In this document: positions 1-64,000 of the stretch, in pieces | How positions within the stretch are numbered: position 1 is the first letter of the stretch | How the letters are laid out: each line of letters opens with the position of its first letter | Assembly: GCF_003797835.1 (NCBI RefSeq) | Contig: NZ_RKMF01000016.1 | Coordinates: forward strand, 1 to 64,000 | Direction of reading: 5' to 3' | Length of the DNA stretch: 64,000 bases | Source: Kocuria soli | Lineage (GTDB): Bacteria; Actinomycetota; Actinomycetes; Actinomycetales; Micrococcaceae | Notes under the pieces: generated by a model | Seen by the model: the letters and a program-made list of their open reading frames with translations, nothing else | Databases searched by the model: none | What the model was told of the DNA's origin: nothing | Position numbers and translations under genes: made by a program

Positions 1-100
1 CCAGGCGCGTAAAGAGGCGCTTGACCCCTGGCTGAACATCTACAACACTCAACGCCGCCACAGCGCACTCGACGGACTACCTCCGACCAGCCGCCTGTAA
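1..100 (+). mobile_element. 3' end of an IS-family transposase (partial)
   Basis: The frame from base 2 runs open from the window edge to a TAA at 98-100 and encodes 32 residues. The peptide contains WLNIYNTQRRHSALDGLPP. This is the typical C-terminal end of DDE (rve) integrase-type transposases of the IS481/IS3 groups, where a W-x2-Y-N-x2-R-x-H-x-A-L motif follows the catalytic core. The catalytic residues lie outside the window, so I cannot say whether the element is intact or which IS it is. No terminal inverted repeat was recognised just after the stop. The next gene begins 22 bases later on the opposite strand. Confidence 0.7.
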
Positions 101-122
101 CCAACGTCGTGGCCGAGTACAT

Positions 123-1250
123 CTAGGCCACCGAGGTGTTGAAGATCAGGCCCAATCCGTACGTCGCGATCGCCGCGCCGTAGCCGATGGCCAGCTGGCG
201 GAGGCCGCGAGCCAGCGGAGAGGCCCCGGAGAGCAGCCCGACCAGCCCGCCAGTGATCAGCAGGGCAACCCCGACCAGTGCCATGGCCACGACCATGGCC
301 CAGATACCGCTCATGCCGATGAGGTACGGAAGGATCGGGATGACGGCGCCCGAGGCGAAGAAGCAGAAGCTCGAAGCCGCGGCTCCCAGGTCGGTACCCA
401 GGGCCACGTGCTCGCCCGGGCCTTCTTCGTCCTCGGGTGCCGGATCCTTGAAGGACAATGACGGGTCGCAGTCACAGTCCAGGTGGCCCAGCCGTTCCTG
501 CGCCCGGTGGGCGGCGGCCTCCGGCGACATCCCGCGGGCCTTGTAGATCAACTCGAGCTCATTGGCATCCAGATCGAGATCCGGCGCGACGGCCAGGGTC
601 ACCTGCGTGGGCGAGGAGGCCTCGAGCAGTTCACGCTGGGAGCGCACCGAGACGAACTCGCCGGCACCCATGGACAGCGCACCGGCCAGGAGACCGGCAA
701 TGCCCGTGAACAAGACCATGGTCGGGGCCATCCCCGTGGCCCCCGCGCCCATGACCAGAGCGAGGTTGGAGACCAGGCCGTCGTTGGCGCCGAAGACGGC
801 GGCTCGGAAGTTACCCGAGAGCCGCTGCCGGCCGTCGTTGGCCAGGGCGCGAACGATCTCTTCGTGAACGGCCTCGTCCGCGGCCATGGCGGGAGGTGCG
901 TCGGCGTCGCCGTCGTAGGGGGAGCGGGATTCGGCGCGCTGCAGCAACGCCAGGACGAAGACGGACCCGAAGTGCTCGGCGAGGAACATGAGGACCCGCG
1001 AACTGAGCGACGGGCCGACGGTGCGCTCGGCGTGCGGGCCGAGTTTGGTCTCCCAGTGCTGGGAATGGCGCCCTTCGGCGGCAGCGACCTGGAGGAGGAT
1101 CTCCTGCTGCCGACCGGTGCTGGATTCACCCAGGCGGCGGTAGATCTCGGCCTCGGCGCGTTCGTCGGCGAGGTACTTGCGCCACCGGCGGATCTGGGCG
1201 GGAGTGGGCCCGACGGAGCCGTGGGCGGGCGCGATGGGTTGTTCAGCCAT
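123..1250 (-). CDS. VIT1/CCC1-family iron (or Mn) transporter with N-terminal ferritin-like domain (MbfA-like)
   Basis: 375 residues. Residues about 18-140 form a ferritin/rubrerythrin-like helical domain, with E-x2-Y (EIYRRLGESS), E-x2-H (EGRHSQHW) and EAVHEE metal-ligand style motifs. The C-terminal half is a VIT1/CCC1 membrane domain that begins at FRAAVFGANDGLVSNLALVM and carries about five hydrophobic helices, including GMGAGEF-type residues (SMGAGEFVSVRSQ). The fusion is the architecture of MbfA, a membrane-bound ferritin that exports iron in alphaproteobacteria, and related proteins are common in actinobacteria. The ATG at 1250 has an AAGGA ribosome site about 8 bases upstream on the minus strand. 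The direction of transport and the metal are inferred from the family. It stands alone between a transposase remnant and an unrelated locus. Confidence 0.85.
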   Translation of the reverse strand: MAEQPIAPAHGSVGPTPAQIRRWRKYLADERAEAEIYRRLGESSTGRQQEILLQVAAAEGRHSQHWETKLGPHAERTVGPSLSSRVLMFLAEHFGSVFVLALLQRAESRSPYDGDADAPPAMAADEAVHEEIVRALANDGRQRLSGNFRAAVFGANDGLVSNLALVMGAGATGMAPTMVLFTGIAGLLAGALSMGAGEFVSVRSQRELLEASSPTQVTLAVAPDLDLDANELELIYKARGMSPEAAAHRAQERLGHLDCDCDPSLSFKDPAPEDEEGPGEHVALGTDLGAAASSFCFFASGAVIPILPYLIGMSGIWAMVVAMALVGVALLITGGLVGLLSGASPLARGLRQLAIGYGAAIATYGLGLIFNTSVA

Positions 1251-1525
1251 GGAGGAGTCCTTGTCTTCGCGGGAGTTCAGGTCCCGTGATCATCGATGGG
1301 ATGCGGCACGCGGTGCCGATTCGAAGGTCTCGCTCGCCCGTCTCCGGGTGACCAGCCGGGACTCCTCCAAGAGATCCGGTGTGTCGACTGGCCGCTGCGC
1401 CACACCGGTTGCCCGGCGGGTGCGTGGAACTACTCCCCTTCGAGCCCGAAAGTTTACGGCAAGTGCCCACCACACGCATCGTGGCCTTGGTTACGTGCCG
1501 CATCCGCAGTGGGATGCCGCCGGGT

Positions 1526-2716
1526 TCACCGCCCGTGCAGAGGAATGACCTCGCCGCGCGCGGGGCGATCTGTAACGCTCAACGATTCCCGACCGACGTT
1601 CGTGGCAGACACCGGGTCGAAGCCGCCCAGTCCGTCCGGCGACGTACCCCACCGGAACCGGTAGGGGTCCTCGCACAGTCGGCCGAATCGCAGACCGTCG
1701 ATCATGCGCTCGGCGGCGGTCACGGCGTCCAACGGGCCGGCGGTCCAGGGGCGGTCCCAGCTCGCGGGTTCCTCCCAGTCGCCTTCGTCGAAATAGGCCT
1801 CGTCAAGGGGCCAGGACGTGGCCGGGACGCTGACAGTGGTCGACAGCGCACAGGTCAGGCCCTCAGGGCCGCTGCCGGCCCAGGCCGAAGGTGAATTGCC
1901 GCGCACGGGTCGGTCGTACTTGAGCACGAGTTGGCTCTTCCACGGCAGTTCCGCGAGGTCCTGGGCGATCAGGTCGCGCAGTTCGTCCCAGACGGACTCC
2001 GGGATCTGCTCGGTGGGTACGTACGGGGTGATCAGTCCGATGCCGGGGTCATCCAGCCGCTGGATCTCCTGAGCCGCATCCGGTGCCGCGTTGCGTCCGG
2101 TCGCGTCCACCTCCGTTCCGTGGCGCGAGGGCACTTCCAATCCCAGGGAGGTGAGAGCGCTGTTCCACAGGCCGTTCCCCAGGCGGTAGGCGACTTCCGG
2201 CCAGGGCGCGGGCCAGGCGGGGGCCTCTTCCAGCCCTACCTGTCGGCCGAGTTCGGTGCGCATGCGCTCGTAGTCGTTCGGGGCCAGGGCGTACTTGCAC
2301 CCGTCGGCCTGCGAGCGGCGCAGAGCCGCCACACGACCGAGGATGCGGCGGGTGGTGTCCCCGGAGGGGTCGAAAGCCGAGAACAACTGCTCGACGGCAG
2401 CGAACGTGGTTTCGTCCAGGGTGCAGGCCGCTTCGGCATCCGGTTCCAAACCCGCGATGCGCGCCACCGTCAGTTCCACGCCCACCCGGATCTGCGTCTC
2501 GGTGTAGAACGCGGTCATGGCCGCGGCCTCGTCCGCCGTGTACTTGGGGGAGAGCTGCACCAGGAGCTGATCGAGCAGTGCCGAGGACTCGTGGGGGTGC
2601 AGCAACAGGAAGCGGCGTCGAATCTGATCGGGCCGCAGCCCGCGATCGAGCATGTCGGCAACCAGTGCGCCGTGCCGATCTTCGAAGCGCGGGAGGCCGG
2701 TGGGTACCGTGTACAC
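1526..2716 (-). CDS. Hypothetical protein downstream of SNF2 helicase
   Basis: 396 residues starting at GTG 2716, with a very strong AGGAGG ribosome site 10 bases upstream. I do not recognise a family. The protein looks soluble and acidic, with no signal peptide or membrane segment. Residues 1-130 are predicted helical. The C-terminal half is rich in Trp, Asp and Pro (for example YFDEGDWEEPASWDRPW), followed by a short amphipathic stretch (TAAERMIDGLRFGRLCEDPY). It lies 169 bases after the SNF2 helicase stop on the same strand, so it could be co-transcribed or have its own promoter: a TTGACG and a CATGAT element 18 bases apart lie in the gap. Position beside the helicase suggests, but does not prove, a shared role. 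Confidence 0.8.
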   Translation of the reverse strand: MYTVPTGLPRFEDRHGALVADMLDRGLRPDQIRRRFLLLHPHESSALLDQLLVQLSPKYTADEAAAMTAFYTETQIRVGVELTVARIAGLEPDAEAACTLDETTFAAVEQLFSAFDPSGDTTRRILGRVAALRRSQADGCKYALAPNDYERMRTELGRQVGLEEAPAWPAPWPEVAYRLGNGLWNSALTSLGLEVPSRHGTEVDATGRNAAPDAAQEIQRLDDPGIGLITPYVPTEQIPESVWDELRDLIAQDLAELPWKSQLVLKYDRPVRGNSPSAWAGSGPEGLTCALSTTVSVPATSWPLDEAYFDEGDWEEPASWDRPWTAGPLDAVTAAERMIDGLRFGRLCEDPYRFRWGTSPDGLGGFDPVSATNVGRESLSVTDRPARGEVIPLHGR

Positions 2717-2885
2717 GTCCGGGACACCTCCTGGGGGATCGAGACTTCACGCTATTGCACCGCGGGGCGGAATTCACGTGCCAGAGCAACAGCGGCTGAA
2801 ACCGTGGGGAAACGGCGCCAATGTGACGACGCCAAAAAGTTGACGTGTCATCATGCGCCCGAAGTTACCGGTTCGTCAAGATGTT

Positions 2886-5800
2886 TCAGCGCTCGAAAAG
2901 GGCCAGTACGTCCTGCTCCGTGAGGGCCGAGGAGAACGTGCCGTCGTCGTCCATGACCTGGTCGAACAGTTGGGCCTTCCGTTCCTTGAGTTCCATGACC
3001 TTCTCCTCGATGGTCCCGGCGGCCACCATGCGGTAGACCATCACCTTCCGGTCCTGACCGATGCGGTGTGCGCGGTCCACGGCCTGGTTCTCTGCCATGG
3101 GGTTCCACCACGGGTCCAGGAGGAAGCAGTAGTCCGCTTCCGTGAGGTTCAGACCGGTTCCACCGGCCTTGAGGGAGATCAGGAAGATCTTGGTGTGCCC
3201 GTCCCGGAACCGTTGGATGGCGCCGGTGCGGTCCCGGGTGGCCCCGTCCAGATACGAATAGGGGATGCCCAGCCGGTCCAGTCGCGCCGCAGCCAGTTTC
3301 AGAAAGCCCGTGAACTGGGAGAACACCAACGGGCGGTGGCCCTCCGCGACGATCTCCGGGAGGTGCTCGAACAAGGCCTCCAACTTGGAGGAATTGGTCT
3401 CGAGCTCCGGGTCGACCAGGGACGGGTCCAGGGCCATGAGCCGCAGTTTGGTCAGGGAGCTGAAGACGGTGAACCGGTTGCGGTTGAGTTCGGGCAACAG
3501 TTTGAGGACCTTGGAGCGTTCGCGCTGCAGGTGGAGGTCGTACAACTTGCGGTGCTCCTCCGTGAGCTGGACGCGCAGGGTCTGTTCCAGCTTGGGGGGC
3601 AGCTGGAGATCCACGGCGTCCTTGGTGCGGCGCAACATGAAGGGTGCGACCCGACGACGCAATCGGGCCAGGGCGTTGCGGTCACCGGAGACCTCGATCG
3701 GACGTTGGTAGTCCTCCACGAACTTCCTGCGGGACGGGAAGAGTCCCGGTGCGCTGAGGCCCAGCAGCGCCCACAGGTCAGTCAACCCGTTCTCCAACGG
3801 CGTTCCGGTCACTGCGATCGTGCTGCCCGCCCGGAGTTCCCGCGCCACGCGGTGGGCCTGGGTGCGCGGGTTCTTCAGGAACTGGGCCTCGTCCAGGACC
3901 ACGGCTTCCCATTCGAGTTCGCGCCACAGCGCCTCGTCCAGCCGCAGCAGGGCGTAGGAGGTCACGACGACGTCGTTCTCCGCGCCCAGAGCGCGGGGCT
4001 GCTCACCCGAACCGTTCGCGGTGCCCGTGGCTGCCGCAACCCGCAGGCCCGGGGCGAACTTCTGGATCTCGGTGACCCAGTTGGGAACCACGGAGGTGGG
4101 GGCGATCACCAGGAACGGCTTGGGGGCGCCGGTGCGGTTCTCCAGGGCCCGGAGGAACATGGCGATGACCTGAAGGGTCTTGCCCAGGCCCATGTCGTCG
4201 GCCAGGATGCCGCCCAGGCCGAGGTCGTGAAGCGCGCACAGCCAGCGGTAACCGTCCACCTGGTACGGGCGCATCCGGGCGTTCAGACCGGCGGGCAGTG
4301 GAACGGGATCGACGGGTTCTCGCGTGGCCAGCCGGGTCACGGCCTCCGTCCAGGAGCTCACGGCCTCGCTGCGGTCGGAGAGTTCCTCGAGGTCCTGCCA
4401 CAGTCCGAGCTGGTGCTTGGAGATGCGTAGCTGGTCATTCGGGGCGTCCTGCAGGGAGCGGGCTTCACGCAGGAGCTCGCGGAGGTGTTCGAAGCGTGGT
4501 GCATCCAGGGCGAACCAGGTGCCGTCGGGCAGCATCATGACGTCCTGGCCCTGAGCCAGGGCCCTGAAGACATCGGCGAAGGGCACGTAGAACTGACCCA
4601 CGCGCACGGTGACCCCGAGGTCGAACCAGTCACGGTGGTCACTTGGCAGCGTGGAGACCGTGATTTCCGGTGGTTCCTCGGAGGGCTTGTACGCCGGGGC
4701 GGTGCCCCGGGTCTCAATGCGCAGGTCGTGGACCTTTTCCAGGTCCGGGAGCCAGTCCCGGAGGAGGACCACGGCGTCGTACCCCACGTAGGCCGAGCGA
4801 CGGAACTCCAGGTCCGGGATCCGGCGAGTGACGGCCTTGGTCATGGCCGTCTCCCACGTGGATTCGCGTTTGACGGGTTCCGTGCCCAGCGGATCCGCGG
4901 GACGGAAGGGGAGGCGAATGCGCTGTCCCGCCTGGCTGTACTCCCATTCCCACTCCAACCGCACCGTGAGGTCGTCGTGGGTCACGGTCAGGACCATTTC
5001 CGGGGAGGCGACTTCCGGGAGCTCAATGGACCCGTCGTCGTTGGTCAGGCCGATCCGCTGGTGCAGGCGGGGGAACCAGCGGTCCAGGAATTCCTGGATC
5101 TCCTCGCGCGGGACGGTGACCTCCCGGGCCGATTCCAGGAACTGGCGCTGCTCGCGGGTCAGTCGTGTGCCCAGCGGTACCAGGGCCAGCGCGAAGGTGT
5201 TGAGGTCCTCTGTCCTGCTCACGGATTCCTGATCGGTGTCCGGGAAGAACAGCCCGTGACCCGGTGCCCCGACGATTCCGGCCGCGTCCAGGGGGAGGTG
5301 CCGGCGGTCCTCGGCCTCACCCATCACGACCTCCGGGCGCAGCACCAGGTTCTCCTGGTCGTCGTGGACGAGGTCGATCTGGAACCGACCCGGACCCATC
5401 ACGGTCACGGGACGCGCGTGGCCCTTGGTGACGAATTCGATCTCCAGTTCCGGGGCTCGCGCGAGCAGCGACCACAGCACGGGGGATTCGTAGTGCTCCA
5501 GGTAGATCCAGTGCCGGTCGTGGACCACGTGGCGGGAACGAACGGTCGCCAACGCCCGGACCTCGTCGAACCAGTCCGCCTGTTCGGCGGTCAGCAAGCC
5601 CGAGACGCCGGCTTCGACCACCTTGTCCCAGTCCAGGCCGCTCCGTATCCAGGTGCCACGGCGTCCCCGCCGGACCGGGCGCATCCCCAACGAGAACGGG
5701 GCGCCGGCGGTTTCACGGCGTACGCGGCGCAGGGTCGGCAGTTGCAGATCGAACTCGAGGCCGATCGCAGGCCCTTCGTACTCGAGGTCCTCGACCTCCT

Positions 5801-5903
5801 GGGCCAGGGCGTCGTCGTCGAACACGGAGGCCAGGGCGCGTTGCCATGACGACGTGCGGCGCCCCTCGGGGGGTTCGGCGGCAGAAGTGGTCATTCTGGT
5901 CAT
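2886..5903 (-). CDS. SNF2/SWI2-family DEAD-box-like helicase/translocase
   Basis: 1005 residues from ATG 5903 (a second in-frame ATG is at 5894). An open extension upstream to 5966 looks non-coding. The N-terminal ~480 residues are an accessory region. The SNF2 ATPase core then follows: motif I DDMGLGKT (Lys575), motif II DEAQ (671-674), motif III VTGTPLENGLTDLW, and the C-terminal helicase lobe with VFSQFTGFL, LDGATRDR, SLKAGGTGLNLTEAD and the arginine-finger motif AVDRAHRIGQ. All key ATPase residues are intact. SNF2 proteins move along double-stranded DNA and remodel protein-DNA complexes. In bacteria they occur both as housekeeping transcription factors (RapA) and as components of defence systems such as DISARM, Zorya and Dpd. 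The large divergent unknown gene starts 171 bases away. Confidence 0.93.
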   Translation of the reverse strand: MTRMTTSAAEPPEGRRTSSWQRALASVFDDDALAQEVEDLEYEGPAIGLEFDLQLPTLRRVRRETAGAPFSLGMRPVRRGRRGTWIRSGLDWDKVVEAGVSGLLTAEQADWFDEVRALATVRSRHVVHDRHWIYLEHYESPVLWSLLARAPELEIEFVTKGHARPVTVMGPGRFQIDLVHDDQENLVLRPEVVMGEAEDRRHLPLDAAGIVGAPGHGLFFPDTDQESVSRTEDLNTFALALVPLGTRLTREQRQFLESAREVTVPREEIQEFLDRWFPRLHQRIGLTNDDGSIELPEVASPEMVLTVTHDDLTVRLEWEWEYSQAGQRIRLPFRPADPLGTEPVKRESTWETAMTKAVTRRIPDLEFRRSAYVGYDAVVLLRDWLPDLEKVHDLRIETRGTAPAYKPSEEPPEITVSTLPSDHRDWFDLGVTVRVGQFYVPFADVFRALAQGQDVMMLPDGTWFALDAPRFEHLRELLREARSLQDAPNDQLRISKHQLGLWQDLEELSDRSEAVSSWTEAVTRLATREPVDPVPLPAGLNARMRPYQVDGYRWLCALHDLGLGGILADDMGLGKTLQVIAMFLRALENRTGAPKPFLVIAPTSVVPNWVTEIQKFAPGLRVAAATGTANGSGEQPRALGAENDVVVTSYALLRLDEALWRELEWEAVVLDEAQFLKNPRTQAHRVARELRAGSTIAVTGTPLENGLTDLWALLGLSAPGLFPSRRKFVEDYQRPIEVSGDRNALARLRRRVAPFMLRRTKDAVDLQLPPKLEQTLRVQLTEEHRKLYDLHLQRERSKVLKLLPELNRNRFTVFSSLTKLRLMALDPSLVDPELETNSSKLEALFEHLPEIVAEGHRPLVFSQFTGFLKLAAARLDRLGIPYSYLDGATRDRTGAIQRFRDGHTKIFLISLKAGGTGLNLTEADYCFLLDPWWNPMAENQAVDRAHRIGQDRKVMVYRMVAAGTIEEKVMELKERKAQLFDQVMDDDGTFSSALTEQDVLALFER

Positions 5904-6074
5904 TCTAGGACTCGGCAATCCACGGCGAACACCGGCGCGGGCCCCGCCTCTCGCACATATACTCATGACCCGTCCCCACCGATCTCAGCGCCCGCGGCCC
6001 CGCGGTCGCCGTGCGCGCGGGACGACGACGCAAAGAGCATCACAGCGGCGCGATCGCCGCAGACGGAGGGCGCA

Positions 6075-9000
6075 GTGACAGAGACCAATTCGCTTGCTCT
6101 CGGCCAACACCGCATCGCGCGCAACGATGCCGAGGCTGGGTACCTCAAGTGGAATGACGCCGTCTGTGCGGCATTCTTCGGAGAGCACAAGGCGGGGGAA
6201 CTGGTCTTCCTGGATCTGGACGAGAAGGCCCTGGCGCAGATCGGCCAGGACCACGGGCTGGACGGCCCGGCCACCCTGCGCGCCATCGCAGACTCCGTCA
6301 CGCCGTTGCTGGTCCTGGACGGCTCCCGTACTCCCGTTTTCGAGGCCTTCACGCGCCTGACCACCCTTTGGTACCGCGACTCCCGACGACAGCTGGACAC
6401 CCTGTCCGAACTGGCCCCGCCGCCCGTCGTCGCGCTGTTGGCGCTGTTCGCGCTCGCCGGGCGGCACACCTCCCGCCTGGCGTCGCAGACCGGTAACAAG
6501 TCGGCCTCCGCCTTCTACCTGCCGTTGGCCGTGCTGCTGCAGGCTGGCCAGGACACCAAGGCCCTGGAGGCCTCCTTCAAGAAGGACACGGAGGCCTATT
6601 GGGACGCGCTGCGGTACTGGCTGGAACTGCGCGACGGCGAAGTCGGGCTGCCCGTCGGCGACGCACTCAACCAGCGCCCCGTGGGTCTGGCCCTGTCCCA
6701 GACCTTGCTGGGGGACTCCGAGCGCCGCCAGCTGCACCAGATGTTCGCCGACATGCAGCTCACCACGGCTCAAGGGCTCTCGCCCGAGGAACTGGGTGTG
6801 TACGTGGATTTCTGGTTGGACGTGGCGGACACGGACGTGTCCAAGTCGATGCGTCAGATCTGGTCCACGTCCGTCACCCGCTACCCGGGCCTTGAGGTTG
6901 CCCGCGCCGAGCTGGCCCGCTGGGAGAAGTCGCGTGCCGAGGCCGGCGGGCCCACGCCCGTCACCCGCTCCGTCTCGAGCAAGCCCGGGCAGCACTCGGC
7001 CTCCTTGGCCCTGGTGGATTCGATGGACTACATCGGAAACAAGGTCTTCGAGTTCGGGTTCGTGGTGCCCAAGCGATTCATGACCGAGCGCGAGGTCGAA
7101 CTGGAGACCACGGCCGGGCCCCGCACGCTGTTCCTGTCCTACATCGGCGACGCCTACCTGGGGATCTCGGCCCTGACCGCGCGCATCGAACCGGCATCCC
7201 TCCTGGAGGGTGAGCTGCGGCTCTCCGCCGGGGCACACCGGTTCGACCGGACGGCGCGGCCCGTCGTCGTCTTCGCCAAGGACGCGTTCTCGGACACCTT
7301 CATCTCCGTGGACCACATCCCCGCGGCCTGGCCCTGCCGGGTCCTGGTGCGCGAAGACGAGGCCATGTTGAGCCAGATGCGTTCGATCCTGGACGACTCG
7401 GCCTCCCCGGACTACACCTTCGTGCCCGCAGGAACCGGCGGGCTGCCGGAGGGCTGGGCGATGTTCGACGACGTCCAGGTGCTGCGAGCCGGTAACCCCG
7501 AACTGACCGTCAACGACAACTTCTCCGGGCTGGTCCCGCGGTTGGTGCCCACGGTCCGTCTGTCAGGTGGTCTGCGCATTCCCGGCGACGTGGTCCGGTG
7601 GTCGGCCCAGCGCCCGCCGCAGATCACCGTGGTGTCCGACACGGACGAGCCCCTGACGCTGGACGTGGAGTGGCGTCACCCGGAAACCTTCCGCCTCCAG
7701 CGCCACAAGCTCGCCGAGGGTCTGGTCCCGCCGTTCCAGATCTCGACGGACGGGACCCCCATGGCCAGCGCCTCCGGCGGGTTGAAGCCCAACGACTACG
7801 TGCTGGTGCTCAAGGCCGGACGCACGGTCAAACAACGTATGCCCTACTCCGTGCGTGACACGTCGTTCTACATGACCCAGCGTTCCCTGGGCTACGAGGG
7901 CGAGATGGTCCACACGGACGACGACGCACTGTGGCCCGTGACCGCGTCCACCGTCGCCGAACTGCCCGACGAGTACGTCCAGGGCGCCTTCAACAATCTG
8001 GATCCTGTCCAGATGCCCGAGGCGAACGTGGCCGCGGTGGAGCTGCCCACGGTCCCGGGATGGCATTCGGCCGAGGGGCAGTTGCTGGTGGCCCGGGAGA
8101 ACGTCCTGCCCGCCCACGAGGGCGCATCCTGCCTGGCCTCGGGCAAGCACCGCATCATCCTTCCCCCCATGGACCCCAAGGCCAAGGCGCCGTGGGTCTT
8201 CGGCCGGTGCCGGGACTGCGGGTTGGAGAAGCGCTACCCGGGCCGGCTGACCAAGCTCTCTGCGGTCTCCGAGGTCGGGTCCGTGGAATCGCTGCAGTTC
8301 ATCGGCCCGGACGAGGGGGATCACCCCACGTCCTGGGGTCCGTTCAAGGACGCCCTGACGTTCCTGGGTGGTGGCAAGCGGTCGACCCTGTCGATCGTGG
8401 CCCGTCAACTGGTGGACACGGAACGGTTCGAGGAATGGTTCGTGGGGCACCTCCAAGCCCTCGGATTCCTCGAGGTCATCCGGGACGAGAACTGGGTGGT
8501 GCGTCGCTGGCAGGTGTGCTCGCCCGCGCTCACCCGGCTCGTGGACGGGTCGATCCTGCTGAGCGGAGGATGGACGCCGGACAAGGAAGAACTGGTTGCC
8601 CAGGCCGCCGAATCCCAGGGTGGCGCGTTGGTGACGCTCTCACCCGAGGACCATGCGTCGTCGTTGGTCCAGGACGTGGACCTGGAACAGCTCCAGGAGG
8701 CGCTGCCCGAGGGGCTGTGCGACGTGGTGTACGAGGCGGGCCCGGTCATGCTGGACACGCTGGCGCCGCTGTCCTCCGTGGAAGCGGGGCTGGCTCGCAC
8801 GGAGATGCAGTACAACGGGGTCGCGGAGCTGTTCGAGCCGGCCGATGCCACTTGGCAGGCCACGACCGACCGTGAGCAGCCTGGCCTGTACCGGATCAAC
8901 CACCATCACCGGACCCGGTACGTGTTCCGAACCGTCGACGACGTCGCTTCCGGTCACGGCAGGCGCGTGAGCTCCGGTCTGGGCAAGCATCTGGCGGCCC

Positions 9001-9209
9001 GGCAGGCGGGCAACCCGCTGGTCTCCTGGGACGAGGACCTGCAGTTGCTCTCGGTGCCGATCGGGGCAGAACTGCCCGGTCTGTACGCCCGCGCGACGGT
9101 GCTCTGCTCGGGTGTCCTGCCGACGCGCGTGGACGAGGACTTCTCCCTGAACTACGGGGACGTCTCGGAAGACTTCGCCCGCGTCCTGGTGGCCAAGTTG
9201 ATGGGGTGA
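6075..9209 (+). CDS. Large unknown protein divergent from SNF2 helicase, candidate zinc site
   Basis: 1044 residues from GTG 6075, with GGAGG five bases upstream. No family recognised with confidence. Residues 1-300 look helical, about 320-660 beta-rich. A possible zinc site follows: Cys686, His692, Cys712 and Cys715 (GRCRDCGLEKRYPG). Residues ~770-850 resemble a winged-helix unit followed by a strand-rich segment (RRWQVCSPALTRLVDGSILL). There is no signal peptide, membrane helix, ATPase, nuclease or methylase motif that I can see. Size and layout recall the large accessory proteins that accompany SNF2 or DEAD helicases in defence loci, for example the YjiT/STY4851 type, but I could not verify a match. 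Codon use is like its neighbours, so there is no sign of recent transfer. Confidence 0.85.
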   Translation: MTETNSLALGQHRIARNDAEAGYLKWNDAVCAAFFGEHKAGELVFLDLDEKALAQIGQDHGLDGPATLRAIADSVTPLLVLDGSRTPVFEAFTRLTTLWYRDSRRQLDTLSELAPPPVVALLALFALAGRHTSRLASQTGNKSASAFYLPLAVLLQAGQDTKALEASFKKDTEAYWDALRYWLELRDGEVGLPVGDALNQRPVGLALSQTLLGDSERRQLHQMFADMQLTTAQGLSPEELGVYVDFWLDVADTDVSKSMRQIWSTSVTRYPGLEVARAELARWEKSRAEAGGPTPVTRSVSSKPGQHSASLALVDSMDYIGNKVFEFGFVVPKRFMTEREVELETTAGPRTLFLSYIGDAYLGISALTARIEPASLLEGELRLSAGAHRFDRTARPVVVFAKDAFSDTFISVDHIPAAWPCRVLVREDEAMLSQMRSILDDSASPDYTFVPAGTGGLPEGWAMFDDVQVLRAGNPELTVNDNFSGLVPRLVPTVRLSGGLRIPGDVVRWSAQRPPQITVVSDTDEPLTLDVEWRHPETFRLQRHKLAEGLVPPFQISTDGTPMASASGGLKPNDYVLVLKAGRTVKQRMPYSVRDTSFYMTQRSLGYEGEMVHTDDDALWPVTASTVAELPDEYVQGAFNNLDPVQMPEANVAAVELPTVPGWHSAEGQLLVARENVLPAHEGASCLASGKHRIILPPMDPKAKAPWVFGRCRDCGLEKRYPGRLTKLSAVSEVGSVESLQFIGPDEGDHPTSWGPFKDALTFLGGGKRSTLSIVARQLVDTERFEEWFVGHLQALGFLEVIRDENWVVRRWQVCSPALTRLVDGSILLSGGWTPDKEELVAQAAESQGGALVTLSPEDHASSLVQDVDLEQLQEALPEGLCDVVYEAGPVMLDTLAPLSSVEAGLARTEMQYNGVAELFEPADATWQATTDREQPGLYRINHHHRTRYVFRTVDDVASGHGRRVSSGLGKHLAARQAGNPLVSWDEDLQLLSVPIGAELPGLYARATVLCSGVLPTRVDEDFSLNYGDVSEDFARVLVAKLMG

Positions 9210-9228
9210 CGGGCGTGGCGAGGTGTAG

Positions 9229-9384
9229 TCAGCGGTCAGGAGGCCCCTGATTTTCCAGACGATTCAACCGGCGGGAAATCTTGGGGAGGTAGATCAACGT
9301 CATGACGGAAGCCAGAACCACCACTATAAAGCAGCCCAGGACGAGGATGAGGATGACGCTTTCAATCACATCGGGTGTCAGCAC
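9229..9384 (-). CDS. Small single-pass membrane protein (51 aa)
   Basis: A short frame not captured by usual length cut-offs. GTG 9384 is preceded by a near-perfect GAGGAGG ribosome site (about 9396-9402 on the minus strand), and the frame ends with TGA at 9229. The product begins MLTPDVIESVILILVLGCF. It has one strong hydrophobic helix (about residues 8-33) and a basic C-terminal tail (PKISRRLNRLENQGPPDR), which predicts the N-terminus outside and the C-terminus in the cytoplasm. A good -10 element (TAGAAT, 9426-9431) lies upstream. No family recognised. The ribosome site, a coherent membrane segment and positive-inside charge support a real gene. It is tail to tail with the 1044-residue protein gene, with 19 bases between them. 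Confidence 0.68.
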   Translation of the reverse strand: MLTPDVIESVILILVLGCFIVVVLASVMTLIYLPKISRRLNRLENQGPPDR

Positions 9385-9425
9385 GTTCGTCAGGCCTCCT
9401 CAGGAAAATAGTAGGAGTGCCCCGC

Positions 9426-9454
9426 ATTCTACGCAGGATGGGCCCAAGCGCCAG
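9426..9454 (-). promoter_or_regulatory. Candidate promoter of the 51-aa membrane protein
   Basis: On the minus strand TAGAAT (9431-9426) matches five of six bases of the -10 consensus. A weak -35 (CTGGCG, 9454-9449) lies 17 bases upstream. The predicted start of transcription near 9419 leaves a leader of about 35 bases carrying the GAGGAGG ribosome site. Confidence 0.35.
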
Positions 9455-9484
9455 CCCCTCGGAAGTGGCCAATCCCGTTTCGCG

Positions 9485-9551
9485 TGCACCTAATCGTCCG
9501 GAACATGGTTCGATGCATTCCCAGAGCCGGAATCTGCACCTAACCATGTTC
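9485..9551. repeat. Interleaved inverted and direct repeats
   Basis: GAACATGGTT (9501-9510) and AACCATGTTC (9542-9551) are perfect 10-base inverted repeats 31 bases apart. The nonamer TGCACCTAA occurs directly repeated at 9485-9493 and 9535-9543, 50 bases apart. The block lies upstream of the promoter of the 51-residue membrane protein and downstream of the glycosyltransferase. It may be an operator or a foldable RNA. The function is unknown. Confidence 0.5.
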
Positions 9552-9587
9552 TCCACGACGGGCGATACCGGTGCGCCTCCAACCGTT

Positions 9588-9609
9588 CGATATCCTTGTG
9601 AGGATATCG
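9588..9609 (-). terminator. Hairpin 20 bases after the glycosyltransferase stop
   Basis: CGATATCCT (9588-9596) and AGGATATCG (9601-9609) form a perfect 9-bp stem with a TGTG loop. It sits where a terminator of the minus-strand glycosyltransferase would be expected, but no T-tract follows it on that strand, so termination is only inferred. Confidence 0.4.
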
Positions 9610-9628
9610 GGGTCCGTGACCCGCGAGT

Positions 9629-10816
9629 TCAGAATGCCGTTCTGGACCGCATTCTGGCGCCCCGACCGGTGAGGATCCACGCCTTCTCGTAATGGGTGAT
9701 GAGCTGGTCCCCGATGGCTGACCAGGTGCGATTCTCCACCGTGGCGCGGGCGGCGCGGGAGAATGCCGTTCGTTTGGTGGTGTCGCCCAACAGGTCCTCG
9801 ACGCTTGCCCGCAACTGCCCGAGATTGCCCGGCTCGTACAACCAGCCGTTACGGGATTGATCGACCAGGTCGATGGGGCCACCCCGCCCCGTGGCAACCA
9901 CGGGCACACCCGAGGCCATGGCCTCCTGGATTGTTTGACCGAATGTCTCGAATTCTCCGGGGTGTACGAAAACGTCGAAAGAGGCCATGGACCTGGCCAG
10001 TTCCTCGCCCGTTTGGAAACCCGCAAAGTACGCGTTAGGCAGCTGTTTCTCGAGTGCTTCACGGTCCGGGCCGGAACCCACCACCACCACACGTGCCCCG
10101 GGAATGGAGTCGAGGACTCGCAGGTCCTCGACCTGCTTCTCGGGAGCCAACCGACCCACGTAACCGATCAGCAGGTCGTCACCCGCCGCGCGTCGTCGCC
10201 ACTGCTCGTCACGCTTGGCGGGATCGAAACGCCCGGCATCGACGCCGCGGCGCCACATGTGGGTGCGCTCGACGCCGTGGCGGCTCAGCTGGTCGATGGC
10301 CACGGTGGAGGGAGCAAGAGTGAGGGTGGCCAGATTGTGCATGGTGCTCACGTGCTGCCACAGGACCTCCTCCAGGAACGGGGCCCCGTACCGAGTGGCG
10401 TAACCCGGCACCTCCGTCTGATAGACGGCCACGGTGGGCAGCGACATCTGATGGGCGGCCTGGATCGCCCGCCACCCGAGCACGAACGGTGAGGCGACGT
10501 GGACGACGTCGGGACCGAAGCGGGTGAGGATCTTGCGGAGACGTTGCACGCTGCCGCCCGCCACCCGAACCTCCGGGTACCCGGCCAGTGGGAAGGCCGG
10601 CAGGCGATGCACGGGGACTCCGGTGAGGCTCGGAGCGCCGGCCGCAGGTCCGTCCAGGGCTTCGACGGTGGGGACGAGCTGAAGGGGGTCTGCGGCCGGG
10701 GCCACCACCATGACCTCATGACCTCGGTTTCGGAGATGCTCCAGAACCCGGATGACCGAATGGGTCACGCCGTTCATGTGGGGGAGGAACTGTTCGGCGA
10801 TCACGGCAACTCTCAC
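9629..10816 (-). CDS. GT4-family glycosyltransferase, probable GDP-mannose-dependent alpha-mannosyltransferase
   Basis: 395 residues from GTG 10816, where the conserved N-terminus VRVAVIAEQFLPHMNGVTHS begins. The open frame continues upstream but loses protein-like character. The fold is GT-B. The N-terminal domain carries the G-V/T-x-S acceptor-side motif. The C-terminal domain has IGYVGRLAPEKQVEDL and the nucleotide-sugar E-x7-E motif (HPGEFETFGQTIQEAMASG). The closest families that I know are MgtA/PimB'-type mannosyltransferases, which build mannolipids and lipomannan in actinobacteria. This fits with a mannose-1-phosphate guanylyltransferase gene at 41095 in the same window. The exact acceptor cannot be told from sequence. 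It is divergent from the DUF6350 gene. Confidence 0.85.
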   Translation of the reverse strand: MRVAVIAEQFLPHMNGVTHSVIRVLEHLRNRGHEVMVVAPAADPLQLVPTVEALDGPAAGAPSLTGVPVHRLPAFPLAGYPEVRVAGGSVQRLRKILTRFGPDVVHVASPFVLGWRAIQAAHQMSLPTVAVYQTEVPGYATRYGAPFLEEVLWQHVSTMHNLATLTLAPSTVAIDQLSRHGVERTHMWRRGVDAGRFDPAKRDEQWRRRAAGDDLLIGYVGRLAPEKQVEDLRVLDSIPGARVVVVGSGPDREALEKQLPNAYFAGFQTGEELARSMASFDVFVHPGEFETFGQTIQEAMASGVPVVATGRGGPIDLVDQSRNGWLYEPGNLGQLRASVEDLLGDTTKRTAFSRAARATVENRTWSAIGDQLITHYEKAWILTGRGARMRSRTAF

Positions 10817-10954
10817 ACTTGCGATGGTCGGTCGCCCACATCTCGCCGTACCGACCCGCGCGTGGCATCGGGGTGAAAGAACCGTGAACAAGTACACGTC
10901 GCCTGGCCCCCGGGCGACCGGGGGTTGCCGGTCAACCGTGCGACCATAGAGGCG

Positions 10955-12655
10955 ATGTCGAACGCCGCGCCCACTTCCTCTCAGACTCTTCCCCGCAGCC
11001 CACGCGACCGTGGAGGGGCGGACCGGAAACCCCACGTCGCGTGGGGCAAGGGTGTGGTTCCCGGTGTGTTGATCGCGCTCGGGTCCTTGGCCGTCGTGGA
11101 ACTCGTGGTCCTGCTGTCCGTGATCGCCGGAGGATTTGCGGACCTGGGCTGGGTCCCGGGCCTGGGGCTGGGCGGTCAACTGTGGTTGCTGTCGCTCGGG
11201 GTACCGCTGGATGTCTCCGTCGCACCGTTGGAGGGCGCCGGACCGGTGGCTCAGACCGTGACGTTGGCACCCCTCGGGCTCAGCCTCCTGACCGCGTCCA
11301 TGGCCTTCCTGGCCGGGGCCCGCATGGCGCGCCGGGCTCCGTCGGGCGCCGGGCTGGCGGGGGTCGTCCTCACGACGGCCGTGGTGCACGCGGCGGTGGC
11401 GGCCCTGGTGGCGGCAGTGACCGCCTCACGGGCCGCGGCTGCGTCGCCGTGGAGCGCAGTGGCCTTCGGGGGGCTGATCGTCCTTGCCTTCACCGCTGCA
11501 GGTGCCCTGGTCGCTGGAGGCACGCCCGCGGCACTGGTCGGAGCACGTGCCGTGGAGACGGCACGTCAAGCCGGTCAGGACATGCGGTGGGCGGGTTCCT
11601 ACCTGTGGGCAGTGCTGCGTGCGGCGTGGGTTGCGATGGTGGCCGCCGTGGCCGTCGGCGCACTGGTCCTGGCGTTCGCGCTCACCCTCGGGTGGCAGCA
11701 GGTGATCGCGATCCAGCAGCAGCTCGGTTCGGACGCCGCCGGTGACACCGTGTTCGCGGTGCTGCACGTGGCCCTGCTGCCGAACTTCCTGGTCTGGGCC
11801 CTGTCCTGGGCATCAGGTGCGGGGTTCTACCTGGGTGAGGGGTCGCTGGTCTCTCCTGCCGGGACCAATGCCGAGACCATCCCTCTCCTGCCGATCCTCG
11901 GAGCCCTCCCGCCGCAGGACGCTCCCACGGTGCTGGCCGCAGCGCCCGTCCTGGTGGTGCTCTGCGGGTTGCTCGCCGGGTGGTGGTTCGTCCGCGAGGG
12001 GGAGAACCACCTGGGTGAGTGGATCGCCATCCGTATCCCGTGGCGGGTGGTCTCCGCTCCCGTGGTCGTGGTGGTCTCCGGTCTGGTCATCGGTGCCGCG
12101 ACGGCCGTCTTGGCGGCCGCATTGGCCGGACTGGCGTCCGGTTCACTCGGGTTGGGGCGCTTGAGCCTGGTGGGACCGCAGACCTGGGAGATGGCATTGG
12201 CCGTGGGGATCGAGGTCGCCGTCGGTGCCGCCGTCGGAGTTGCGGTGGCTCCCTGGGTCGAGCAGGGGCGGACTCTGGCGGCCACTGGGGTGAACTCGGC
12301 GCCGCCCGCCGATGTTTCCCCCCGTGTAACTGAGGCTCCGCACGAACCCGCCGCGTCGACGATCGAGACCCCTGCACTCCTCGAGATGGGCCCGACCACG
12401 GGGGAGGAGGGCCGGCCCGACCCGACGACGGCGGACGGCGGCCCGGAGGAGAGCCGCGGCGGTTCGACGGCGACCGCCAAGGGCAAGTCAAAGGTCTCGC
12501 GTGGAGCCCGGGAACGTGACCGGGAAGCCAAGCGCCGCGAGGACATCGCCCGGAAGCAGCAGGAGCGAAGCCTCCAGGCCGACCGCAAGGCCCAGAAGCG
12601 CTACGCCGCGGCGGAGAAGCGCAGGGCCCGGCGCAAGGCGGCACGCGACCGCTGA
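10955..12655 (+). CDS. DUF6350 family multi-pass membrane protein
   Basis: 566 residues from ATG 10955 (AGAGGCG ribosome site upstream). About nine to ten hydrophobic segments span residues 30-430. They are followed by a hydrophilic tail rich in Lys, Arg and Glu (residues ~490-566, with runs such as AKRREDIARKQQERSLQAD) that is probably a cytoplasmic coiled coil. This matches DUF6350, an actinobacterial integral membrane family whose gene regularly precedes purN. No transport or enzyme motif is visible and no function is established. It converges with the small membrane protein gene at 12677-13168. Confidence 0.8.
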   Translation: MSNAAPTSSQTLPRSPRDRGGADRKPHVAWGKGVVPGVLIALGSLAVVELVVLLSVIAGGFADLGWVPGLGLGGQLWLLSLGVPLDVSVAPLEGAGPVAQTVTLAPLGLSLLTASMAFLAGARMARRAPSGAGLAGVVLTTAVVHAAVAALVAAVTASRAAAASPWSAVAFGGLIVLAFTAAGALVAGGTPAALVGARAVETARQAGQDMRWAGSYLWAVLRAAWVAMVAAVAVGALVLAFALTLGWQQVIAIQQQLGSDAAGDTVFAVLHVALLPNFLVWALSWASGAGFYLGEGSLVSPAGTNAETIPLLPILGALPPQDAPTVLAAAPVLVVLCGLLAGWWFVREGENHLGEWIAIRIPWRVVSAPVVVVVSGLVIGAATAVLAAALAGLASGSLGLGRLSLVGPQTWEMALAVGIEVAVGAAVGVAVAPWVEQGRTLAATGVNSAPPADVSPRVTEAPHEPAASTIETPALLEMGPTTGEEGRPDPTTADGGPEESRGGSTATAKGKSKVSRGARERDREAKRREDIARKQQERSLQADRKAQKRYAAAEKRRARRKAARDR

Positions 12656-12676
12656 GACCGGCGGGTCAGCACGCGG

Positions 12677-13168
12677 TCATTCGAGCCCCGGAAGCAGGAT
12701 CCCCTCGAGGTTGTTCTCCATGTCCTGCTGGCACCCGGCCTGCCCGGAGATGGTGACCGAGTCCGTCATGCACCGTTCGTAGGTGGAGACGGTGTCCCAG
12801 AACGCGAGCCGCACGCCGCCGGTCACCAGGCCGAAGCCGGCCACCGCCATGGCGACCAACGCCGAGAACACGATCACCGCGCGTCGTTCGGCCAGCCGCA
12901 GGCGCACCAGGGCGACGACGGCGAAGAAGATCCCTGCGACTCCCGCGACCATGCCCGCCACGGTCATCCACAACGGGCCGCTGGTCATGAACATCGACGC
13001 TCCGGCCGCGAACAGGGCCAACAGCGCCGTGTTGAGCGGTCGCCGAGACGGACCGTCCACCGGTCCCTCGGGTCCTGAACCCTGATCCCGCCCGTCCACG
13101 GAATCCGACCCGGAGGTCTCCGGCCGACGGGGAGGGCTGGGCGGGGGTTTGGAGGGAGCGGAACTCAT
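12677..13168 (-). CDS. Small membrane protein of unknown function
   Basis: 163 residues from ATG 13168 (MSSAPSKPPPSPPRRPETSG). The first 45 residues are rich in Pro, Gly and Ser and probably disordered. Three hydrophobic segments follow (about 46-65, 66-86 and 92-112). A short C-terminal domain with two cysteines (YERCMTDSV and QAGCQQDM) lies on the far side of the membrane and could form a disulfide. The layout (disordered Pro-rich head, DUF4190-like pair of helices, short exported tail) is common among actinobacterial hypothetical proteins. It is divergent from purN with 68 bases between starts. Confidence 0.75.
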   Translation of the reverse strand: MSSAPSKPPPSPPRRPETSGSDSVDGRDQGSGPEGPVDGPSRRPLNTALLALFAAGASMFMTSGPLWMTVAGMVAGVAGIFFAVVALVRLRLAERRAVIVFSALVAMAVAGFGLVTGGVRLAFWDTVSTYERCMTDSVTISGQAGCQQDMENNLEGILLPGLE

Positions 13169-13236
13169 GGGTCCACTGTAGGCGGTTGTCTCAGATGGCC
13201 CGGGGCGCTCGCAGCGCCGGAGGTTAGGATCGCCCC

Positions 13237-13809
13237 ATGCGTATCGTTGCACTCGTCTCCGGGTCCGGAACCACTTTGCAAGCACTCCTGGACGCCGTGG
13301 CAGCGGGGCGCATCGACGCGACGGTCGTGGCCGTCGGGGCGGACAAGGACTGCCACGGGCTCGAACGTGCCCAGGCGGCCGGAGCCGCGACGTTCGTCGT
13401 GGAACCGGCCGAGCACCCTGACCGGCCGACCTGGAACCGGGCCCTCCAGGAGATCGTGGCGGGCCATCAACCCGATCTGGTTCTGTTGGCCGGGTTCATG
13501 AGGATCCTCGACGAAGAATTCGTGACCGCTTTCGCACCGGCACTGATCAACACGCACCCCGCGCTGCTGCCGTCCTTCCCGGGGGCCCACGGCGTGCGGG
13601 ACGCCCTGGCACACGGGGTGAAGATCACCGGCGCCACGGTCCACCGGGTGGTCCCCGAGGTCGACGCCGGGCAGATCCTGGGCCAGGTCGCGGTGCCCGT
13701 CCTGCCCGAGGACGACGAGGCGACCTTGCACGAACGCATCAAGATGGCCGAACGCGAGCTCTTCGTCGACGTCGTCGCCGAATTGTGCGCCGACGCCGAC
13801 GCACAATGA
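13237..13809 (+). CDS. purN: Phosphoribosylglycinamide formyltransferase PurN
   Basis: 190 residues, normal length. PurN transfers a formyl group from 10-formyl-tetrahydrofolate to GAR in step 3 of de novo purine synthesis. The N-terminal VSGSGTTLQALLDA binds the substrate phosphate. The catalytic triad is Asn105 and His107 (INTHPALLPSFPGAHG) with Asp143 (EVDAGQIL). It is followed by purH after a 112-base gap, an order typical of actinobacteria. The folate cofactor is supplied by FolD and GlyA, also encoded in this window. Confidence 0.97.
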   Translation: MRIVALVSGSGTTLQALLDAVAAGRIDATVVAVGADKDCHGLERAQAAGAATFVVEPAEHPDRPTWNRALQEIVAGHQPDLVLLAGFMRILDEEFVTAFAPALINTHPALLPSFPGAHGVRDALAHGVKITGATVHRVVPEVDAGQILGQVAVPVLPEDDEATLHERIKMAERELFVDVVAELCADADAQ

Positions 13810-13921
13810 CTCGGTCCGGGTGCGTCGTAGACTGACAGCGGCCCGATGCTAGAGCGCTCGGGTTGACCGTGCATCAACGGTTCACATCCGCACCGAACGC
13901 CAACCTCGGGAGCTGCATCAC

Positions 13922-15547
<1,626 letters not shown>

Positions 15548-15609
15548 GGCCTGTGGGGCTTAAGCCTCTGCGCTCAGGTTCCTAGGGCACGGGTCCCGAC
15601 AGCTGGGCG

Positions 15610-17052
15610 TCAGCCGACGTCGGCCTCCGCGACCACGGCGTCCCTGAGCGCCGCGCGCAGGTCGGCGGGGCTGCTGTCCGTGAGATGACTTCCCCCCGTC
15701 GCCTCGGAGATCCTGGACAATGAGTCGTCCCCAGGTCCGGCGCCCGTCTCGCCGCTTGTCTCCACGGTGATGATGACGACGGGTCGGGCGGGGTCTTGTT
15801 CCGAGCCCAGGTGCTTGAGCAACCGGTCGAGCGGAACGGACTCATCCACGTCGTCCTCATGCGGGCCCGCCGCATTCGGCGACGACCCGCGCTCGCCGTC
15901 GGAGATCAAGACCACCGCGTTGAGCTGGCCGGTCTTGAAGTTCTCCTGTTGGTACCGGAAGGCCGCCAAAGTGCTCTGGTGCAGTTCGGTGTGGCCGCCG
16001 GACCTGGGACTGCGAGTGGACAAGTTGTCTCGGAGGGTCGCTCGTTGGGTCTTGCCATCCACGGTCTCCCAGATCTCGGTCGCAGGCTTCTGGAACCGCG
16101 CCGGGACCGTCACCGCGTCCGGGTCCGGGGTCTCCCCCTGGGGCGTCCGGTAGTGCGCCGCGGCCAAGACCCGTTGTCCGTCGTCGGAACGGAGCCAGCC
16201 TTGGACCTCGTCGGCAGCGTCGGGCAGGAGTGCTGTCGAGTCGCCGCTTTCCCACGGAATCACCAGGGGGAAATCCAGGAAAGCGGTTCCCGACGCCGGG
16301 GTCACGGCCGTGAGCTGGTCGCCCCCGGCCTTGGCTCGGCCGGTGAGGAAGGCCCGTTCTGAGACCACAGCGCGCGTCCCGTTGTCGCGCACGTCAGCCA
16401 GCAGTTCCGGTGCCAGGAGAACGGGGCTGTCCACCCCCTGCGTGGTGGCGCGAGGAGTCAGGGCTCTCACCGCGCTCTCTTCGGAGACCGCTCCCGTGTC
16501 GACGTCGTGGGCAACCCCCTGGAGGGCGGCAAAGGCGCCCGCATCCACCGCCGGGTCACTCATGAGCAGTGACTCGTCCGCCAGCACCTCGCTCCAGGTT
16601 TCGGGGACCTCGACCTGGTCCCTACCCACGACCACCGCTGGGGAACTGGCCAGGGACGGGGTGTGGATCAGGACCTCGGAGCCGATGGACGATTCCGACA
16701 ACCGCGCAGTGGAGTCCGGGATCCACAACTGTTCACCCAGCTCACCCGCCTCCGCGCGGGCTGCCGTCTGGGAACTGGACTCGGCCACGATCTCCAGCTG
16801 GATGCAGCTCTGCCCGTCCACGGGCTTGTTTCTGAGGATCTCCGCCATGGGTTGTTCGGTCACCACGACCACCGGCCGAAGTTCCTTGCAGGAATCCGGT
16901 ACTGCTCCACGGTCCCGGTCACTCTGGATGACGCTCAGCAACCCACCCGCTCCCACGACCACGAAGACTCCGGCACCCAGGGCTGCCCTACGGAGCCCTG
17001 CCCTTCTCTTCTCCGCCTCACGCCGGGCACGGAGGGTCTGCGAATACGGCAC
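15610..17052 (-). CDS. Membrane-anchored substrate-binding/VWA-like protein lacking the MIDAS DxSxS
   Basis: 480 residues from GTG 17052, chosen because AAGGA lies 10 bases upstream. GTG 17070 would add six residues. A basic N-terminus is followed by one membrane helix (about 21-40), so the bulk is extracellular. Residues ~55-320 look like a periplasmic-binding-protein fold (RPVVVVTEQPMAEIL, AESSSQTAARAEAGELGEQLW, LLMSDPAVDAGAFAALQGV). Residues ~340-480 correspond to a von Willebrand A domain: GGHTELHQSTLAAF, AVVLISDGE, PVVIITVE. In related proteins the VWA part starts with D-x-S-x-S, and that motif is absent here, so metal-dependent adhesion is doubtful. It converges on purH and is divergent from the LacI regulator. 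Confidence 0.7.
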   Translation of the reverse strand: MPYSQTLRARREAEKRRAGLRRAALGAGVFVVVGAGGLLSVIQSDRDRGAVPDSCKELRPVVVVTEQPMAEILRNKPVDGQSCIQLEIVAESSSQTAARAEAGELGEQLWIPDSTARLSESSIGSEVLIHTPSLASSPAVVVGRDQVEVPETWSEVLADESLLMSDPAVDAGAFAALQGVAHDVDTGAVSEESAVRALTPRATTQGVDSPVLLAPELLADVRDNGTRAVVSERAFLTGRAKAGGDQLTAVTPASGTAFLDFPLVIPWESGDSTALLPDAADEVQGWLRSDDGQRVLAAAHYRTPQGETPDPDAVTVPARFQKPATEIWETVDGKTQRATLRDNLSTRSPRSGGHTELHQSTLAAFRYQQENFKTGQLNAVVLISDGERGSSPNAAGPHEDDVDESVPLDRLLKHLGSEQDPARPVVIITVETSGETGAGPGDDSLSRISEATGGSHLTDSSPADLRAALRDAVVAEADVG

Positions 17053-17335
17053 TGGGTCGGTTTCCTTCACGGGGGGATGAGGAACGGGGGCACATGACGG
17101 GCCACCGGGGGAGTGGCACCATCAATCATGCACGTACATCTACTTGATCAGTGTGGCACCGGGCCGGGGTGGGTGTCTCATTGACGCGACACGTTGCGGT
17201 GCCCGGAGGGAAACCACGGACGTCTACCCACGTGGTGAGGGTGGTGAGTCTCAGCGCCTTGGCAACCGGCGTGTCGAGCCAATTGCGTCCGAGCCCTGGC
17301 TTGGACTTGTCGCCCCGTTACGCGAAAATGAACGG

Positions 17336-18433
17336 GTGAATCAGGACCACAGCAGGCATGAGGCAGCCCCCGCCGATCAAGAATCGGCGCCCGCGCAGCC
17401 GCGTCGTCGTTCTCGCGGGAAGGCCCCCACGATCTACGACGTGGCAAAACTCGCGGGGGTTGCGCCGTCCACCGTCTCACGCGCCTTCGCCCGGCCGGGG
17501 CGGGTCTCCTACGAGACCGCGGAGCGCATTCGTGAGGCCGCGGACGAACTCGGGTACCGCGCACGGACGATCTCCCGCAACGCGGACGGCCGAACGGGCA
17601 GCCAGATGATCGCTCTGGTGGTCACCGACATTTCCAACCCCGCCTTCTTCGACCTGATCCGCGGAGCCGAGGAGGCCGCTGCGGAAGCCGGATACACACT
17701 GTTGCTGGCCAACTCACAGGAGTCCGACCGCCGTGAGCGGGAGGCCCTGGAGCGTGTCCTGCCACTGGTCGACGGCGTCCTGCTCACCTCTTCGCGCATG
17801 TCCGACTCCGCGGTGCGGATGACGGCCAAGCAGAAACCCACGATCATCATGAACCGTGCGGTGTCCGGGGTGGTGTCCGTGGTCACCGACAACCCGACGG
17901 GCACCCGACGTGCGGTGGAACACCTGGCCGCACAGGGCTGCAAGGACATCACCTACGTGGCAGGGCCGGAGGCCTCCTGGGCGGACGGCATGCGCTGGCG
18001 GGCCGTTCGGGAAGCCGGTGTGGAGCAACACCTTCGGATCCACCGCATCGGCCCGGCCTCGCCCACGGTCGCGGGTGGACGTGCCGCAGCTTTGGCCTGG
18101 GCCGAGAACCGCACCCCCGCGGTGATCTGCTACAACGACCTGGTGGCCATGGGATTCGTCCGCACCGTCCACGAACTCGGCCTCTCGGTTCCCGACGACG
18201 TCGCCGTGATCGGCTACGACAACATCATGTCGTTGTCCTTCCTGAGCCCCAGCATGTCGACCATTGCCGCGCCAATGCACGCGGTCGGTTCCACCGCGGC
18301 CAAGAACCTGGTGGCCATGATCAAGGGCGCCCTGCCGACCTCGAACCGCCCCCTGGTCCTGCCGACCAAGCTGGTGGTCCGTCAGTCCAGCGACATCAAG
18401 GGTCGGTTCCGGGCTCCGAGCGCCGTCGGCTGA
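17336..18433 (+). CDS. LacI-family transcriptional regulator
   Basis: 365 residues from GTG 17336. A disordered basic head of ~28 residues precedes the LacI helix-turn-helix and hinge (TIYDVAKLAGVAPSTVSRAF at ~32-51, then ETAERIREAADELGYRA). The periplasmic-binding-like ligand domain follows (MIALVVTDISNPAFFDLIRG, AVICYNDLVAMGFV, VAVIGYDNI). Such regulators usually sense sugars. The Gfo/Idh/MocA oxidoreductase gene lies tail to tail nine bases downstream and is not an obvious operon partner. The effector is unknown. It may act on its own promoter in the 265-base gap upstream, where I could not define an operator. Confidence 0.92.
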   Translation: MNQDHSRHEAAPADQESAPAQPRRRSRGKAPTIYDVAKLAGVAPSTVSRAFARPGRVSYETAERIREAADELGYRARTISRNADGRTGSQMIALVVTDISNPAFFDLIRGAEEAAAEAGYTLLLANSQESDRREREALERVLPLVDGVLLTSSRMSDSAVRMTAKQKPTIIMNRAVSGVVSVVTDNPTGTRRAVEHLAAQGCKDITYVAGPEASWADGMRWRAVREAGVEQHLRIHRIGPASPTVAGGRAAALAWAENRTPAVICYNDLVAMGFVRTVHELGLSVPDDVAVIGYDNIMSLSFLSPSMSTIAAPMHAVGSTAAKNLVAMIKGALPTSNRPLVLPTKLVVRQSSDIKGRFRAPSAVG

Positions 18434-18442
18434 GCGGTTTCC

Positions 18443-19516
18443 TCACCGGGCCTGTTGTTCGTCGTGCGGCAGCCGCAGGCCGATGTCCGCCCGGATGTCG
18501 TCGAACAGCCGCGCGCGGACCCTGGACAGTTCCCACGGGACGAACGGTGACTCCGTGAGCCCCTGTCGGATGCAGCGGGTGGCCTCCCGGAACTGCGGGA
18601 CGTAACCGGCACCGATCACGGTGATCTCCTCGACCAGCGGTTCGCCGCCGGCCTGGAGCCGATCCGTGGTCATGACTTCGAGCCTCGGCGGATTGTGCAG
18701 CCGCCCGTCCGCCCGTAGCCACCCGTGGGTGCCGGAGAGCGCAATTCCCGTAGTGGGCACGCGGGTCAGAGTGGCCGAGAGCTGCGCCCATCCGTGCTCG
18801 CGGCGCAGCTGGACGGCCAGGTCGTCGTCGACCTCCGTGGGACCAAGATGTCCCAGGACGCTGCGGGACAGGATCTCACCCTGTACCGGGTCCGACCACA
18901 GCAGTGGGTAGACCAGCATGTCCAGGGTGACTCCACCACCGTCCTCGGGAGCGAAGAGCCGGTGGCCGGGATCGGGTGGGATGTTGAAACCGATCGAGCC
19001 TGTGACGCCGTGCACGGTACCGATGGCTCCGTCGGCCACCAGGTGCATGGCGCGCCGGAACCCCGGGGTCATGGCCGTCCAGACCGCTTCCATGAGCAGC
19101 ACCCCCTGGGCACCTGCGATGCGAATGAGGTCCTCGACCTCCCTGGCCGTGATGGCCAGGGCCTTCTCGCACACCACGTGCTTACCGGCCTTGAGCAACG
19201 TGGACACGTGGGTGTGGTGGTAACCGTGGGGGCTGGCCACGTAGACGACGTCGACCTCCGGGTCCGCTGCGAGGGCTTCGAGGCCGGTGCGTCCCGCCGT
19301 GTCACCGTGGGCGTGGCGGAAGCCGTGCCGATCGGCGAAGGCCCGTGCTCGTTCTGGACTCCGGGAGGACACCGCGATCAGCCGGGCATCCGGCAATCGG
19401 GCGATGTCCGGGACCACGCGTTCGGCGATCGAGCCGGGACCGACCACGCCCCACCCAAGCGGCTCGGCCCCGTCGTGCGTGGGGTCCAGCGGGGAATCCA
19501 GGTGCGGGGCGTCCAA
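18443..19516 (-). CDS. Gfo/Idh/MocA-family NAD(P)-dependent oxidoreductase
   Basis: 357 residues. The N-terminal Rossmann fold has GWGVVGPGSIAERVVPDIA and VYVASPHGYHH. The sugar-dehydrogenase signature EKALAITAREVEDLI contains the conserved Glu-Lys pair; EKP is the usual form and here it is EKA. Residues ~150-330 form the GFO_IDH_MocA C-terminal beta domain (GGVTLDMLVYPLLW, with Asp in place of the common GG-x-L-x-D-x-G-x-Y pattern). Family members oxidise or reduce sugars, inositols or trans-dihydrodiols. The substrate cannot be told. It is divergent from the TetR gene, with 191 bases between starts. Confidence 0.88.
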   Translation of the reverse strand: MDAPHLDSPLDPTHDGAEPLGWGVVGPGSIAERVVPDIARLPDARLIAVSSRSPERARAFADRHGFRHAHGDTAGRTGLEALAADPEVDVVYVASPHGYHHTHVSTLLKAGKHVVCEKALAITAREVEDLIRIAGAQGVLLMEAVWTAMTPGFRRAMHLVADGAIGTVHGVTGSIGFNIPPDPGHRLFAPEDGGGVTLDMLVYPLLWSDPVQGEILSRSVLGHLGPTEVDDDLAVQLRREHGWAQLSATLTRVPTTGIALSGTHGWLRADGRLHNPPRLEVMTTDRLQAGGEPLVEEITVIGAGYVPQFREATRCIRQGLTESPFVPWELSRVRARLFDDIRADIGLRLPHDEQQAR

Positions 19517-19707
19517 CCCCGTCCGGGCGAATGGCGCAAGATGGATGTCGGTGGGGGGACGGGCTGCAGTCAGCTGCGTGCTGGTCAGTGAAGTCCATGG
19601 CCACAGGGCGGCAGATCCGGAATCAGACTCCCACCCGTGACGGCGCGACGGCCGTCATTCATAGGTGCATCTGAGCTCCCTCCGGGCCCACTGCGTAGGA
19701 TCAGGGC

Positions 19708-20304
19708 ATGCCCAAAGTCAGTCAGGAGTACCGCGACAACCGACGCCGTGCCGTGGTGGGTGCCGCAACGGACTGTTTCCTGGCGGAGGGCTACCGCGGT
19801 GCTTCGATGCACGAGATCATCGCGGCCACCGGGCTCTCCGCGGGGGCGATCTACAACCACTTCCCGCGAGGCAAGTCCGAGTTGGTGGCGGCGTGCGCCC
19901 AGACCGGACTGGACCAGGTCTTCGACCTGGCGCAGCGTAGGGTGGCCCAACCCTTCGACCCGGAATCCTGGCTGGTCGGCGTGCTCGAAGAACTTGCCGC
20001 TCAACCACGATTGGCCAGACTCCTGCTGATCACGTGGGGGGAGGCCGCGGTCGACGAGGGGGTCAACGCCGCACTCGGCTCCCACCTGGAGGCGCTGAGA
20101 AGCCTGGTGGACGAACAGTTCGCAGGGTGGGCCGTCACGGAACTGGGGCTCAGCCGACAGGACGCCACGCAATGGGTGGGCATGTTCTCCCAGGCGGTGC
20201 TCTCGGTCCTCCAGGGTTGGGTGGTCCAGTCCCAGCTCATGCCCGGTTTCGCACACGAGGCGTACCTGGACTACGCGCGCACCATCGCAGCCGTCGGAGA
20301 CTGA
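19708..20304 (+). CDS. TetR-family transcriptional regulator
   Basis: 198 residues. The N-terminal helix-turn-helix is canonical: ATDCFLAEGYRGASMHEIIA then GLSAGAIYNHFPRGKSELVA. The C-terminal ligand-binding domain is helical and not assigned to a subfamily. It probably represses itself and one of its neighbours, either the divergent Gfo/Idh/MocA gene or the gamma-carbonic anhydrase gene 63 bases downstream. No clear palindrome was fixed in the 191-base divergent gap. Confidence 0.9.
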   Translation: MPKVSQEYRDNRRRAVVGAATDCFLAEGYRGASMHEIIAATGLSAGAIYNHFPRGKSELVAACAQTGLDQVFDLAQRRVAQPFDPESWLVGVLEELAAQPRLARLLLITWGEAAVDEGVNAALGSHLEALRSLVDEQFAGWAVTELGLSRQDATQWVGMFSQAVLSVLQGWVVQSQLMPGFAHEAYLDYARTIAAVGD

Positions 20305-20367
20305 CGGTGAGCAACCACCGCACGCAGCACACGGAAACAAGAACCACAACGACGTGGAGGAGAACGC

Positions 20368-20889
20368 ATGGAACCCGTGATCGCGGCCTGGGAGGGCCGA
20401 GAACCCGAGATCGCCGAAGACGCCTTCGTGGCACCCAACGCCACGGTGATCGGCGACGTCCGGATCGGGGCGGGGAGCGGTGTCTTCTACGGCACCGTGA
20501 TCCGTGCCGATCGGTCACCCATTGCGCTCGGGGAGGGCTCCAACCTCCAGGACAACTGCACCGTGCACTCGGACCCGGAGTTCCCGTGCACGATCGGCAA
20601 CGGGGTCTCGGTCGGCCACGCGGCCGTCCTGCACGGTTGCACGATTCACGACGACGTCCTGGTCGGGATGTCCGCCACGGTGCTCAACGGAGCGGTCATC
20701 GGTTCCGGGAGTCTGATCGCGGCGGGCGCGGTGGTGTTGGAGGGCACCGAGGTTCCGCCCGGATCGTTGGTCGCCGGCGTCCCGGCCAAGGTCCGCCGGG
20801 AACTGACGGAGGCGGAACGCGAAAAGGTCACGCTCAACGCGAGCACGTACCTGGACTTGAGCCGGCGGCACCGGGAACTGAACGCCTGA
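20368..20889 (+). CDS. Gamma-class carbonic anhydrase-like hexapeptide protein
   Basis: 173 residues with a strong GGAGGAG ribosome site. Most of the chain is left-handed beta-helix hexapeptide repeats (DAFVAPNATVIGDVRIGAGS, HDDVLVGMSATVLNGAVIGS). The three zinc-binding histidines of gamma-carbonic anhydrases are in place: His67 (CTVHSD), His84 (VGHAAV) and His89 (LHGC). Such YrdA/PaaY-type proteins are trimeric. Some hydrate CO2, and others are thioesterases or have no proven activity. It follows the TetR gene on the same strand. Confidence 0.88.
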   Translation: MEPVIAAWEGREPEIAEDAFVAPNATVIGDVRIGAGSGVFYGTVIRADRSPIALGEGSNLQDNCTVHSDPEFPCTIGNGVSVGHAAVLHGCTIHDDVLVGMSATVLNGAVIGSGSLIAAGAVVLEGTEVPPGSLVAGVPAKVRRELTEAEREKVTLNASTYLDLSRRHRELNA

Positions 20890-20955
20890 GCGCCACTCGG
20901 GTCACGGCCGCCGTCGTAGGTGCCGTCGAAGCCGACGTCGGACTGTGACACCGAA

Positions 20956-21004
20956 ACGGGTCCGCCCCGCTCGGCACAGCGTGTGCGGAGCGGGGCGGAC
21001 CCGT
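20956..21004. terminator. Bidirectional terminator between gamma-CA and GH65 genes
   Basis: A perfect 17-bp GC-rich inverted repeat, 20956-20972 with 20988-21004. The 15-base loop can itself pair further (GCACA with TGTGC). It lies between two convergent genes. The stem is strong but the T-tract is poor, as is common in high-GC genomes. Confidence 0.8.
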
Positions 21005-21030
21005 TCGATCGGTGTCGCGAGACCGGACCG

Positions 21031-24000
21031 TCAGCGATGCCGGATGGACACGGCGATCTTCTGGCCGCCCTTGAGGACGTATTCCGCGCCGCTCACGTGA
21101 ACGGTCACGGGGGCCGCCTGGCGGGAACTGCCTTCGAGTTCCAGGACGTCGTGGTCCATGCACACGCGGATGACCTGTCCGCGGTACAGGACGGTGAAGT
21201 TCACGGACTCCAGCTGGCGGGGCAGGTGAGGAGCGAACTCCAACCAGTCACCGCGCACACGGAGCCCCGCGTAGGCGCGGGTCACGACGTCGATGGATCC
21301 GGCCATTGCACCCATGTGAATGCCTTCGCCGGTCGTGCCGCCCTGGGTGTCGTCCATGTCCACCACCAGGGCGTCCTGGAAGGACGCCCAGGAACGGTCC
21401 GGTGCCAACCACGCCAGGACGGCCGCGTTGACCACCTTGGACAAGGACGACCCGTGCGAGGACCGCGCAATGTAGAAGTCCACGGTGCGCTGGACGACGT
21501 CGTGGTCGATCTCGTAGCCCATGCGACCCAGTTCCTCGACCAGGCCCTCCGGACCCAGGAGGTAGACCAACATGATGGTGTCGGCCTGCTTGGACAGCTT
21601 GTAGTTGTTGGTCATGTCGCCCTCGTTCTCCAGCAGGAGATCCAGGCGGCCGATGTTGCGGTACTTCTTCTTGTAGAAGTCCCAGTCCAGTTCGTCCAGG
21701 TCGTCGTACCCGTCGTACTGGGAGATCGTGCCGTCCGAGTTGAAGGCCACGGACAGCTTCTGGGACATCTCCAACCACTGGGCGGGCTCGTCGTCGGCGA
21801 TGCCGAACCGGGCCTGCAGTTCTTCACGCTGGTGGTCGACCATGTCGTTGAAGATGTTGGCAGAGTGGCGGAACAACCATGCCGCCAGGACGTTCGTGTA
21901 GGCGTTGTCCTTCAACCCGCCACCGTGCTGGCCGCGGGGGCCGTCGTGGTACTCGTCGGGCCCCATGACGCCGCTGATGTGGTACCGGCCGTCCGCCTCG
22001 TCGAACTCCGTCAGGGAGGCGAACAGTCGGGTGATGCCGATGATCAGTTCCGCACCCTGGCCGGAGAGCCAGTCGATGTCACCCGTGGACTCGTAGTAGT
22101 GCCAGGCGTTGTACGCGATGGCAAGACCCACGTGGAACTGCCGCCAGGAGTTGTCCGGGAGCCAGCGCTGCGAGTGGTGGTTGAACAGCTCGGGCGGGGT
22201 CTCCTCGCGGCCGTCGGAACCGGACTGCCAGGGGAACGCAGCACCGTTCAGACCGAATTCCTGAGCCCGGTAGTAGGCCATCGGGAGGCGGCGCCACCGG
22301 TAGGAGAGCAGCGACCGGCTGACCTGCGGTTCGTGCAGTGAGACCAGCGGGAGGATGTAGACGTCGTCCCAGAAGATGTGGCCGCGGTATCCCTCACCGT
22401 GCAACCCGCGTGCGGGGATGCCGGCGTCGCGCAGGGACAGGTGCGGGGCCAGGGTCTGTGCCGTGTGGAAGGCGTGGGTCCGCAGGGCCAGCTGGGTCAG
22501 CAGCTCTTCGGGTGCCGCGTCCGGCTGCAACTCGAGGTCGTAGCGGTCCCACAGGCGCTTCCAGGCCAGTTCGTGGCCTTCCAGCAGGCCCTTGAAGCCT
22601 CTGGGGCTGCGGTCCAGCTGGGACAGGGCGCCGTTGCGCGGGGAACCGATCGCGGCGTCGCGGCTGGTGACCACGGCGGTCGTGGTGTCGACGACCACCG
22701 GCTCGCCCTGGTGCACGCCGATCTGGTGGCGGCGGAACTCGGTGCCGCCCGGGCGGATCTCGCGCCGGGCGCGGATCGCGGCACCGCCGTACACCTCGGT
22801 GCGCTGGGCCGTGGCGATCTGGATCTGGGACTGGTTGGTGGTCACCAGGCTCAGCAGGGTCTCTTCCTCGTCCGGGAGCGTGGTGGATTCGTCCGTGGAC
22901 AGGTGATGCGCGTTGAGTTCCTTGTACTCCTTCACACCGTCATTGGTCACGGCCGGGTCGATGCCGGTGCGGACGTGGATGCGGCCGGTGAAGTTCAGCG
23001 CGGTGATGGTGGTTTCCTGGGCGGCCATGTGGCGCAGGCGCAGGGAGACCAAGCGACGCTGGACCACCTGGATGCGGGGGCGTTCCCCGCGTTCCGTGGG
23101 GTCACCGGTGAGGTCGGTCAGGACCATACTGCGGGTCAGAACACCCGTACGCAGGTCGAGTTCGGTCCGCTCGTCGGAGTACTCCAGCCCGCCTTCGGAG
23201 AGCCACGTGCCGCCGGAGACCCGCAGGTCCAGGTGCGTCCAGTTGGGGGCGTTGACCATGGACTCGTGTTCGATGTCGCGGCCGTTGATGTGGCTGACCA
23301 CGCGGTTGAACACGCCGGCCAGGTAGTTGCCGGGGTAGTGGATGCCGTCGGAGGACCGCTCGGAATGGGAGCCGCGCACACCCATGTACCCGTTGGACAG
23401 GGTCAGCAGGGACTCCCGCCGGGCCTGCACGGAGGGATCGAATCCGTGGAAGATCAGCTTCCAGGGGTCCTCACGCCGGGCCCCCAGGTCCAGTTCGCCG
23501 ACGTCGTTGAGCACCACGTGGGCACCGCCGTTGTACAGCGCCTGGCGGTCGCCATGTCGCGCAATGCCCACGACCAGCCCGAATCCACCGGCAACACCGG
23601 CTTCCACACCGGCCACGGCGTCCTCGACGACGACGGCCTCGACCGGGTCCACGCCGAGTTCCTTGGCGCACTGCAAGAACGTGTCGGGAGCCGGCTTGCC
23701 CGGCAGGCCGAGTTCAGCGGCGGTGGCGCCGTCGACGATGTGGTCGAACAGGTCCCCGAGCTCGGCCCGCGCCAGCACGGTGGCCGAGTTGCGGGAGGCC
23801 GTGACCAACCCGACGGGCACATTGCCCTCACGGAGGCGTTCGATCAGCCGGACCGTTCCGTCGAACACGCGAACGCCCTGGTCCTCCAAGGCCTCGTTGA
23901 AGTAGGTGTTCTTGAGGGCGGCCTGTCCCTGGACGGTCCAGGCACCCGGTTCGTCCTCCGCGGAGCCCTCAGGGAGGGCCGCGTTGCGTGAGGCCAGGAG

Positions 24001-24309
24001 CGTGCGGATCCCGTCTTCACGACGGCGTCCGTCGACGAAGTCCCGGTAGTCGGTGGCGACGTCGAACTCGGCCCGGTTCACGGGGGAGTCGTCGTCCAGC
24101 TGCTCCAGGCGAGAGTCCTGGAGCACCGCGTCGAACAGGGACTTCCAGGCGGAGGCGTGAACCGCGGCCGTGTCCGTGATGACGCCGTCCATGTCGAAGA
24201 TGACGGCCCCGTAGTTGGTGCGAAGTCCGTCGGAGGGCTTCTCGGGGAGTTCGTCCGCGCGGATCTGCGGGATCGAAGCCGTGTACGGCGCGGAGGGCAG
24301 TGCGTTCAA
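21031..24309 (-). CDS. Beta-phosphoglucomutase (HAD) - GH65 disaccharide phosphorylase fusion
   Basis: 1092 residues from TTG 24309, chosen for the AGGAG ribosome site six bases upstream. An ATG at 24435 (preceded by GGGGA) would add 42 residues of poor protein quality. Residues ~33-270 are a HAD phosphatase of the beta-phosphoglucomutase type (FDMDGVITDTAAVHASAWKS, nucleophile Asp39, acid/base Asp41). Residues ~310-1090 are a GH65 phosphorylase with catalytic acid Glu786 in GVMGPDEYHD and the entry motif ARGLHGEGYRGHIFWDD. GH65 enzymes split trehalose, maltose or kojibiose with phosphate to give beta-glucose-1-phosphate, which the mutase domain converts to glucose-6-phosphate. The fusion therefore couples both steps. 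The substrate is not fixed by sequence alone. Confidence 0.93.
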   Translation of the reverse strand: MNALPSAPYTASIPQIRADELPEKPSDGLRTNYGAVIFDMDGVITDTAAVHASAWKSLFDAVLQDSRLEQLDDDSPVNRAEFDVATDYRDFVDGRRREDGIRTLLASRNAALPEGSAEDEPGAWTVQGQAALKNTYFNEALEDQGVRVFDGTVRLIERLREGNVPVGLVTASRNSATVLARAELGDLFDHIVDGATAAELGLPGKPAPDTFLQCAKELGVDPVEAVVVEDAVAGVEAGVAGGFGLVVGIARHGDRQALYNGGAHVVLNDVGELDLGARREDPWKLIFHGFDPSVQARRESLLTLSNGYMGVRGSHSERSSDGIHYPGNYLAGVFNRVVSHINGRDIEHESMVNAPNWTHLDLRVSGGTWLSEGGLEYSDERTELDLRTGVLTRSMVLTDLTGDPTERGERPRIQVVQRRLVSLRLRHMAAQETTITALNFTGRIHVRTGIDPAVTNDGVKEYKELNAHHLSTDESTTLPDEEETLLSLVTTNQSQIQIATAQRTEVYGGAAIRARREIRPGGTEFRRHQIGVHQGEPVVVDTTTAVVTSRDAAIGSPRNGALSQLDRSPRGFKGLLEGHELAWKRLWDRYDLELQPDAAPEELLTQLALRTHAFHTAQTLAPHLSLRDAGIPARGLHGEGYRGHIFWDDVYILPLVSLHEPQVSRSLLSYRWRRLPMAYYRAQEFGLNGAAFPWQSGSDGREETPPELFNHHSQRWLPDNSWRQFHVGLAIAYNAWHYYESTGDIDWLSGQGAELIIGITRLFASLTEFDEADGRYHISGVMGPDEYHDGPRGQHGGGLKDNAYTNVLAAWLFRHSANIFNDMVDHQREELQARFGIADDEPAQWLEMSQKLSVAFNSDGTISQYDGYDDLDELDWDFYKKKYRNIGRLDLLLENEGDMTNNYKLSKQADTIMLVYLLGPEGLVEELGRMGYEIDHDVVQRTVDFYIARSSHGSSLSKVVNAAVLAWLAPDRSWASFQDALVVDMDDTQGGTTGEGIHMGAMAGSIDVVTRAYAGLRVRGDWLEFAPHLPRQLESVNFTVLYRGQVIRVCMDHDVLELEGSSRQAAPVTVHVSGAEYVLKGGQKIAVSIRHR

Positions 24310-24559
24310 CAGGTGCTCCTGATACTTACGAGCCCCGGACCCATGCGGTGTTTCGCGGCACGCAGCCACCCACCACCTGTTGGATCGGGCGCGGCTGTGC
24401 GTCGGAATGTCGGGGAAGGTCGATGCGGAGGGCATATTTTCCCCGGTTCAGGTGTCGCCACAGATTACATCACGCGCACGGGGGGCTGAGGTAGCCGGGA
24501 ATCGTCGGCTCTTGTGACCGCGCGGGTGGGTTTCGGCGGCTCGCGATCAACCAAGGTGG

Positions 24560-25198
24560 TCAGGCCCTGTTCGCTCTCGTGTAAGCGCCCAAGACACTGC
24601 GTTCCGAGTTCAGGAGATAGCGCTCCAACTCGAGTGCTCCCGCTTCCGGACCTTCGGCGGTGAATACGGTGAGCACCCTGCGGTTGCTGGCCACGAACGG
24701 GGCGTGCAGGGCGTGTGGATCGTCAAGCGTGAGGAACACGAGGCGTAATTCTGCGGCGACATTGCGGAACATGCGCATCAGGCGAGGACTGTCCGACAGG
24801 GCGACGATCCCTTCGTGAAAGGCCATGTTGGCACTCCCGATGCCGAGCCAGTCCTCAGCGGCCAAGTGCGTTTCTGCGAGGTGGAGGGCGTCCGCCATGC
24901 GTTGCACGGCGGGGTGCTCCGGGCGCGATCCGCGCATTGTGGTGCATTCCACCGTGCGTCGGCACCGATAGATGTCCACGACGTCAGCCATCGACGGCGC
25001 GGACACGGACACACCGCGATGTGGGACGTGGGTCAGCAGGCCCTGTTCGGCCAAGGCTCGGTACGTCTCTCGGAGGGTGTTGCGTGAGACCTCGAACTGG
25101 TTGGAGAGGGCCGATTCCGACAGGCGGGATCCGGGCATGAACTCGCCGTCGATGATCCGCTGGCGCAAGAGGTCAGCCAGGGCGTCGCTGTGTGTCAC
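24560..25198 (-). CDS. GntR-family regulator (FCD/FadR type) of the 5-oxoproline locus
   Basis: 212 residues from GTG 25198, where homology to the winged-helix domain starts (DALADLLRQRIIDGEFMPGS, then LSNQFEVSRNTLRETYRALA). The C-terminal half is an all-helical FCD-type effector domain with metal-ligand-style histidines (NMAFHEGIVAL). It is divergent from the NRAMP-like gene and the pxp genes. A FadR-type operator in the shared gap supports control of both promoters. The likely effector is 5-oxoproline or a derivative, by context only. Confidence 0.88.
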   Translation of the reverse strand: MTHSDALADLLRQRIIDGEFMPGSRLSESALSNQFEVSRNTLRETYRALAEQGLLTHVPHRGVSVSAPSMADVVDIYRCRRTVECTTMRGSRPEHPAVQRMADALHLAETHLAAEDWLGIGSANMAFHEGIVALSDSPRLMRMFRNVAAELRLVFLTLDDPHALHAPFVASNRRVLTVFTAEGPEAGALELERYLLNSERSVLGAYTRANRA

Positions 25199-25285
25199 AT
25201 TCCGGACTCTACCGAGCCGCCCGGGCGTCGTGGCGGCCTGACGTCGCCTCCCGGAGCAGGAGGGGCAGTTGGGTGAAGCGCACCC

Positions 25286-25314
25286 TTGACGATCACTTTG
25301 GATTGTTGAACAAT
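25286..25314 (+). promoter_or_regulatory. Promoter with overlapping GntR/FadR-type operator for the pxp operon
   Basis: TTGACG (25286-25291) and AACAAT (25309-25314) are 17 bases apart and form a plausible promoter. Overlapping the -10 is the palindrome ATTGTTGAACAAT (25302-25314), with 6-base perfect arms. It fits the T-N-G-T-N3-A-C-N-A consensus of FadR-subfamily GntR regulators. A further half site ATTGTT is at 25324-25329. Binding here would block polymerase, so repression by the divergent GntR protein is expected. Confidence 0.6.
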
Positions 25315-25375
25315 ACGGATCAGATTGTTCTATGGTGTAGATCACATTTGCGGTGTTCCCGGAAGGATGTCCGAC

Positions 25376-26653
25376 ATGGCTGGTTCGAGAACCGAGGTCC
25401 CCGACGGTATGGACGAACGCCGTTCGTCGGAGCTCGGGAAACGGGTTTCACGCGGAGCCGTGATCGGTGCCGTCTTCTTGATGGCCACGTCGGCCATCGG
25501 CCCCGGATTCATCACTCAGACCGCAACCTTCACGGCCGGCATGGGGGCCGCGTTCGCCTTCGCCATCCTCGCTTCGGTGCTGATCGACGTCGCGGTTCAG
25601 TTGAACGTCTGGCGAATGATCACCTCCTCGGGGCGCCGTGCGGGTGACCTTGCCAACCGCGCCATTCCGTTCTCGGGGCACTTCATCGCCGTGCTGGTGG
25701 TGATGGGCGGCTTGGCGTTCAACATCGGCAACATTGCCGGGGGCGGTCTGGGACTGAATGCGCTGCTCGGGATCGACCCCAAGGTCGGTGGCCTGCTGAC
25801 GGGCCTGTTGGCGATCGTGTTGTTCCTGATCAAGAAGGCCGGCCGCGTCATGGACGTGGTGTTGGTGGTTCTGGGCGTCGGCATGATCGTCATGACGGTG
25901 GTCGTCGCCGTCGTGTCCCAACCTCCCGTGGGGGAAGCGTTGAAGCAGACGATCGTTCCTGATCAGCTGAATTTCGCGACGATCACCACCATCGTGGGCG
26001 GCACGGTCGGCGGGTACATCACCTACGCCGGGGCCCACAGGTATCTCGACTCGGGTCTGGTGGGCCCCAGACATTCCCGCACGGTCATGCGCTCCGCCAC
26101 CAACGGGATCGTGGTGACTGCGATCATGCGGTACGTGCTCTTCCTGGCGGTCCTGGGGGTTGTCGCATCCGGGGTCGCACTGGACGTCTCGGGTCAGGCG
26201 GCGAACCCTGCCGGGCAGGCCTTCGGCGCCGTCCTGGGCCAGGCCGGGATACGGATCTTCGGTGCAATCTTCTGGGCCGCCGCTCTGAGCTCCGTGATCG
26301 GAGCCGCCTACACCTCGGCCACCTTCCTGTCGACGTTCAGCCGGAAGGTCTCCGGGGGGTGGGCCCTGCAACTGGCCACGGTCGGATTCATCGCCGTCTC
26401 CCTGGCGGTCTACCTGGTCATCGGCACGGCACCGGCTGCGCTGTTGGTGTTCGTCGGAGGGTTCAACGGTTTGATCCTCCCGGTGGGTCTCACGGTGTTC
26501 ATGTACATCGGGTGGTTCCGCCCCGACCTGCTGGGGGTGGACCGTTATCCGAGGTGGCTGCTGATTCCCGGGACACTGGTGACGGCGCTCACCTGGTACA
26601 TGGGTAGCGTGTCGGTCGGACCGATCTTCGACTTCCTGAGCACGAGCGGATGA
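25376..26653 (+). CDS. NRAMP-superfamily transporter without the metal-binding motif, probable 5-oxoproline-locus transporter (YcsG-like)
   Basis: 425 residues from ATG 25376, with GGAAGG nine bases upstream. ATG 25367 sits too close to the ribosome site. Ten to eleven membrane helices are visible. The TM1 motif that is DPGN in Mn/Fe NRAMP proteins reads GPGF here (residues 42-45), so the metal-binding Asp and Asn are both missing, and the TM6 MPH motif is absent (YAGAHRYL). In Bacillus subtilis the related gene ycsG sits among the pxp (ycsF, kipI, kipA) genes. I infer an organic substrate, most simply 5-oxoproline. It is the first gene of the operon. Confidence 0.82.
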
Positions 26654-26666
26654 CCTGGGGGAACTC

Positions 26667-27431
26667 ATGACCAGCATTGATCTGAACTCCGATCTGGGCG
26701 AGAACACGCACGACCGAGTGGTCAGCGACGACGAATCCATGCTCGCGATCGTGACGAGCGCGAACACGTCCTGTGGCTTCCACGCCGGCAGCCCCGAAGG
26801 GATCCGGCGAACGGTCGCAGCCGCGATCGATCGCGGTGTGAGCATCGGGGCCCACCCGAGTTATTGGGACTACGAGAACTTCGGGCGAACCGCGGTCGAC
26901 GTCGACTCCGCCACGTTGCAGGCGCACGTCGAGTACCAACTGGGTGCGTTGAGCGGGCTCACCTCTGCGCTGGGCAGCCGCGTCACTTACGTCAAGCCCC
27001 ACGGTGCCCTGTACAACGCCATTGCCCACGACGAGCGCCAGGCCAAGGCCGTCGTGGCGGCCATCAAGTCGATCGACCCGGGCCTGGTCCTGCTGGGACT
27101 GGCTGGTGGCGTCGTGTTGCGAGTGGCCCAACGTGCCGGCCTGCAGGTGGCGGCCGAGGCATTTGCGGATCGGGCCTACCAGTCCGACGGGCAGTTGGTT
27201 TCCCGTTCACTGCCGGGTGCGGTTCTGAACGACCCGGAAGATGTGGCCACCAGGATGCTCCGCCTGGTCGAGCACGGCGTGATCCGGTCGATTGACGGTC
27301 GGGACGTCCGCGTGGAGGCGCAGTCCATCTGTGTGCACGGCGACAGCCCCGGGTCTGTGGCCATGGCTGCCGAGACGCGGCGAGTCCTGGAATCGGCCGG
27401 AGTCACCATCGCACCTTTTGCGGGGATCTGA
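26667..27431 (+). CDS. pxpA: 5-oxoprolinase subunit A PxpA (LamB/YcsF family)
   Basis: 254 residues, normal length. The family signature is complete: [13 protein letters not shown] at the start, [23 protein letters not shown] and [14 protein letters not shown]. With PxpB and PxpC it forms the prokaryotic ATP-dependent 5-oxoprolinase, which hydrolyses 5-oxoproline (pyroglutamate) to glutamate. It starts 14 bases after the transporter gene. Its stop shares one base with the start of the fused pxpBC gene, so translation is probably coupled. Confidence 0.95.
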
Positions 27432-29098
27432 TGCGTTTCCTGCGGGCCTCGGACACGGCCCTGCTGGTCGAGGTCGAGGATCCGATGGAGGTGACGCGTC
27501 TGGGTGCCGCCTGGTCCGAGGTCCCCGGGGTCACGGAGCTGATCCCCGGAGCACAGACGGTGTTGGTGCGCTTCGACCCATCGCGGTTCAGCGACGCTCA
27601 GCTGGTGGACGCCCTCTCGACCGCCCGAACCGGAGCGCATTCCTCGGTCGCCGGTCCCGAGGTCAGCATCCCCGTGCGGTACGACGGCGAAGACCTCGAC
27701 GAGGTTGCGGATCTGCTGTCCGTCTCCGTGGACACCCTCATCGAGCGTCATCTGAACGCGCAGTGGCGGGTGGCCTTCTGCGGATTCGCTCCGGGGTTCG
27801 GGTACGCGACCTGCACCGATCCTTTGTTCGACGTTCCCCGCCGGTCCTCACCGAGAACGCGTGTGCCCGCCGGTGCGGTCGGCCTGGCCGGGCCCTTCAC
27901 GAGTGTCTATCCGCGCGACAGCCCCGGTGGGTGGCAGTTGATCGGTCACACCGACGCCGTGATGTGGGACATCGACCGCGACCCGCCGGCATTGGTTGCA
28001 CCGGGCACGGTCATCACGTTCGAGCAGCAACGCCCCGTCGCCGTCGTGACCAGTACACCGAATACCTCTGGACGAACGGGTGAGCTCTTCGACGGGTTGG
28101 AGGACGATCCGGTTGCTTCCGAGGTCGGTGGCCCGGCCTCGGGGTCCGGTCCAGAGGTGACGGTACGGGAGACCTGGCGGCCCGATCCCGTCCTGGCGTC
28201 ACTGCGCGTCATCCACCCCGGAATACGGGCCCTGATCCAGGACGGGGGACGCCCCGGTCACGCTGCCATGGGGGTCTCGGGTGCCGGTGCGGCCGACCGT
28301 ACCGCGCTGTCCCAGGCCAACAGGGCAGTGGGCAACCTCCCAACCGCGGCGGTCCTCGAATGCACGGGGGCGGTGCACATGGAATACCGCGGCCTTCCCG
28401 GCGTGGCTGCCGTGGCAGGCGCCCAGGGGACCGGCGAACTCGTTTCATCCGATGGCACGGTCCGACCGATCCTCCAAGGAGTGCCCTTCGCGATCGACGA
28501 CGGAGACGAACTGTCCTTGAGTCACCCCACGCACGGACTGCGCTATGTCATCGCGGTGAGGGGCGGTCTGCTCGCGCGTCCAGCTCTGGGCAGTGTCTCG
28601 TCGGACACGCTGGCTGGGCTCGGGCCCGGGCCGCTCGAGGCAGGGGACTGCGTCGTGGTCGGGGATCCTCGGCACGCCCCGGCCGTCGTCGAACCGCTGG
28701 GCATCACTCGAGACCTGCCACGTTCAGGGGAGACCGTGGACGTGATGATCACCCTGGGGCCGCGTGACGATTGGTTCACGCCCGAGGCCGTGGCGGCCCT
28801 CACGGCTCAGGAATGGCTGGTCGGCACCAGGTCGGATCGGGTGGGACTGCGACTGGAGGGAACCGTTCCGCTCGACAGGCGGATCGAGGGCGAGTTGCCG
28901 AGCGAAGGCACGGTCACGGGGGCGATCCAGGTGCCGCCGGACGGGCAGCCCGTGCTGTTCCTTCCCGATCACCCTTTGACGGGCGGCTATCCGGTCATCG
29001 GCGCGGTGGTCGCGGAACACCTTGACCTGGTGGGGCAGCTGCCACCGGGGGCCCGTATCCGGTTCCGGCTCCGGCCGGAGGAAAACTTTGGAGGCTGA
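27431..29098 (+). CDS. Fused 5-oxoprolinase subunits B and C (PxpB-PxpC; AHS1-AHS2 domains)
   Basis: 555 residues. Residues 1-205 are the AHS1/KipI (PxpB) domain, with YDGEDLDEVADLL, CGFAPGFGYATC and VPAGAVGLAGPFTSVYP. After a ~45-residue linker, residues ~255-555 are the AHS2/KipA (PxpC) domain (LIQDGGRPGHAAMGVSGAGA, EWLVGTRSDRVGLRLEG, LPDHPLTGGYPVIGAV). In many bacteria these are two genes, and here they are one chain. The same two domains form the carboxyltransferase part of urea carboxylase. That matters because the next gene, two bases downstream, encodes biotin carboxylase plus a biotin carrier. The start overlaps the pxpA stop (TGATG). Confidence 0.93.
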   Translation: MRFLRASDTALLVEVEDPMEVTRLGAAWSEVPGVTELIPGAQTVLVRFDPSRFSDAQLVDALSTARTGAHSSVAGPEVSIPVRYDGEDLDEVADLLSVSVDTLIERHLNAQWRVAFCGFAPGFGYATCTDPLFDVPRRSSPRTRVPAGAVGLAGPFTSVYPRDSPGGWQLIGHTDAVMWDIDRDPPALVAPGTVITFEQQRPVAVVTSTPNTSGRTGELFDGLEDDPVASEVGGPASGSGPEVTVRETWRPDPVLASLRVIHPGIRALIQDGGRPGHAAMGVSGAGAADRTALSQANRAVGNLPTAAVLECTGAVHMEYRGLPGVAAVAGAQGTGELVSSDGTVRPILQGVPFAIDDGDELSLSHPTHGLRYVIAVRGGLLARPALGSVSSDTLAGLGPGPLEAGDCVVVGDPRHAPAVVEPLGITRDLPRSGETVDVMITLGPRDDWFTPEAVAALTAQEWLVGTRSDRVGLRLEGTVPLDRRIEGELPSEGTVTGAIQVPPDGQPVLFLPDHPLTGGYPVIGAVVAEHLDLVGQLPPGARIRFRLRPEENFGG

Positions 29099-29100
29099 TC

Positions 29101-30816
29101 ATGAAGAAGATCCTGATCGCCAATCGCGGCGAGATCGCGGTTCGCGTGATCCGGGCCTGTACGGAAGCGGGGTACACCTCCGTGGCCGTCTACGCCGACC
29201 AGGACGTCGACGCCCTGCACGTGCGGATGGCCGATGAGGCCTACGGACTGGGTGGCACCACGGCGGCCGAGACCTACCTGTCTGTTCCCTCGCTGCTCGA
29301 CGTCGCTCGCAGGTGCGGCGCGGATTCGGTTCACCCCGGCTACGGTTTCCTGTCCGAGGACGCCGAGTTCGCTCGGGCCGTGGAAGAGGCCGGACTGGTA
29401 TGGATCGGTCCCGGCCCGGAAACGATCGAGGCCCTAGGGGACAAGATGACGGCCCGCGGGATCGCGCGGAGCGTGGGTGCACCATTGGCTCCGGGAACCG
29501 ACCGCCCGATCGAAGACGCTGAACAGGCGATGGCCTTTGTCGAAGAACACGGGCTTCCCGTGGTCATCAAGGCCTCCCACGGTGGCGGAGGACGGGGACT
29601 GAAGGTCGTCCGCTCGGTGGACGAAGTGGCCGCCGCCTTCGAATCGGCGACCAGGGAAGCCACAGCCGCGTTCGGACGGGGGGAGTGTTTCGTCGAGCGT
29701 TTCCTCGAGAGGCCACGCCACGTGGAGGTCCAGATCCTCGGTGACGGGGACGGCGGCGTCGTTGTGGTGGGGGACAGGGACTGCTCAGTCCAGCGGCGCA
29801 ATCAGAAGCTCATCGAAGAAGCCCCCGCCCCGGGGCTGACCCGGGCTCAGCGACGTGAACTACACGAGTCCGCGCGTCGCATCTGTGAGCATGTGCGGTA
29901 TCGAGGAGCGGGAACCGTGGAGTACCTGCTGGCCGAGGACGGGACGCTGTCCTTCCTGGAAGTCAATACACGGTTGCAGGTCGAGCACCCCGTCACGGAG
30001 GCGGTCACGGGTACGGATCTGGTCCGAGAGCAGTTGCGCATCGCGGAAGGTCACGCGCCGTCCTTCTCGGACACCCCGGAACCCGTGGGACATGCGTTCG
30101 AATTCCGCATCAACGCGGAGGACCCGGGGCGGGGCTTCCTGCCCAGCCCCGGCCGGGTGGATGCCCTGCGTGTCCCCGGGGGACCGGGCGTGCGGTGGGA
30201 TTCCGGGGTCGAGGCCGGGGACACCGTCCAGCCGGCGTTCGACTCCCTCATGGCAAAGCTGATCGTGCACGACGAGTCACGGGACGCCGCACTGGCCAGG
30301 GCGCGGCGTGCGCTGGCGGAACTCGTGATCGACGGGCCGGCCACGGTTGTCCCCTTCGCACGGTCGGTTCTGGACGCTCCGGAGTTCGGTTCTGACGATC
30401 TCAGTGTTCACACGCAGTGGATCGAGACGACGTACCTGTCGCGGGTGCAGCCCCAGATGCGACCGCATCCCGTCGTCAACCCCGGCCTGCGCCGGGTCCC
30501 GGTGGAGATCGACGGGAAGAGGGTCGTTCTGGGGCTCCCGGGGGAGTTGACCGCAGGCTTCAACGGTGCTGCTGGAGTTGCACCTGCGGAGCCGGAACCG
30601 GAACCCTCCGCCCTGCGGGCGCAGGTGCCCGGGACCCTGGTCCGATGGTTGGTCGACGACGGCGTCGAGGTGACGCAGGGGCAACCCGTCGCCGCCCTGG
30701 ACGCCATGAAGACCGAGGCACAAGTTCTGGCCCACCGTTCCGGAACACTTCGTCACGGTGCAGACATCGGGGCGGTGGTCGGCGTCGACGACGTGTTGGC
30801 GAGCATCGAGACCTGA
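29101..30816 (+). CDS. Biotin carboxylase - biotin carrier (BC-BCCP) fusion in the 5-oxoproline operon
   Basis: 571 residues. Residues 1-450 are biotin carboxylase: [20 protein letters not shown], the ATP-grasp loop [20 protein letters not shown], and [20 protein letters not shown] with catalytic Glu and Arg. Residues ~500-571 are a biotinyl domain with biotin site Lys537 in [14 protein letters not shown] is more common. No carboxyltransferase of the acyl-CoA type is encoded nearby. The only carboxyltransferase-like domains are the AHS1-AHS2 domains of the preceding gene, so the two proteins together recreate the parts of a split urea-carboxylase-type enzyme. The true acceptor (urea, 5-oxoproline or other) is unknown. 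It is the last gene of the operon. Confidence 0.9.
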
Positions 30817-30826
30817 CGGGGCGTCC

Positions 30827-30932
30827 TACAATGGGCGAGGCCGTCTTGACCGACCCATCGGCAGTTGCACGATCCGTGGCTGCCCCAAGGCTGAGAATCT
30901 CCGACGTCGCATCGGAGCCCAGGAGGAATCGC
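30827..30932 (+). promoter_or_regulatory. glyA promoter and structured leader
   Basis: A -10 element TACAAT at 30827-30832 begins just 10 bases after the preceding stop, with no good -35. The ~90-base leader ends in a perfect 6-bp hairpin, CTCCGA (30899-30904) with TCGGAG (30912-30917), four bases before the AGGAGG ribosome site (30921-30926). The leader matches no riboswitch class that I recognise. Confidence 0.4.
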
Positions 30933-32219
30933 ATGAGCCCCACGCCGTCCGCCGATGTCACCAACCTGCCGCTGTCAGAAGTCGATCCGGAGGTCGCTGC
31001 GGCGATCGGTGCGGAGGTCGGCCGTCAGCGCGGAACCCTGGAAATGATCGCCTCCGAGAACTTTGCGCCCCGCGCGGTCCTCGAAGCCCAGGGATCGGTG
31101 CTCACCAACAAGTACGCGGAGGGCTACCCGGGTCGTCGGTACTACGGCGGGTGTGAGCACGTCGACGTCGTGGAGAACCTGGCCCGGGACCGTGCGACCG
31201 AGCTCTTCGGTGCGTTCCACGCCAACGTCCAGCCGCACTCCGGCGCCCAGGCAAACAGCGCCGTGATGACTGCTCTGATGGAGCCCGGTGACACCCTCAT
31301 GGGCCTGTCCCTGGCCCACGGCGGGCACCTGACGCACGGGATGAAGCTCAACATCTCCGGCAAGCTCTACAACATCGCCGCGTACGAGGTCGATCCCCAG
31401 ACTCACCGACTGAACATGGATCAGGTCCGCCAGGTGGCCCTCGAGAACCAGCCCAAGGTGATCGTGGCCGGTTGGTCCGCGTACTCCCGCCAGCTGGACT
31501 TCGAGGCCTTCCGCTCGATCGCGGACGAGGTCGGCGCCAAGCTGTGGGTGGACATGGCACACTTCGCGGGCCTGGTGGCCGCGGGCCTGCACCCGAACCC
31601 CGTGCCGCACTCCGACGTCGTCTCCTCGACCGTGCACAAGACCCTGGCGGGCCCTCGCTCGGGCGTGATCCTGTGCACGGAGGAGTGGAAGAAGAAGATC
31701 GACTCCAACGTGTTCCCGGGGCACCAGGGTGGCCCGCTCATGCACGCGATCGCCGGCAAGGCAGTGGCGTTCAAGATCGCGGGCAGCCCGGAGTTCAAGC
31801 AGCGCCAGGAACGCACGATCGAAGGCGCCAAGATCATCGCCGACCGCCTGACCTCCCCGGACGTCACCGAGGCGGGCGTCTCCGTGCTCACCGGCGGCAC
31901 CGACGTCCACCTGGTCCTGGTCGACCTGCGCAACTCCGAACTCGACGGCAAGCAGGCGGAGGACCTGCTCCACGAGGTCGGCATCACCGTCAACCGCAAC
32001 GCCGTCCCGTTCGACCCGCGGCCCCCGATGGTGACCTCCGGACTGCGGATCGGCACCCCCGCCCTGGCCACCCGCGGATTCGGCGCCAAGGAATTCGAGG
32101 AGGTCGCGGACATCATCGCCACCGCGCTCAAACCCCAGCCCGACGTCGCAGCGCTGCGCGCCCGCGTCGACAAGCTCGCCCAGGACTTCCCGCTCTACAG
32201 CGGCCTCGAGGAGTGGTGA
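30933..32219 (+). CDS. glyA: Serine hydroxymethyltransferase GlyA
   Basis: 428 residues from ATG 30933, with a perfect AGGAGG ribosome site. GlyA converts serine and tetrahydrofolate to glycine and 5,10-methylene-THF using PLP. Hallmarks are [34 protein letters not shown], and the PLP lysine Lys236 in [14 protein letters not shown]. It overlaps folD by one base (TGATG). The pair supplies one-carbon units, and the next enzyme oxidises the product. Confidence 0.97.
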
Positions 32220-33112
32220 TGACGGCAGCTGTTCTCGACGGACGGGCCACGGCGGCCGCCATCAAGTCCGAACTCCAAGAACGCGTCGCCGCACTCACGA
32301 CGCAAGGGCAGGTGCCGGGTCTCGGGACGGTGCTGGTCGGCGACGACCCCGCCTCCCATTCCTACGTGGGCGGCAAGCACAAGGACTGCGCCGAGGTGGG
32401 CATCAACTCCATCCGGCGCGACCTTCCGGGAGACATCTCCCAGGAGGACCTGGAAGCGGAGATCGACGCGTTGAACGCCGATCCGGCCTGCACCGGCTAC
32501 ATCGTGCAACTGCCACTGCCGGATCACATCGACACCAACCGGATCCTCGAGCGCATCGACCCGGACAAGGACGCGGACGGGCTGCACCCCACCAACCTGG
32601 GCAAGCTGGTGCTCAACGTCAACGAGCCCATGGACTCGCCGCTGCCGTGCACCCCGCACGGCATCGTGGAGCTGCTGCTGCGTCACGACGTCGACCTCAA
32701 GGGAAAGCACGTCCTGGTGATCGGCCGCGGGGTCACGGTCGGGCGACCGATCGGCCTGCTGCTGACCCGCAAGGCCATCAACGCCACCGTGACCCTGGCC
32801 CACACCGGAACCCGGAACTTGCCGGAGTTGCTGGCCGTGGCCGACGTCGTGGTGGCGGCAGCGGGACAGCCGCACATGATCAGCGCGGATCAGATCAAGG
32901 ACGGCGCCGTCCTCCTGGACGTGGGAGTTTCACGTGTGGAGGACCCGGAGACCGGCAAGAAGAAGCTGACGGGCGACATCTCACCCGAGGCGGCCGAACG
33001 CGCGGCGTGGATGTCGCCCAACCCCGGCGGGGTGGGCCCGATGACCCGCGCGATGCTGCTGGTCAACGTGGTCGAAGCCGCCGAGCGCGCCGTGGCCTCG
33101 GGACAGCACTAG
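32219..33112 (+). CDS. folD: Methylene-THF dehydrogenase/cyclohydrolase FolD
   Basis: 297 residues from ATG 32219. FolD oxidises 5,10-methylene-THF and hydrolyses the methenyl product to 10-formyl-THF, the donor for PurN and PurH. Motifs: [15 protein letters not shown] with the catalytic Lys in the Y-x3-K pattern, QLPLPDHID, the Rossmann [14 protein letters not shown], and the C-terminal [14 protein letters not shown]. It is translationally coupled to glyA. A strong terminator follows at 33150. Confidence 0.97.
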
Positions 33113-33149
33113 GCCGGGCGAATCGCCCGGAAGAGGGCCGAGAGACCGT

Positions 33150-33186
33150 CGAGGGGCAGGGCAGCGTCCCTGCCCCTCGTGTTTCC
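33150..33186 (+). terminator. Intrinsic terminator after glyA-folD
   Basis: A perfect 12-bp stem, CGAGGGGCAGGG (33150-33161) with CCCTGCCCCTCG (33168-33179), has a six-base loop and is followed by TGTTTCC. It lies 38 bases after the folD stop. Confidence 0.88.
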
Positions 33187-33282
33187 GCGCTCGGGCCTCG
33201 GATCGCCGGGCCTGTTGCGCCCAGGGCGATCCGACGCCCGCCGATTTCCACGCTTCAGACGACGTACGGGAGAATGTGCCGC

Positions 33283-33849
33283 ATGCAGCAGATCGGATCC
33301 ACTCGCAATGCCCCCACCGGGGCGCACCCCGCCGCCTCCAGCAAGGCATCCCTATGGATCACGCTGATCGGCATGACGGCGCTGCTGGTGATCTTCGTCG
33401 TCGCACTCCTGCAGGCCGCCAACGAGAACTCCGTCCTGGGCTGGATCCTCGCGGCGATCGCCCTCGGGTGGCTGCTCATCGCGTGTTTCGTGCTCTGGAT
33501 GGTGCGCAAGGCGGCCAAGTTCGGAGCACGGCAGTTCGAACACGCCCAGCAGGAGGCGGACCGGAGGTTCGGCCGCGCCCCCATGGCTGCGACGACGGCG
33601 GCCCCTGCCGCCGACCGGTCGATCCTGGACCAGAAACTCGAACATTCCTTCCAAATCATCATGGTTCAGGCGCGGGTCATCGCCGCGAACCTCCCTGCGC
33701 AGGACGGATCCACCGCCGGTGACCGTGAACAGGTCGACCGCGCACTGGACACCATTGCCGTGACCGCATCGAACGGAATGGGCATGGTCAAGGACGCCGG
33801 TGAACCCCTCACCGGCGAAGTCGTCGACGACGACACCGACCGCGCCTGA
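33283..33849 (+). CDS. Small two-helix membrane protein of unknown function
   Basis: 188 residues from ATG 33283, preceded by ACGGGAGA. ATG 33274 is a less likely alternative. Two membrane helices (about 23-44 and 51-74) are joined by a short polar loop. A basic, amphipathic stretch follows (RKAAKFGARQFEHAQQEADR) and a soluble C-terminal region of ~90 residues is predicted helical (FQIIMVQARVIAANLP, QVDRALDTIAVTASNG). I recognise no family. It is followed by xthA 25 bases downstream and is probably co-transcribed with it. Confidence 0.75.
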   Translation: MQQIGSTRNAPTGAHPAASSKASLWITLIGMTALLVIFVVALLQAANENSVLGWILAAIALGWLLIACFVLWMVRKAAKFGARQFEHAQQEADRRFGRAPMAATTAAPAADRSILDQKLEHSFQIIMVQARVIAANLPAQDGSTAGDREQVDRALDTIAVTASNGMGMVKDAGEPLTGEVVDDDTDRA

Positions 33850-33874
33850 CCCGGACCCGAGAGGAACCCCGACC

Positions 33875-34726
33875 ATGAACCAGCAGTCCACCGACGCGCC
33901 CCGTGAGGGCGTACTGCGCGTCGCCACCGTGAACGTCAACGGCATCCGGGCAGCCTACAAACGGGGGATGGCCGACTGGCTGGAGGGGCGTGACATCGAT
34001 GTTCTATGCCTCCAGGAGGTCCGTGCGCCAGACAAGGTGGCCAAGGACCTCCTGGGTGAGGACCGTTGGGAGATCCACCACCACGAGGCCGAGGCAAAGG
34101 GGCGTGCTGGCGTGCTCACGGCCGTGCGACGTGACGCCCACGGTGGCACGTTGCTTCCCGTCGAGCGTCGGGTCGGGCTGGCCGAGGGCACCAACGACTC
34201 CGGTCGCTGGATCGAGGACGACATCGCCCTGCCGGACGGGTCGAAGCTGACGATCGTGTCGACCTACGTGCACTCGGGAGAGGTCGACACCCCACGCCAG
34301 GTGGACAAGTACGCCTTCCTGGACGCCATGACGCGGCGGCTGCCGGACTTGGTGGAGCATGCCGACCACGCGCTGATCGTCGGAGACCTCAACGTGGGCC
34401 ACACCGAACTGGACATCAAGAACTGGAAGGGCAACGTCAAGAACGCGGGGTTCCTGCCGGAGGAACGGGCCTACTTCGACCGGTACTTCGGTGAGTTGGG
34501 CTTCGTGGACGTCGCGCGTTCCCTGGCCGGCGAGGTACCGGGGCCCTACACCTGGTGGTCCTACCGCGGTCAGGCCTTCGACAACGACGCCGGGTGGCGG
34601 ATCGATTACCACATGGCCACTCCCGCGCTGGCAGGCAAGGCCGCGACCGCCGTCGTTGACCGGGCGGCCAGCTACGACACCCGATTCTCCGACCACGCCC
34701 CGTTGGTCGTCGACTATCGCCTGTAG
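33875..34726 (+). CDS. xthA: Exodeoxyribonuclease III / AP endonuclease XthA
   Basis: 283 residues from ATG 33875 (GAGAGG ribosome site). The protein is of the EEP (exonuclease-endonuclease-phosphatase) fold and cuts DNA at abasic sites in base excision repair. Motifs in order: VATVNVNGIRAA, CLQEVRA (metal-binding Glu), VSTYVHSG, IVGDLNVGHTELD (catalytic Asp and Asn), YTWWSYRG, WRIDYHMA, and the C-terminal FSDHAPLVVDY with the catalytic His. It is complete and of normal length. Confidence 0.93.
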   Translation: MNQQSTDAPREGVLRVATVNVNGIRAAYKRGMADWLEGRDIDVLCLQEVRAPDKVAKDLLGEDRWEIHHHEAEAKGRAGVLTAVRRDAHGGTLLPVERRVGLAEGTNDSGRWIEDDIALPDGSKLTIVSTYVHSGEVDTPRQVDKYAFLDAMTRRLPDLVEHADHALIVGDLNVGHTELDIKNWKGNVKNAGFLPEERAYFDRYFGELGFVDVARSLAGEVPGPYTWWSYRGQAFDNDAGWRIDYHMATPALAGKAATAVVDRAASYDTRFSDHAPLVVDYRL

Positions 34727-34796
34727 TAGCGGGACTCCACCCGTGAACCGGGGTGCGTGCCCCGCCCGTAATTGATCGAGGAAGAAGAAGCTCATC

Positions 34797-35888
34797 GTGA
34801 CCGTCCCCTCCGAACGTCCCACCGGAACCCCACAGGACGCGGCAGACAACCCCGCCCGGATCAGCACGACCGCCACGCTCGCGGGGCGACCTCGCGTGCT
34901 GTCGGGAGTTCAGCCTTCGGCCGACTCCCTCCACCTGGGCAACTACGTGGGGGCGCTGCGCAACTGGGTCCGGATGCAGGACGAGAACGACTGCATCTTC
35001 TTCATTGCGGACATGCACTCGATCACCGTCCCCCAGGGCCCGGCGGAGCTGGTGAACCGGACCCGGGTGACCGCAGCTCAGTACATTGCGGCGGGCATCG
35101 ACCCCGAACGCTCCACCATGCTGGTGCAGTCCCACGTCCCCGAACACGCGCAGCTGGCCTGGGTGCTCAACTGCATCACCGGGTACGGGGAGGCCGCCCG
35201 CATGACCCAGTTCAAGGACAAGTCGGCCAAGCAGGGCAACGACGCCACGACGGTCGGGCTGTTCACCTATCCCGTGCTCATGGCCGCCGACATCCTGGTG
35301 TATCAGAGCAACTTGGTACCGGTGGGGGAAGACCAGCGGCAACACCTCGAACTCACGCGCAACCTGGCGCAGCGGTTCAACACGCGCTTCGGCGAAACCT
35401 TCACGGTCCCCGAGCCCAAGATCATGCGGGAAACGGCCAAGATCTATGACCTGCAGCGGCCCACCGCCAAGATGTCCAAGTCCGCGGATTCCGACAATGG
35501 TCTGATCCGGTTGCTGGACCCCGCCAAGAAGAACGCCAAGAAGATCAAGTCCGCCGTGACCGACGACGGCACGGAGATCCGGTTCGACCGGGACGAGAAG
35601 CCCGGGATCGCCAATCTGCTCACGATCTACTCCGCCATGACGGACCGGCCGGTGGCCGAGATCGTCGCCGAGTACGAAGGCAAGATGTACGGCCACCTCA
35701 AGGTCGGCTTGGCCGAGGTGGTCAACGAGGCGCTGGACCCCATCCAGAAGCGAGCCCAGGAGCTGCTGGACGACCCCGCGGAACTGGACCGGATCCTGGC
35801 CCGCGGGGCCGAGAAAGGCCGGGAGATCGCCGCTACCACCCTTGCCGAAGTCCACGAGAAGGTCGGCTTCCTGCCGCCGCAGGCCTGA
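34797..35888 (+). CDS. trpS: Tryptophan-tRNA ligase TrpS
   Basis: 363 residues from GTG 34797. The first ~35 residues are an N-terminal tail of low conservation before the class I core begins ([20 protein letters not shown], where HLGN is the HIGH motif). Further motifs are [25 protein letters not shown] for tryptophanyl-AMP formation, and KMSKSADS as the KMSKS loop. It charges tRNA-Trp. The only oddity is the longer N-terminus. Confidence 0.96.
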
Positions 35889-35909
35889 GCGCCGACCGTA
35901 CCGATCACC

Positions 35910-37094
35910 GTGGCGCCCTCGACTGCAACCTCTTCACACCCCGGAAGGTCGGAGACCTCGGGGCAGCCCAGCGACGCCGAGAGGGCTCCGGTCCTCGAAG
36001 CCCCCAAGGTCATGCCCTCCGCAGTGGACAAGGCCGGGCTGCAGCGGGAACTACGTCGTCAGATCTCGATCATCAGGGCGCAGCGAAAAGGCGGTGCCGG
36101 GTTCCTCAAGGTGACTTTCCAAGCGCTGAACCTGGCTCTGACCTGGATCTGGACGCTGTTCCCGGGTCGCCTGGTGATGCACTACTTCTTCCACGGTGGG
36201 CCTCTCATGGCGGCCGGTCTGTCCTACAACATGCTTTTCGCCTCGACCGCCATGCTGGTGATCGGTGCGTCGATCGGCGGCAGCGTACTGGGCAACGACT
36301 CCGAACTGCGTCGGCTCGTCGTGGAAGCCGTGCATGAAACGGTCCCCGGGTTGATCAACACCGGGGGAGGCGGCATCATCCCCGTTTCGGCCCTGGCCAA
36401 CCCGCAACCCTTCACCGTGACAACCATCGTCGCCTCGGCCGTGCTGGCTTTCACGGCGTGGCGTTGGGCGGCGGGAATCCGCTTGGCCTGCCGCCGCATG
36501 TTCGAGGTGCCACCGACCCGGGGTGCTCCGATCGCAGCCATACCGCGGGATGTGTTCGGTCTGGTGCTGCTGGTTCTGACGCTGGCCATCTCGCTGGTCA
36601 TGAATGCCGAGGCGGCCGGTGCGCTGCGACTGCTGGAAGGAGCCACGGAGGACATCGGGTGGCTGAGCGCGTTGATCGACTTCCTGGGCGGTGATTTCGC
36701 CTACGGCGCGGCGACCTTGGTGGGAGTACTTGCCGATGCCCTCATGCTGTACCTGATGATCCGAGTCGTGGCTCAGCTGCGACCCGGGCGCTGGGCGATG
36801 TTCTGCATCCTGTTCCTCGGCGTCACCGGCAACCTCGCCTTGCGGGAACTTGGCGGCACCCTGATCCAGGCCATGGCGGCCAACCCGTACCTGTTCTCGG
36901 TGGGCCTGATCGTGGGTGTGCTGTTCTGGTTCTACTTCTTCAGTCAGATTGTCTTGCTGTCCGCCGCCTTCGGCGCCCTGGTCCAGGCTGATACCCACGG
37001 TGGTCACGCCCAGCCGACGGGGGAGGACCGGGCGGTCACGCCCATTCACGCTGATCTCCTGGACCACGTGCGCTCGCAGGAACGCGCTCTTTGA
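35910..37094 (+). CDS. YihY/YhjD/BrkB-family membrane protein
   Basis: 394 residues if the GTG at 35910 is used. An ATG at 36012 would shorten the disordered N-terminus by 34 residues. Six membrane helices follow an amphipathic entry segment (RLVMHYFFHGGPLMAAGLSY, the family's conserved start). The family was once labelled ribonuclease BN by mistake. Some members are inner-membrane envelope or lipopolysaccharide-related transporters, and the actinobacterial role is unknown. It follows trpS by 21 bases and ends at a strong bidirectional terminator shared with sdhB. Confidence 0.87.
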   Translation: MAPSTATSSHPGRSETSGQPSDAERAPVLEAPKVMPSAVDKAGLQRELRRQISIIRAQRKGGAGFLKVTFQALNLALTWIWTLFPGRLVMHYFFHGGPLMAAGLSYNMLFASTAMLVIGASIGGSVLGNDSELRRLVVEAVHETVPGLINTGGGGIIPVSALANPQPFTVTTIVASAVLAFTAWRWAAGIRLACRRMFEVPPTRGAPIAAIPRDVFGLVLLVLTLAISLVMNAEAAGALRLLEGATEDIGWLSALIDFLGGDFAYGAATLVGVLADALMLYLMIRVVAQLRPGRWAMFCILFLGVTGNLALRELGGTLIQAMAANPYLFSVGLIVGVLFWFYFFSQIVLLSAAFGALVQADTHGGHAQPTGEDRAVTPIHADLLDHVRSQERAL

Positions 37095-37179
37095 CAACAC
37101 CGCGCCAGGCGCTTGGGCACCGGGGGCTAGGCCGATCCAGGGTTCAGGGCGGTGAGTGGGCGGTCCTGTGTACGACGAA

Positions 37180-37230
37180 GGGGCCGGTGGGGTCCTGAAC
37201 CAGCACTTGGTTCAGGACCCCACCGGCCCC
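37180..37230. terminator. Bidirectional terminator between YihY-type gene and sdhB
   Basis: A perfect 23-bp inverted repeat, 37180-37202 with 37208-37230, and a five-base loop (GCACT). It lies between convergent genes. It is among the strongest stems in the window. Confidence 0.92.
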
Positions 37231-37276
37231 TCAAAGCTCCCGTGCCACTATCGGCCACGATCGGCACGGGCAAGGA

Positions 37277-38041
37277 TCACATCGAGCGGGTCAGGGCAGC
37301 CTTCTTGACCTCGGCGATGGCCTTGGTGATCTCGATGCCGCGCGGGCAGGCCTCCGTGCAGTTGAAGGTCGTGCGGCAGCGCCACACGCCCTCCTTGTCG
37401 TTGAGGATCTCCAGGCGCATGTCACCCGCCTGGTCACGCGAATCGAAGATGAACCGGTGGGCGTTGACGATCGCGGCCGGGCCGAAGTACTGGCCGTCGG
37501 TCCAGAACACCGGGCAGGAGGAGGTGCAGGCAGCACACAGAATGCACTTGGTGGTGTCGTCGAACCGCGCGCGGTCCTCCTGCGACTGGTAGCGCTCACG
37601 CTCGGGTTCGTTGTCCACGTTGACCAGGAACGGCATGATCTCGCGGTAGGACTGGAAGAAGGGCTCCATGTCCACGATCAGGTCCTTCTCACAGGGCAGG
37701 CCCTTGATCGGCTCGATCGTCAGCGGCTTGGACAGATCAAGGTCCTTGAGCAGGACCTTGCAGGCCAGGCGGTTGCGGCCGTTGATGCGCATGGCATCCG
37801 AGCCGCAGACGCCGTGGGCGCACGAACGACGGAAGGACAGCGACCCGTCCAGTTCCCACTTGATCTTGTGCAGGCAGTCGAGCACGCGGTCCGTGCCGTA
37901 CATGGTCAGCTTGAACTCGTCCCAGCGGGCCTCTTCCGAGACCTCGGGGTTGTACCGGCGGACCCGAACGGTGACGTCGAACGACGGGATGGCCCCGGCC
38001 TGGGTGTTCTCTTCGGTCTTGTCAGCGGTAGCGGTCGACAT
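37277..38041 (-). CDS. sdhB: Succinate dehydrogenase iron-sulfur subunit SdhB
   Basis: 254 residues. It carries electrons from the flavin of SdhA to quinone. The N-terminal ferredoxin domain has the [2Fe-2S] ligands Cys74, Cys79, Asp82 (Asp in place of a third Cys, as in E. coli) and Cys94. The C-terminal domain has CILCAACTSSC and CRTTFNCTEACP for the [4Fe-4S] and [3Fe-4S] clusters. Its start overlaps the sdhA stop by one base. It is the last gene of the minus-strand operon sdhC-sdhD-sdhA-sdhB. Confidence 0.97.
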   Translation of the reverse strand: MSTATADKTEENTQAGAIPSFDVTVRVRRYNPEVSEEARWDEFKLTMYGTDRVLDCLHKIKWELDGSLSFRRSCAHGVCGSDAMRINGRNRLACKVLLKDLDLSKPLTIEPIKGLPCEKDLIVDMEPFFQSYREIMPFLVNVDNEPERERYQSQEDRARFDDTTKCILCAACTSSCPVFWTDGQYFGPAAIVNAHRFIFDSRDQAGDMRLEILNDKEGVWRCRTTFNCTEACPRGIEITKAIAEVKKAALTRSM

Positions 38042-39792
38042 CAGTACTTACGCTCCATCGGCTCGTAATGGGTGAAGATGACGGGCTTGGTCTCCTGGCG
38101 GATTCCGGCGGTCTCCGACGACGGATCGTCGTACACCATGGAGTGCACCATGAAGTTCTCGTCGTCGCGCTTGGGGAAGTCCTCGCGGGCGTGACCGCCA
38201 CGGGACTCCTGCCGGTGCAGCGCAGCAACGGACATGACCTTGGCCAGCTGCAGGAGGAAGCCGAGTTCAACAGCCTCGAGCAGGTCCAGGTTGTAGCGCT
38301 TGCCGTGGTCCTGGATCGCGATGTTGGCGTAGCGCTCCTCGAGCGCCGCGATGTCGGAGAGCGCCTTGTTGATCGACTCCTCGGTGCGGAACACCTGCAT
38401 GTTGAGATCCATGGTGTCCTGCAGGTCCTTGCGGATCGCCCCCACCTTCTCGGAGCCTTCGGCCGAGAGCGCGTTGTTCAGCAACGCCTCCGTGGCCTCC
38501 ATGGCGTCGTCGGGAATCGGGAGGAACTCCGCCCCATGGGCGTACTCGGCGGCGTAGATACCGGCGCGCTTGCCGAACACGTTGATGTCCAGCAGGGAGT
38601 TGGTGCCCAGGCGGTTGGAGCCGTGCACGGACACGCACGCGACCTCACCCGCGGCGTAGAGGCCCGGGATGGTCTTCTCGGAGTTCTCGAACACCTCGCC
38701 CTTGATGTCGGTGGGGATGCCACCCATCGTGTAGTGCGCGGTGGGGAAAACCGGAACGGGCTCGGTGTAGGGCTCCACACCCAGGTAGGTGCGCGCGAAC
38801 TCGGTGATGTCCGGGAGCTTGGCGTCGATGTGCGCGGGCTCCAGGTGCGTGAGGTCCAGGAGCACGTAGTCCTTGTTGGGGCCGCAACCGCGTCCCTCGC
38901 GCACCTCGTTGGCCATGGAACGCGCGACGATGTCACGCGGGGCCAGGTCCTTGATGGTCGGTGCGTAGCGCTCCATGAAGCGCTCGCCCTCCGAGTTGCG
39001 CAGGATTCCGCCCTCACCACGGGCGGCTTCCGAGACCAGGATGCCCAGGCCGGCCAGCCCGGTAGGGTGGAACTGGACGAACTCCATGTCCTCGAGCGGC
39101 AGCCCGTTGCGGAAAGCGATGGCCATGCCGTCACCGGTCAGGGTGTGGGCGTTCGACGTCGTCTTGAAGACCTTGCCGTTGCCGCCGGTGGCGAAGACCA
39201 CCGACTTGGCCTGGAACACGTGCAGCTCGCCGGTGGCCAGTTCGTAGGCGACGACGCCGGCCGGGCGGCGACCCTCCGGGGTGTCCACGAGCACCAGGTC
39301 GAAGACGTAGAACTCGTTGTAGAACTCGACGTTGTGCTTGATGCAGGCCTGGTAGAGGGTCTGCAGAATCATGTGGCCGGTGCGGTCCGCGGCGTAGCAG
39401 GCGCGGCGGACCGGCGACTTGCCGTGGTCGCGGGTGTGACCGCCGAAGCGACGCTGGTCGATCTTGCCTTCGGGCGTGCGGTTGAACGGCAGGCCCATCT
39501 TCTCGAGGTCGAGAACGGCCTCGATGGCTTCCTTGGCCATGACCTCGGCGGCGTCCTGATCGACCAGGTAGTCACCACCCTTGATGGTGTCGAACGTGTG
39601 CCACTCCCAGCTGTCCTCCTCGACATTGGCGAGTGCTGCACACATGCCGCCCTGGGCGGCACCCGTGTGGGAACGGGTGGGGTAGAGCTTGGTCAGCACG
39701 GCGGTGCGGGCGCGCTGACCGGATTCGATGGCGGCACGCATACCGGCGCCACCGGCTCCTACGATGACCACATCGTATTTGTGAACCTGCAT
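38041..39792 (-). CDS. sdhA: Succinate dehydrogenase flavoprotein subunit SdhA
   Basis: 583 residues, normal length. The FAD-binding Rossmann motif is [14 protein letters not shown]. His42 in [12 protein letters not shown] is the covalent FAD attachment site. Substrate-site motifs include [14 protein letters not shown], and the C-terminal [13 protein letters not shown] region with the conserved [11 protein letters not shown]. It oxidises succinate to fumarate in the TCA cycle on the cytoplasmic side of the membrane. Confidence 0.98.
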
Positions 39793-39888
39793 TCTGAAAT
39801 GTTCTTTCTTCTCGAGATTCAGTGGGCGAGCACCGGCCGAGAGGCTCGGGTCAGCGCCCGTTCAATGCTGGAGTGACCGGTGCCGGAC

Positions 39889-40377
39889 TCAGGGAGCCGG
39901 GCAGAAGGACGCGAGCAGTTCGGCGTCGGCGCCGGTCGGGCAGGGCTCGAAGGTGAAGATGACCAGCGTGCCCAGCAGGATCACGAAGGCGGTGGCAAGG
40001 AACAGCGCGAGCTTCAACCAGAAGCGGGCACCGTCGCGCTCGGCGTAGTCGTCAATGATGGTGCGCATGCCGTTCGCGCCGTGCAGCATGGCCAGCCACA
40101 GCAGGGCGAGATCCCAGACCTGCCAGAACGGGTTGGCCCACTTGCCACCGACGAAGCCGAAGTCGATGGCGTGCACGCCGCCTTCGGGGACGATCAGGTT
40201 GGCGATCAGGTGACCGAAGACCAGGACCAGCAGCAGGATCCCGGACAGACGCATGTAGAGCCAGGCCAGCATCTCGAACTTGCTGCGCCCGGATCCGGAG
40301 CGGTTGTACTTGACGCCGTTGACCACGCGGTCATTGCTGCGAGGAACGGCAATTTGAGGCTTCAGCGGAGTGCTCAT
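39889..40377 (-). CDS. sdhD: Succinate dehydrogenase membrane subunit SdhD
   Basis: 162 residues with three membrane helices: LYMRLSGILLLVLVFGHLIA, the helix around LALLWLAMLHGANGMRTIID, and LALFLATAFVILLGTLVIF. RLSG and the histidines in GHLIAN and LHGANG are typical quinone- and haem-site positions of membrane anchors. It lies between sdhC (19 bases upstream) and sdhA (96 bases downstream). Confidence 0.93.
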   Translation of the reverse strand: MSTPLKPQIAVPRSNDRVVNGVKYNRSGSGRSKFEMLAWLYMRLSGILLLVLVFGHLIANLIVPEGGVHAIDFGFVGGKWANPFWQVWDLALLWLAMLHGANGMRTIIDDYAERDGARFWLKLALFLATAFVILLGTLVIFTFEPCPTGADAELLASFCPAP

Positions 40378-40396
40378 TCTTAGGTATTCCTCGCGA

Positions 40397-40798
40397 TCAG
40401 TGCATGAAGGCGTTCATCAGGTGACGGGCCAGGAAGGGCACCATCACCACGACCCAGGCCACGATCACACCCCAGAACATCTGCTTCTGGTACTTGGCTC
40501 CCGAGGACCAGAAGTCGATCAGGATGATTCGGATGCCGTTGAAGGCGTGGTAGACGATGCCCGCCACCAGGCCGGCCTCACCCAGCGCCATGACGGGGTT
40601 CTTGTACGTCTCCATGACGGCGTTGTACGCCTCCGGGTCCACCCGCACCATGGCGGTGTCCAGGACGTGGACCAGAAGGAAAAAGAAAATGCCCACACCG
40701 CTGATGCGGTGCGCGACCCAGGACCACATTCCGTACTCGCCCCGGTAAAGGGTTCCGGATTTTGGCCCAGACTGGGTCTCCGTGGTTGTCGCGGCCAC
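40397..40798 (-). CDS. sdhC: Succinate dehydrogenase cytochrome b556 subunit SdhC
   Basis: 133 residues from GTG 40798, with AGGGAGG about eight bases upstream. Three membrane helices. The quinone-site motif SWVAHRISGVGIFFFLLVHV and the haem-ligand helix VYHAFNGIRIILIDF are characteristic of SdhC. It is the first gene of the operon. Its ribosome site lies within a small hairpin. Confidence 0.95.
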   Translation of the reverse strand: MAATTTETQSGPKSGTLYRGEYGMWSWVAHRISGVGIFFFLLVHVLDTAMVRVDPEAYNAVMETYKNPVMALGEAGLVAGIVYHAFNGIRIILIDFWSSGAKYQKQMFWGVIVAWVVVMVPFLARHLMNAFMH

Positions 40799-40801
40799 GA
40801 T

Positions 40802-40819
40802 TGATACCTCCCTGTATCA
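40802..40819 (-). promoter_or_regulatory. Hairpin holding the sdhC ribosome binding site
   Basis: TGATAC (40802-40807) pairs perfectly with GTATCA (40814-40819). On the minus strand the six-base loop AGGGAG plus the next base forms the AGGGAGG ribosome site. This would present or mask the site in the sdh messenger, a possible translational control point. The stem is short. Confidence 0.4.
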
Positions 40820-41094
40820 CCTGCGGGTGCCTTCGCTCGCCTCGGCGTGTTGATCTGCGTGCTGTGCACCCTTGCGGGAGTCTGTGACTCACCTCAAGAT
40901 TCTCCAGCGAACTCGGGGTCACCTTATCAGCCTGGCGAGGGCGGAAGCGCCACTTGGCGACAAGGTGTCAGCCACCGGTAGTCGTATTCCGGATGTGACA
41001 AGCGCGGTAGCTCTGTCCACCGTTCGGCCGATCTTGCATGCCGCGCGTCTCCTGCGCCCAGGGCCCGGGGAGACGACGGGTTAGGATCGCGATC

Positions 41095-42204
41095 GTGACC
41101 CAACCTCTTGAGCACTTCTACCCCTTCATTCCGGCCGGCGGTGTCGGTTCCCGGCTCTGGCCGCTGTCCAGGGCGGATGCACCGAAGTTCCTGCTGGATC
41201 TCACCGGCTCCGGTTCGTCCCTGCTGCGCGCGACGTACGAACGTCTGGCGCCCTTGACGAACGATCCGGTCATGGTGGTCACCGGCCGTGGCCATGCCGG
41301 TGCGGTCAGCCAGCAGCTGCCCGAACTGTCCGCCAAAGACCTGGTGCTCGAACCCTCGCCCCGTGATTCGGCGGCGGCCATCGGTCTGGCCTGCATGCTG
41401 TTGGAGCGCCGTGACCCCGGGTGCGTTGTCGGATCCTTCGCCGCGGACCATGTGATCGAACCGGCTGCTGCCTTCCAGGACGTCGTCGTCGAGGCCGTCA
41501 CCGCCGCCCGCACCGGGAAGATCGTGACCATCGGCATCCAGCCGACCACTCCGTCCACGGGCTTCGGCTACATCAAGGCCGACGGCGAGCTGGGCATCGA
41601 AGGCGCACCCTCCGTGCGCGGGGTCGAGCAGTTCGTGGAGAAGCCCAACGAGGACACCGCGCGGGCCTACGTGGCCAGCGGTGACTACCTGTGGAACGCG
41701 GGCATGTTCGTGGCCCCCGCAGCGCTCATGCTCGAACACCTCAAGGTCAACGAACCCGAGCTCTACGACGGTTTGCAGGCCATCGCCGACGCCTGGGGCA
41801 CCGTCCGGCAGGACCAGGTCATGTCCCGCGTCTGGGAGACCCTGCCCAAGACCGCGATCGACTACGCGGTGGCCGAACCGGCCGCCGCCGCCGGTGATGT
41901 CGCAGTGGTTCCGGGTCGCTTCACCTGGGACGACGTGGGGGATTTCGCCGCGATGTCCCGGCTCAACCACGTCGGGGAGTCCGACGACGTCGCCGTCCTG
42001 GGGGAGAACACCCGCGTGCTGGTGGACAACTCCTCGGGCATCGTGGTCTCCGACACCGGGCGTGTGGTCGCGTTGATCGGCGTCGAGGACATCGTCGTCG
42101 TCGACACCCCTGACGCGTTGTTGGTGACCACCCGTGAACACGCACAGCGGGTCAAGGAAACGGTCAACTCTCTCAAGGCCGCGGGCGACACGGACGTCTT
42201 GTGA
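41095..42204 (+). CDS. Mannose-1-phosphate guanylyltransferase
   Basis: 369 residues from GTG 41095, where the conserved N-terminus begins (LEHFYPFIPAGGVGSRLWPL). The enzyme makes GDP-mannose from mannose-1-phosphate and GTP. The pyrophosphorylase signature G-G-x-G-x-R-L-x-P-L and the lysine in APKFLLDL are present, followed by AADHVI and FVEKPNEDTA with the catalytic Lys. No phosphomannose isomerase domain is fused. GDP-mannose would feed mannosyltransferases such as the GT4 enzyme at 9629. Confidence 0.93.
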   Translation: MTQPLEHFYPFIPAGGVGSRLWPLSRADAPKFLLDLTGSGSSLLRATYERLAPLTNDPVMVVTGRGHAGAVSQQLPELSAKDLVLEPSPRDSAAAIGLACMLLERRDPGCVVGSFAADHVIEPAAAFQDVVVEAVTAARTGKIVTIGIQPTTPSTGFGYIKADGELGIEGAPSVRGVEQFVEKPNEDTARAYVASGDYLWNAGMFVAPAALMLEHLKVNEPELYDGLQAIADAWGTVRQDQVMSRVWETLPKTAIDYAVAEPAAAAGDVAVVPGRFTWDDVGDFAAMSRLNHVGESDDVAVLGENTRVLVDNSSGIVVSDTGRVVALIGVEDIVVVDTPDALLVTTREHAQRVKETVNSLKAAGDTDVL

Positions 42205-42246
42205 CGTTGCGTGTTGGCCTGTCCGGCCGCGGCGTATTCTGAGGAA

Positions 42247-43560
42247 ATGCCCAACATCACCGACCAGGACACGGAGACCGACGCCTTGACGGCCCACAAC
42301 CAGCGCGGAACCGAGGCCCCGAACGGGGCAGCGGGACAAGCTCAGGCGGCCTGGTCGGGTGAGGTGGGGCAGCTGCCGTCCGTCGGACCGTTCCTGGGCC
42401 GTTGGTTGCCCGGTCTGATCGATTTCCGCCGCGACCTCCACCAGCACCCGGAGCTGTCCTACCAGGAGTTCCGCACGACCGATCGGATTGTCGCGGAGCT
42501 GGAAAGCGTGGGGCTCGCCCCGGTACGGCTCAAGGGCACCGGGTGCTACGTGGACATCGGTCGGGGGCCGATCGCCGTCGGACTGCGGGCCGACATCGAC
42601 GCCCTGCCCATCCAAGAGGCCACGGGGCTCGCGTTCTCGTCGGTCAACGACGGCGTCGCCCACTCGTGCGGGCACGACGTGCACACCACGGTCATGGTGG
42701 GGGTGGCGAAGGTCCTGGCCGACCTGGACCGCTCCTCGTCGCTGGCCGGTCGGGTGCGGGTGCTCTTCCAGCCTGCCGAGGAGAAGCTGCCCGGTGGGGC
42801 GCTCAAGGTGATCGAGCAGGGAGTGCTCGACGGAGTGCCGCGGATGTTCGCCCTGCACTGTGAGCCAAAGGTCGACGTCGGCCACGTGGGGACCCGGATC
42901 GGCGCCATCACCTCCGCCTCCGACACCGTACGAGTGCACGTCTCCGGCATGGGTGGGCACACCTCCCGACCGCACCTGACCCAGGACCTGGTCTTCGCGA
43001 TGGCGCAGATCGCGGTCAACGTTCCCGCCGTCATGTCCCGCCGCGTCGACGTCCGCTCCGGGGTGGCCGTGGTCTGGGGCGAGATCAACGCCGGGATCGC
43101 GCCCAACGCCATCCCCTCGCGCGGCACCCTGGCGGGGACCATGCGGTGCCTGGACGCGGACGCCTGGCAACGGGCCGGTGCCCTGCTGGACGAGGTCGTG
43201 GGCCAGGTGGCCTCCCCGTACGGCGTCGACGTCGAAGTGGAACACATCCGCGGGGTGCCACCGGTGGTCAACGGCGAGGAGGAGACCACCCTGCTGGAGA
43301 ATGCCGCCCGCGACGAGCTGGGGGAGGACGCGGTCCTGCTGGTCGAGCAGTCCATGGGCGGGGAGGACTTCGCCTGGTACCTCCAGGAGGTCCCCGGTTC
43401 CATGATGCGACTGGGCACGCGAACCCCCGGCGGGCGGACCTACGACCTGCACCAGGCCGACTACATCGCCGACGAGGAAGCGATCGGTTGCGGGATCCAG
43501 GTCATGACCAACACGGCTCTGCGCGCGGTGCTGCTGCACACCCGGGAAGCCACGCGCTGA
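42247..43560 (+). CDS. M20-family amidohydrolase/peptidase
   Basis: 437 residues from ATG 42247 after a GAGGAA site. A ~45-residue unconserved head precedes the core (LPGLIDFRRDLHQHPELSYQ). Motifs of the dinuclear-metal M20D group: GLRADIDALPIQE, HSCGHDVHTTVMVG, FQPAEEKLPGG, and SMGGEDFAWYLQEVPG with the C-terminal His in DLHQADY. Relatives hydrolyse N-acyl amino acids, hippurate or indoleacetyl conjugates. The substrate is unknown. It precedes the nucleoside uptake cluster by 220 bases and is probably separate. Confidence 0.9.
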   Translation: MPNITDQDTETDALTAHNQRGTEAPNGAAGQAQAAWSGEVGQLPSVGPFLGRWLPGLIDFRRDLHQHPELSYQEFRTTDRIVAELESVGLAPVRLKGTGCYVDIGRGPIAVGLRADIDALPIQEATGLAFSSVNDGVAHSCGHDVHTTVMVGVAKVLADLDRSSSLAGRVRVLFQPAEEKLPGGALKVIEQGVLDGVPRMFALHCEPKVDVGHVGTRIGAITSASDTVRVHVSGMGGHTSRPHLTQDLVFAMAQIAVNVPAVMSRRVDVRSGVAVVWGEINAGIAPNAIPSRGTLAGTMRCLDADAWQRAGALLDEVVGQVASPYGVDVEVEHIRGVPPVVNGEEETTLLENAARDELGEDAVLLVEQSMGGEDFAWYLQEVPGSMMRLGTRTPGGRTYDLHQADYIADEEAIGCGIQVMTNTALRAVLLHTREATR

Positions 43561-43657
43561 CCCGGAGTGTGCCTCCCGAGCTGCCGTACGGCCCGTTCGA
43601 ATCAGTGGCGGTCGGAAGTCAGGGCTGTCGACTGTGTGCTGTGTAACAGCCACGCGC

Positions 43658-43673
43658 TACTCGCGAGTACACT
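43658..43673 (+). promoter_or_regulatory. Palindrome and -10-like box upstream of the nucleoside cluster
   Basis: TACTCGCGAGTA (43658-43669) is a perfect 12-base palindrome and overlaps a -10-like TACACT (43668-43673). No good -35 was found. It could be an operator that controls the nucleoside uptake operon, whose first start codon is 108 bases further on. Confidence 0.35.
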
Positions 43674-43780
43674 GTCGCCGTCACTTGTCAGACCCTGTCC
43701 CCGGTCATGCCCAGTTTCCGCCCCTGTGGGCCGAACCCTTCTGTGCTTCTGTGCCCGGGACACTCTCCACCGGAGGAAAC

Positions 43781-44872
43781 ATGACCTTCCGCGCTCGCAC
43801 CATGAAGGTATCGGCCGTTCTCAGCCTTTCCGCACTGGCCCTGGCGGCCTGCGGTGAAGCTCCCGAAGAGGACGGCGGCAACGCTGAGGCCTCGGACTTC
43901 ACGGGCTGCATCGTCTCCGACGAAGGCGGCTTCCAGGACCGCTCCTTCAACCAGAACTCCTACGAAGGGCTCAAGGCCGCAGAGGAGAAGCTGGGCATCA
44001 CCGTCCAGCAGGCCGAGTCCCAGGCCGAAACGGACTTCACCCCGAACCTCAACTCCATGGTGCAGAACGGTTGCGACCTGACGGTCTCCGTGGGCTTCAT
44101 GCTGGCCGACGCGACCAAGACCGCCGCGGAGGAGAACCCGGACATGCACTTCGCGACCGTGGACGACAACTCCATCCAGTTGGACAACGTCAAGCCCATC
44201 ACCTACAACACGGCCGAGGCCGCGTTCCTGGCGGGCTACGTCGCCGCCGGTTCCTCCGAGAGCGGGAAGGTCGCCACCTACGGCGGTCTGGACATCCCTA
44301 CCGTCACGGTGTTCATGGACGGGTTCTCCGACGGCGTGGACTACTGGAACGAACAGAAGGACGACGACGTCGAACTGCTCGGGTGGGACAAGAAGGCTCA
44401 GGACGGCACGTTCGTGGGCAACTTCAGCGACACCGCAGCCGCCAAGACCACAACGCAGAACTTCATCAACGAAGGCGCCGATGTGATCATGCCGGTGGCC
44501 GGCCAGGCCGCCACGGGCACCGCGGACGCCGTCGTCGATGCCAACGCGGACGGGCGCGAGGACGAAGTCACGTTCGTGTGGGTCGACGCCGACGGCTACG
44601 ACACCCTCTCCGAGGACCAGAAGAAATACCAGCTGACCTCCGTGCTCAAGGGACTCTCGACCTCGGTCGAGGACGTCGTGACCACCGCGGCCGAGGGCGA
44701 GTTCGACAACACCCCGTATGTCGGCACGCTCGAGAACGGCGGTGTGGGCATCGCCGAGTTCCACGACCAGGAGGACCGCGTCGGCAAGGACGTCGCGAGC
44801 GAGGTCGAGGACATCAAGCAGAAGATCATCGACGGCGAGATCAAGGTCGAATCCGAGAACTCACCCGAGTGA
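43781..44872 (+). CDS. BMP-family nucleoside-binding lipoprotein
   Basis: 363 residues from ATG 43781, with a GGAGGAAAC ribosome site. The signal peptide ends in a lipobox (LALAACGE), with lipidation at Cys24. The mature part is a basic membrane protein (BMP/Med) fold, with GCIVSDEGGFQDRSFNQNSY at the start and VMPVAGQAATGTADAV and VWVDADGYDTL later. Family members (BmpA, PnrA, YufN) bind nucleosides for uptake. It is followed by the matching ATPase and two permeases. The adjacent salvage genes (cdd, deoA, add) support nucleosides as the substrate. Confidence 0.94.
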   Translation: MTFRARTMKVSAVLSLSALALAACGEAPEEDGGNAEASDFTGCIVSDEGGFQDRSFNQNSYEGLKAAEEKLGITVQQAESQAETDFTPNLNSMVQNGCDLTVSVGFMLADATKTAAEENPDMHFATVDDNSIQLDNVKPITYNTAEAAFLAGYVAAGSSESGKVATYGGLDIPTVTVFMDGFSDGVDYWNEQKDDDVELLGWDKKAQDGTFVGNFSDTAAAKTTTQNFINEGADVIMPVAGQAATGTADAVVDANADGREDEVTFVWVDADGYDTLSEDQKKYQLTSVLKGLSTSVEDVVTTAAEGEFDNTPYVGTLENGGVGIAEFHDQEDRVGKDVASEVEDIKQKIIDGEIKVESENSPE

Positions 44873-44875
44873 CCC

Positions 44876-44919
44876 GTCGTGGGGGGGGGGGGCCCCCGGG
44901 GGCCCCCCCCCCCCACGAC
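44876..44919. repeat. 44-bp perfect palindrome of G and C runs between binding-protein and ATPase genes
   Basis: The block reads GTCGT, twelve G, five C, five G, twelve C, ACGAC. It is a perfect dyad centred between 44897 and 44898, beginning 4 bases after the lipoprotein stop. In RNA it would fold to an extremely stable hairpin and could act as a terminator or attenuator that makes the lipoprotein more abundant than the ATPase and permeases, and would protect the upstream message. The G12 and C12 runs are prone to slippage and to sequencing error, so the exact count deserves caution. No T-tract follows. Confidence 0.75.
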
Positions 44920-44959
44920 CACCCCCCGATCCTGAGCAGCCCCAGAGGAACACGCACCC

Positions 44960-46576
44960 ATGAAGCTCGAACTGCGGGAGATCACGAAGAAATTCGGGTC
45001 CTTCGCCGCCAACCGGGACGTTTCGTTGACCGTCGAACCGGGGGAGATCCATTGTCTCCTCGGGGAGAACGGCGCCGGAAAGTCCACCCTGATGAACGTC
45101 CTCTACGGGCTGTACCGACCGACTTCCGGCGAGATCCTGGTCGACGGCGAGCCCGTCGAGTTCAGTGGTCCCTCCGACGCTCTGCACCGGGGGATCGGCA
45201 TGGTCCACCAGCACTTCATGCTGGTGCCGGTGTTCACCGTGGCGGAGAATGTCGCGCTGGGGTCCGAGACCCGCAAGGGCGTCACCCTCGACCTGGAGAC
45301 CACTCGACGCCGGATCCGTGAGATCTCCGATCAGTACGGTTTCGCCGTGGATCCTGACGCCGTGGTCGAGGACCTGCCTGTGGGCGTGCAGCAGCGCGTG
45401 GAGATCATCAAGGCCCTCGTCCGCGACGCCCAGCTGCTGATCCTGGACGAACCGACCGCGGTCCTGACCCCCAAGGAGACCGACGAGCTGCTGGCGATCA
45501 TGCGTCAGCTCAAGGCCGACGGCACCTCGATCGTGTTCATCTCCCACAAACTGCGTGAAGTCCGCGAGGTCTCCGACGTGATCACGGTGATCCGTCGCGG
45601 TGAGGTCGTGGGCTCCGTGTCACCCGAAGCCAGCACCTCCGAGCTGGCCGCCATGATGGTCGGCCGTGAGGTCTCGCTGACCGTGGACAAGCAGCCAGCG
45701 CAGGTCGGGGAACAGACCCTGGTGGTCGAGGACCTCACCGTGGTGGGGGACAACGGCGTGACGCTGCTGGACAACCTGTCCCTGTCCGTGTCCCAGGGGG
45801 AGATCCTGGCCGTCGCGGGCGTGCAGGGCAACGGGCAGGTCGAATTCGTGGAGGCCCTGCTTGGGTTGCGCAAGGCCTCCGGGTCGATCCGACTCGAGAG
45901 TCAGGAACTCGTTGGCCGCTCCGTCCGGCAGGTGCTAGACGCGGGAGTGGGCTTCGTCCCGGAGGACCGTTCGACCGACGGCCTGGTGGGCCCCTTCTCC
46001 GTGGCCGAGAACTTGGTGCTGGACCTCTACAAGGATCCTCGGTTCCACTCCGGGCCGTCGCTGAAGCAGAAGGAGATCAGGGCCAACGCCGAGCAGCGGA
46101 TCAAGGAGTTCGACATCCGGACCGCCTCAGCGGCCGCACACGCCTCGACGCTTTCGGGCGGCAACCAGCAGAAGATCGTGGTCGCCCGTGAACTGTCCCG
46201 TCCGCTCAAGCTCTTCGTGGCCTCCCAGATCACGCGCGGTGTGGACGTCGGGTCGATCGAGTTCATCCACGACCGCATCGTGGCCGAACGGGACAACGGG
46301 GTTCCGGTGATCATCGTCTCCACCGAACTCGACGAGGTCTACGGACTGGCCGACCGGATCGCCGTGTTCTTCCACGGTCGCCTCATGGGGATCGTCGGTC
46401 CCGAAACCCCGCGCGAGACGCTGGGTCAGATGATGGCCGGCGCCACCGAAGAGGAAGTCCGGTCGCAGGGCGGCCTGGCGCACCCCGGCCTGCAGCCCCC
46501 GGAGAACTCCGGAACAGACAGCACAGATCACGACGGCGACGCCGTCTCGAACCTCCCGTGGGAGGAGCAGGCATGA
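44960..46576 (+). CDS. ABC transporter ATP-binding protein for nucleosides (two ABC domains)
   Basis: 538 residues with two ABC domains, as in RbsA/YufO-type ATPases. The N-terminal domain is complete: Walker A GENGAGKST, the Q-loop VHQHFMLVPVFTVAEN, and Walker B LLILDEPTAVL. The C-terminal domain is degenerate, as usual in this class: GVQGNGQVEF replaces Walker A, the signature LSGGNQQKIVVARELSRP is kept, and the Walker B region reads FVASQITRGVDVGSIEFI, with Ile where relatives have Pro. It energises the two permeases that follow. Its stop overlaps the next start (ATGA). Confidence 0.95.
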   Translation: MKLELREITKKFGSFAANRDVSLTVEPGEIHCLLGENGAGKSTLMNVLYGLYRPTSGEILVDGEPVEFSGPSDALHRGIGMVHQHFMLVPVFTVAENVALGSETRKGVTLDLETTRRRIREISDQYGFAVDPDAVVEDLPVGVQQRVEIIKALVRDAQLLILDEPTAVLTPKETDELLAIMRQLKADGTSIVFISHKLREVREVSDVITVIRRGEVVGSVSPEASTSELAAMMVGREVSLTVDKQPAQVGEQTLVVEDLTVVGDNGVTLLDNLSLSVSQGEILAVAGVQGNGQVEFVEALLGLRKASGSIRLESQELVGRSVRQVLDAGVGFVPEDRSTDGLVGPFSVAENLVLDLYKDPRFHSGPSLKQKEIRANAEQRIKEFDIRTASAAAHASTLSGGNQQKIVVARELSRPLKLFVASQITRGVDVGSIEFIHDRIVAERDNGVPVIIVSTELDEVYGLADRIAVFFHGRLMGIVGPETPRETLGQMMAGATEEEVRSQGGLAHPGLQPPENSGTDSTDHDGDAVSNLPWEEQA

Positions 46577-47811
46577 CCACCCCTACCACCAACAGCCCCA
46601 CCGTCAACGCGGCCGAGGACCTCGAGACCGACGGCCCCGCGTGGATCGGGTCCGCACTCCAGCCGGTGCTGGCGATTCTGGCGGCCCTGGTCCTGGGCGG
46701 TCTGCTGATCGCGGCCACGGACGAGCGGGTCATGAAGGCGGCCAGTTACTTCTTCAGCCGCCCGTCGGACACCCTGTCCGCCGGGTGGTCCGCGGCCTCC
46801 GCGGCCTACCAGGCCATGTTCTACGGGGCCGTGTTCAACCCCAACGGCAATTCCTTCGCCCGCCAGATCTATCCCTTCACCGAGACCCTGACGGTGGCCA
46901 CCCCGCTGATCCTGGCGGGACTCGGTGTGGCCGTCGCGTTCCGGGCGGGGCTGTTCAACATCGGTGCCCAGGGCCAGATCCTCATGGGCGCCACGTTGGC
47001 GGCGTACGTCGGTTTCACCTGGTCCATGCCGCTGCCTCTGCACCTGCTGCTGGTCGTGCTGGCCGGTGCGATCGGGGGCGGTGTGTGGGGCGGCGTCGTC
47101 GGACTGCTCAAGGCGCGCACGGGTGCGCACGAGGTGATCCTGACGATCATGCTCAACTACATCGCCGTGAACCTGCTGGCCTACCTGCTGACCCGTCCGA
47201 GCTTCCTGCGGGAAGGCTCCACGAACCCCATCAGCCCGCCCGTTGCCGAGAGCGCGCAGTTCCCGCTGCTGCTCGGCGCACCGTTCCGGCTGCACTGGGG
47301 ATTCGTGCTGGCCGTGGCCGCCACCGTGTTCGTGTGGTGGCTGCTCAACCGGTCCACCACCGGCTTCGAACTGCGCGCCGTGGGATCCAACCCGCGTGCC
47401 GCGAAGACCGCCGGCATCAACGTGACCAAGGGCTTCGTGATCGTCATGATCCTGGCCGGGGCGCTGGCCGGGCTGGCGGGTGTCGCGCAGATCTCCGGAA
47501 CGGAGGGGTCGCTGTCCGCGGGTGTGGCAGCCTCCTTCGGGTTCGACGCCATCACCGTGGCGTTGCTCGGCCGTTCCACGCCGCTGGGCACGTTCCTGGC
47601 CGGTGTGCTCTACGGCGGGTTCCGCGCCGGTGCCGTGACCATGCAGACCATGACCGGCACCAACGTGGACATCGTGCTGGTGGTGCAGTCGCTGATCGTG
47701 CTGTTCATCGCCCTTCCGCCGCTGTTCACCGCAGCCCGAGGCCGACGATCGCGCCGAGACAAGAGCAAGACCACTCGCTCCGCCGGGGCAGTCAAGGAGG
47801 CCCAGGCATGA
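46573..47811 (+). CDS. ABC transporter permease for nucleosides (first)
   Basis: 412 residues from ATG 46573, which overlaps the ATPase stop by four bases and has GGAGGAG upstream. About ten membrane helices of the BPD_transp_2 (branched-chain/ribose) type: PLILAGLGVAVAFRAGLFNI, GAQGQILMGA, AHEVILTIMLNYIAVNLLAY. The coupling-helix motif GSNPRAAKTAGINVTKGFVI contacts the ATPase. The basic C-terminal tail (RGRRSRRDKSKTTR) is cytoplasmic. It pairs with the next permease, as in YufP-YufQ. Confidence 0.94.
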   Translation: MTTPTTNSPTVNAAEDLETDGPAWIGSALQPVLAILAALVLGGLLIAATDERVMKAASYFFSRPSDTLSAGWSAASAAYQAMFYGAVFNPNGNSFARQIYPFTETLTVATPLILAGLGVAVAFRAGLFNIGAQGQILMGATLAAYVGFTWSMPLPLHLLLVVLAGAIGGGVWGGVVGLLKARTGAHEVILTIMLNYIAVNLLAYLLTRPSFLREGSTNPISPPVAESAQFPLLLGAPFRLHWGFVLAVAATVFVWWLLNRSTTGFELRAVGSNPRAAKTAGINVTKGFVIVMILAGALAGLAGVAQISGTEGSLSAGVAASFGFDAITVALLGRSTPLGTFLAGVLYGGFRAGAVTMQTMTGTNVDIVLVVQSLIVLFIALPPLFTAARGRRSRRDKSKTTRSAGAVKEAQA

Positions 47812-49130
47812 GCACCGCAACCCAGACTCACGACATCGAACCCGCCACCCCGCAGAGTGAGGGCACCGACCGGGTCGACCCGGCAGCGCTTCCCTCCACC
47901 GCGCGGAGGGCTCCCCTCGGGTTCGCCGTGTTGGCGCTCGTCTCCTTCGTGGTCTTCGCCCTCGGAGCACCGGACGGGAGCGTGACGTTCCGCATCAGCG
48001 GCGACGGCGACCTCTTCCGGATCCCCGACGTCGTCGTCCCCGGGCTGCTCACCGAGTGGCTCATCACGGCGCTGCTGGTTGTTCTGACCGTGTATGCCTT
48101 CCTGCGCGTGCGCACGGGACGCTTGACCCCCTCCTGGGCCGTTCTGGTCTTCGGCCTGTTGTTCGTGGCCGGATTCCTGGTGTGGGTGGTCGGCGCCGCG
48201 GAGACGCCGTCGGTGTCGCTCACGGGCTTGCTGGCCGGTGGCGTCGCCCTGTCCGTCCCGCTGGTCTTCGGGTCCCTGGGCGGGTTGATGTGCGAGCGGT
48301 CGGGCGTGGTGAACATCGCGATCGAGGGGCAGCTGCTCTTCGGCGCCTTCGCCGCCGCGGTGGCCGGGTCCCTGTCCGGAAGTGCCTGGGTGGGTCTGCT
48401 GGCCGCCATGATCGGCGCGGCACTGGTCTCCCTGGTCCTGGCCGTCTTCTCCATCACCTATCGCGTCAACCAGGTCATCGTTGGCGTGGTGCTCAACGTG
48501 CTGGTCTCCGGCCTGACGGGCTTCCTGTTCGCCACGCTGTTGGAGTCGGATTCCGGGCGGTTCAACTCACCGCCTCGCCTGCCCTCCTATGCGATTCCGT
48601 TCCTGAGCGACCTCCCGTTGGTGGGGCGGATCCTGTTCGACCAATCGATCGTGGGGTACTTCATGTGGCTGGCCGTCCCGATCGTGTGGTTCGCGGTCTA
48701 CCGGACCCGCTGGGGTCTGCGTACCCGCGCCATCGGCGAACACCCCAAGGCCGCCGATACCCTGGGCATCAACGTCAACCGGATGCGGTTCCTCAACGTC
48801 CTGCTCGGTGGGCTGATCGCCGGGATCGGCGGCTCGTTCTACACGCTGGTCTCCGTGACCTCCTTCACCCGCGACATGACCTCCGGGGCGGGCTACATCG
48901 CGTTGGCGGCCCTGATCTTCGGGCGGTGGAACCCGGTCGGTGCCTTCCTGGCCGCGCTGCTGTTCGGCTTTGCCTCCAACCTGCAGTCGGTGCTTTCCTT
49001 CCTGGGGACGCCCATGCCGAGCCAGTTCCTGGCCATGCTGCCGTACATCATCACCATCCTGGCGGTCGCGGGCCTGGTCGGAACCACTCGCGGACCGGCC
49101 GCGTCCGGACAGCCGTACGTCAAGGAGTGA
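47808..49130 (+). CDS. ABC transporter permease for nucleosides (second)
   Basis: 440 residues from ATG 47808, with a four-base ATGA overlap with the first permease. About ten membrane helices of the same BPD_transp_2 family (LVFGSLGGLMCERSGVVNIA, IEGQLLFGAFAAAVAG) and the coupling motif GEHPKAADTLGINVNRMRFL. An N-terminal extension of ~120 residues carries additional helices. The cdd start follows three bases after the stop, so transport and deamination are coupled in expression. Confidence 0.94.
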   Translation: MSTATQTHDIEPATPQSEGTDRVDPAALPSTARRAPLGFAVLALVSFVVFALGAPDGSVTFRISGDGDLFRIPDVVVPGLLTEWLITALLVVLTVYAFLRVRTGRLTPSWAVLVFGLLFVAGFLVWVVGAAETPSVSLTGLLAGGVALSVPLVFGSLGGLMCERSGVVNIAIEGQLLFGAFAAAVAGSLSGSAWVGLLAAMIGAALVSLVLAVFSITYRVNQVIVGVVLNVLVSGLTGFLFATLLESDSGRFNSPPRLPSYAIPFLSDLPLVGRILFDQSIVGYFMWLAVPIVWFAVYRTRWGLRTRAIGEHPKAADTLGINVNRMRFLNVLLGGLIAGIGGSFYTLVSVTSFTRDMTSGAGYIALAALIFGRWNPVGAFLAALLFGFASNLQSVLSFLGTPMPSQFLAMLPYIITILAVAGLVGTTRGPAASGQPYVKE

Positions 49131-49132
49131 GC

Positions 49133-49579
49133 ATGACCGCAGCAACCGGATCGAACGATGACGACCGGTCACCCATCCCGTCCGGGGACGTTTCCCTCGG
49201 CGAGCCGTGGGACGCGTTGTTGGTGGAAGCCCGCAATGCCATGATCCGTGCCTACGCGCCGTACTCCGGCTACAGCGTGGGGGCAGCGGCCCTGGTGGAG
49301 GACGGGCGCACGGTCTCCGGCTGCAACGTGGAGAACGCCAGCTACGGGGTGACCCTGTGCGCCGAGTGCGGTCTGGTGAGTTCGCTGTACGCCACCGGTG
49401 GCGGGCGCCTCACCCATTTCGTGTGCGTGGACGGCCAGGGGGAGGTCCTGATGCCCTGCGGACGTTGCCGTCAGCTCCTCTACGAACACCGGGCACCGAG
49501 CATGCGCCTCCTGACGGTCTCCGGGATCAAGAGCATGGACGAGGTCCTGCCGGACGCCTTCGGTCCCCAGAACCTCTGA
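49133..49579 (+). CDS. cdd: Cytidine deaminase
   Basis: 148 residues from ATG 49133. It deaminates cytidine and deoxycytidine to uridine and deoxyuridine. Zinc and catalytic residues are intact: Cys76 and Glu78 (TLCAECG), and Cys109 and Cys112 (MPCGRCRQ). The substrate motif SGCNVENASYG is present. About 28 residues at the N-terminus are longer than the tetrameric E. coli/Bacillus norm. It lies between the nucleoside permease and thymidine phosphorylase genes. Confidence 0.95.
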   Translation: MTAATGSNDDDRSPIPSGDVSLGEPWDALLVEARNAMIRAYAPYSGYSVGAAALVEDGRTVSGCNVENASYGVTLCAECGLVSSLYATGGGRLTHFVCVDGQGEVLMPCGRCRQLLYEHRAPSMRLLTVSGIKSMDEVLPDAFGPQNL

Positions 49580-49630
49580 CTGCATCGCCTGGCGTCCCTC
49601 GGCCGCGGCGGACGTGACACCCTTGGTGGC

Positions 49631-50959
49631 ATGAGCACCGAGAGCACGGGTTCCTTCACCGCCGTCGACCTGATCCGCACCAAGCGTGACGGCGGGGCCC
49701 TGGGTCCCGAACAGATCGACTGGTTGATCGACGGGTACGTGCAGGGGCGGGTGGCCGAGGAACAGATGGCCGCCCTGGCCATGGCCATCCTGCTCAACGG
49801 GATGGATCGGCAGGAGATCAGCCGGTGGACGACGGCGATGATCGACTCCGGTCAGCGGATGGACTTCTCCGGGCTGCGGCGCAACGGGCAGCGGCTGCCC
49901 ACAGTGGACAAGCACTCGACGGGTGGCGTGGGGGACAAGATCACGCTGCCGCTGGCGCCCCTGGTGGCCGCGCACGGGGTGGCCGTTCCCCAGTTGTCCG
50001 GGCGGGGCCTGGGCCACACCGGAGGCACCCTGGACAAGCTCGAGGCAATTCCCGGGTGGCGGGCCGACGTGGACCACGACCAGCTGCTCCGCCAGCTAGA
50101 AACCGTGGGGGCCGTGGTGTGTGCCGCCGGCGGCGACCTGGCACCCGCCGACAAGAAGCTCTACGCCCTGCGGAACGTCACCGGAACCGTCGAGTCGATT
50201 GCCCTGATCGCCTCCTCGATCATGTCCAAGAAGATCGCCGAAGGCGCTGACGCCCTGGTCCTGGACGTCAAGGTGGGCCGCGGGGCGTTCATGAAGGACC
50301 AGGCTGCGGCCAGGGAGTTGGCCGAGACCATGGTCGCGTTGGGCACCGACGTCAGCGTGGCCACCACGGCCCTGCTGACCGACATGTCCACGCCGCTCGG
50401 GTTCGCCGTCGGCAACGCGTGCGAGGTGGCAGAGGCCCAGGACGTCCTGGCCGGGGGAGGCCCGTCCGACGTCGTCGAACTCACCTTGGCGCTCGCGCGG
50501 GAGATGCTGGCCGCCGCGGGTGTGGACGAGGATCCCGCCGATGCGTTGCGCGACGGACGTGCCATGGACACCTGGCGGGCAATGATCGCCGCTCAGGGCG
50601 GAGATCCGCATGCCGACCTGCCACAGGCCGCCGTCACGGAGACCGTCACGGCACCCCGCGACGGCGTGGTGACCGGCGTGGACGCCCTGGAGATCGGGAT
50701 GGCCGCCTGGGGCCTGGGTGCGGGCCGGGCGCGCAAGGAGGACCGTGTCCTGGCCGAAGCGGGCGTGGTGCTGCACGCCAAGCCCGGTGACACGGTTCGG
50801 CAGGGGCAGCCGCTGGCCACGGTGCACACGGATACGGCTTCCCGCGTCGAGTCGGTGGTGCAGCGAATCCACACGGCCTACACGTTGACGAACACGCAAC
50901 CGGAACGCCCCGTGGCCAGGGACTTGATCCTGGGCCGCGTTGTCGCCGCGGACTTGTAG
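49631..50959 (+). CDS. deoA: Thymidine/pyrimidine-nucleoside phosphorylase
   Basis: 442 residues. It splits thymidine or deoxyuridine with phosphate to base and deoxyribose-1-phosphate. Hallmarks are VDKHSTGGVGDKITLPLAPL (phosphate site), PQLSGRGLGHTGGTLDKLEA, and SIMSKKIAEGADALVLDVKVG. The C-terminal domain is the PYNP type. It follows cdd by 51 bases. The order cdd-deoA-add is a standard nucleoside-salvage layout. Confidence 0.95.
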   Translation: MSTESTGSFTAVDLIRTKRDGGALGPEQIDWLIDGYVQGRVAEEQMAALAMAILLNGMDRQEISRWTTAMIDSGQRMDFSGLRRNGQRLPTVDKHSTGGVGDKITLPLAPLVAAHGVAVPQLSGRGLGHTGGTLDKLEAIPGWRADVDHDQLLRQLETVGAVVCAAGGDLAPADKKLYALRNVTGTVESIALIASSIMSKKIAEGADALVLDVKVGRGAFMKDQAAARELAETMVALGTDVSVATTALLTDMSTPLGFAVGNACEVAEAQDVLAGGGPSDVVELTLALAREMLAAAGVDEDPADALRDGRAMDTWRAMIAAQGGDPHADLPQAAVTETVTAPRDGVVTGVDALEIGMAAWGLGAGRARKEDRVLAEAGVVLHAKPGDTVRQGQPLATVHTDTASRVESVVQRIHTAYTLTNTQPERPVARDLILGRVVAADL

Positions 50960-51009
50960 GGTGGACCCCGACAGACCCAGTACGCATCGAACACGGGAGG
51001 ACCAAGACC

Positions 51010-52572
51010 GTGGGACTTTTTGGTAGGAAGTCGAACCCCGAGCAGCAGCAGCCGGAGGCTCCCCGCGAGGAGAACACCGCGGTGGCGGAGCCGCTGCCCG
51101 CCGAAGGCCCCTTGCGGAACCTGGTCACCAGCCTGCTCGCGGACAACGCCGAAGCGGGCAAGCTCACGCTCATCCAGCGCGGCAACACCATGAGTCAGCA
51201 GTCCGAGCGCTCCGTGGCCGGTCAGACCGAGATGGACAACGGCACCGTGGACCAGTCCCACCCGCTGTTCGAGGACGTCGCCGCGCTCTACACCGAGTCG
51301 ATGTCCCGGGACACCGGTGCCTGGCAGACCGCCGTCGTGGCCGTGGGGAAGGACACCGACGGAACCCGCGAGGTCCAGGTCGACTACGACTTCCCCTCGG
51401 CTCCGCACAAGACCGAGCGCTATTCGCTGGACCAGGGCGCTGCAGCCGGTACCGCCGCGGGTGCCGCGGCGGGCGGCAGTCAGGACGGCACCGAGCCGTC
51501 GGCGGAGGACCGGAACCGCGGCGACGGCCGTGACTCGGACGGTCGTGGCGCCGACGGCCGTGGCGCCGACGCGACCGACCGCGATGCCGTGGACCGTGGC
51601 GGCGTGGATGGTGGCGCCGATGACCGCTCCGCGGGCACGGGTGCGGCCGCAGCCGGTGCCGGCGCCGGAATCGGCGCGGGTGCCCTGGCGGCAGCGGCAG
51701 CTCAGGGCCGCCGGGACCAGGCCGACGGCGATGCCTCCGCACAGACCCCGGCAGAGGGCTCGCAGGCCGGAGAGTCCGCAGACGCGGAACAGCCCGCCGG
51801 TGGGGCGACCTCGACCTCCGCACCGGCAGCTGCCCAGCCGGCGGCCGCGGATCGTTCGACCGGGGCCGACACCCGCGGGGGCAACGATCTGCCCCAGCAC
51901 GTGGACCACGACGAATGGCGCGACGACAACGCGGGCCGTACCGGGGCGCAGGCCACGGGCGCGGCTGCCGCAGGAGCGGCCGCCGGCGCGGGGCTCCGTG
52001 GCGGCGTCGCGGGCGACTCGGACGCCCCGACCCTTGCCAAGGGCGCGGACGTGGCTCCGTCCTACCGTGCGGGTGAAGCTGCCGGAGCCGGCTCGCGGGA
52101 CAAGCTCGCCGAAGGCAACAAGGTCCTGACCGAAGGGGACGTGCTCAAGCGCCTCTCGGGTGCTCAGCGCCGGCTGTTCGGCCCCGAAGGCAGCGCCCGC
52201 GACGTCTCCACCGTCCTGATCCGTGTCCGCACCCTGGGCTCCTACTACGACGCCCTGACCCACGTGCGGCAGGGTGGATTCTGGGACCAGCGCAACACCT
52301 TCGACCTGGTGCCCGAGGAAGAACTCAAGGTCCAGGAGCTGAAGGAAGACTCCTACGTGGAGGGCGAGGGCGCGCCCTTGGCCGTCATGTTCCGCTTCCG
52401 CCCCGGCATCCCCCCGGAGGTCTCCTTCGACTACGCGGACGAGGAGGCTTTCGTGCGCTACCCGGAGCGACTGCCCTCCCAGAACTACGTCGAGGAACTG
52501 CGCATGTACCCCCGCACCGGAGCGAACATCCCGCAGCACATGGATGAAGCTCTGCAGGACTGGAACTACTGA
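51010..52572 (+). CDS. Unknown two-domain protein with long low-complexity linker, C-terminus resembling YezG/DUF600
   Basis: 520 residues from GTG 51010 (GGGAGG upstream). An N-terminal domain of about 110 residues (30-140: NLVTSLLADNAEAGKLTLIQ, GAWQTAVVAVGKDTDGTREV) is followed by ~225 residues of Asp, Arg, Gly and Ala repeats and Ala/Gly-rich stretches. The C-terminal domain (375-520) ends in FVRYPERLPSQNYVEELRMY followed by PRTGANIPQHM. This ending resembles YezG/DUF600-type immunity proteins, but I hold that loosely. No signal peptide is seen. The gene lies between deoA and add, only 12 bases before add, so it is in the salvage operon, though nothing in it suggests nucleoside chemistry. 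Confidence 0.75.
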   Translation: MGLFGRKSNPEQQQPEAPREENTAVAEPLPAEGPLRNLVTSLLADNAEAGKLTLIQRGNTMSQQSERSVAGQTEMDNGTVDQSHPLFEDVAALYTESMSRDTGAWQTAVVAVGKDTDGTREVQVDYDFPSAPHKTERYSLDQGAAAGTAAGAAAGGSQDGTEPSAEDRNRGDGRDSDGRGADGRGADATDRDAVDRGGVDGGADDRSAGTGAAAAGAGAGIGAGALAAAAAQGRRDQADGDASAQTPAEGSQAGESADAEQPAGGATSTSAPAAAQPAAADRSTGADTRGGNDLPQHVDHDEWRDDNAGRTGAQATGAAAAGAAAGAGLRGGVAGDSDAPTLAKGADVAPSYRAGEAAGAGSRDKLAEGNKVLTEGDVLKRLSGAQRRLFGPEGSARDVSTVLIRVRTLGSYYDALTHVRQGGFWDQRNTFDLVPEEELKVQELKEDSYVEGEGAPLAVMFRFRPGIPPEVSFDYADEEAFVRYPERLPSQNYVEELRMYPRTGANIPQHMDEALQDWNY

Positions 52573-52584
52573 GGAACCACACCC

Positions 52585-53835
52585 ATGACCGATTTCCCGA
52601 ACCCCAACGACAACGGGGCCGGGAGCCTCAACCCCGCCGGTGACTCCGGCGGGGTTTTGCGCGCCCTGCCCAAGATCAGCCTGCACGACCACCTGGACGG
52701 AAGCCTGCGACCGGCCACCGTGGTGGAGCTGGCAAACCAGGTCGGCCACGAACTCCCGGTGGAGACCGGGGCCGAACTGGCCGAGTGGATGGTCCGGGCC
52801 GGTGACTCCGGTTCCTTGGAGTCCTACCTGGAAACCTTCGTGCACACGCTGGCCGTTCTGCAGACCCCGGAGGCGCTCCGGCGCGTGGCCCGGGAGGCGG
52901 TCGAGGACTACGTCGACGACGGCGTCATCCACGCCGAAGTCCGGTGGGCCCCGGAACAGCACCTGACCGGCGGCATGACCCTCGAAGAGGCGGTCGACGC
53001 CGTCCAGTCCGGCCTGACCGAAGGCATTGCCGCGGCCGCAGCCGAGGGCTATGAGATCTCCGTGGGTCAGCTGCTGTGCGCCATGCGCCAGAACGATCGT
53101 TCCGAGGACATCGCCCGCCTGGTCATCGACCGCTATGACCCCGTGGCTCCGGGTGGCGTCCTGGGCTTCGACCTGGCCGGACCGGAAGCGGGATTCGAAC
53201 CCGCCCGGCACCGGGCGGCCCTGGACCTGCTGGCTGAGAACCTGATCCCCGTGACGCTGCACGCCGGAGAGGCTGACGGCGTGGACTCCATCCGTGGCGC
53301 CCTGGTGGACGGACGCGCCCTGCGCCTGGGCCACGGCGTGCGCATCTCAGAGGACATCACGCTGACCGACGCCCCCGACGGGGACGTGACCATCGACCTC
53401 GGCCCCGTGGCCACCTGGGCCCGCGACCGCGGGATCGGTCTGGAGATCTGCCCCCGGTCCAACCGGCAGACCCGAGCCACACCCGCGTGGAACCCGCCCG
53501 AGAACCTGGTCCGCGTGCTGGGCCCCGGCACGGCCGAACACCCGGTCGGTTTCCTGTTCCGCGCGGGCTTCCGCGTCGTCCTCGGCCCGGACAACCGGTT
53601 GGTGTCCGGTACGGACATCAGCACGGAACTCGGTCGTCTGATCAACGTGCACGGTTTCAGCCTGGACGACGTCGAAACCCTCCAGCGCAACGGGGCCCAG
53701 TCCGCCTTCGCGCCCCTGGACCACCGCGTGATGCTCGAAGCGCGCATCACGGAGGAGTTCGACGCCGTCCGCAGCGCGGGCGCGCAACTGGGCCTGGGTG
53801 ACCTGTTGGCAGCCCAGGACGAAGGCGCGCTGTGA
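52585..53835 (+). CDS. add: Adenosine deaminase
   Basis: 416 residues from ATG 52585. It deaminates adenosine to inosine. Metal and catalytic motifs: KISLHDHLDGSLRP (His-x-His), the LHAGEADG motif with the catalytic Glu, LRLGHGVRI, and LGPDNRLVSGTDISTEL, where Asp is kept but the usual T-D-[DN] reads PDN. CPRSNRQT replaces the usual CPTSN. The 25-residue head and an insert around residue 280 make it longer than the ~350-residue norm. It overlaps mazG by four bases (GTGA). Confidence 0.93.
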   Translation: MTDFPNPNDNGAGSLNPAGDSGGVLRALPKISLHDHLDGSLRPATVVELANQVGHELPVETGAELAEWMVRAGDSGSLESYLETFVHTLAVLQTPEALRRVAREAVEDYVDDGVIHAEVRWAPEQHLTGGMTLEEAVDAVQSGLTEGIAAAAAEGYEISVGQLLCAMRQNDRSEDIARLVIDRYDPVAPGGVLGFDLAGPEAGFEPARHRAALDLLAENLIPVTLHAGEADGVDSIRGALVDGRALRLGHGVRISEDITLTDAPDGDVTIDLGPVATWARDRGIGLEICPRSNRQTRATPAWNPPENLVRVLGPGTAEHPVGFLFRAGFRVVLGPDNRLVSGTDISTELGRLINVHGFSLDDVETLQRNGAQSAFAPLDHRVMLEARITEEFDAVRSAGAQLGLGDLLAAQDEGAL

Positions 53836-54569
53836 GCACGGAGCAAGCCCCGGCACCGGAGGCCGCGGGGGAACGGTTCGCCGAACTGGTGCGCGTCATG
53901 GATCGTTTGCGGTCCCCGGGCGGGTGCGCGTGGGACGCCCGGCAGACCCACGAGTCCCTGGTCAAGTACCTGGTCGAGGAGTCCTACGAAGTCATCGAGG
54001 CCATCGAGTCCGAGGGTGGACCGCAGGCTCACCGCCAGGAACTCACGGAGGAACTCGGGGACCTCCTGCTCCAGGTGGTCTTCCACGCACGGGTGGCGCA
54101 GGAACGCTCCGTCGTCGACGGCGGTTTCACGGTCCTGGACGTGCTGGAGGCGATCACGGACAAGCTGGTGCGTCGGCACCCACAGGTGTTCGCCGAGGAC
54201 TATCAGGACTCCCTGGGCACGGAGGCCAGCAACGCGGCCTTGCACTCACGCTGGGAAGACCTCAAGAAGCAGGAGAAGCCCGAGCGCAGCGGACCCTTCG
54301 ACGGTGTTCCGCCCGGCCTGCCCGCGCTGCAGTACGCGGACAAGATCCTGGCGAAAGGCCGTCGGCACGGCCTGGAGCCGGAGACTCCGACGGCGTCCGA
54401 GGCCTCCGCCGCCGGAAGCCCTCGAGCGGAGTTCACGTCGGAGGAGGACTTGGGAGAACTGCTCTTCGACCTGGTTCGCCACGCCTCGGCCCAGGGCATG
54501 GACGCGGAACGAGCCCTGCGCCGGACTGCCCGCCGGTGGGCCGCACAGCGCGGCGGGTCCGACCTCTGA
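53832..54569 (+). CDS. mazG: MazG nucleoside triphosphate pyrophosphohydrolase
   Basis: 245 residues from GTG 53832, which overlaps the add stop. It hydrolyses (d)NTPs to NMP and pyrophosphate and cleans aberrant nucleotides. The MazG signature is LRSPGGCAWDARQTHESLVK, then VEESYEVIEAIES and TEELGDLLLQVVFHARVAQE, which carry the E-E-x2-E and E-x2-D metal sites. The C-terminal half has a shorter second repeat (EEDLGELLFDLVRHASAQGM). It is probably co-transcribed with the nucleoside genes. Confidence 0.93.
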   Translation: MSTEQAPAPEAAGERFAELVRVMDRLRSPGGCAWDARQTHESLVKYLVEESYEVIEAIESEGGPQAHRQELTEELGDLLLQVVFHARVAQERSVVDGGFTVLDVLEAITDKLVRRHPQVFAEDYQDSLGTEASNAALHSRWEDLKKQEKPERSGPFDGVPPGLPALQYADKILAKGRRHGLEPETPTASEASAAGSPRAEFTSEEDLGELLFDLVRHASAQGMDAERALRRTARRWAAQRGGSDL

Positions 54570-54674
54570 CGCCCCTCCCGCAGGGCGACCGGAAGGATTC
54601 GCGGGGGTGTGGAATCGCTCACCTACCGGCGAACGACCGGCAACAATGGTGGAGGCCCGTCCTGCGGTGGCTAG

Positions 54675-56063
<1,389 letters not shown>

Positions 56064-56089
56064 TCACCGAGCCGCTCCGCGGTACCTGA

Positions 56090-56130
56090 CACCGTGACCG
56101 CCCGGGAACCCCGGGCGGTCACGGTGTTTT
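56090..56130 (+). terminator. Intrinsic terminator after eno
   Basis: A perfect 17-bp stem, 56090-56106 with 56110-56126, has a three-base loop and is followed by TTTT (56127-56130). It lies 26 bases after the eno stop. Confidence 0.93.
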
Positions 56131-56200
56131 CGCCGCCCGCACCCGGTTCCGGCCACTAGACTTTCGCCCGAACCCCGGCCTCGACCCCAGGAGAACTCCC

Positions 56201-56797
56201 GTGCCCACCCGCGACTTCCTCGACGCGCGCACGGATGACGGCAGCCCGGAACCCTTGTCCGCCGCTCGTCTGGCAGGTGGATTCAGCGCACGACGACGCA
56301 TGTTGCTCGCCGTCGTGACCGTGCTCCTGGTGGTCTTCCTGGCCGCCCCGACCACCAAGATCTACCTGGACCAACGGGCGGAGGTCCGGGCCCTGGAACA
56401 GAGCATCGCCGAGAAACAGGCGGCCCGGGACGACCTCAGCACCGAGGTGAAGCTGTGGGAGGACCCGGCTTACGTCCGCCAGCAGGCACGGGAGCGCCTG
56501 CTCATGGTGGAGCCGGGTCAACGCTCCTACCTGGTGGTCGGCGCGGACGGTTTGGGGACTGAGGCGCCCAAGTCCTCCGCGGTCCAGGAGGAGGCCGACC
56601 GGCCTGCCTGGGCCGACGCCCTGTGGGGATCGGTGCTGGACTCCGGATGGCCGGAGGAGCGGACGGCGCCCAGTCAGGCGGAGAACTTCCCCCAGCTGGC
56701 CGAGGGAGAGGCCACCCCCGAGGACTCGGCGGGGAAGCCCACCGGCAGCGCAACCCCCACCGACACCGGCAACGCCGACCAGCCCGATGCGAACTGA
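56201..56797 (+). CDS. FtsB/DivIC-family septum formation protein
   Basis: 198 residues. A cytoplasmic head (~45 residues) leads to one membrane helix (MLLAVVTVLLVVFLAAPTTK). An extracellular coiled coil follows (IYLDQRAEVRALEQSIAEKQ and onward), then the family's KLWEDPAYVRQQARERLLMV. The C-terminal ~70 residues are disordered and acidic. FtsB/DivIC joins FtsL and FtsQ in the divisome. The position between eno and DUF501-ppx is the usual actinobacterial context. Confidence 0.9.
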   Translation: MPTRDFLDARTDDGSPEPLSAARLAGGFSARRRMLLAVVTVLLVVFLAAPTTKIYLDQRAEVRALEQSIAEKQAARDDLSTEVKLWEDPAYVRQQARERLLMVEPGQRSYLVVGADGLGTEAPKSSAVQEEADRPAWADALWGSVLDSGWPEERTAPSQAENFPQLAEGEATPEDSAGKPTGSATPTDTGNADQPDAN

Positions 56798-56806
56798 GGT
56801 AACCAC

Positions 56807-57382
56807 GTGACGGAACACCCCACCGCCCCCCGCGGGCTGAACTCGACCGACCAGACCCTGGAACCCTCGGAGACGGACCTGAAGGTGCTGTCCCGGCAGC
56901 TGGGCCGGGCGGTTCGCGACGTCGTGGAGATTCCCGCCCGGTGTGTGTGCGGCAATCCGCTGGTGGCTGCCACCGCGCCGCGACTGGCGAATGGCACCCC
57001 GTTTCCCACCGTGTTCTACCTTGCCCACCCCGTCATCACGGCGGCGGTCTCCCGGCTGGAGGCCGAGGGTGCCATGTACGCCATGACCGAGCGACTTGCC
57101 GAGGACCCGGAACTGGCCGCCTCCTACCGGGCCGCCCACGAGGACTTCCTGGCCGAGCGCGAACGCATCCGCGTTGCCTCGGGCACGGGTGAGGTGCCAG
57201 AGATCGAAGGCATCTCCGCCGGGGGCATGCCGACCCGGGTCAAGTGCCTTCACGTCCTGGTCGGCCACGCGCTCGCGGCCGGCCAGGGGGTCAACCTGCT
57301 CGGGGACGAAACCCTGGAACGCATCAGCTCCACCTGGGACACGCAGACCTGCCGCTGCGACCCCGCCTGGCGCGACGCCTGA
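56807..57382 (+). CDS. DUF501 family protein
   Basis: 191 residues. It carries the DUF501 hallmarks: VCGNPLVAATAPRLANGTPF, TVFYLAHPVITAAVSRLEAE, TRVKCLHVLVGHALAAGQG, and the cysteine-containing ending CRCDPAW. The paired Cys motifs could bind a metal. The function is unknown. The gene is consistently found between the FtsB-like gene and ppx in actinobacteria, here with gaps of 9 and 38 bases. Confidence 0.9.
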   Translation: MTEHPTAPRGLNSTDQTLEPSETDLKVLSRQLGRAVRDVVEIPARCVCGNPLVAATAPRLANGTPFPTVFYLAHPVITAAVSRLEAEGAMYAMTERLAEDPELAASYRAAHEDFLAERERIRVASGTGEVPEIEGISAGGMPTRVKCLHVLVGHALAAGQGVNLLGDETLERISSTWDTQTCRCDPAWRDA

Positions 57383-57420
57383 CCGACTGCCGGCCCGACC
57401 CTTTCCCGGAGGAGACCTCA

Positions 57421-58386
57421 ATGCGCGTAGGCGCCATCGACTGCGGAACCAACTCGATCCGACTGCTCATCGCTGACCTCGGCAACGGCGGTGGGCCGGG
57501 CGGCAACGGTCCCACGGTGACCGACGTGGTCCGGCTGAACACGATCGTCCGCCTGGGGCAGGGGGTGGATGCCACCGGTTGGCTGGCCCAGGAGGCGTTG
57601 GACCGGACCTTTGCCGCCACCGAACGCTACGCGGAGCTGATCGACGAACACGGCGTGGAATCCGTTCGTTTCGTGGCCACCTCCGCCACGCGCGACGCCG
57701 GCAATCGGCACGTGTTCGTCAACGGCATCACAGAGCGCCTGGGCGTGGAACCCGAAGTCATCAGCGGCCAGGAAGAAGCCGCCCTGTCCTTCGCGGGAGC
57801 ATCGCTCGTCGCCCCCGCGACCAGCCCCCAGGACCGGGTTCTGGTGGTGGACGTCGGCGGCGGATCCACCGAGTTCGTGCTCGGCTCCTCGGACGGCATC
57901 ATCGCCTCCCGCAGCGTGGACGTCGGGTGCGTCCGGATGGCGGAGCGTCACCTGGGCTCCAACCCTCCCTCCCAGGAGCAGCAGGCTGCGGTCCTGAACG
58001 ACGTCGACAAGGCCATCGACACGGTGCTGCAGTCCGTGCCCCTGGCCGAGACGCGTTCCCTGGTGGGTGTGGCCGGTTCCGTCACCACCATCACGGCCCG
58101 GGCGTTGGGCCTGGACAGCTACGACGCCGAGCGGCTCAACGGCACGCAGTTGAGCGTCCAGGAGATCGAGCGGGCCTGCCGGGACCTCACCGAGATGACC
58201 CGCGAGGAACGCGCACGCCAGCCCTACATGCACCCGGGGCGGGTGGACGTGATCGGCGGCGGGGCGCTCGTGTGGCGTCGTGTCCTGGAGCGCGTCACGG
58301 AGGCGACGTCCGGGCGTGTGGTCTCGTCCACCACCAGTGAGCACGATATTTTGGACGGCATTGCGCTGTCCCTGGCCCAGGACTGA
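57421..58386 (+). CDS. Ppx/GppA-family exopolyphosphatase
   Basis: 321 residues from ATG 57421, with GGAGGAG upstream. An ASKHA-fold phosphatase, with GAIDCGTNSIRLLIADLG (phosphate 1), the Glu in SGQEEAALSFAGA, and VVDVGGGSTEFVLG (phosphate 2). It is the short form (~320 residues), without the HD domain of E. coli Ppx. The family hydrolyses polyphosphate and/or pppGpp. The preference cannot be told from sequence. Confidence 0.93.
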   Translation: MRVGAIDCGTNSIRLLIADLGNGGGPGGNGPTVTDVVRLNTIVRLGQGVDATGWLAQEALDRTFAATERYAELIDEHGVESVRFVATSATRDAGNRHVFVNGITERLGVEPEVISGQEEAALSFAGASLVAPATSPQDRVLVVDVGGGSTEFVLGSSDGIIASRSVDVGCVRMAERHLGSNPPSQEQQAAVLNDVDKAIDTVLQSVPLAETRSLVGVAGSVTTITARALGLDSYDAERLNGTQLSVQEIERACRDLTEMTREERARQPYMHPGRVDVIGGGALVWRRVLERVTEATSGRVVSSTTSEHDILDGIALSLAQD

Positions 58387-58450
58387 TCGGGGCCCGACCG
58401 ATCCGCACCGGCGTCCCCAACGCCGTTCCCGCCACCGAACCGGAGGCTTC

Positions 58451-59974
58451 GTGCCGAGCAACGCCCCTGAGACATCCGGAACCACCCGCCGAACCTCCAA
58501 CCACCAGGCCCCCGGTGCCGCGGCGAACCGACGCAGCGCACGGCGCGTCCTGCTCCGAGGGGTCGGCGTGGGCACGGTGGGGGTGCTCCTCGCCGGGGCG
58601 GCAACTGTCGCCGTCGTCGCCGACGGGGAATCGGCCAACACCTGGCAGACGCCCGCCGCAGCGACCACGGTGGACCCCCAGGTGACCCCGTCTCCCGACG
58701 GCCCGGCGCCGTCGGTCCCGGTCACCGACCCCACGGACGTCCCCAGCATCGACGCCAAGATGCCGATGACGGCGGCCGAGGCGCGCAAGGGGGAGTACTG
58801 GCTGGACGAGTACGGGGTCCGCGACGCCTGGAAGGAAGCCACGGGCGAAGGCGTCAAGATCGCGGTGATCGACACGGGCGTCGACGGCAGCCACCCTGAC
58901 CTCCAGGGAGCGGTGGGGCCCGGCACGGACGTGTCCGGAGCGGGTTCCTCCGACGGTCAGGAGGGCTTGGGCGCGGAACCGCCCCACGGCACCATGGTTT
59001 CCTCCGTGGCTGCCGGGCGTGGTCACGGTGCGGCGTCCGACGGCGAACCCGGCGGCGGGACGGGCGTGATCGGCGTGGCCCCGGAGGCCGAGATCCTCCC
59101 GGTCTCCACGTGGCTGGGAACGGAGAAAGCCGGTGTGCGCTCGACTGACGAGCAGATCCCCGATGCCGTCCGGTGGGCCGTGGACAACGGTGCGGACGTC
59201 ATCAACATGTCCGTGGGTTCCCCGCAGCAGACCTGGCCCGAGTCCTGGGACTCCGCCTTCGAGTACGCGGAGGAGAAGGACGTGCTCATCATCGCCGCGG
59301 CGGGCAACCGCGGCAACGGCATCACTCAGGTGGGGGCACCCGCCACGATCCCCAGCGTCCTGACGGTCGGTGGCGTGGACCGTAACGGTGAAGCCGGGTG
59401 GGAGTCCTCGTCACAGGGCATCTCGATCTCCGTGGCGGCGCCCAGCGAGGACCTGGTGGGCGCCGTGCCCGGCAATTCCTACCAGGACTGGACGGGAACC
59501 TCCGCGGCAGCCCCCATCGTCTCCGGCACCGCCGCGTTGATCATGGACAAGTACCCGGACCTGTCGGCCCAAGAGGTGGCGCACAGGATCACCGCCTCGG
59601 CACAGGACGCCGGTGCCACCGGGCGGGACCCGCTGTACGGGTACGGGATCCTGGACGTCCAGGCCGCGGTCTCAGGTGACGTGCCGCCCATGGAAGGCAA
59701 CGGACCCTTGGGCTCGATGGCCGAGTGGGTCGAGGTCCACCGGCGCCACGAGTCCAAGGAAACCCCTACCGCCACCGGTAGTGCCCAGCCGTTGACGGAC
59801 CAGGTCACCACCGAGGCCAAGCCACCGGAACCCGTTGAACCGTTGAACTCCACGGGTGCCCTGCCGGTGTTCATCTTGGCGGGCTTCGGCCTGCTGGTTG
59901 CGGGTGTCACGGGCGCGGCAGCCTGGCACATCCGGTGGCTGCTGCGCGGCGGCAAGAAGTCCGGACGCAAGTGA
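58451..59974 (+). CDS. Membrane-anchored S8 serine protease (mycosin-like subtilase)
   Basis: 507 residues from GTG 58451, with CGGAGG upstream. A basic head and a hydrophobic helix (about 31-58) form an uncleaved or Sec/Tat-type signal (RRSARRVLLRG). The subtilase domain has the triad Asp141 (IAVIDTGVDGSHPDL), His179 (PHGTMVSSVAAG) and Ser351 (GTSAAAPIVSGTAAL), with the oxyanion Asn in AAAGNRGNG. A linker precedes a C-terminal membrane helix (~472-495) and a basic tail (GGKKSGRK), so the domain faces outward. This resembles MycP proteases of type VII secretion, but no ESX genes are present here. Confidence 0.92.
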   Translation: MPSNAPETSGTTRRTSNHQAPGAAANRRSARRVLLRGVGVGTVGVLLAGAATVAVVADGESANTWQTPAAATTVDPQVTPSPDGPAPSVPVTDPTDVPSIDAKMPMTAAEARKGEYWLDEYGVRDAWKEATGEGVKIAVIDTGVDGSHPDLQGAVGPGTDVSGAGSSDGQEGLGAEPPHGTMVSSVAAGRGHGAASDGEPGGGTGVIGVAPEAEILPVSTWLGTEKAGVRSTDEQIPDAVRWAVDNGADVINMSVGSPQQTWPESWDSAFEYAEEKDVLIIAAAGNRGNGITQVGAPATIPSVLTVGGVDRNGEAGWESSSQGISISVAAPSEDLVGAVPGNSYQDWTGTSAAAPIVSGTAALIMDKYPDLSAQEVAHRITASAQDAGATGRDPLYGYGILDVQAAVSGDVPPMEGNGPLGSMAEWVEVHRRHESKETPTATGSAQPLTDQVTTEAKPPEPVEPLNSTGALPVFILAGFGLLVAGVTGAAAWHIRWLLRGGKKSGRK

Positions 59975-60100
59975 CCGGAGAACCTGCCTTCTCGTTGCGT
60001 CGGATGTGACTGGAAACACCGGGTCAAATAAGGCGTGAATGGGGTCTAGTTGTTCCGACGGGCGCGGTCTGGACTCGGGTCAGCGTTTAGACTCGGGACC

Positions 60101-61486
60101 ATGGTTGACACTTTTTTGGCAAAGGACCGTAACCGGATCCTGATCGTCGGCGGTGGCTACGTTGGCTTCACCGTCGCCCAGCAACTTCAGAAGCGCATCA
60201 AGGCTTCCGGTGGTGTCGTGACGGTGGTTGATCCCAACCCGTACATGATGTACCTACCCTTCCTCCCCGAGGTGGCCGCGGGCAGCATCGAGGCACGCTC
60301 CGCCGTGGTCTCCCACCAGGAATACCTCAGCGACTGTGAACTGGTCTCCGGTCGCGTGACCGGCATCAACCACGCCGAACGCGTGGCGACTGTGCAGACC
60401 ATCGCCGACGGGCCCGTCATCGAAATCCCCTACGACGAGATCGTCGTCGCAGGCGGTTCCGTGACCCGCGCGTTCCCCATCAAGGGCCTGGGTGAGTCCG
60501 CGATCGGCATGAAGTCGATCGAGGAAGCCGTGGCCGTGCGCAACTGGGTGCTCGAGCGCATCGGCATCGCCTCCCAGTCCATGGACGAGGACGTTCGTCG
60601 TCGTGCCCTCACCTTCGCCGTCGTGGGCGGCGGATTCGCCGGGATCGAAACCATCGCGGAGCTCGAGGACCTCGCCCGGGACACCGTGGAGCGCGACCCG
60701 CGCCTCAAGGTCTCGGACCTGCGCTTCGTGCTGATCGAGGCCGCTGGACGCATCATGCCCGAGGTTTCCAAGGAGCGTGCCGAGAAGGTCGTGGCGCACC
60801 TGCGTTCACGCGGTATCGAGGTTCTGCTCAACACGTCGCTGGACTCGGCCGAGGACAACCACCTCAAGCTCATCAACATGCAGGACAAGTCGCCCGCCGG
60901 TGAGATGGACGTGGACACCCTCATTTGGACTGCAGGCGTTGCCGCCAACCCGCTGTCCAAGAACTCGGACTTCCCGCTCGACGAGCGCGGCCGCGTCCGC
61001 GCCGGAGCCGACCTGCGCATCACCGGCGACGACGGCCCCATCCAGGGTGCCTGGACGGCCGGCGACACCGCAGCAGTCCCGGATCTCTCCGGTGGCGGCG
61101 TCGGTGGCTTCTGCGTGCCGAACGCCCAGCACGCCGTGCGCCAGTCCAAGGTCCTGGCCAAGAACATCCTGGCCGCCCGTGAGGGCCGCGAACTCGAGGA
61201 CTACTACCACGAGAACATCGGCGCGGTCGCCGGGTTCGGTCTCAACAAGGGCGTGGCCAACCTCAAGGGCGTGGAGTTCCAGGGCTTCCCGGCCTGGGCC
61301 ATGCACCGCCTGTACCACGGCTACGCCATCCCGACTCTCGAGCACAAGGTTCGCGTGTTCACGGAGTGGGGCCTCAACATGATCTTCGGGCGCAACACCG
61401 CCCCGATCCGTCACGTGCGTGACCCCCGCCTGAACTTCCAGACCGCCACCGGTCAGGAAGTCGTGCGCACCAAGATCAGGCTCTGA
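60101..61486 (+). CDS. ndh: Type II NADH dehydrogenase
   Basis: 461 residues from ATG 60101. A single-subunit, non-proton-pumping NADH:quinone oxidoreductase at the membrane. The FAD-binding Rossmann motif is ILIVGGGYVGFTVAQQL. The NADH-binding motif is FAVVGGGFAGIETIAELEDL. The FAD-contacting motif near the end is AWTAGDTAAVPDL. The C-terminus (AMHRLYHGYAIPTLEHKVRV) provides the membrane-binding amphipathic part. A -10-like TAGACT at 60088 would put transcription near the start codon, but no -35 was found. Confidence 0.94.
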   Translation: MVDTFLAKDRNRILIVGGGYVGFTVAQQLQKRIKASGGVVTVVDPNPYMMYLPFLPEVAAGSIEARSAVVSHQEYLSDCELVSGRVTGINHAERVATVQTIADGPVIEIPYDEIVVAGGSVTRAFPIKGLGESAIGMKSIEEAVAVRNWVLERIGIASQSMDEDVRRRALTFAVVGGGFAGIETIAELEDLARDTVERDPRLKVSDLRFVLIEAAGRIMPEVSKERAEKVVAHLRSRGIEVLLNTSLDSAEDNHLKLINMQDKSPAGEMDVDTLIWTAGVAANPLSKNSDFPLDERGRVRAGADLRITGDDGPIQGAWTAGDTAAVPDLSGGGVGGFCVPNAQHAVRQSKVLAKNILAAREGRELEDYYHENIGAVAGFGLNKGVANLKGVEFQGFPAWAMHRLYHGYAIPTLEHKVRVFTEWGLNMIFGRNTAPIRHVRDPRLNFQTATGQEVVRTKIRL

Positions 61487-61500
61487 GCTGATCGAAAGGT

Positions 61501-61530
61501 AGCCCCTCACCGCGTCCGCGGGGAGGGGCT
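61501..61530 (+). terminator. Terminator-like hairpin after ndh
   Basis: AGCCCCTC (61501-61508) pairs with GAGGGGCT (61523-61530). An inner CCGCG/CGCGG pairing brings the stem to about 13 bp, with one mismatch. It lies 14 bases after the ndh stop and directly before the tRNA gene. Confidence 0.75.
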
Positions 61531-61537
61531 GGCCTGT

Positions 61538-61611
61538 GCCCCCATAGCCCAATTGGCAGAGGCAGCGGACTTAAAATCCGCGCAGTGTGGGTTCGAGTCC
61601 CACTGGGGGCA
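61538..61611 (+). tRNA. tRNA-Leu(UAA), short variable arm
   Basis: 74 bases fold to a full cloverleaf: 7-bp acceptor stem GCCCCCA/TGGGGGC, T arm GTGGG-TTCGAGT-CCCAC, and anticodon stem GCGGA/TCCGC with the 7-base loop CTTAAAA, which gives anticodon TAA at 61572-61574. The discriminator base is A (61611), as expected for leucine. The 3' CCA is not encoded. The D arm has only three clean base pairs. The variable region is about five bases instead of the long arm normal for tRNA-Leu. Confidence 0.88.
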
Positions 61612-61752
61612 CTCTAGGGTCGGGATCCAGTGCTTGAATCGGTACTCGGAATGCCCGACCACGATCGCAAACTACGGTCGATCCATCGGCGATGTAGAAG
61701 GTGCAAGAGCCGAGAGCGTTGCCGCGAGTCCATCCACGCGTACCGTGGGGTC

Positions 61753-62412
61753 ATGCGCTTTGAAGTGGACGCCATCCTGTTCGACATCGACGGCACACTG
61801 GTCGATTCCACATCGGCCGTCACCCGGTCCTGGACCAAACTGGCCGACCGCCACGGCATGGACCCGGAGCGGATTCTCAGTGTGTGTCATGGTCGCCGGT
61901 CGCGCGACACGATCGAGGACCTGTTCCCGCCGGAGTCCCATGACGACGCCGAACGTGAACTCCACGCGCTGGAACTCTCCGATCTGAGCGAGGTCATCGC
62001 GCTGCCGGGGACAGCTGCGCTGCTCACGCGGCTTCCGACGCAGCGGTGGGCCGCCGTTACATCCGGTGACCGGGAGTTGATGACGGCTCGCCTGTCGGCC
62101 GGGCAGGTGCCGGTGCCCGAGGTCATGATCACCTCGGAGGACGTCACCGTGGGCAAGCCGGATCCGCAGGGGTACCGATTGGCCGCCGAGCGTCTGGGCT
62201 TCGACCCCGTCCGGTGCCTGGTCGTCGAGGACGCGCCGGCAGGACTGCAGGCCGGTTCGGCTGCGGGGGCACACGTGCTGGCCGTGACGACCTCGCATGA
62301 CGCAGCCCAGGTCGCTCCCTTTGCCCACTCTGTGGTGGGCGACTTGAGTGAGCTTTCCGTCACGGTCGACGACGACGGAGGGCTGGTCGTGGAGTCACTG
62401 TCCGGGACATGA
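61753..62412 (+). CDS. HAD-family phosphatase (beta-phosphoglucomutase/sugar-phosphatase type)
   Basis: 219 residues from ATG 61753. The frame is open upstream but shows no homology. HAD motifs: I ILFDIDGTLVDST (Asp11, Asp13), II AAVTSGDREL (Ser/Thr), III GKPDPQGYRLAAERL (Lys) and IV CLVVEDAPAGLQAGSAAGAH. The cap is the C1 helical type after motif I. The family acts on sugar phosphates such as glycerol-3-phosphate or hexose phosphates (GPP, YfbT-like). The specificity is unknown. Confidence 0.9.
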   Translation: MRFEVDAILFDIDGTLVDSTSAVTRSWTKLADRHGMDPERILSVCHGRRSRDTIEDLFPPESHDDAERELHALELSDLSEVIALPGTAALLTRLPTQRWAAVTSGDRELMTARLSAGQVPVPEVMITSEDVTVGKPDPQGYRLAAERLGFDPVRCLVVEDAPAGLQAGSAAGAHVLAVTTSHDAAQVAPFAHSVVGDLSELSVTVDDDGGLVVESLSGT

Positions 62413-62478
62413 GGTCGCGCTGCGAATAGTGGCGGCAGAACACATTGGCTCCGGACGTCGCTGCCCGGCCGAACACGA

Positions 62479-62521
62479 TTGCTCCCAGACCGAGCCCGAC
62501 GTAAAGTCATCACATGATGAC
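62479..62521 (+). promoter_or_regulatory. Promoter with overlapping palindromic operator, probable leaderless start
   Basis: TTGCTC (62479-62484) and TAAAGT (62502-62507) are 17 bases apart. The expected start of transcription is about 62514, which is the A of the ATG of the ABC ATPase gene, so the messenger would be leaderless. The palindrome GTCATCA (62506-62512), two bases, TGATGAC (62515-62521) covers the end of the -10 and the start point, as a repressor operator would. Confidence 0.55.
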
Positions 62522-63359
62522 ATCATCGAATGATGACAAAACTGGACCACACACAGCCGGTGCGCACCCGCGCCACCGTGCCGATCCGGCCGCGTCGGAG
62601 GCATCCACCCGACTCATGAAAGGACCGGAGGCGGATGCAGGTGGACCGGCCGCGGTCAACATACGGTCGCTGACCGTCCGGAAGGGCAAGAAAGAGGTCC
62701 TCCACGGGATCGACCTGAAGCTCCGCCCCGGCAGCATCACCGGCCTGTTCGGCCCTTCGGGGTGTGGAAAGACCACGCTCATGCGCTCGATCGTCGGAGT
62801 GCAGAAGATCCACAGCGGCACGATCACCGTGCTCGGGGCGCAGCCGGGGGCCAAGGCGCTGCGCTCGGAGGTGGGATACGTGACGCAGGCCGCCGCCGTG
62901 TACCGCGACCTCACGTTGGAGCAGAACGTTCGCTACTTCGCCCGGCTGTACGGCGCGGGGGCGGAGCGTGTCAGAGAAACCATCGAGGCCGCCGGCCTGA
63001 CCGAACAGACGGAGCAGAAGGTGCAGTCCATGTCGGGTGGCCAGGCCTCCCGCGCGTCCCTCGCCTGCGCCCTGGTGGCCGACCCCAAATTCCTTGTGCT
63101 CGACGAACCCACGGTGGGCTTGGATCCCGTGACCCGCGAGGAACTGTGGGGCCATTTCCGCGGGGTGGCCGAGCGCGGAACCACCATCCTGGTGTCCAGC
63201 CACGTCATGGACGAAGCGGGTCACTGCGACCGTCTGGTGCTCATGCGCCACGGCGTGATCCTCCAGGACACCGATCCCGCGGAGCTCCTGGAGGCAACGG
63301 GTACTTCGACCTACGATCAGGCGTTCCTGTCGGTCATCACGGAAGGGGTGGCGGCATGA
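62514..63359 (+). CDS. ABC-2 type exporter ATP-binding protein
   Basis: 281 residues if the leaderless ATG at 62514 is used. An ATG at 62616 gives 247 residues that start just before the conserved domain. One ABC domain: Walker A GPSGCGKT (80-87), Q-loop YVTQAAAVYRDLTLEQN, signature MSGGQASRASLACAL, Walker B FLVLDEPTVGLDP, H-loop LVSSHVMDEAGHC. This is the DrrA/CcmA type, which exports drugs or lipids. Its stop overlaps the permease start by four bases. Confidence 0.92.
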   Translation: MMTSSNDDKTGPHTAGAHPRHRADPAASEASTRLMKGPEADAGGPAAVNIRSLTVRKGKKEVLHGIDLKLRPGSITGLFGPSGCGKTTLMRSIVGVQKIHSGTITVLGAQPGAKALRSEVGYVTQAAAVYRDLTLEQNVRYFARLYGAGAERVRETIEAAGLTEQTEQKVQSMSGGQASRASLACALVADPKFLVLDEPTVGLDPVTREELWGHFRGVAERGTTILVSSHVMDEAGHCDRLVLMRHGVILQDTDPAELLEATGTSTYDQAFLSVITEGVAA

Positions 63360-64000
63360 ACCCGCGGACCTTCGGGGCCAGTGCCCTGAGAATCATTCAG
63401 CAACTCACCACCGACCGGCGCACTCTGGGACTCATCCTGGCCGTCCCGTTGGTCCTGGTGACGTTGCTGTACTACGTCTACCGGGACGTGCCGGTGCCGC
63501 CCGGCGGGCAGGACCCGTTCCCCCGGATCGCCCTGATCATGCTGGGAATCCTGCCCATGCTGGTCATGTTCGCGGTGACGTCCGTGGCCATGTTGCGGGA
63601 GCGAACCTCCGGGACCCTGGAGCGTCTGTGGACCACGCCGCTGCACCGGGCCGACCTGGTGGGTGGATACGCCCTGGCCTTCGCCGGTATGGCGGTGTTG
63701 CAGTCGCTGCTGCTCAGTGCCGTGACGTACTGGTTCCTGGGGGTCACCACTGAGGGGTCCGCCGGGTGGGTGGTGCTGGTTGCCGCACTGTCTTCCACGG
63801 TGGGTATCGCCTTCGGGCTGCTGGCCAGTGCCTTCGCCCGCACCGAGTTCCAGGCCGTCCAGTTCATGCCCGTGTTCATCTCTCCCCAGATCTTCCTGTG
63901 CGGCCTTCTGGTGGACACGGACCTCATGCCGGATGTCCTGCAGTGGCTGTCAGAGTTCATGCCCATGACCTATGCCGTGGACGCCCTCATGCAGATTCGG
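63356..64000 (+). CDS. ABC-2 type transporter permease (partial, runs off the window)
   Basis: 215 residues are visible from ATG 63356 with no stop. The start overlaps the ATPase stop (ATGA). Hydrophobic segments include LGLILAVPLVLVTLLYYVY, ALIMLGILPMLVMFAVTSVA, LAFAGMAVLQSLLLSAVTYW and the helix at VVLVAALSSTVGIAFGLLAS. The family motif M-L-R-E-R-T-S-G-T-L-E-R-L is present. This is an ABC2_membrane (DrrB-like) permease and forms an exporter with the preceding ATPase. About one fifth of the protein is probably missing. A TetR regulator gene may follow outside the window. Confidence 0.9.
   Translation, partial: MNPRTFGASALRIIQQLTTDRRTLGLILAVPLVLVTLLYYVYRDVPVPPGGQDPFPRIALIMLGILPMLVMFAVTSVAMLRERTSGTLERLWTTPLHRADLVGGYALAFAGMAVLQSLLLSAVTYWFLGVTTEGSAGWVVLVAALSSTVGIAFGLLASAFARTEFQAVQFMPVFISPQIFLCGLLVDTDLMPDVLQWLSEFMPMTYAVDALMQIR

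Follow-up and report, generated by a model that had tools for sequence, protein, structure and literature searches.

A biotin carboxylase gene paired with fused pxpB-pxpC in a putative 5-oxoproline operon of Kocuria soli

In Kocuria soli, the gene of a fused PxpB-PxpC protein (PxpBC) is followed by the gene of a biotin carboxylase joined to a biotin carrier domain (BC-BCCP), and a biotin carboxylase is very probably a partner of PxpBC. With about even confidence, the operon is read here as a system for the uptake and degradation of 5-oxoproline under PxpR control, with a dedicated BC-BCCP subunit on an ATP-dependent 5-oxoprolinase. 5-Oxoproline arises spontaneously from glutamine and glutamate and needs to be removed. 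We know of no settled account of the use of ATP by PxpABC on this lactam, and a carboxylase subunit tied to PxpBC would be a concrete answer to how it is spent. Through the pairing, an enzyme of damage repair is also connected with the biotin carboxylases and, as far as the title and chains of PDB entry 9YX5 indicate, with a mycobacterial AccA3 complex.

Organization and domain content of the operon

The analysed window comprises positions 1 to 64,000 of the K. soli contig NZ_RKMF01000016.1 (GCF_003797835.1; 64,000 nucleotides), inside which the pxp operon is located. A GntR regulator gene is divergent to a row of genes encoding a PxpT-like transporter, PxpA, fused PxpB-PxpC and the BC-BCCP protein (Table 1). 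The pxpA and pxpBC frames overlap by 1 base and the gap between pxpBC and the BC-BCCP gene is 2 bases. The regulator probably starts at a GTG at about 25198 and not at the listed ORF start, and the transporter would start at ATG 25367 or 25376.

Table 1. Features of the K. soli pxp operon (window positions).
Feature	Position	Strand	Basis
GntR/FCD regulator, PxpR-like	24560..25345 (as listed ORF)	-	Pfam GntR + FCD; divergent to pxpT
PxpR operator core ATTGTTGAACAAT	25302..25314	.	Match to the C. glutamicum PxpR site core
PxpT-like Nramp/APC transporter	25367..26653	+	Pfam Nramp, 71.9 bits; position and family as C. glutamicum PxpT
PxpA, LamB/YcsF family	26667..27431	+	PF03746, 304 bits; NF003814 above cut-off
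PxpB-PxpC fusion (CT_C_D + CT_A_B), carboxyltransferase-like	27431..29098	+	Pfam; AlphaFold model
BC-BCCP fusion, AccA3 paralogue, proposed dedicated alpha subunit of PxpBC	29101..30816	+	Pfam; conserved columns; DAMKTE

PxpA was the sole LamB/YcsF-family match in the host genome and scored 330 bits with NF003814 (cut-off 226). In PxpBC, the CT_C_D (PF02682; 203.5 bits, residues 1-188) and CT_A_B (PF02626; 230.5 bits, residues 280-546) domains reside in one protein, both above the Pfam gathering cut-off. The scores of PxpBC with the NCBIfam models of PxpB, PxpC and the urea-amidolyase-related domain, 123, 149.8 and 204.2 bits, were below the curated cut-offs of 145.55, 500 and 230.2, respectively. 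The BC-BCCP protein contains the Biotin_carb_N, CPSase_L_D2, Biotin_carb_C and Biotin_lipoyl domains, and the predicted biotinyl-lysine lies in the motif DAMKTEAQ (PF00364, 37.2 bits). Its BC domain is intact, keeping 94 of the 95 columns that do not vary, save for at most one exception, among 45 other BCs. The first-pass annotation of this DNA had described the fusion, the BC-BCCP frame two bases downstream with an AMKTE site, and the presence of BC, BCCP and both carboxyltransferase (CT) halves in two adjacent genes, all of which was borne out by the frames and Pfam. PxpA, as stated there, is found in an operon without an allophanate hydrolase (PF03746, NF003814). The wider claim that this hydrolase is absent stands for the operon, whereas amidase-family matches were detected on two other contigs of the genome.

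The AlphaFold model of PxpBC, built on an alignment of 43 sequences, had a pLDDT of 90, while the fold obtained without an alignment (pLDDT 35) was useless. According to the structure comparison, in which rows with Z under 8 carry little meaning, the predicted model matches TTHA0988, M. smegmatis Msmeg0435-0436, E. coli YbgJK and urea carboxylase. The CT_A_B half of the latter aligns with the model. BC, BCCP, CT_A_B and CT_C_D, all present in urea carboxylase (K. lactis 3VA7/5I8I, TIGR02712), are here distributed over two genes. The window differs from urea carboxylase by the opposite order of the CT halves, by LPSEG in place of the PSN of urea carboxylase and by Arg137, which residue mapping placed at the position of the general base Lys1605; its operon has PxpA and no allophanate hydrolase. 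The same position was Arg in 107 of 107 PxpBC rows (85/85 BC-linked and 22/22 BC-less, some of the latter being split or containing stops: L047, L048, L156, L170). With TIGR02712, PxpBC and the BC scored 132 and 522 bits against a cut-off of 1303.85, and none of the 9 candidates scored, out of 18 in the host genome, exceeded it. PxpBC was the one CT_A_B protein of the genome, hence no separate urea carboxylase was found. Urea as a substrate was rejected on the TIGR02712 scores, the single CT_A_B protein and the Arg in place of the urea carboxylase lysine.

In the C. glutamicum pxpR-pxpTABC locus, as far as its description extends, pxpR is divergent to pxpT and the operon serves 5-oxoproline use (PMC13274462). 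The window shares with it the divergent GntR regulator, the Nramp-type transporter, the pxpA-pxpB-pxpC order and the intergenic PxpR operator core, but differs by the fusion of pxpB with pxpC and by the BC-BCCP gene that comes next. The operator pattern was taken from the C. glutamicum PxpR site core given in the same source. Its one exact copy in the window, situated at about the C. glutamicum position, was the sole match even with up to 1 mismatch, and 0 matches appeared in 100 shuffles. The PxpR/PxpT context and the operator core of a PxpABC 5-oxoprolinase are both present. A homologue of the regulator, 67% identical, was found in Kocuria subflava L150. Predicted PxpR sites lay near the pxp genes in 20/23 and 47/61 BC-linked loci and in 0/21 and 3/16 BC-less loci, the second figure of each pair being from among the best 80 of 558 relatives. 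No such sites were found near the pxp genes of two further arrangements, type II (0/13 loci) and K-type (0/12 loci).

Recurrence of the pairing and carboxylase inventory

The survey of co-occurrence suggested by the first-pass annotation covered the best 80 of 558 relatives. A BC lay directly downstream of PxpBC, no more than 1.5 kb away, in 61 of the 77 scorable named loci. The query enriches this sample for the pairing (9 of 11 rows of the source alignment are BC-linked), and 3 loci with under 1500 bases downstream were left out. The pairing was found in different families of the Actinomycetota and also in the Pseudomonadota. A broader sampling of the phylum gave 43 of 60 pxpA loci with no BC within about 6 kb and 17 with any BC, one of which was best matched by that of the window; the 60 were drawn from 66 genomes with a match (G000 and G009 belong to other samples; G214, G331, G352 and G368 were left out). 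A further set of 60 family loci was hand-picked (weak matches, own genus, top matches) and not random; its counts exclude L082, L092 and L093, where the contig ends or the BC is broken, and L059 and L073 were reassigned manually.

PxpBC and BC distances correlated with r = 0.81 over 84 loci (maximum of 500 permutations 0.16), which partly reflects shared descent. Among the pxp-linked BCs, 82 of 85 keep 91-95 of the 95 invariant columns, and all 22 family proteins, like 58 of the 61 named ones (among the best 80 of 558 relatives), have the biotin-lysine motif. The BC label changed at least 10 times on the PxpBC tree. No catalytic motif splitting BC-linked from BC-less PxpBC was found; columns 354 and 356 separated them best, by figures that ignore shared descent, and BC-less PxpBC deviate in 0 to 12 of the 103 columns conserved among the BC-linked ones.

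Three BCs were detected in the host genome: one in a 1177-residue frame, AccA3 and the window BC. As the one PF01039 carboxyltransferase is encoded on the contig of the AccA3 gene, the window BC has no other unclaimed CT from the two CT families searched. BC-BCCP has the same architecture and length as the AccA3 alpha subunits of actinobacterial acyl-CoA carboxylases and is an AccA3 paralogue, 58% identical to the host AccA3 over residues 2-569. Unlike AccA3, it falls outside the AccA3 clade in the trees and is linked to pxpBC. When type II was used as the outgroup (L196 left out), the AccA3 clade fell among the pxp-linked BCs, so their status as a single clade is unsupported.

Proteins reaching 53% identity and 588 bits or more against the window BC-BCCP were counted as AccA3-class. 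One such protein was found in 19 of 20 genomes with a BC-less pxp operon, in the AccA3 clade; the twentieth (G115) had a second, which groups with the pxp-linked BCs and lies near another pxpA, at a distance of about 1.7 kb. Two were found in 20 of the 28 BC-linked genomes and one in the other 8, and in four Comamonadaceae genomes the single protein is that at the pxp position. AccA3-paralogue copy number thus tracks the pxp operon in the genomes searched, L151 and L164 not being included.

In the PDB, the PxpC half and BC-BCCP matched best by sequence to chain V and AccA3 of 9YX5, respectively. The entry is titled "Structure of the long chain acyl-CoA carboxylase complex from Mycobacterium smegmatis with MSMEG_0435-MSMEG_0436 bound" and, to the extent of the entry data, brings PxpC and PxpB homologues together with AccA3. 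Its carboxylase is an acyl-CoA carboxylase, whereas in the window the pxp operon encodes a separate paralogue as the alpha subunit. Genomic linkage and this homologous complex point to PxpBC as the CT partner of BC-BCCP, and it is the pairing, the copy numbers and 9YX5 together that make a biotin carboxylase partner of PxpBC very probable. The accessible parts of five open-access papers (PMC11001197, PMC10433963, PMC13390462, PMC8683493, PMC4347857) describe neither a BC-linked pxp operon nor 9YX5.

The paired subunit of Frigoribacterium

In Frigoribacterium, the paired subunit is devoid of the BCCP motif in 9/9 pxp-linked loci (nine genomes); outside this genus, the biotin-lysine motif was found in 58/58 named (among the best 80 of 558 relatives) and 22/22 family proteins. 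Y81, F83, N289, R291 and Q293 are replaced, and E295 and R336 are kept in all nine; we take these seven to be biotin/bicarbonate pocket residues of BC. The six residues, K236 included, that presumably form the ATP/Mg site are all kept in eight of the nine, and one subunit has K236E. Pairwise dN/dS values of 0.10-0.48 in 36 pairs indicate that the subunit is still constrained. Each of the three named genomes also encodes an AccA3-class protein, 53% identical to the window BC-BCCP, which could supply carboxybiotin. A co-decay of the CT site was rejected; five of the 103 conserved PxpBC columns (302, 371, 420, 493, 511) were changed in all three. The Frigoribacterium subunits are a natural experiment in which carboxylation and ATP-only activation are separable.

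Proposed mechanism and alternative readings

A dedicated carboxylase subunit beside a ring-opening enzyme may mean that a carboxylation step assists the opening of the ring. In such a reaction, 5-oxoproline would be imported by the PxpT-like transporter and BC-BCCP would carboxylate its own biotin with ATP and bicarbonate. PxpBC, as the presumed physical partner, would bind carboxybiotin and 5-oxoproline through CT_C_D and CT_A_B and place the carboxyl group on the lactam nitrogen. The activated ring would then be handed over to PxpA and hydrolysed to glutamate with the loss of CO2, by analogy with allophanate hydrolase acting after urea carboxylase. We tentatively regard as possible that the lactam is N-carboxylated on PxpBC by carboxybiotin from an AccA3-type subunit, dedicated or shared, for opening by PxpA, that the actinobacterial 5-oxoprolinase is one of the biotin carboxylases, and that in Frigoribacterium the subunit, having lost biotin, now activates the lactam with ATP alone. 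The carboxylation-dependent opening of 5-oxoproline had already been put forward in the first-pass annotation, and it gained partial support from the presence of BC, BCCP and both CT halves in two adjacent genes, the pairing, the lack of another unclaimed CT, the PxpR core and, within the limits of the entry, 9YX5. Against it stand the word "carboxylase", with 0 occurrences in the available main text of the C. glutamicum paper (PMC13274462), the Arg at the Lys1605 position and the repeated changes of the BC label. The BC-less loci and Frigoribacterium argue in the same direction, as does PxpABC of B. subtilis, which was reportedly reconstituted from three recombinant proteins.

The B. subtilis enzyme, said to work alone, also favours a reading in which PxpABC is sufficient and BC-BCCP or AccA3 is bound for tethering or regulation, e.g. 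coupling 5-oxoproline use to the acyl-CoA carboxylase or to the biotin state. The many PxpBC without an adjacent BC, the Arg replacing the CT general base and the retention in Frigoribacterium of a subunit without a biotin domain agree with it, and so does the binding of PxpB/PxpC homologues to an acyl-CoA carboxylase complex, as titled in 9YX5. Nevertheless, nearly all BC-linked proteins conserve the BC and biotin residues to a degree beyond the need of a scaffold, and we consider this reading unlikely. It is rather unlikely that the subunit acts via its ATP-grasp site and not biotin, phosphorylating the lactam or another acyl group or powering PxpBC, with a secondary or inherited biotin domain. 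The use of ATP by PxpABC is, to our knowledge, unsettled, and the constrained Frigoribacterium subunits, with no BCCP motif, five pocket residues replaced and the ATP/Mg residues kept, would suit such a role. However, E295 and R336 persist in all nine, the AccA3-class proteins could provide carboxybiotin, and a biotin-free role requires neither the motif kept throughout the proteins outside the genus nor the conserved columns of the other pxp-linked BCs.

That BC-BCCP is a second AccA3 serving the acyl-CoA carboxylase, placed here by accident, is very improbable in spite of its 58% identity to the host AccA3. Its position outside the AccA3 clade, the spread of the pairing, the sole AccA3-class proteins of the four Comamonadaceae genomes and the one PF01039 CT on the AccA3 contig speak against it, and the accidental neighbourhood was rejected by the recurrence of the pairing and the copy numbers. 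Another lactam or a ureide as the substrate instead of 5-oxoproline is quite improbable: several PxpA/CT/BC arrangements do exist, and type II, which has a urea carboxylase-like Lys and lacks a PxpR site, may act on a different substrate, but the window has the operator core, the PxpT-like transporter and the PxpR-like regulator.

Among the other pxp arrangements observed, type II and K-type have the urea carboxylase-like Lys, and type III has a separate BCCP and BC. These arrangements suggest that the substrates of the carboxyltransferase fold extend beyond urea.

Gene set and recurrence of the pairing

The three genes described in the first-pass annotation, PxpA, a PxpB-PxpC fusion (PxpBC) and a biotin carboxylase-biotin carrier protein (BC-BCCP), were borne out by the open reading frames and Pfam matches. 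PxpA (254 aa) overlaps PxpBC (555 aa) by 1 base, and 2 bases separate the latter from BC-BCCP (571 aa; motif DAMKTEAQ). An Nramp-family transporter gene lies 5' of pxpA, with a GntR/FCD regulator gene divergent from it, and the downstream neighbour of the operon is a serine hydroxymethyltransferase gene.

The search of the host genome (2.95 Mb, 31 contigs) resulted in one match each to LamB/YcsF, CT_A_B and the carboxyltransferase family PF01039, and in three Biotin_carb_C matches, window BC-BCCP included. The second of these was located in a frame of 1177 residues, a length resembling that of pyruvate carboxylase, and the third, a member of the AccA3 clade in the tree, in a 713-residue frame about 13 kb from the PF01039 match on the same contig. 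Since CT_A_B and PF01039 are both single and the latter lies near AccA3, no other carboxyltransferase (CT) of these families is left unclaimed for the window BC. The Amidase-family matches were elsewhere, outside the operon.

The co-occurrence survey proposed in the first-pass annotation showed that the pairing recurs. Among the best 80 of 558 relatives, retrieved with the PxpBC alignment and hence enriched by the query, 61 of the 77 loci with enough sequence had a same-strand BC at most 1.5 kb downstream of PxpBC; the pairing spans several Actinomycetota families and Pseudomonadota. In a wider sample of the phylum, PxpA was found in 66/296 genomes and a BC near pxpA in 17 of the 60 regions read (ten with K-type CT, four of type III, two with the BC about 6 kb off, and L217, whose BC is on the opposite strand, 2.9 kb away, and has the window BC as its best match). 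The window arrangement is thus common in the nearest relatives, not phylum-wide. Mapped on the PxpBC tree, the presence or absence of BC switched 16 times, and at least 10 of these switches were forced by well-supported branches. In the type I locus L092, the BC was matched only as two weak fragments (52% over 103 and 37% over 243) and is perhaps a decaying or frameshifted copy.

Coordinates of the features (window positions unless a locus or contig is named)
Feature	Location	Strand	Remark
PxpA	26667-27431	+	
PxpBC	27431-29098	+	
BC-BCCP	29101-30816	+	
PxpR-site core ATTGTTNAACAAT	25302-25314		between regulator and pxpT genes; exact, single copy in window
1134-aa protein	21031-24435	-	by eye, beta-phosphoglucomutase and GH65-type disaccharide phosphorylase fusion in appearance
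L092	G018:C1:475224-489937		
Second AccA3-class gene of G115	C31:23054-24790		
pxpA near it	C31:26449-27162		
Type II locus	L050:3484-7777		
Type III loci	L224:4615-11223; also L213, L215, L227		
Frigoribacterium-genus biotin-less pxp-linked BC	L134:9632-11176; L139:9686-11209; L332-L334, L338-L343		altered biotin pocket, retained ATP-site residues, purifying selection

BC-BCCP as a probable partner of PxpBC

That PxpBC of the 5-oxoproline operon has a dedicated BC partner is well supported. In the tree, 20 actinobacterial AccA3 proteins formed a single clade (support 99) separate from the 85 pxp-linked BCs, with the BCs of type II loci, of urea carboxylase and of other enzymes at greater distance; one divergent AccA3-like row, L196, fell outside the AccA3 clade. 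With the type II outgroup, the pxp-linked BCs were not recovered as one clade, the AccA3 clade (100) lying among them. Matches with an identity of 53% or more and a score of 588 bits or more were taken as AccA3-class and counted per genome. In 19 of the 20 genomes with a BC-less pxp operon there was one such protein, which fell within the AccA3 clade. The remaining genome, G115, had a second, placed among the pxp-linked BCs and encoded near a pxpA. The BC-linked genomes (n = 28) had two in 20 cases and one in 8; in Comamonadaceae L121, L125, L127 and L130 the single copy is that at the pxp position (coordinates compared by hand). Over 84 loci the pairwise distances of PxpBC and BC correlated with r 0.81, against at most 0.16 in 500 permutations, and those of PxpA with PxpBC and BC with r 0.84 and 0.83. 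These correlations show co-inheritance of the three, shared descent contributing to r.

Among PDB sequences, the PxpC half matched 9YX5 chain V best, level with 3MML chain A, and BC-BCCP matched AccA3 best, whose sequence is also present in 9YX5. By its title, 9YX5 is the M. smegmatis long chain acyl-CoA carboxylase complex with MSMEG_0435-MSMEG_0436 bound. The predicted PxpBC model (pLDDT 90) resembled TTHA0988 (Z 39.4), Msmeg0435-0436 (Z 39.0, PxpC half), YbgJK (Z 35.3, PxpC half) and urea carboxylase (Z 34.4 and 25.8, CT_A_B half). Operons lacking their own BC would be explained by a putative sharing of AccA3.

PxpABC is already known as a 5-oxoprolinase; new here are an AccA3 paralogue that recurs as a gene of the operon, and the decayed version of this subunit. 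The public-database name 'biotin-dependent carboxyltransferase family protein' already hints at the pairing, on which a publication was not found in the open-access literature searched. An earlier study likened two adjacent genes to the two CT regions of urea carboxylase and gave no functional data (PMC3199775).

Carboxyltransferase site and 5-oxoproline regulon

The likely general base of K. lactis urea amidolyase is Lys1605, according to PMC5770610. In the alignments its counterparts are the Lys within the TTKYNPAR motif of the bacterial urea carboxylase and Arg137 (VPRRSSPR) of the window protein. The Arg was present in 85/85 BC-linked and 22/22 BC-less PxpBC rows; Ser491 of LPSEG was kept in 85/85 and 21/22, and Glu492 in every row. 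Urea carboxylase combines the Lys base with PSN, whereas the window PxpBC has Arg137 and LPSEG, and by these residues its CT belongs to the Pxp type rather than to that of urea carboxylase. Carboxyl transfer there would require a base other than the Lys1605 equivalent. Lys was found in the two type II rows examined, both with PSN, and in 12 K-type phylum loci, of which 10 had a BC in the region and two (L245, L252) are situated at contig ends and had a BCCP match.

In C. glutamicum, PMC13274462 describes pxpTABC with divergent pxpR, required for growth on 5-oxoproline, PxpR as a binder of 5-oxoproline, and its site agattgttcaacaatct centred 65 bp 5' of pxpT. The core of this site in the window, 59 or 68 bp before two likely pxpT start codons, occurred in 0 of 100 shuffles. 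With at most one mismatch and near pxpT, pxpA or the regulator, it was found in 20/23 BC-linked family loci and 47/61 BC-linked named loci (among the best 80 of 558 relatives), and in 0/21 and 3/16 of the corresponding BC-less ones; counting sites anywhere in the locus only changed 47 to 49. The core was absent from type II (0/13), K-type (0/12) and type III (0/4) loci and present in 2/44 other phylum loci; the zero counts still leave room for 5-oxoproline elsewhere because distant regulators may use another site. The core in the window and in BC-linked loci places the BC-linked operon, by sequence, in the 5-oxoproline regulon, with 5-oxoproline as putative substrate. We propose that the dedicated BC may well drive a carboxylation-dependent opening of the lactam.

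Frigoribacterium and other pxp arrangements

In three named Frigoribacterium loci the pxp-linked BC has 508-513 aa, and the biotin motif, scored in the pxp-linked BCs, was not found. Invariant BC columns were kept at 79-81/95, vs 91-95/95 in the other 82 of 85 pxp-linked BCs. Nine of the 16 genomes examined for the genus had the biotin-less gene, with PxpBC beside each, plus an AccA3-class match; the remaining seven had the AccA3-class match alone. All nine subunits carry substitutions at Y81, F83, N289, R291 and Q293, and four of them also at V294. E295 and R336 are conserved, as are K115, K157, H207, E274 and E287 in 9/9 and K236 in 8/9; their ATP-site or biotin/bicarbonate-pocket roles are presumed from E. 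coli BC. Pairwise dN/dS of 0.10-0.48 (NG86) indicates that selection still acts on the subunit although its biotin has been lost. An ATP-only or structural role is favoured for this lineage, or else carboxybiotin supplied by AccA3.

The same family has another pxp layout with a linked BC, type II (13 loci), in the order PxpA, 81-aa BCCP-like (EIMKQF), BC, PxpB, PxpC and a permease-like gene (by eye). Its CT Lys is urea-carboxylase-like, a PxpR site was not found in these loci, and the substrate is perhaps another lactam or ureide. Type III, with a CT of the Arg type, comprises PxpB, PxpC, 161-aa BCCP-like (VEAMKMMN), BC, a 256-aa gene, PxpA and what looks by eye like an Nramp transporter; the 256-aa gene is presumably DUF1445-like. 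Loci L100 and L101 (G121, G133) encode urea-carboxylase-type CT halves in a frame that lacks a BC. In L101 an amidase-like frame adjoins them (by eye), perhaps a split urea carboxylase.
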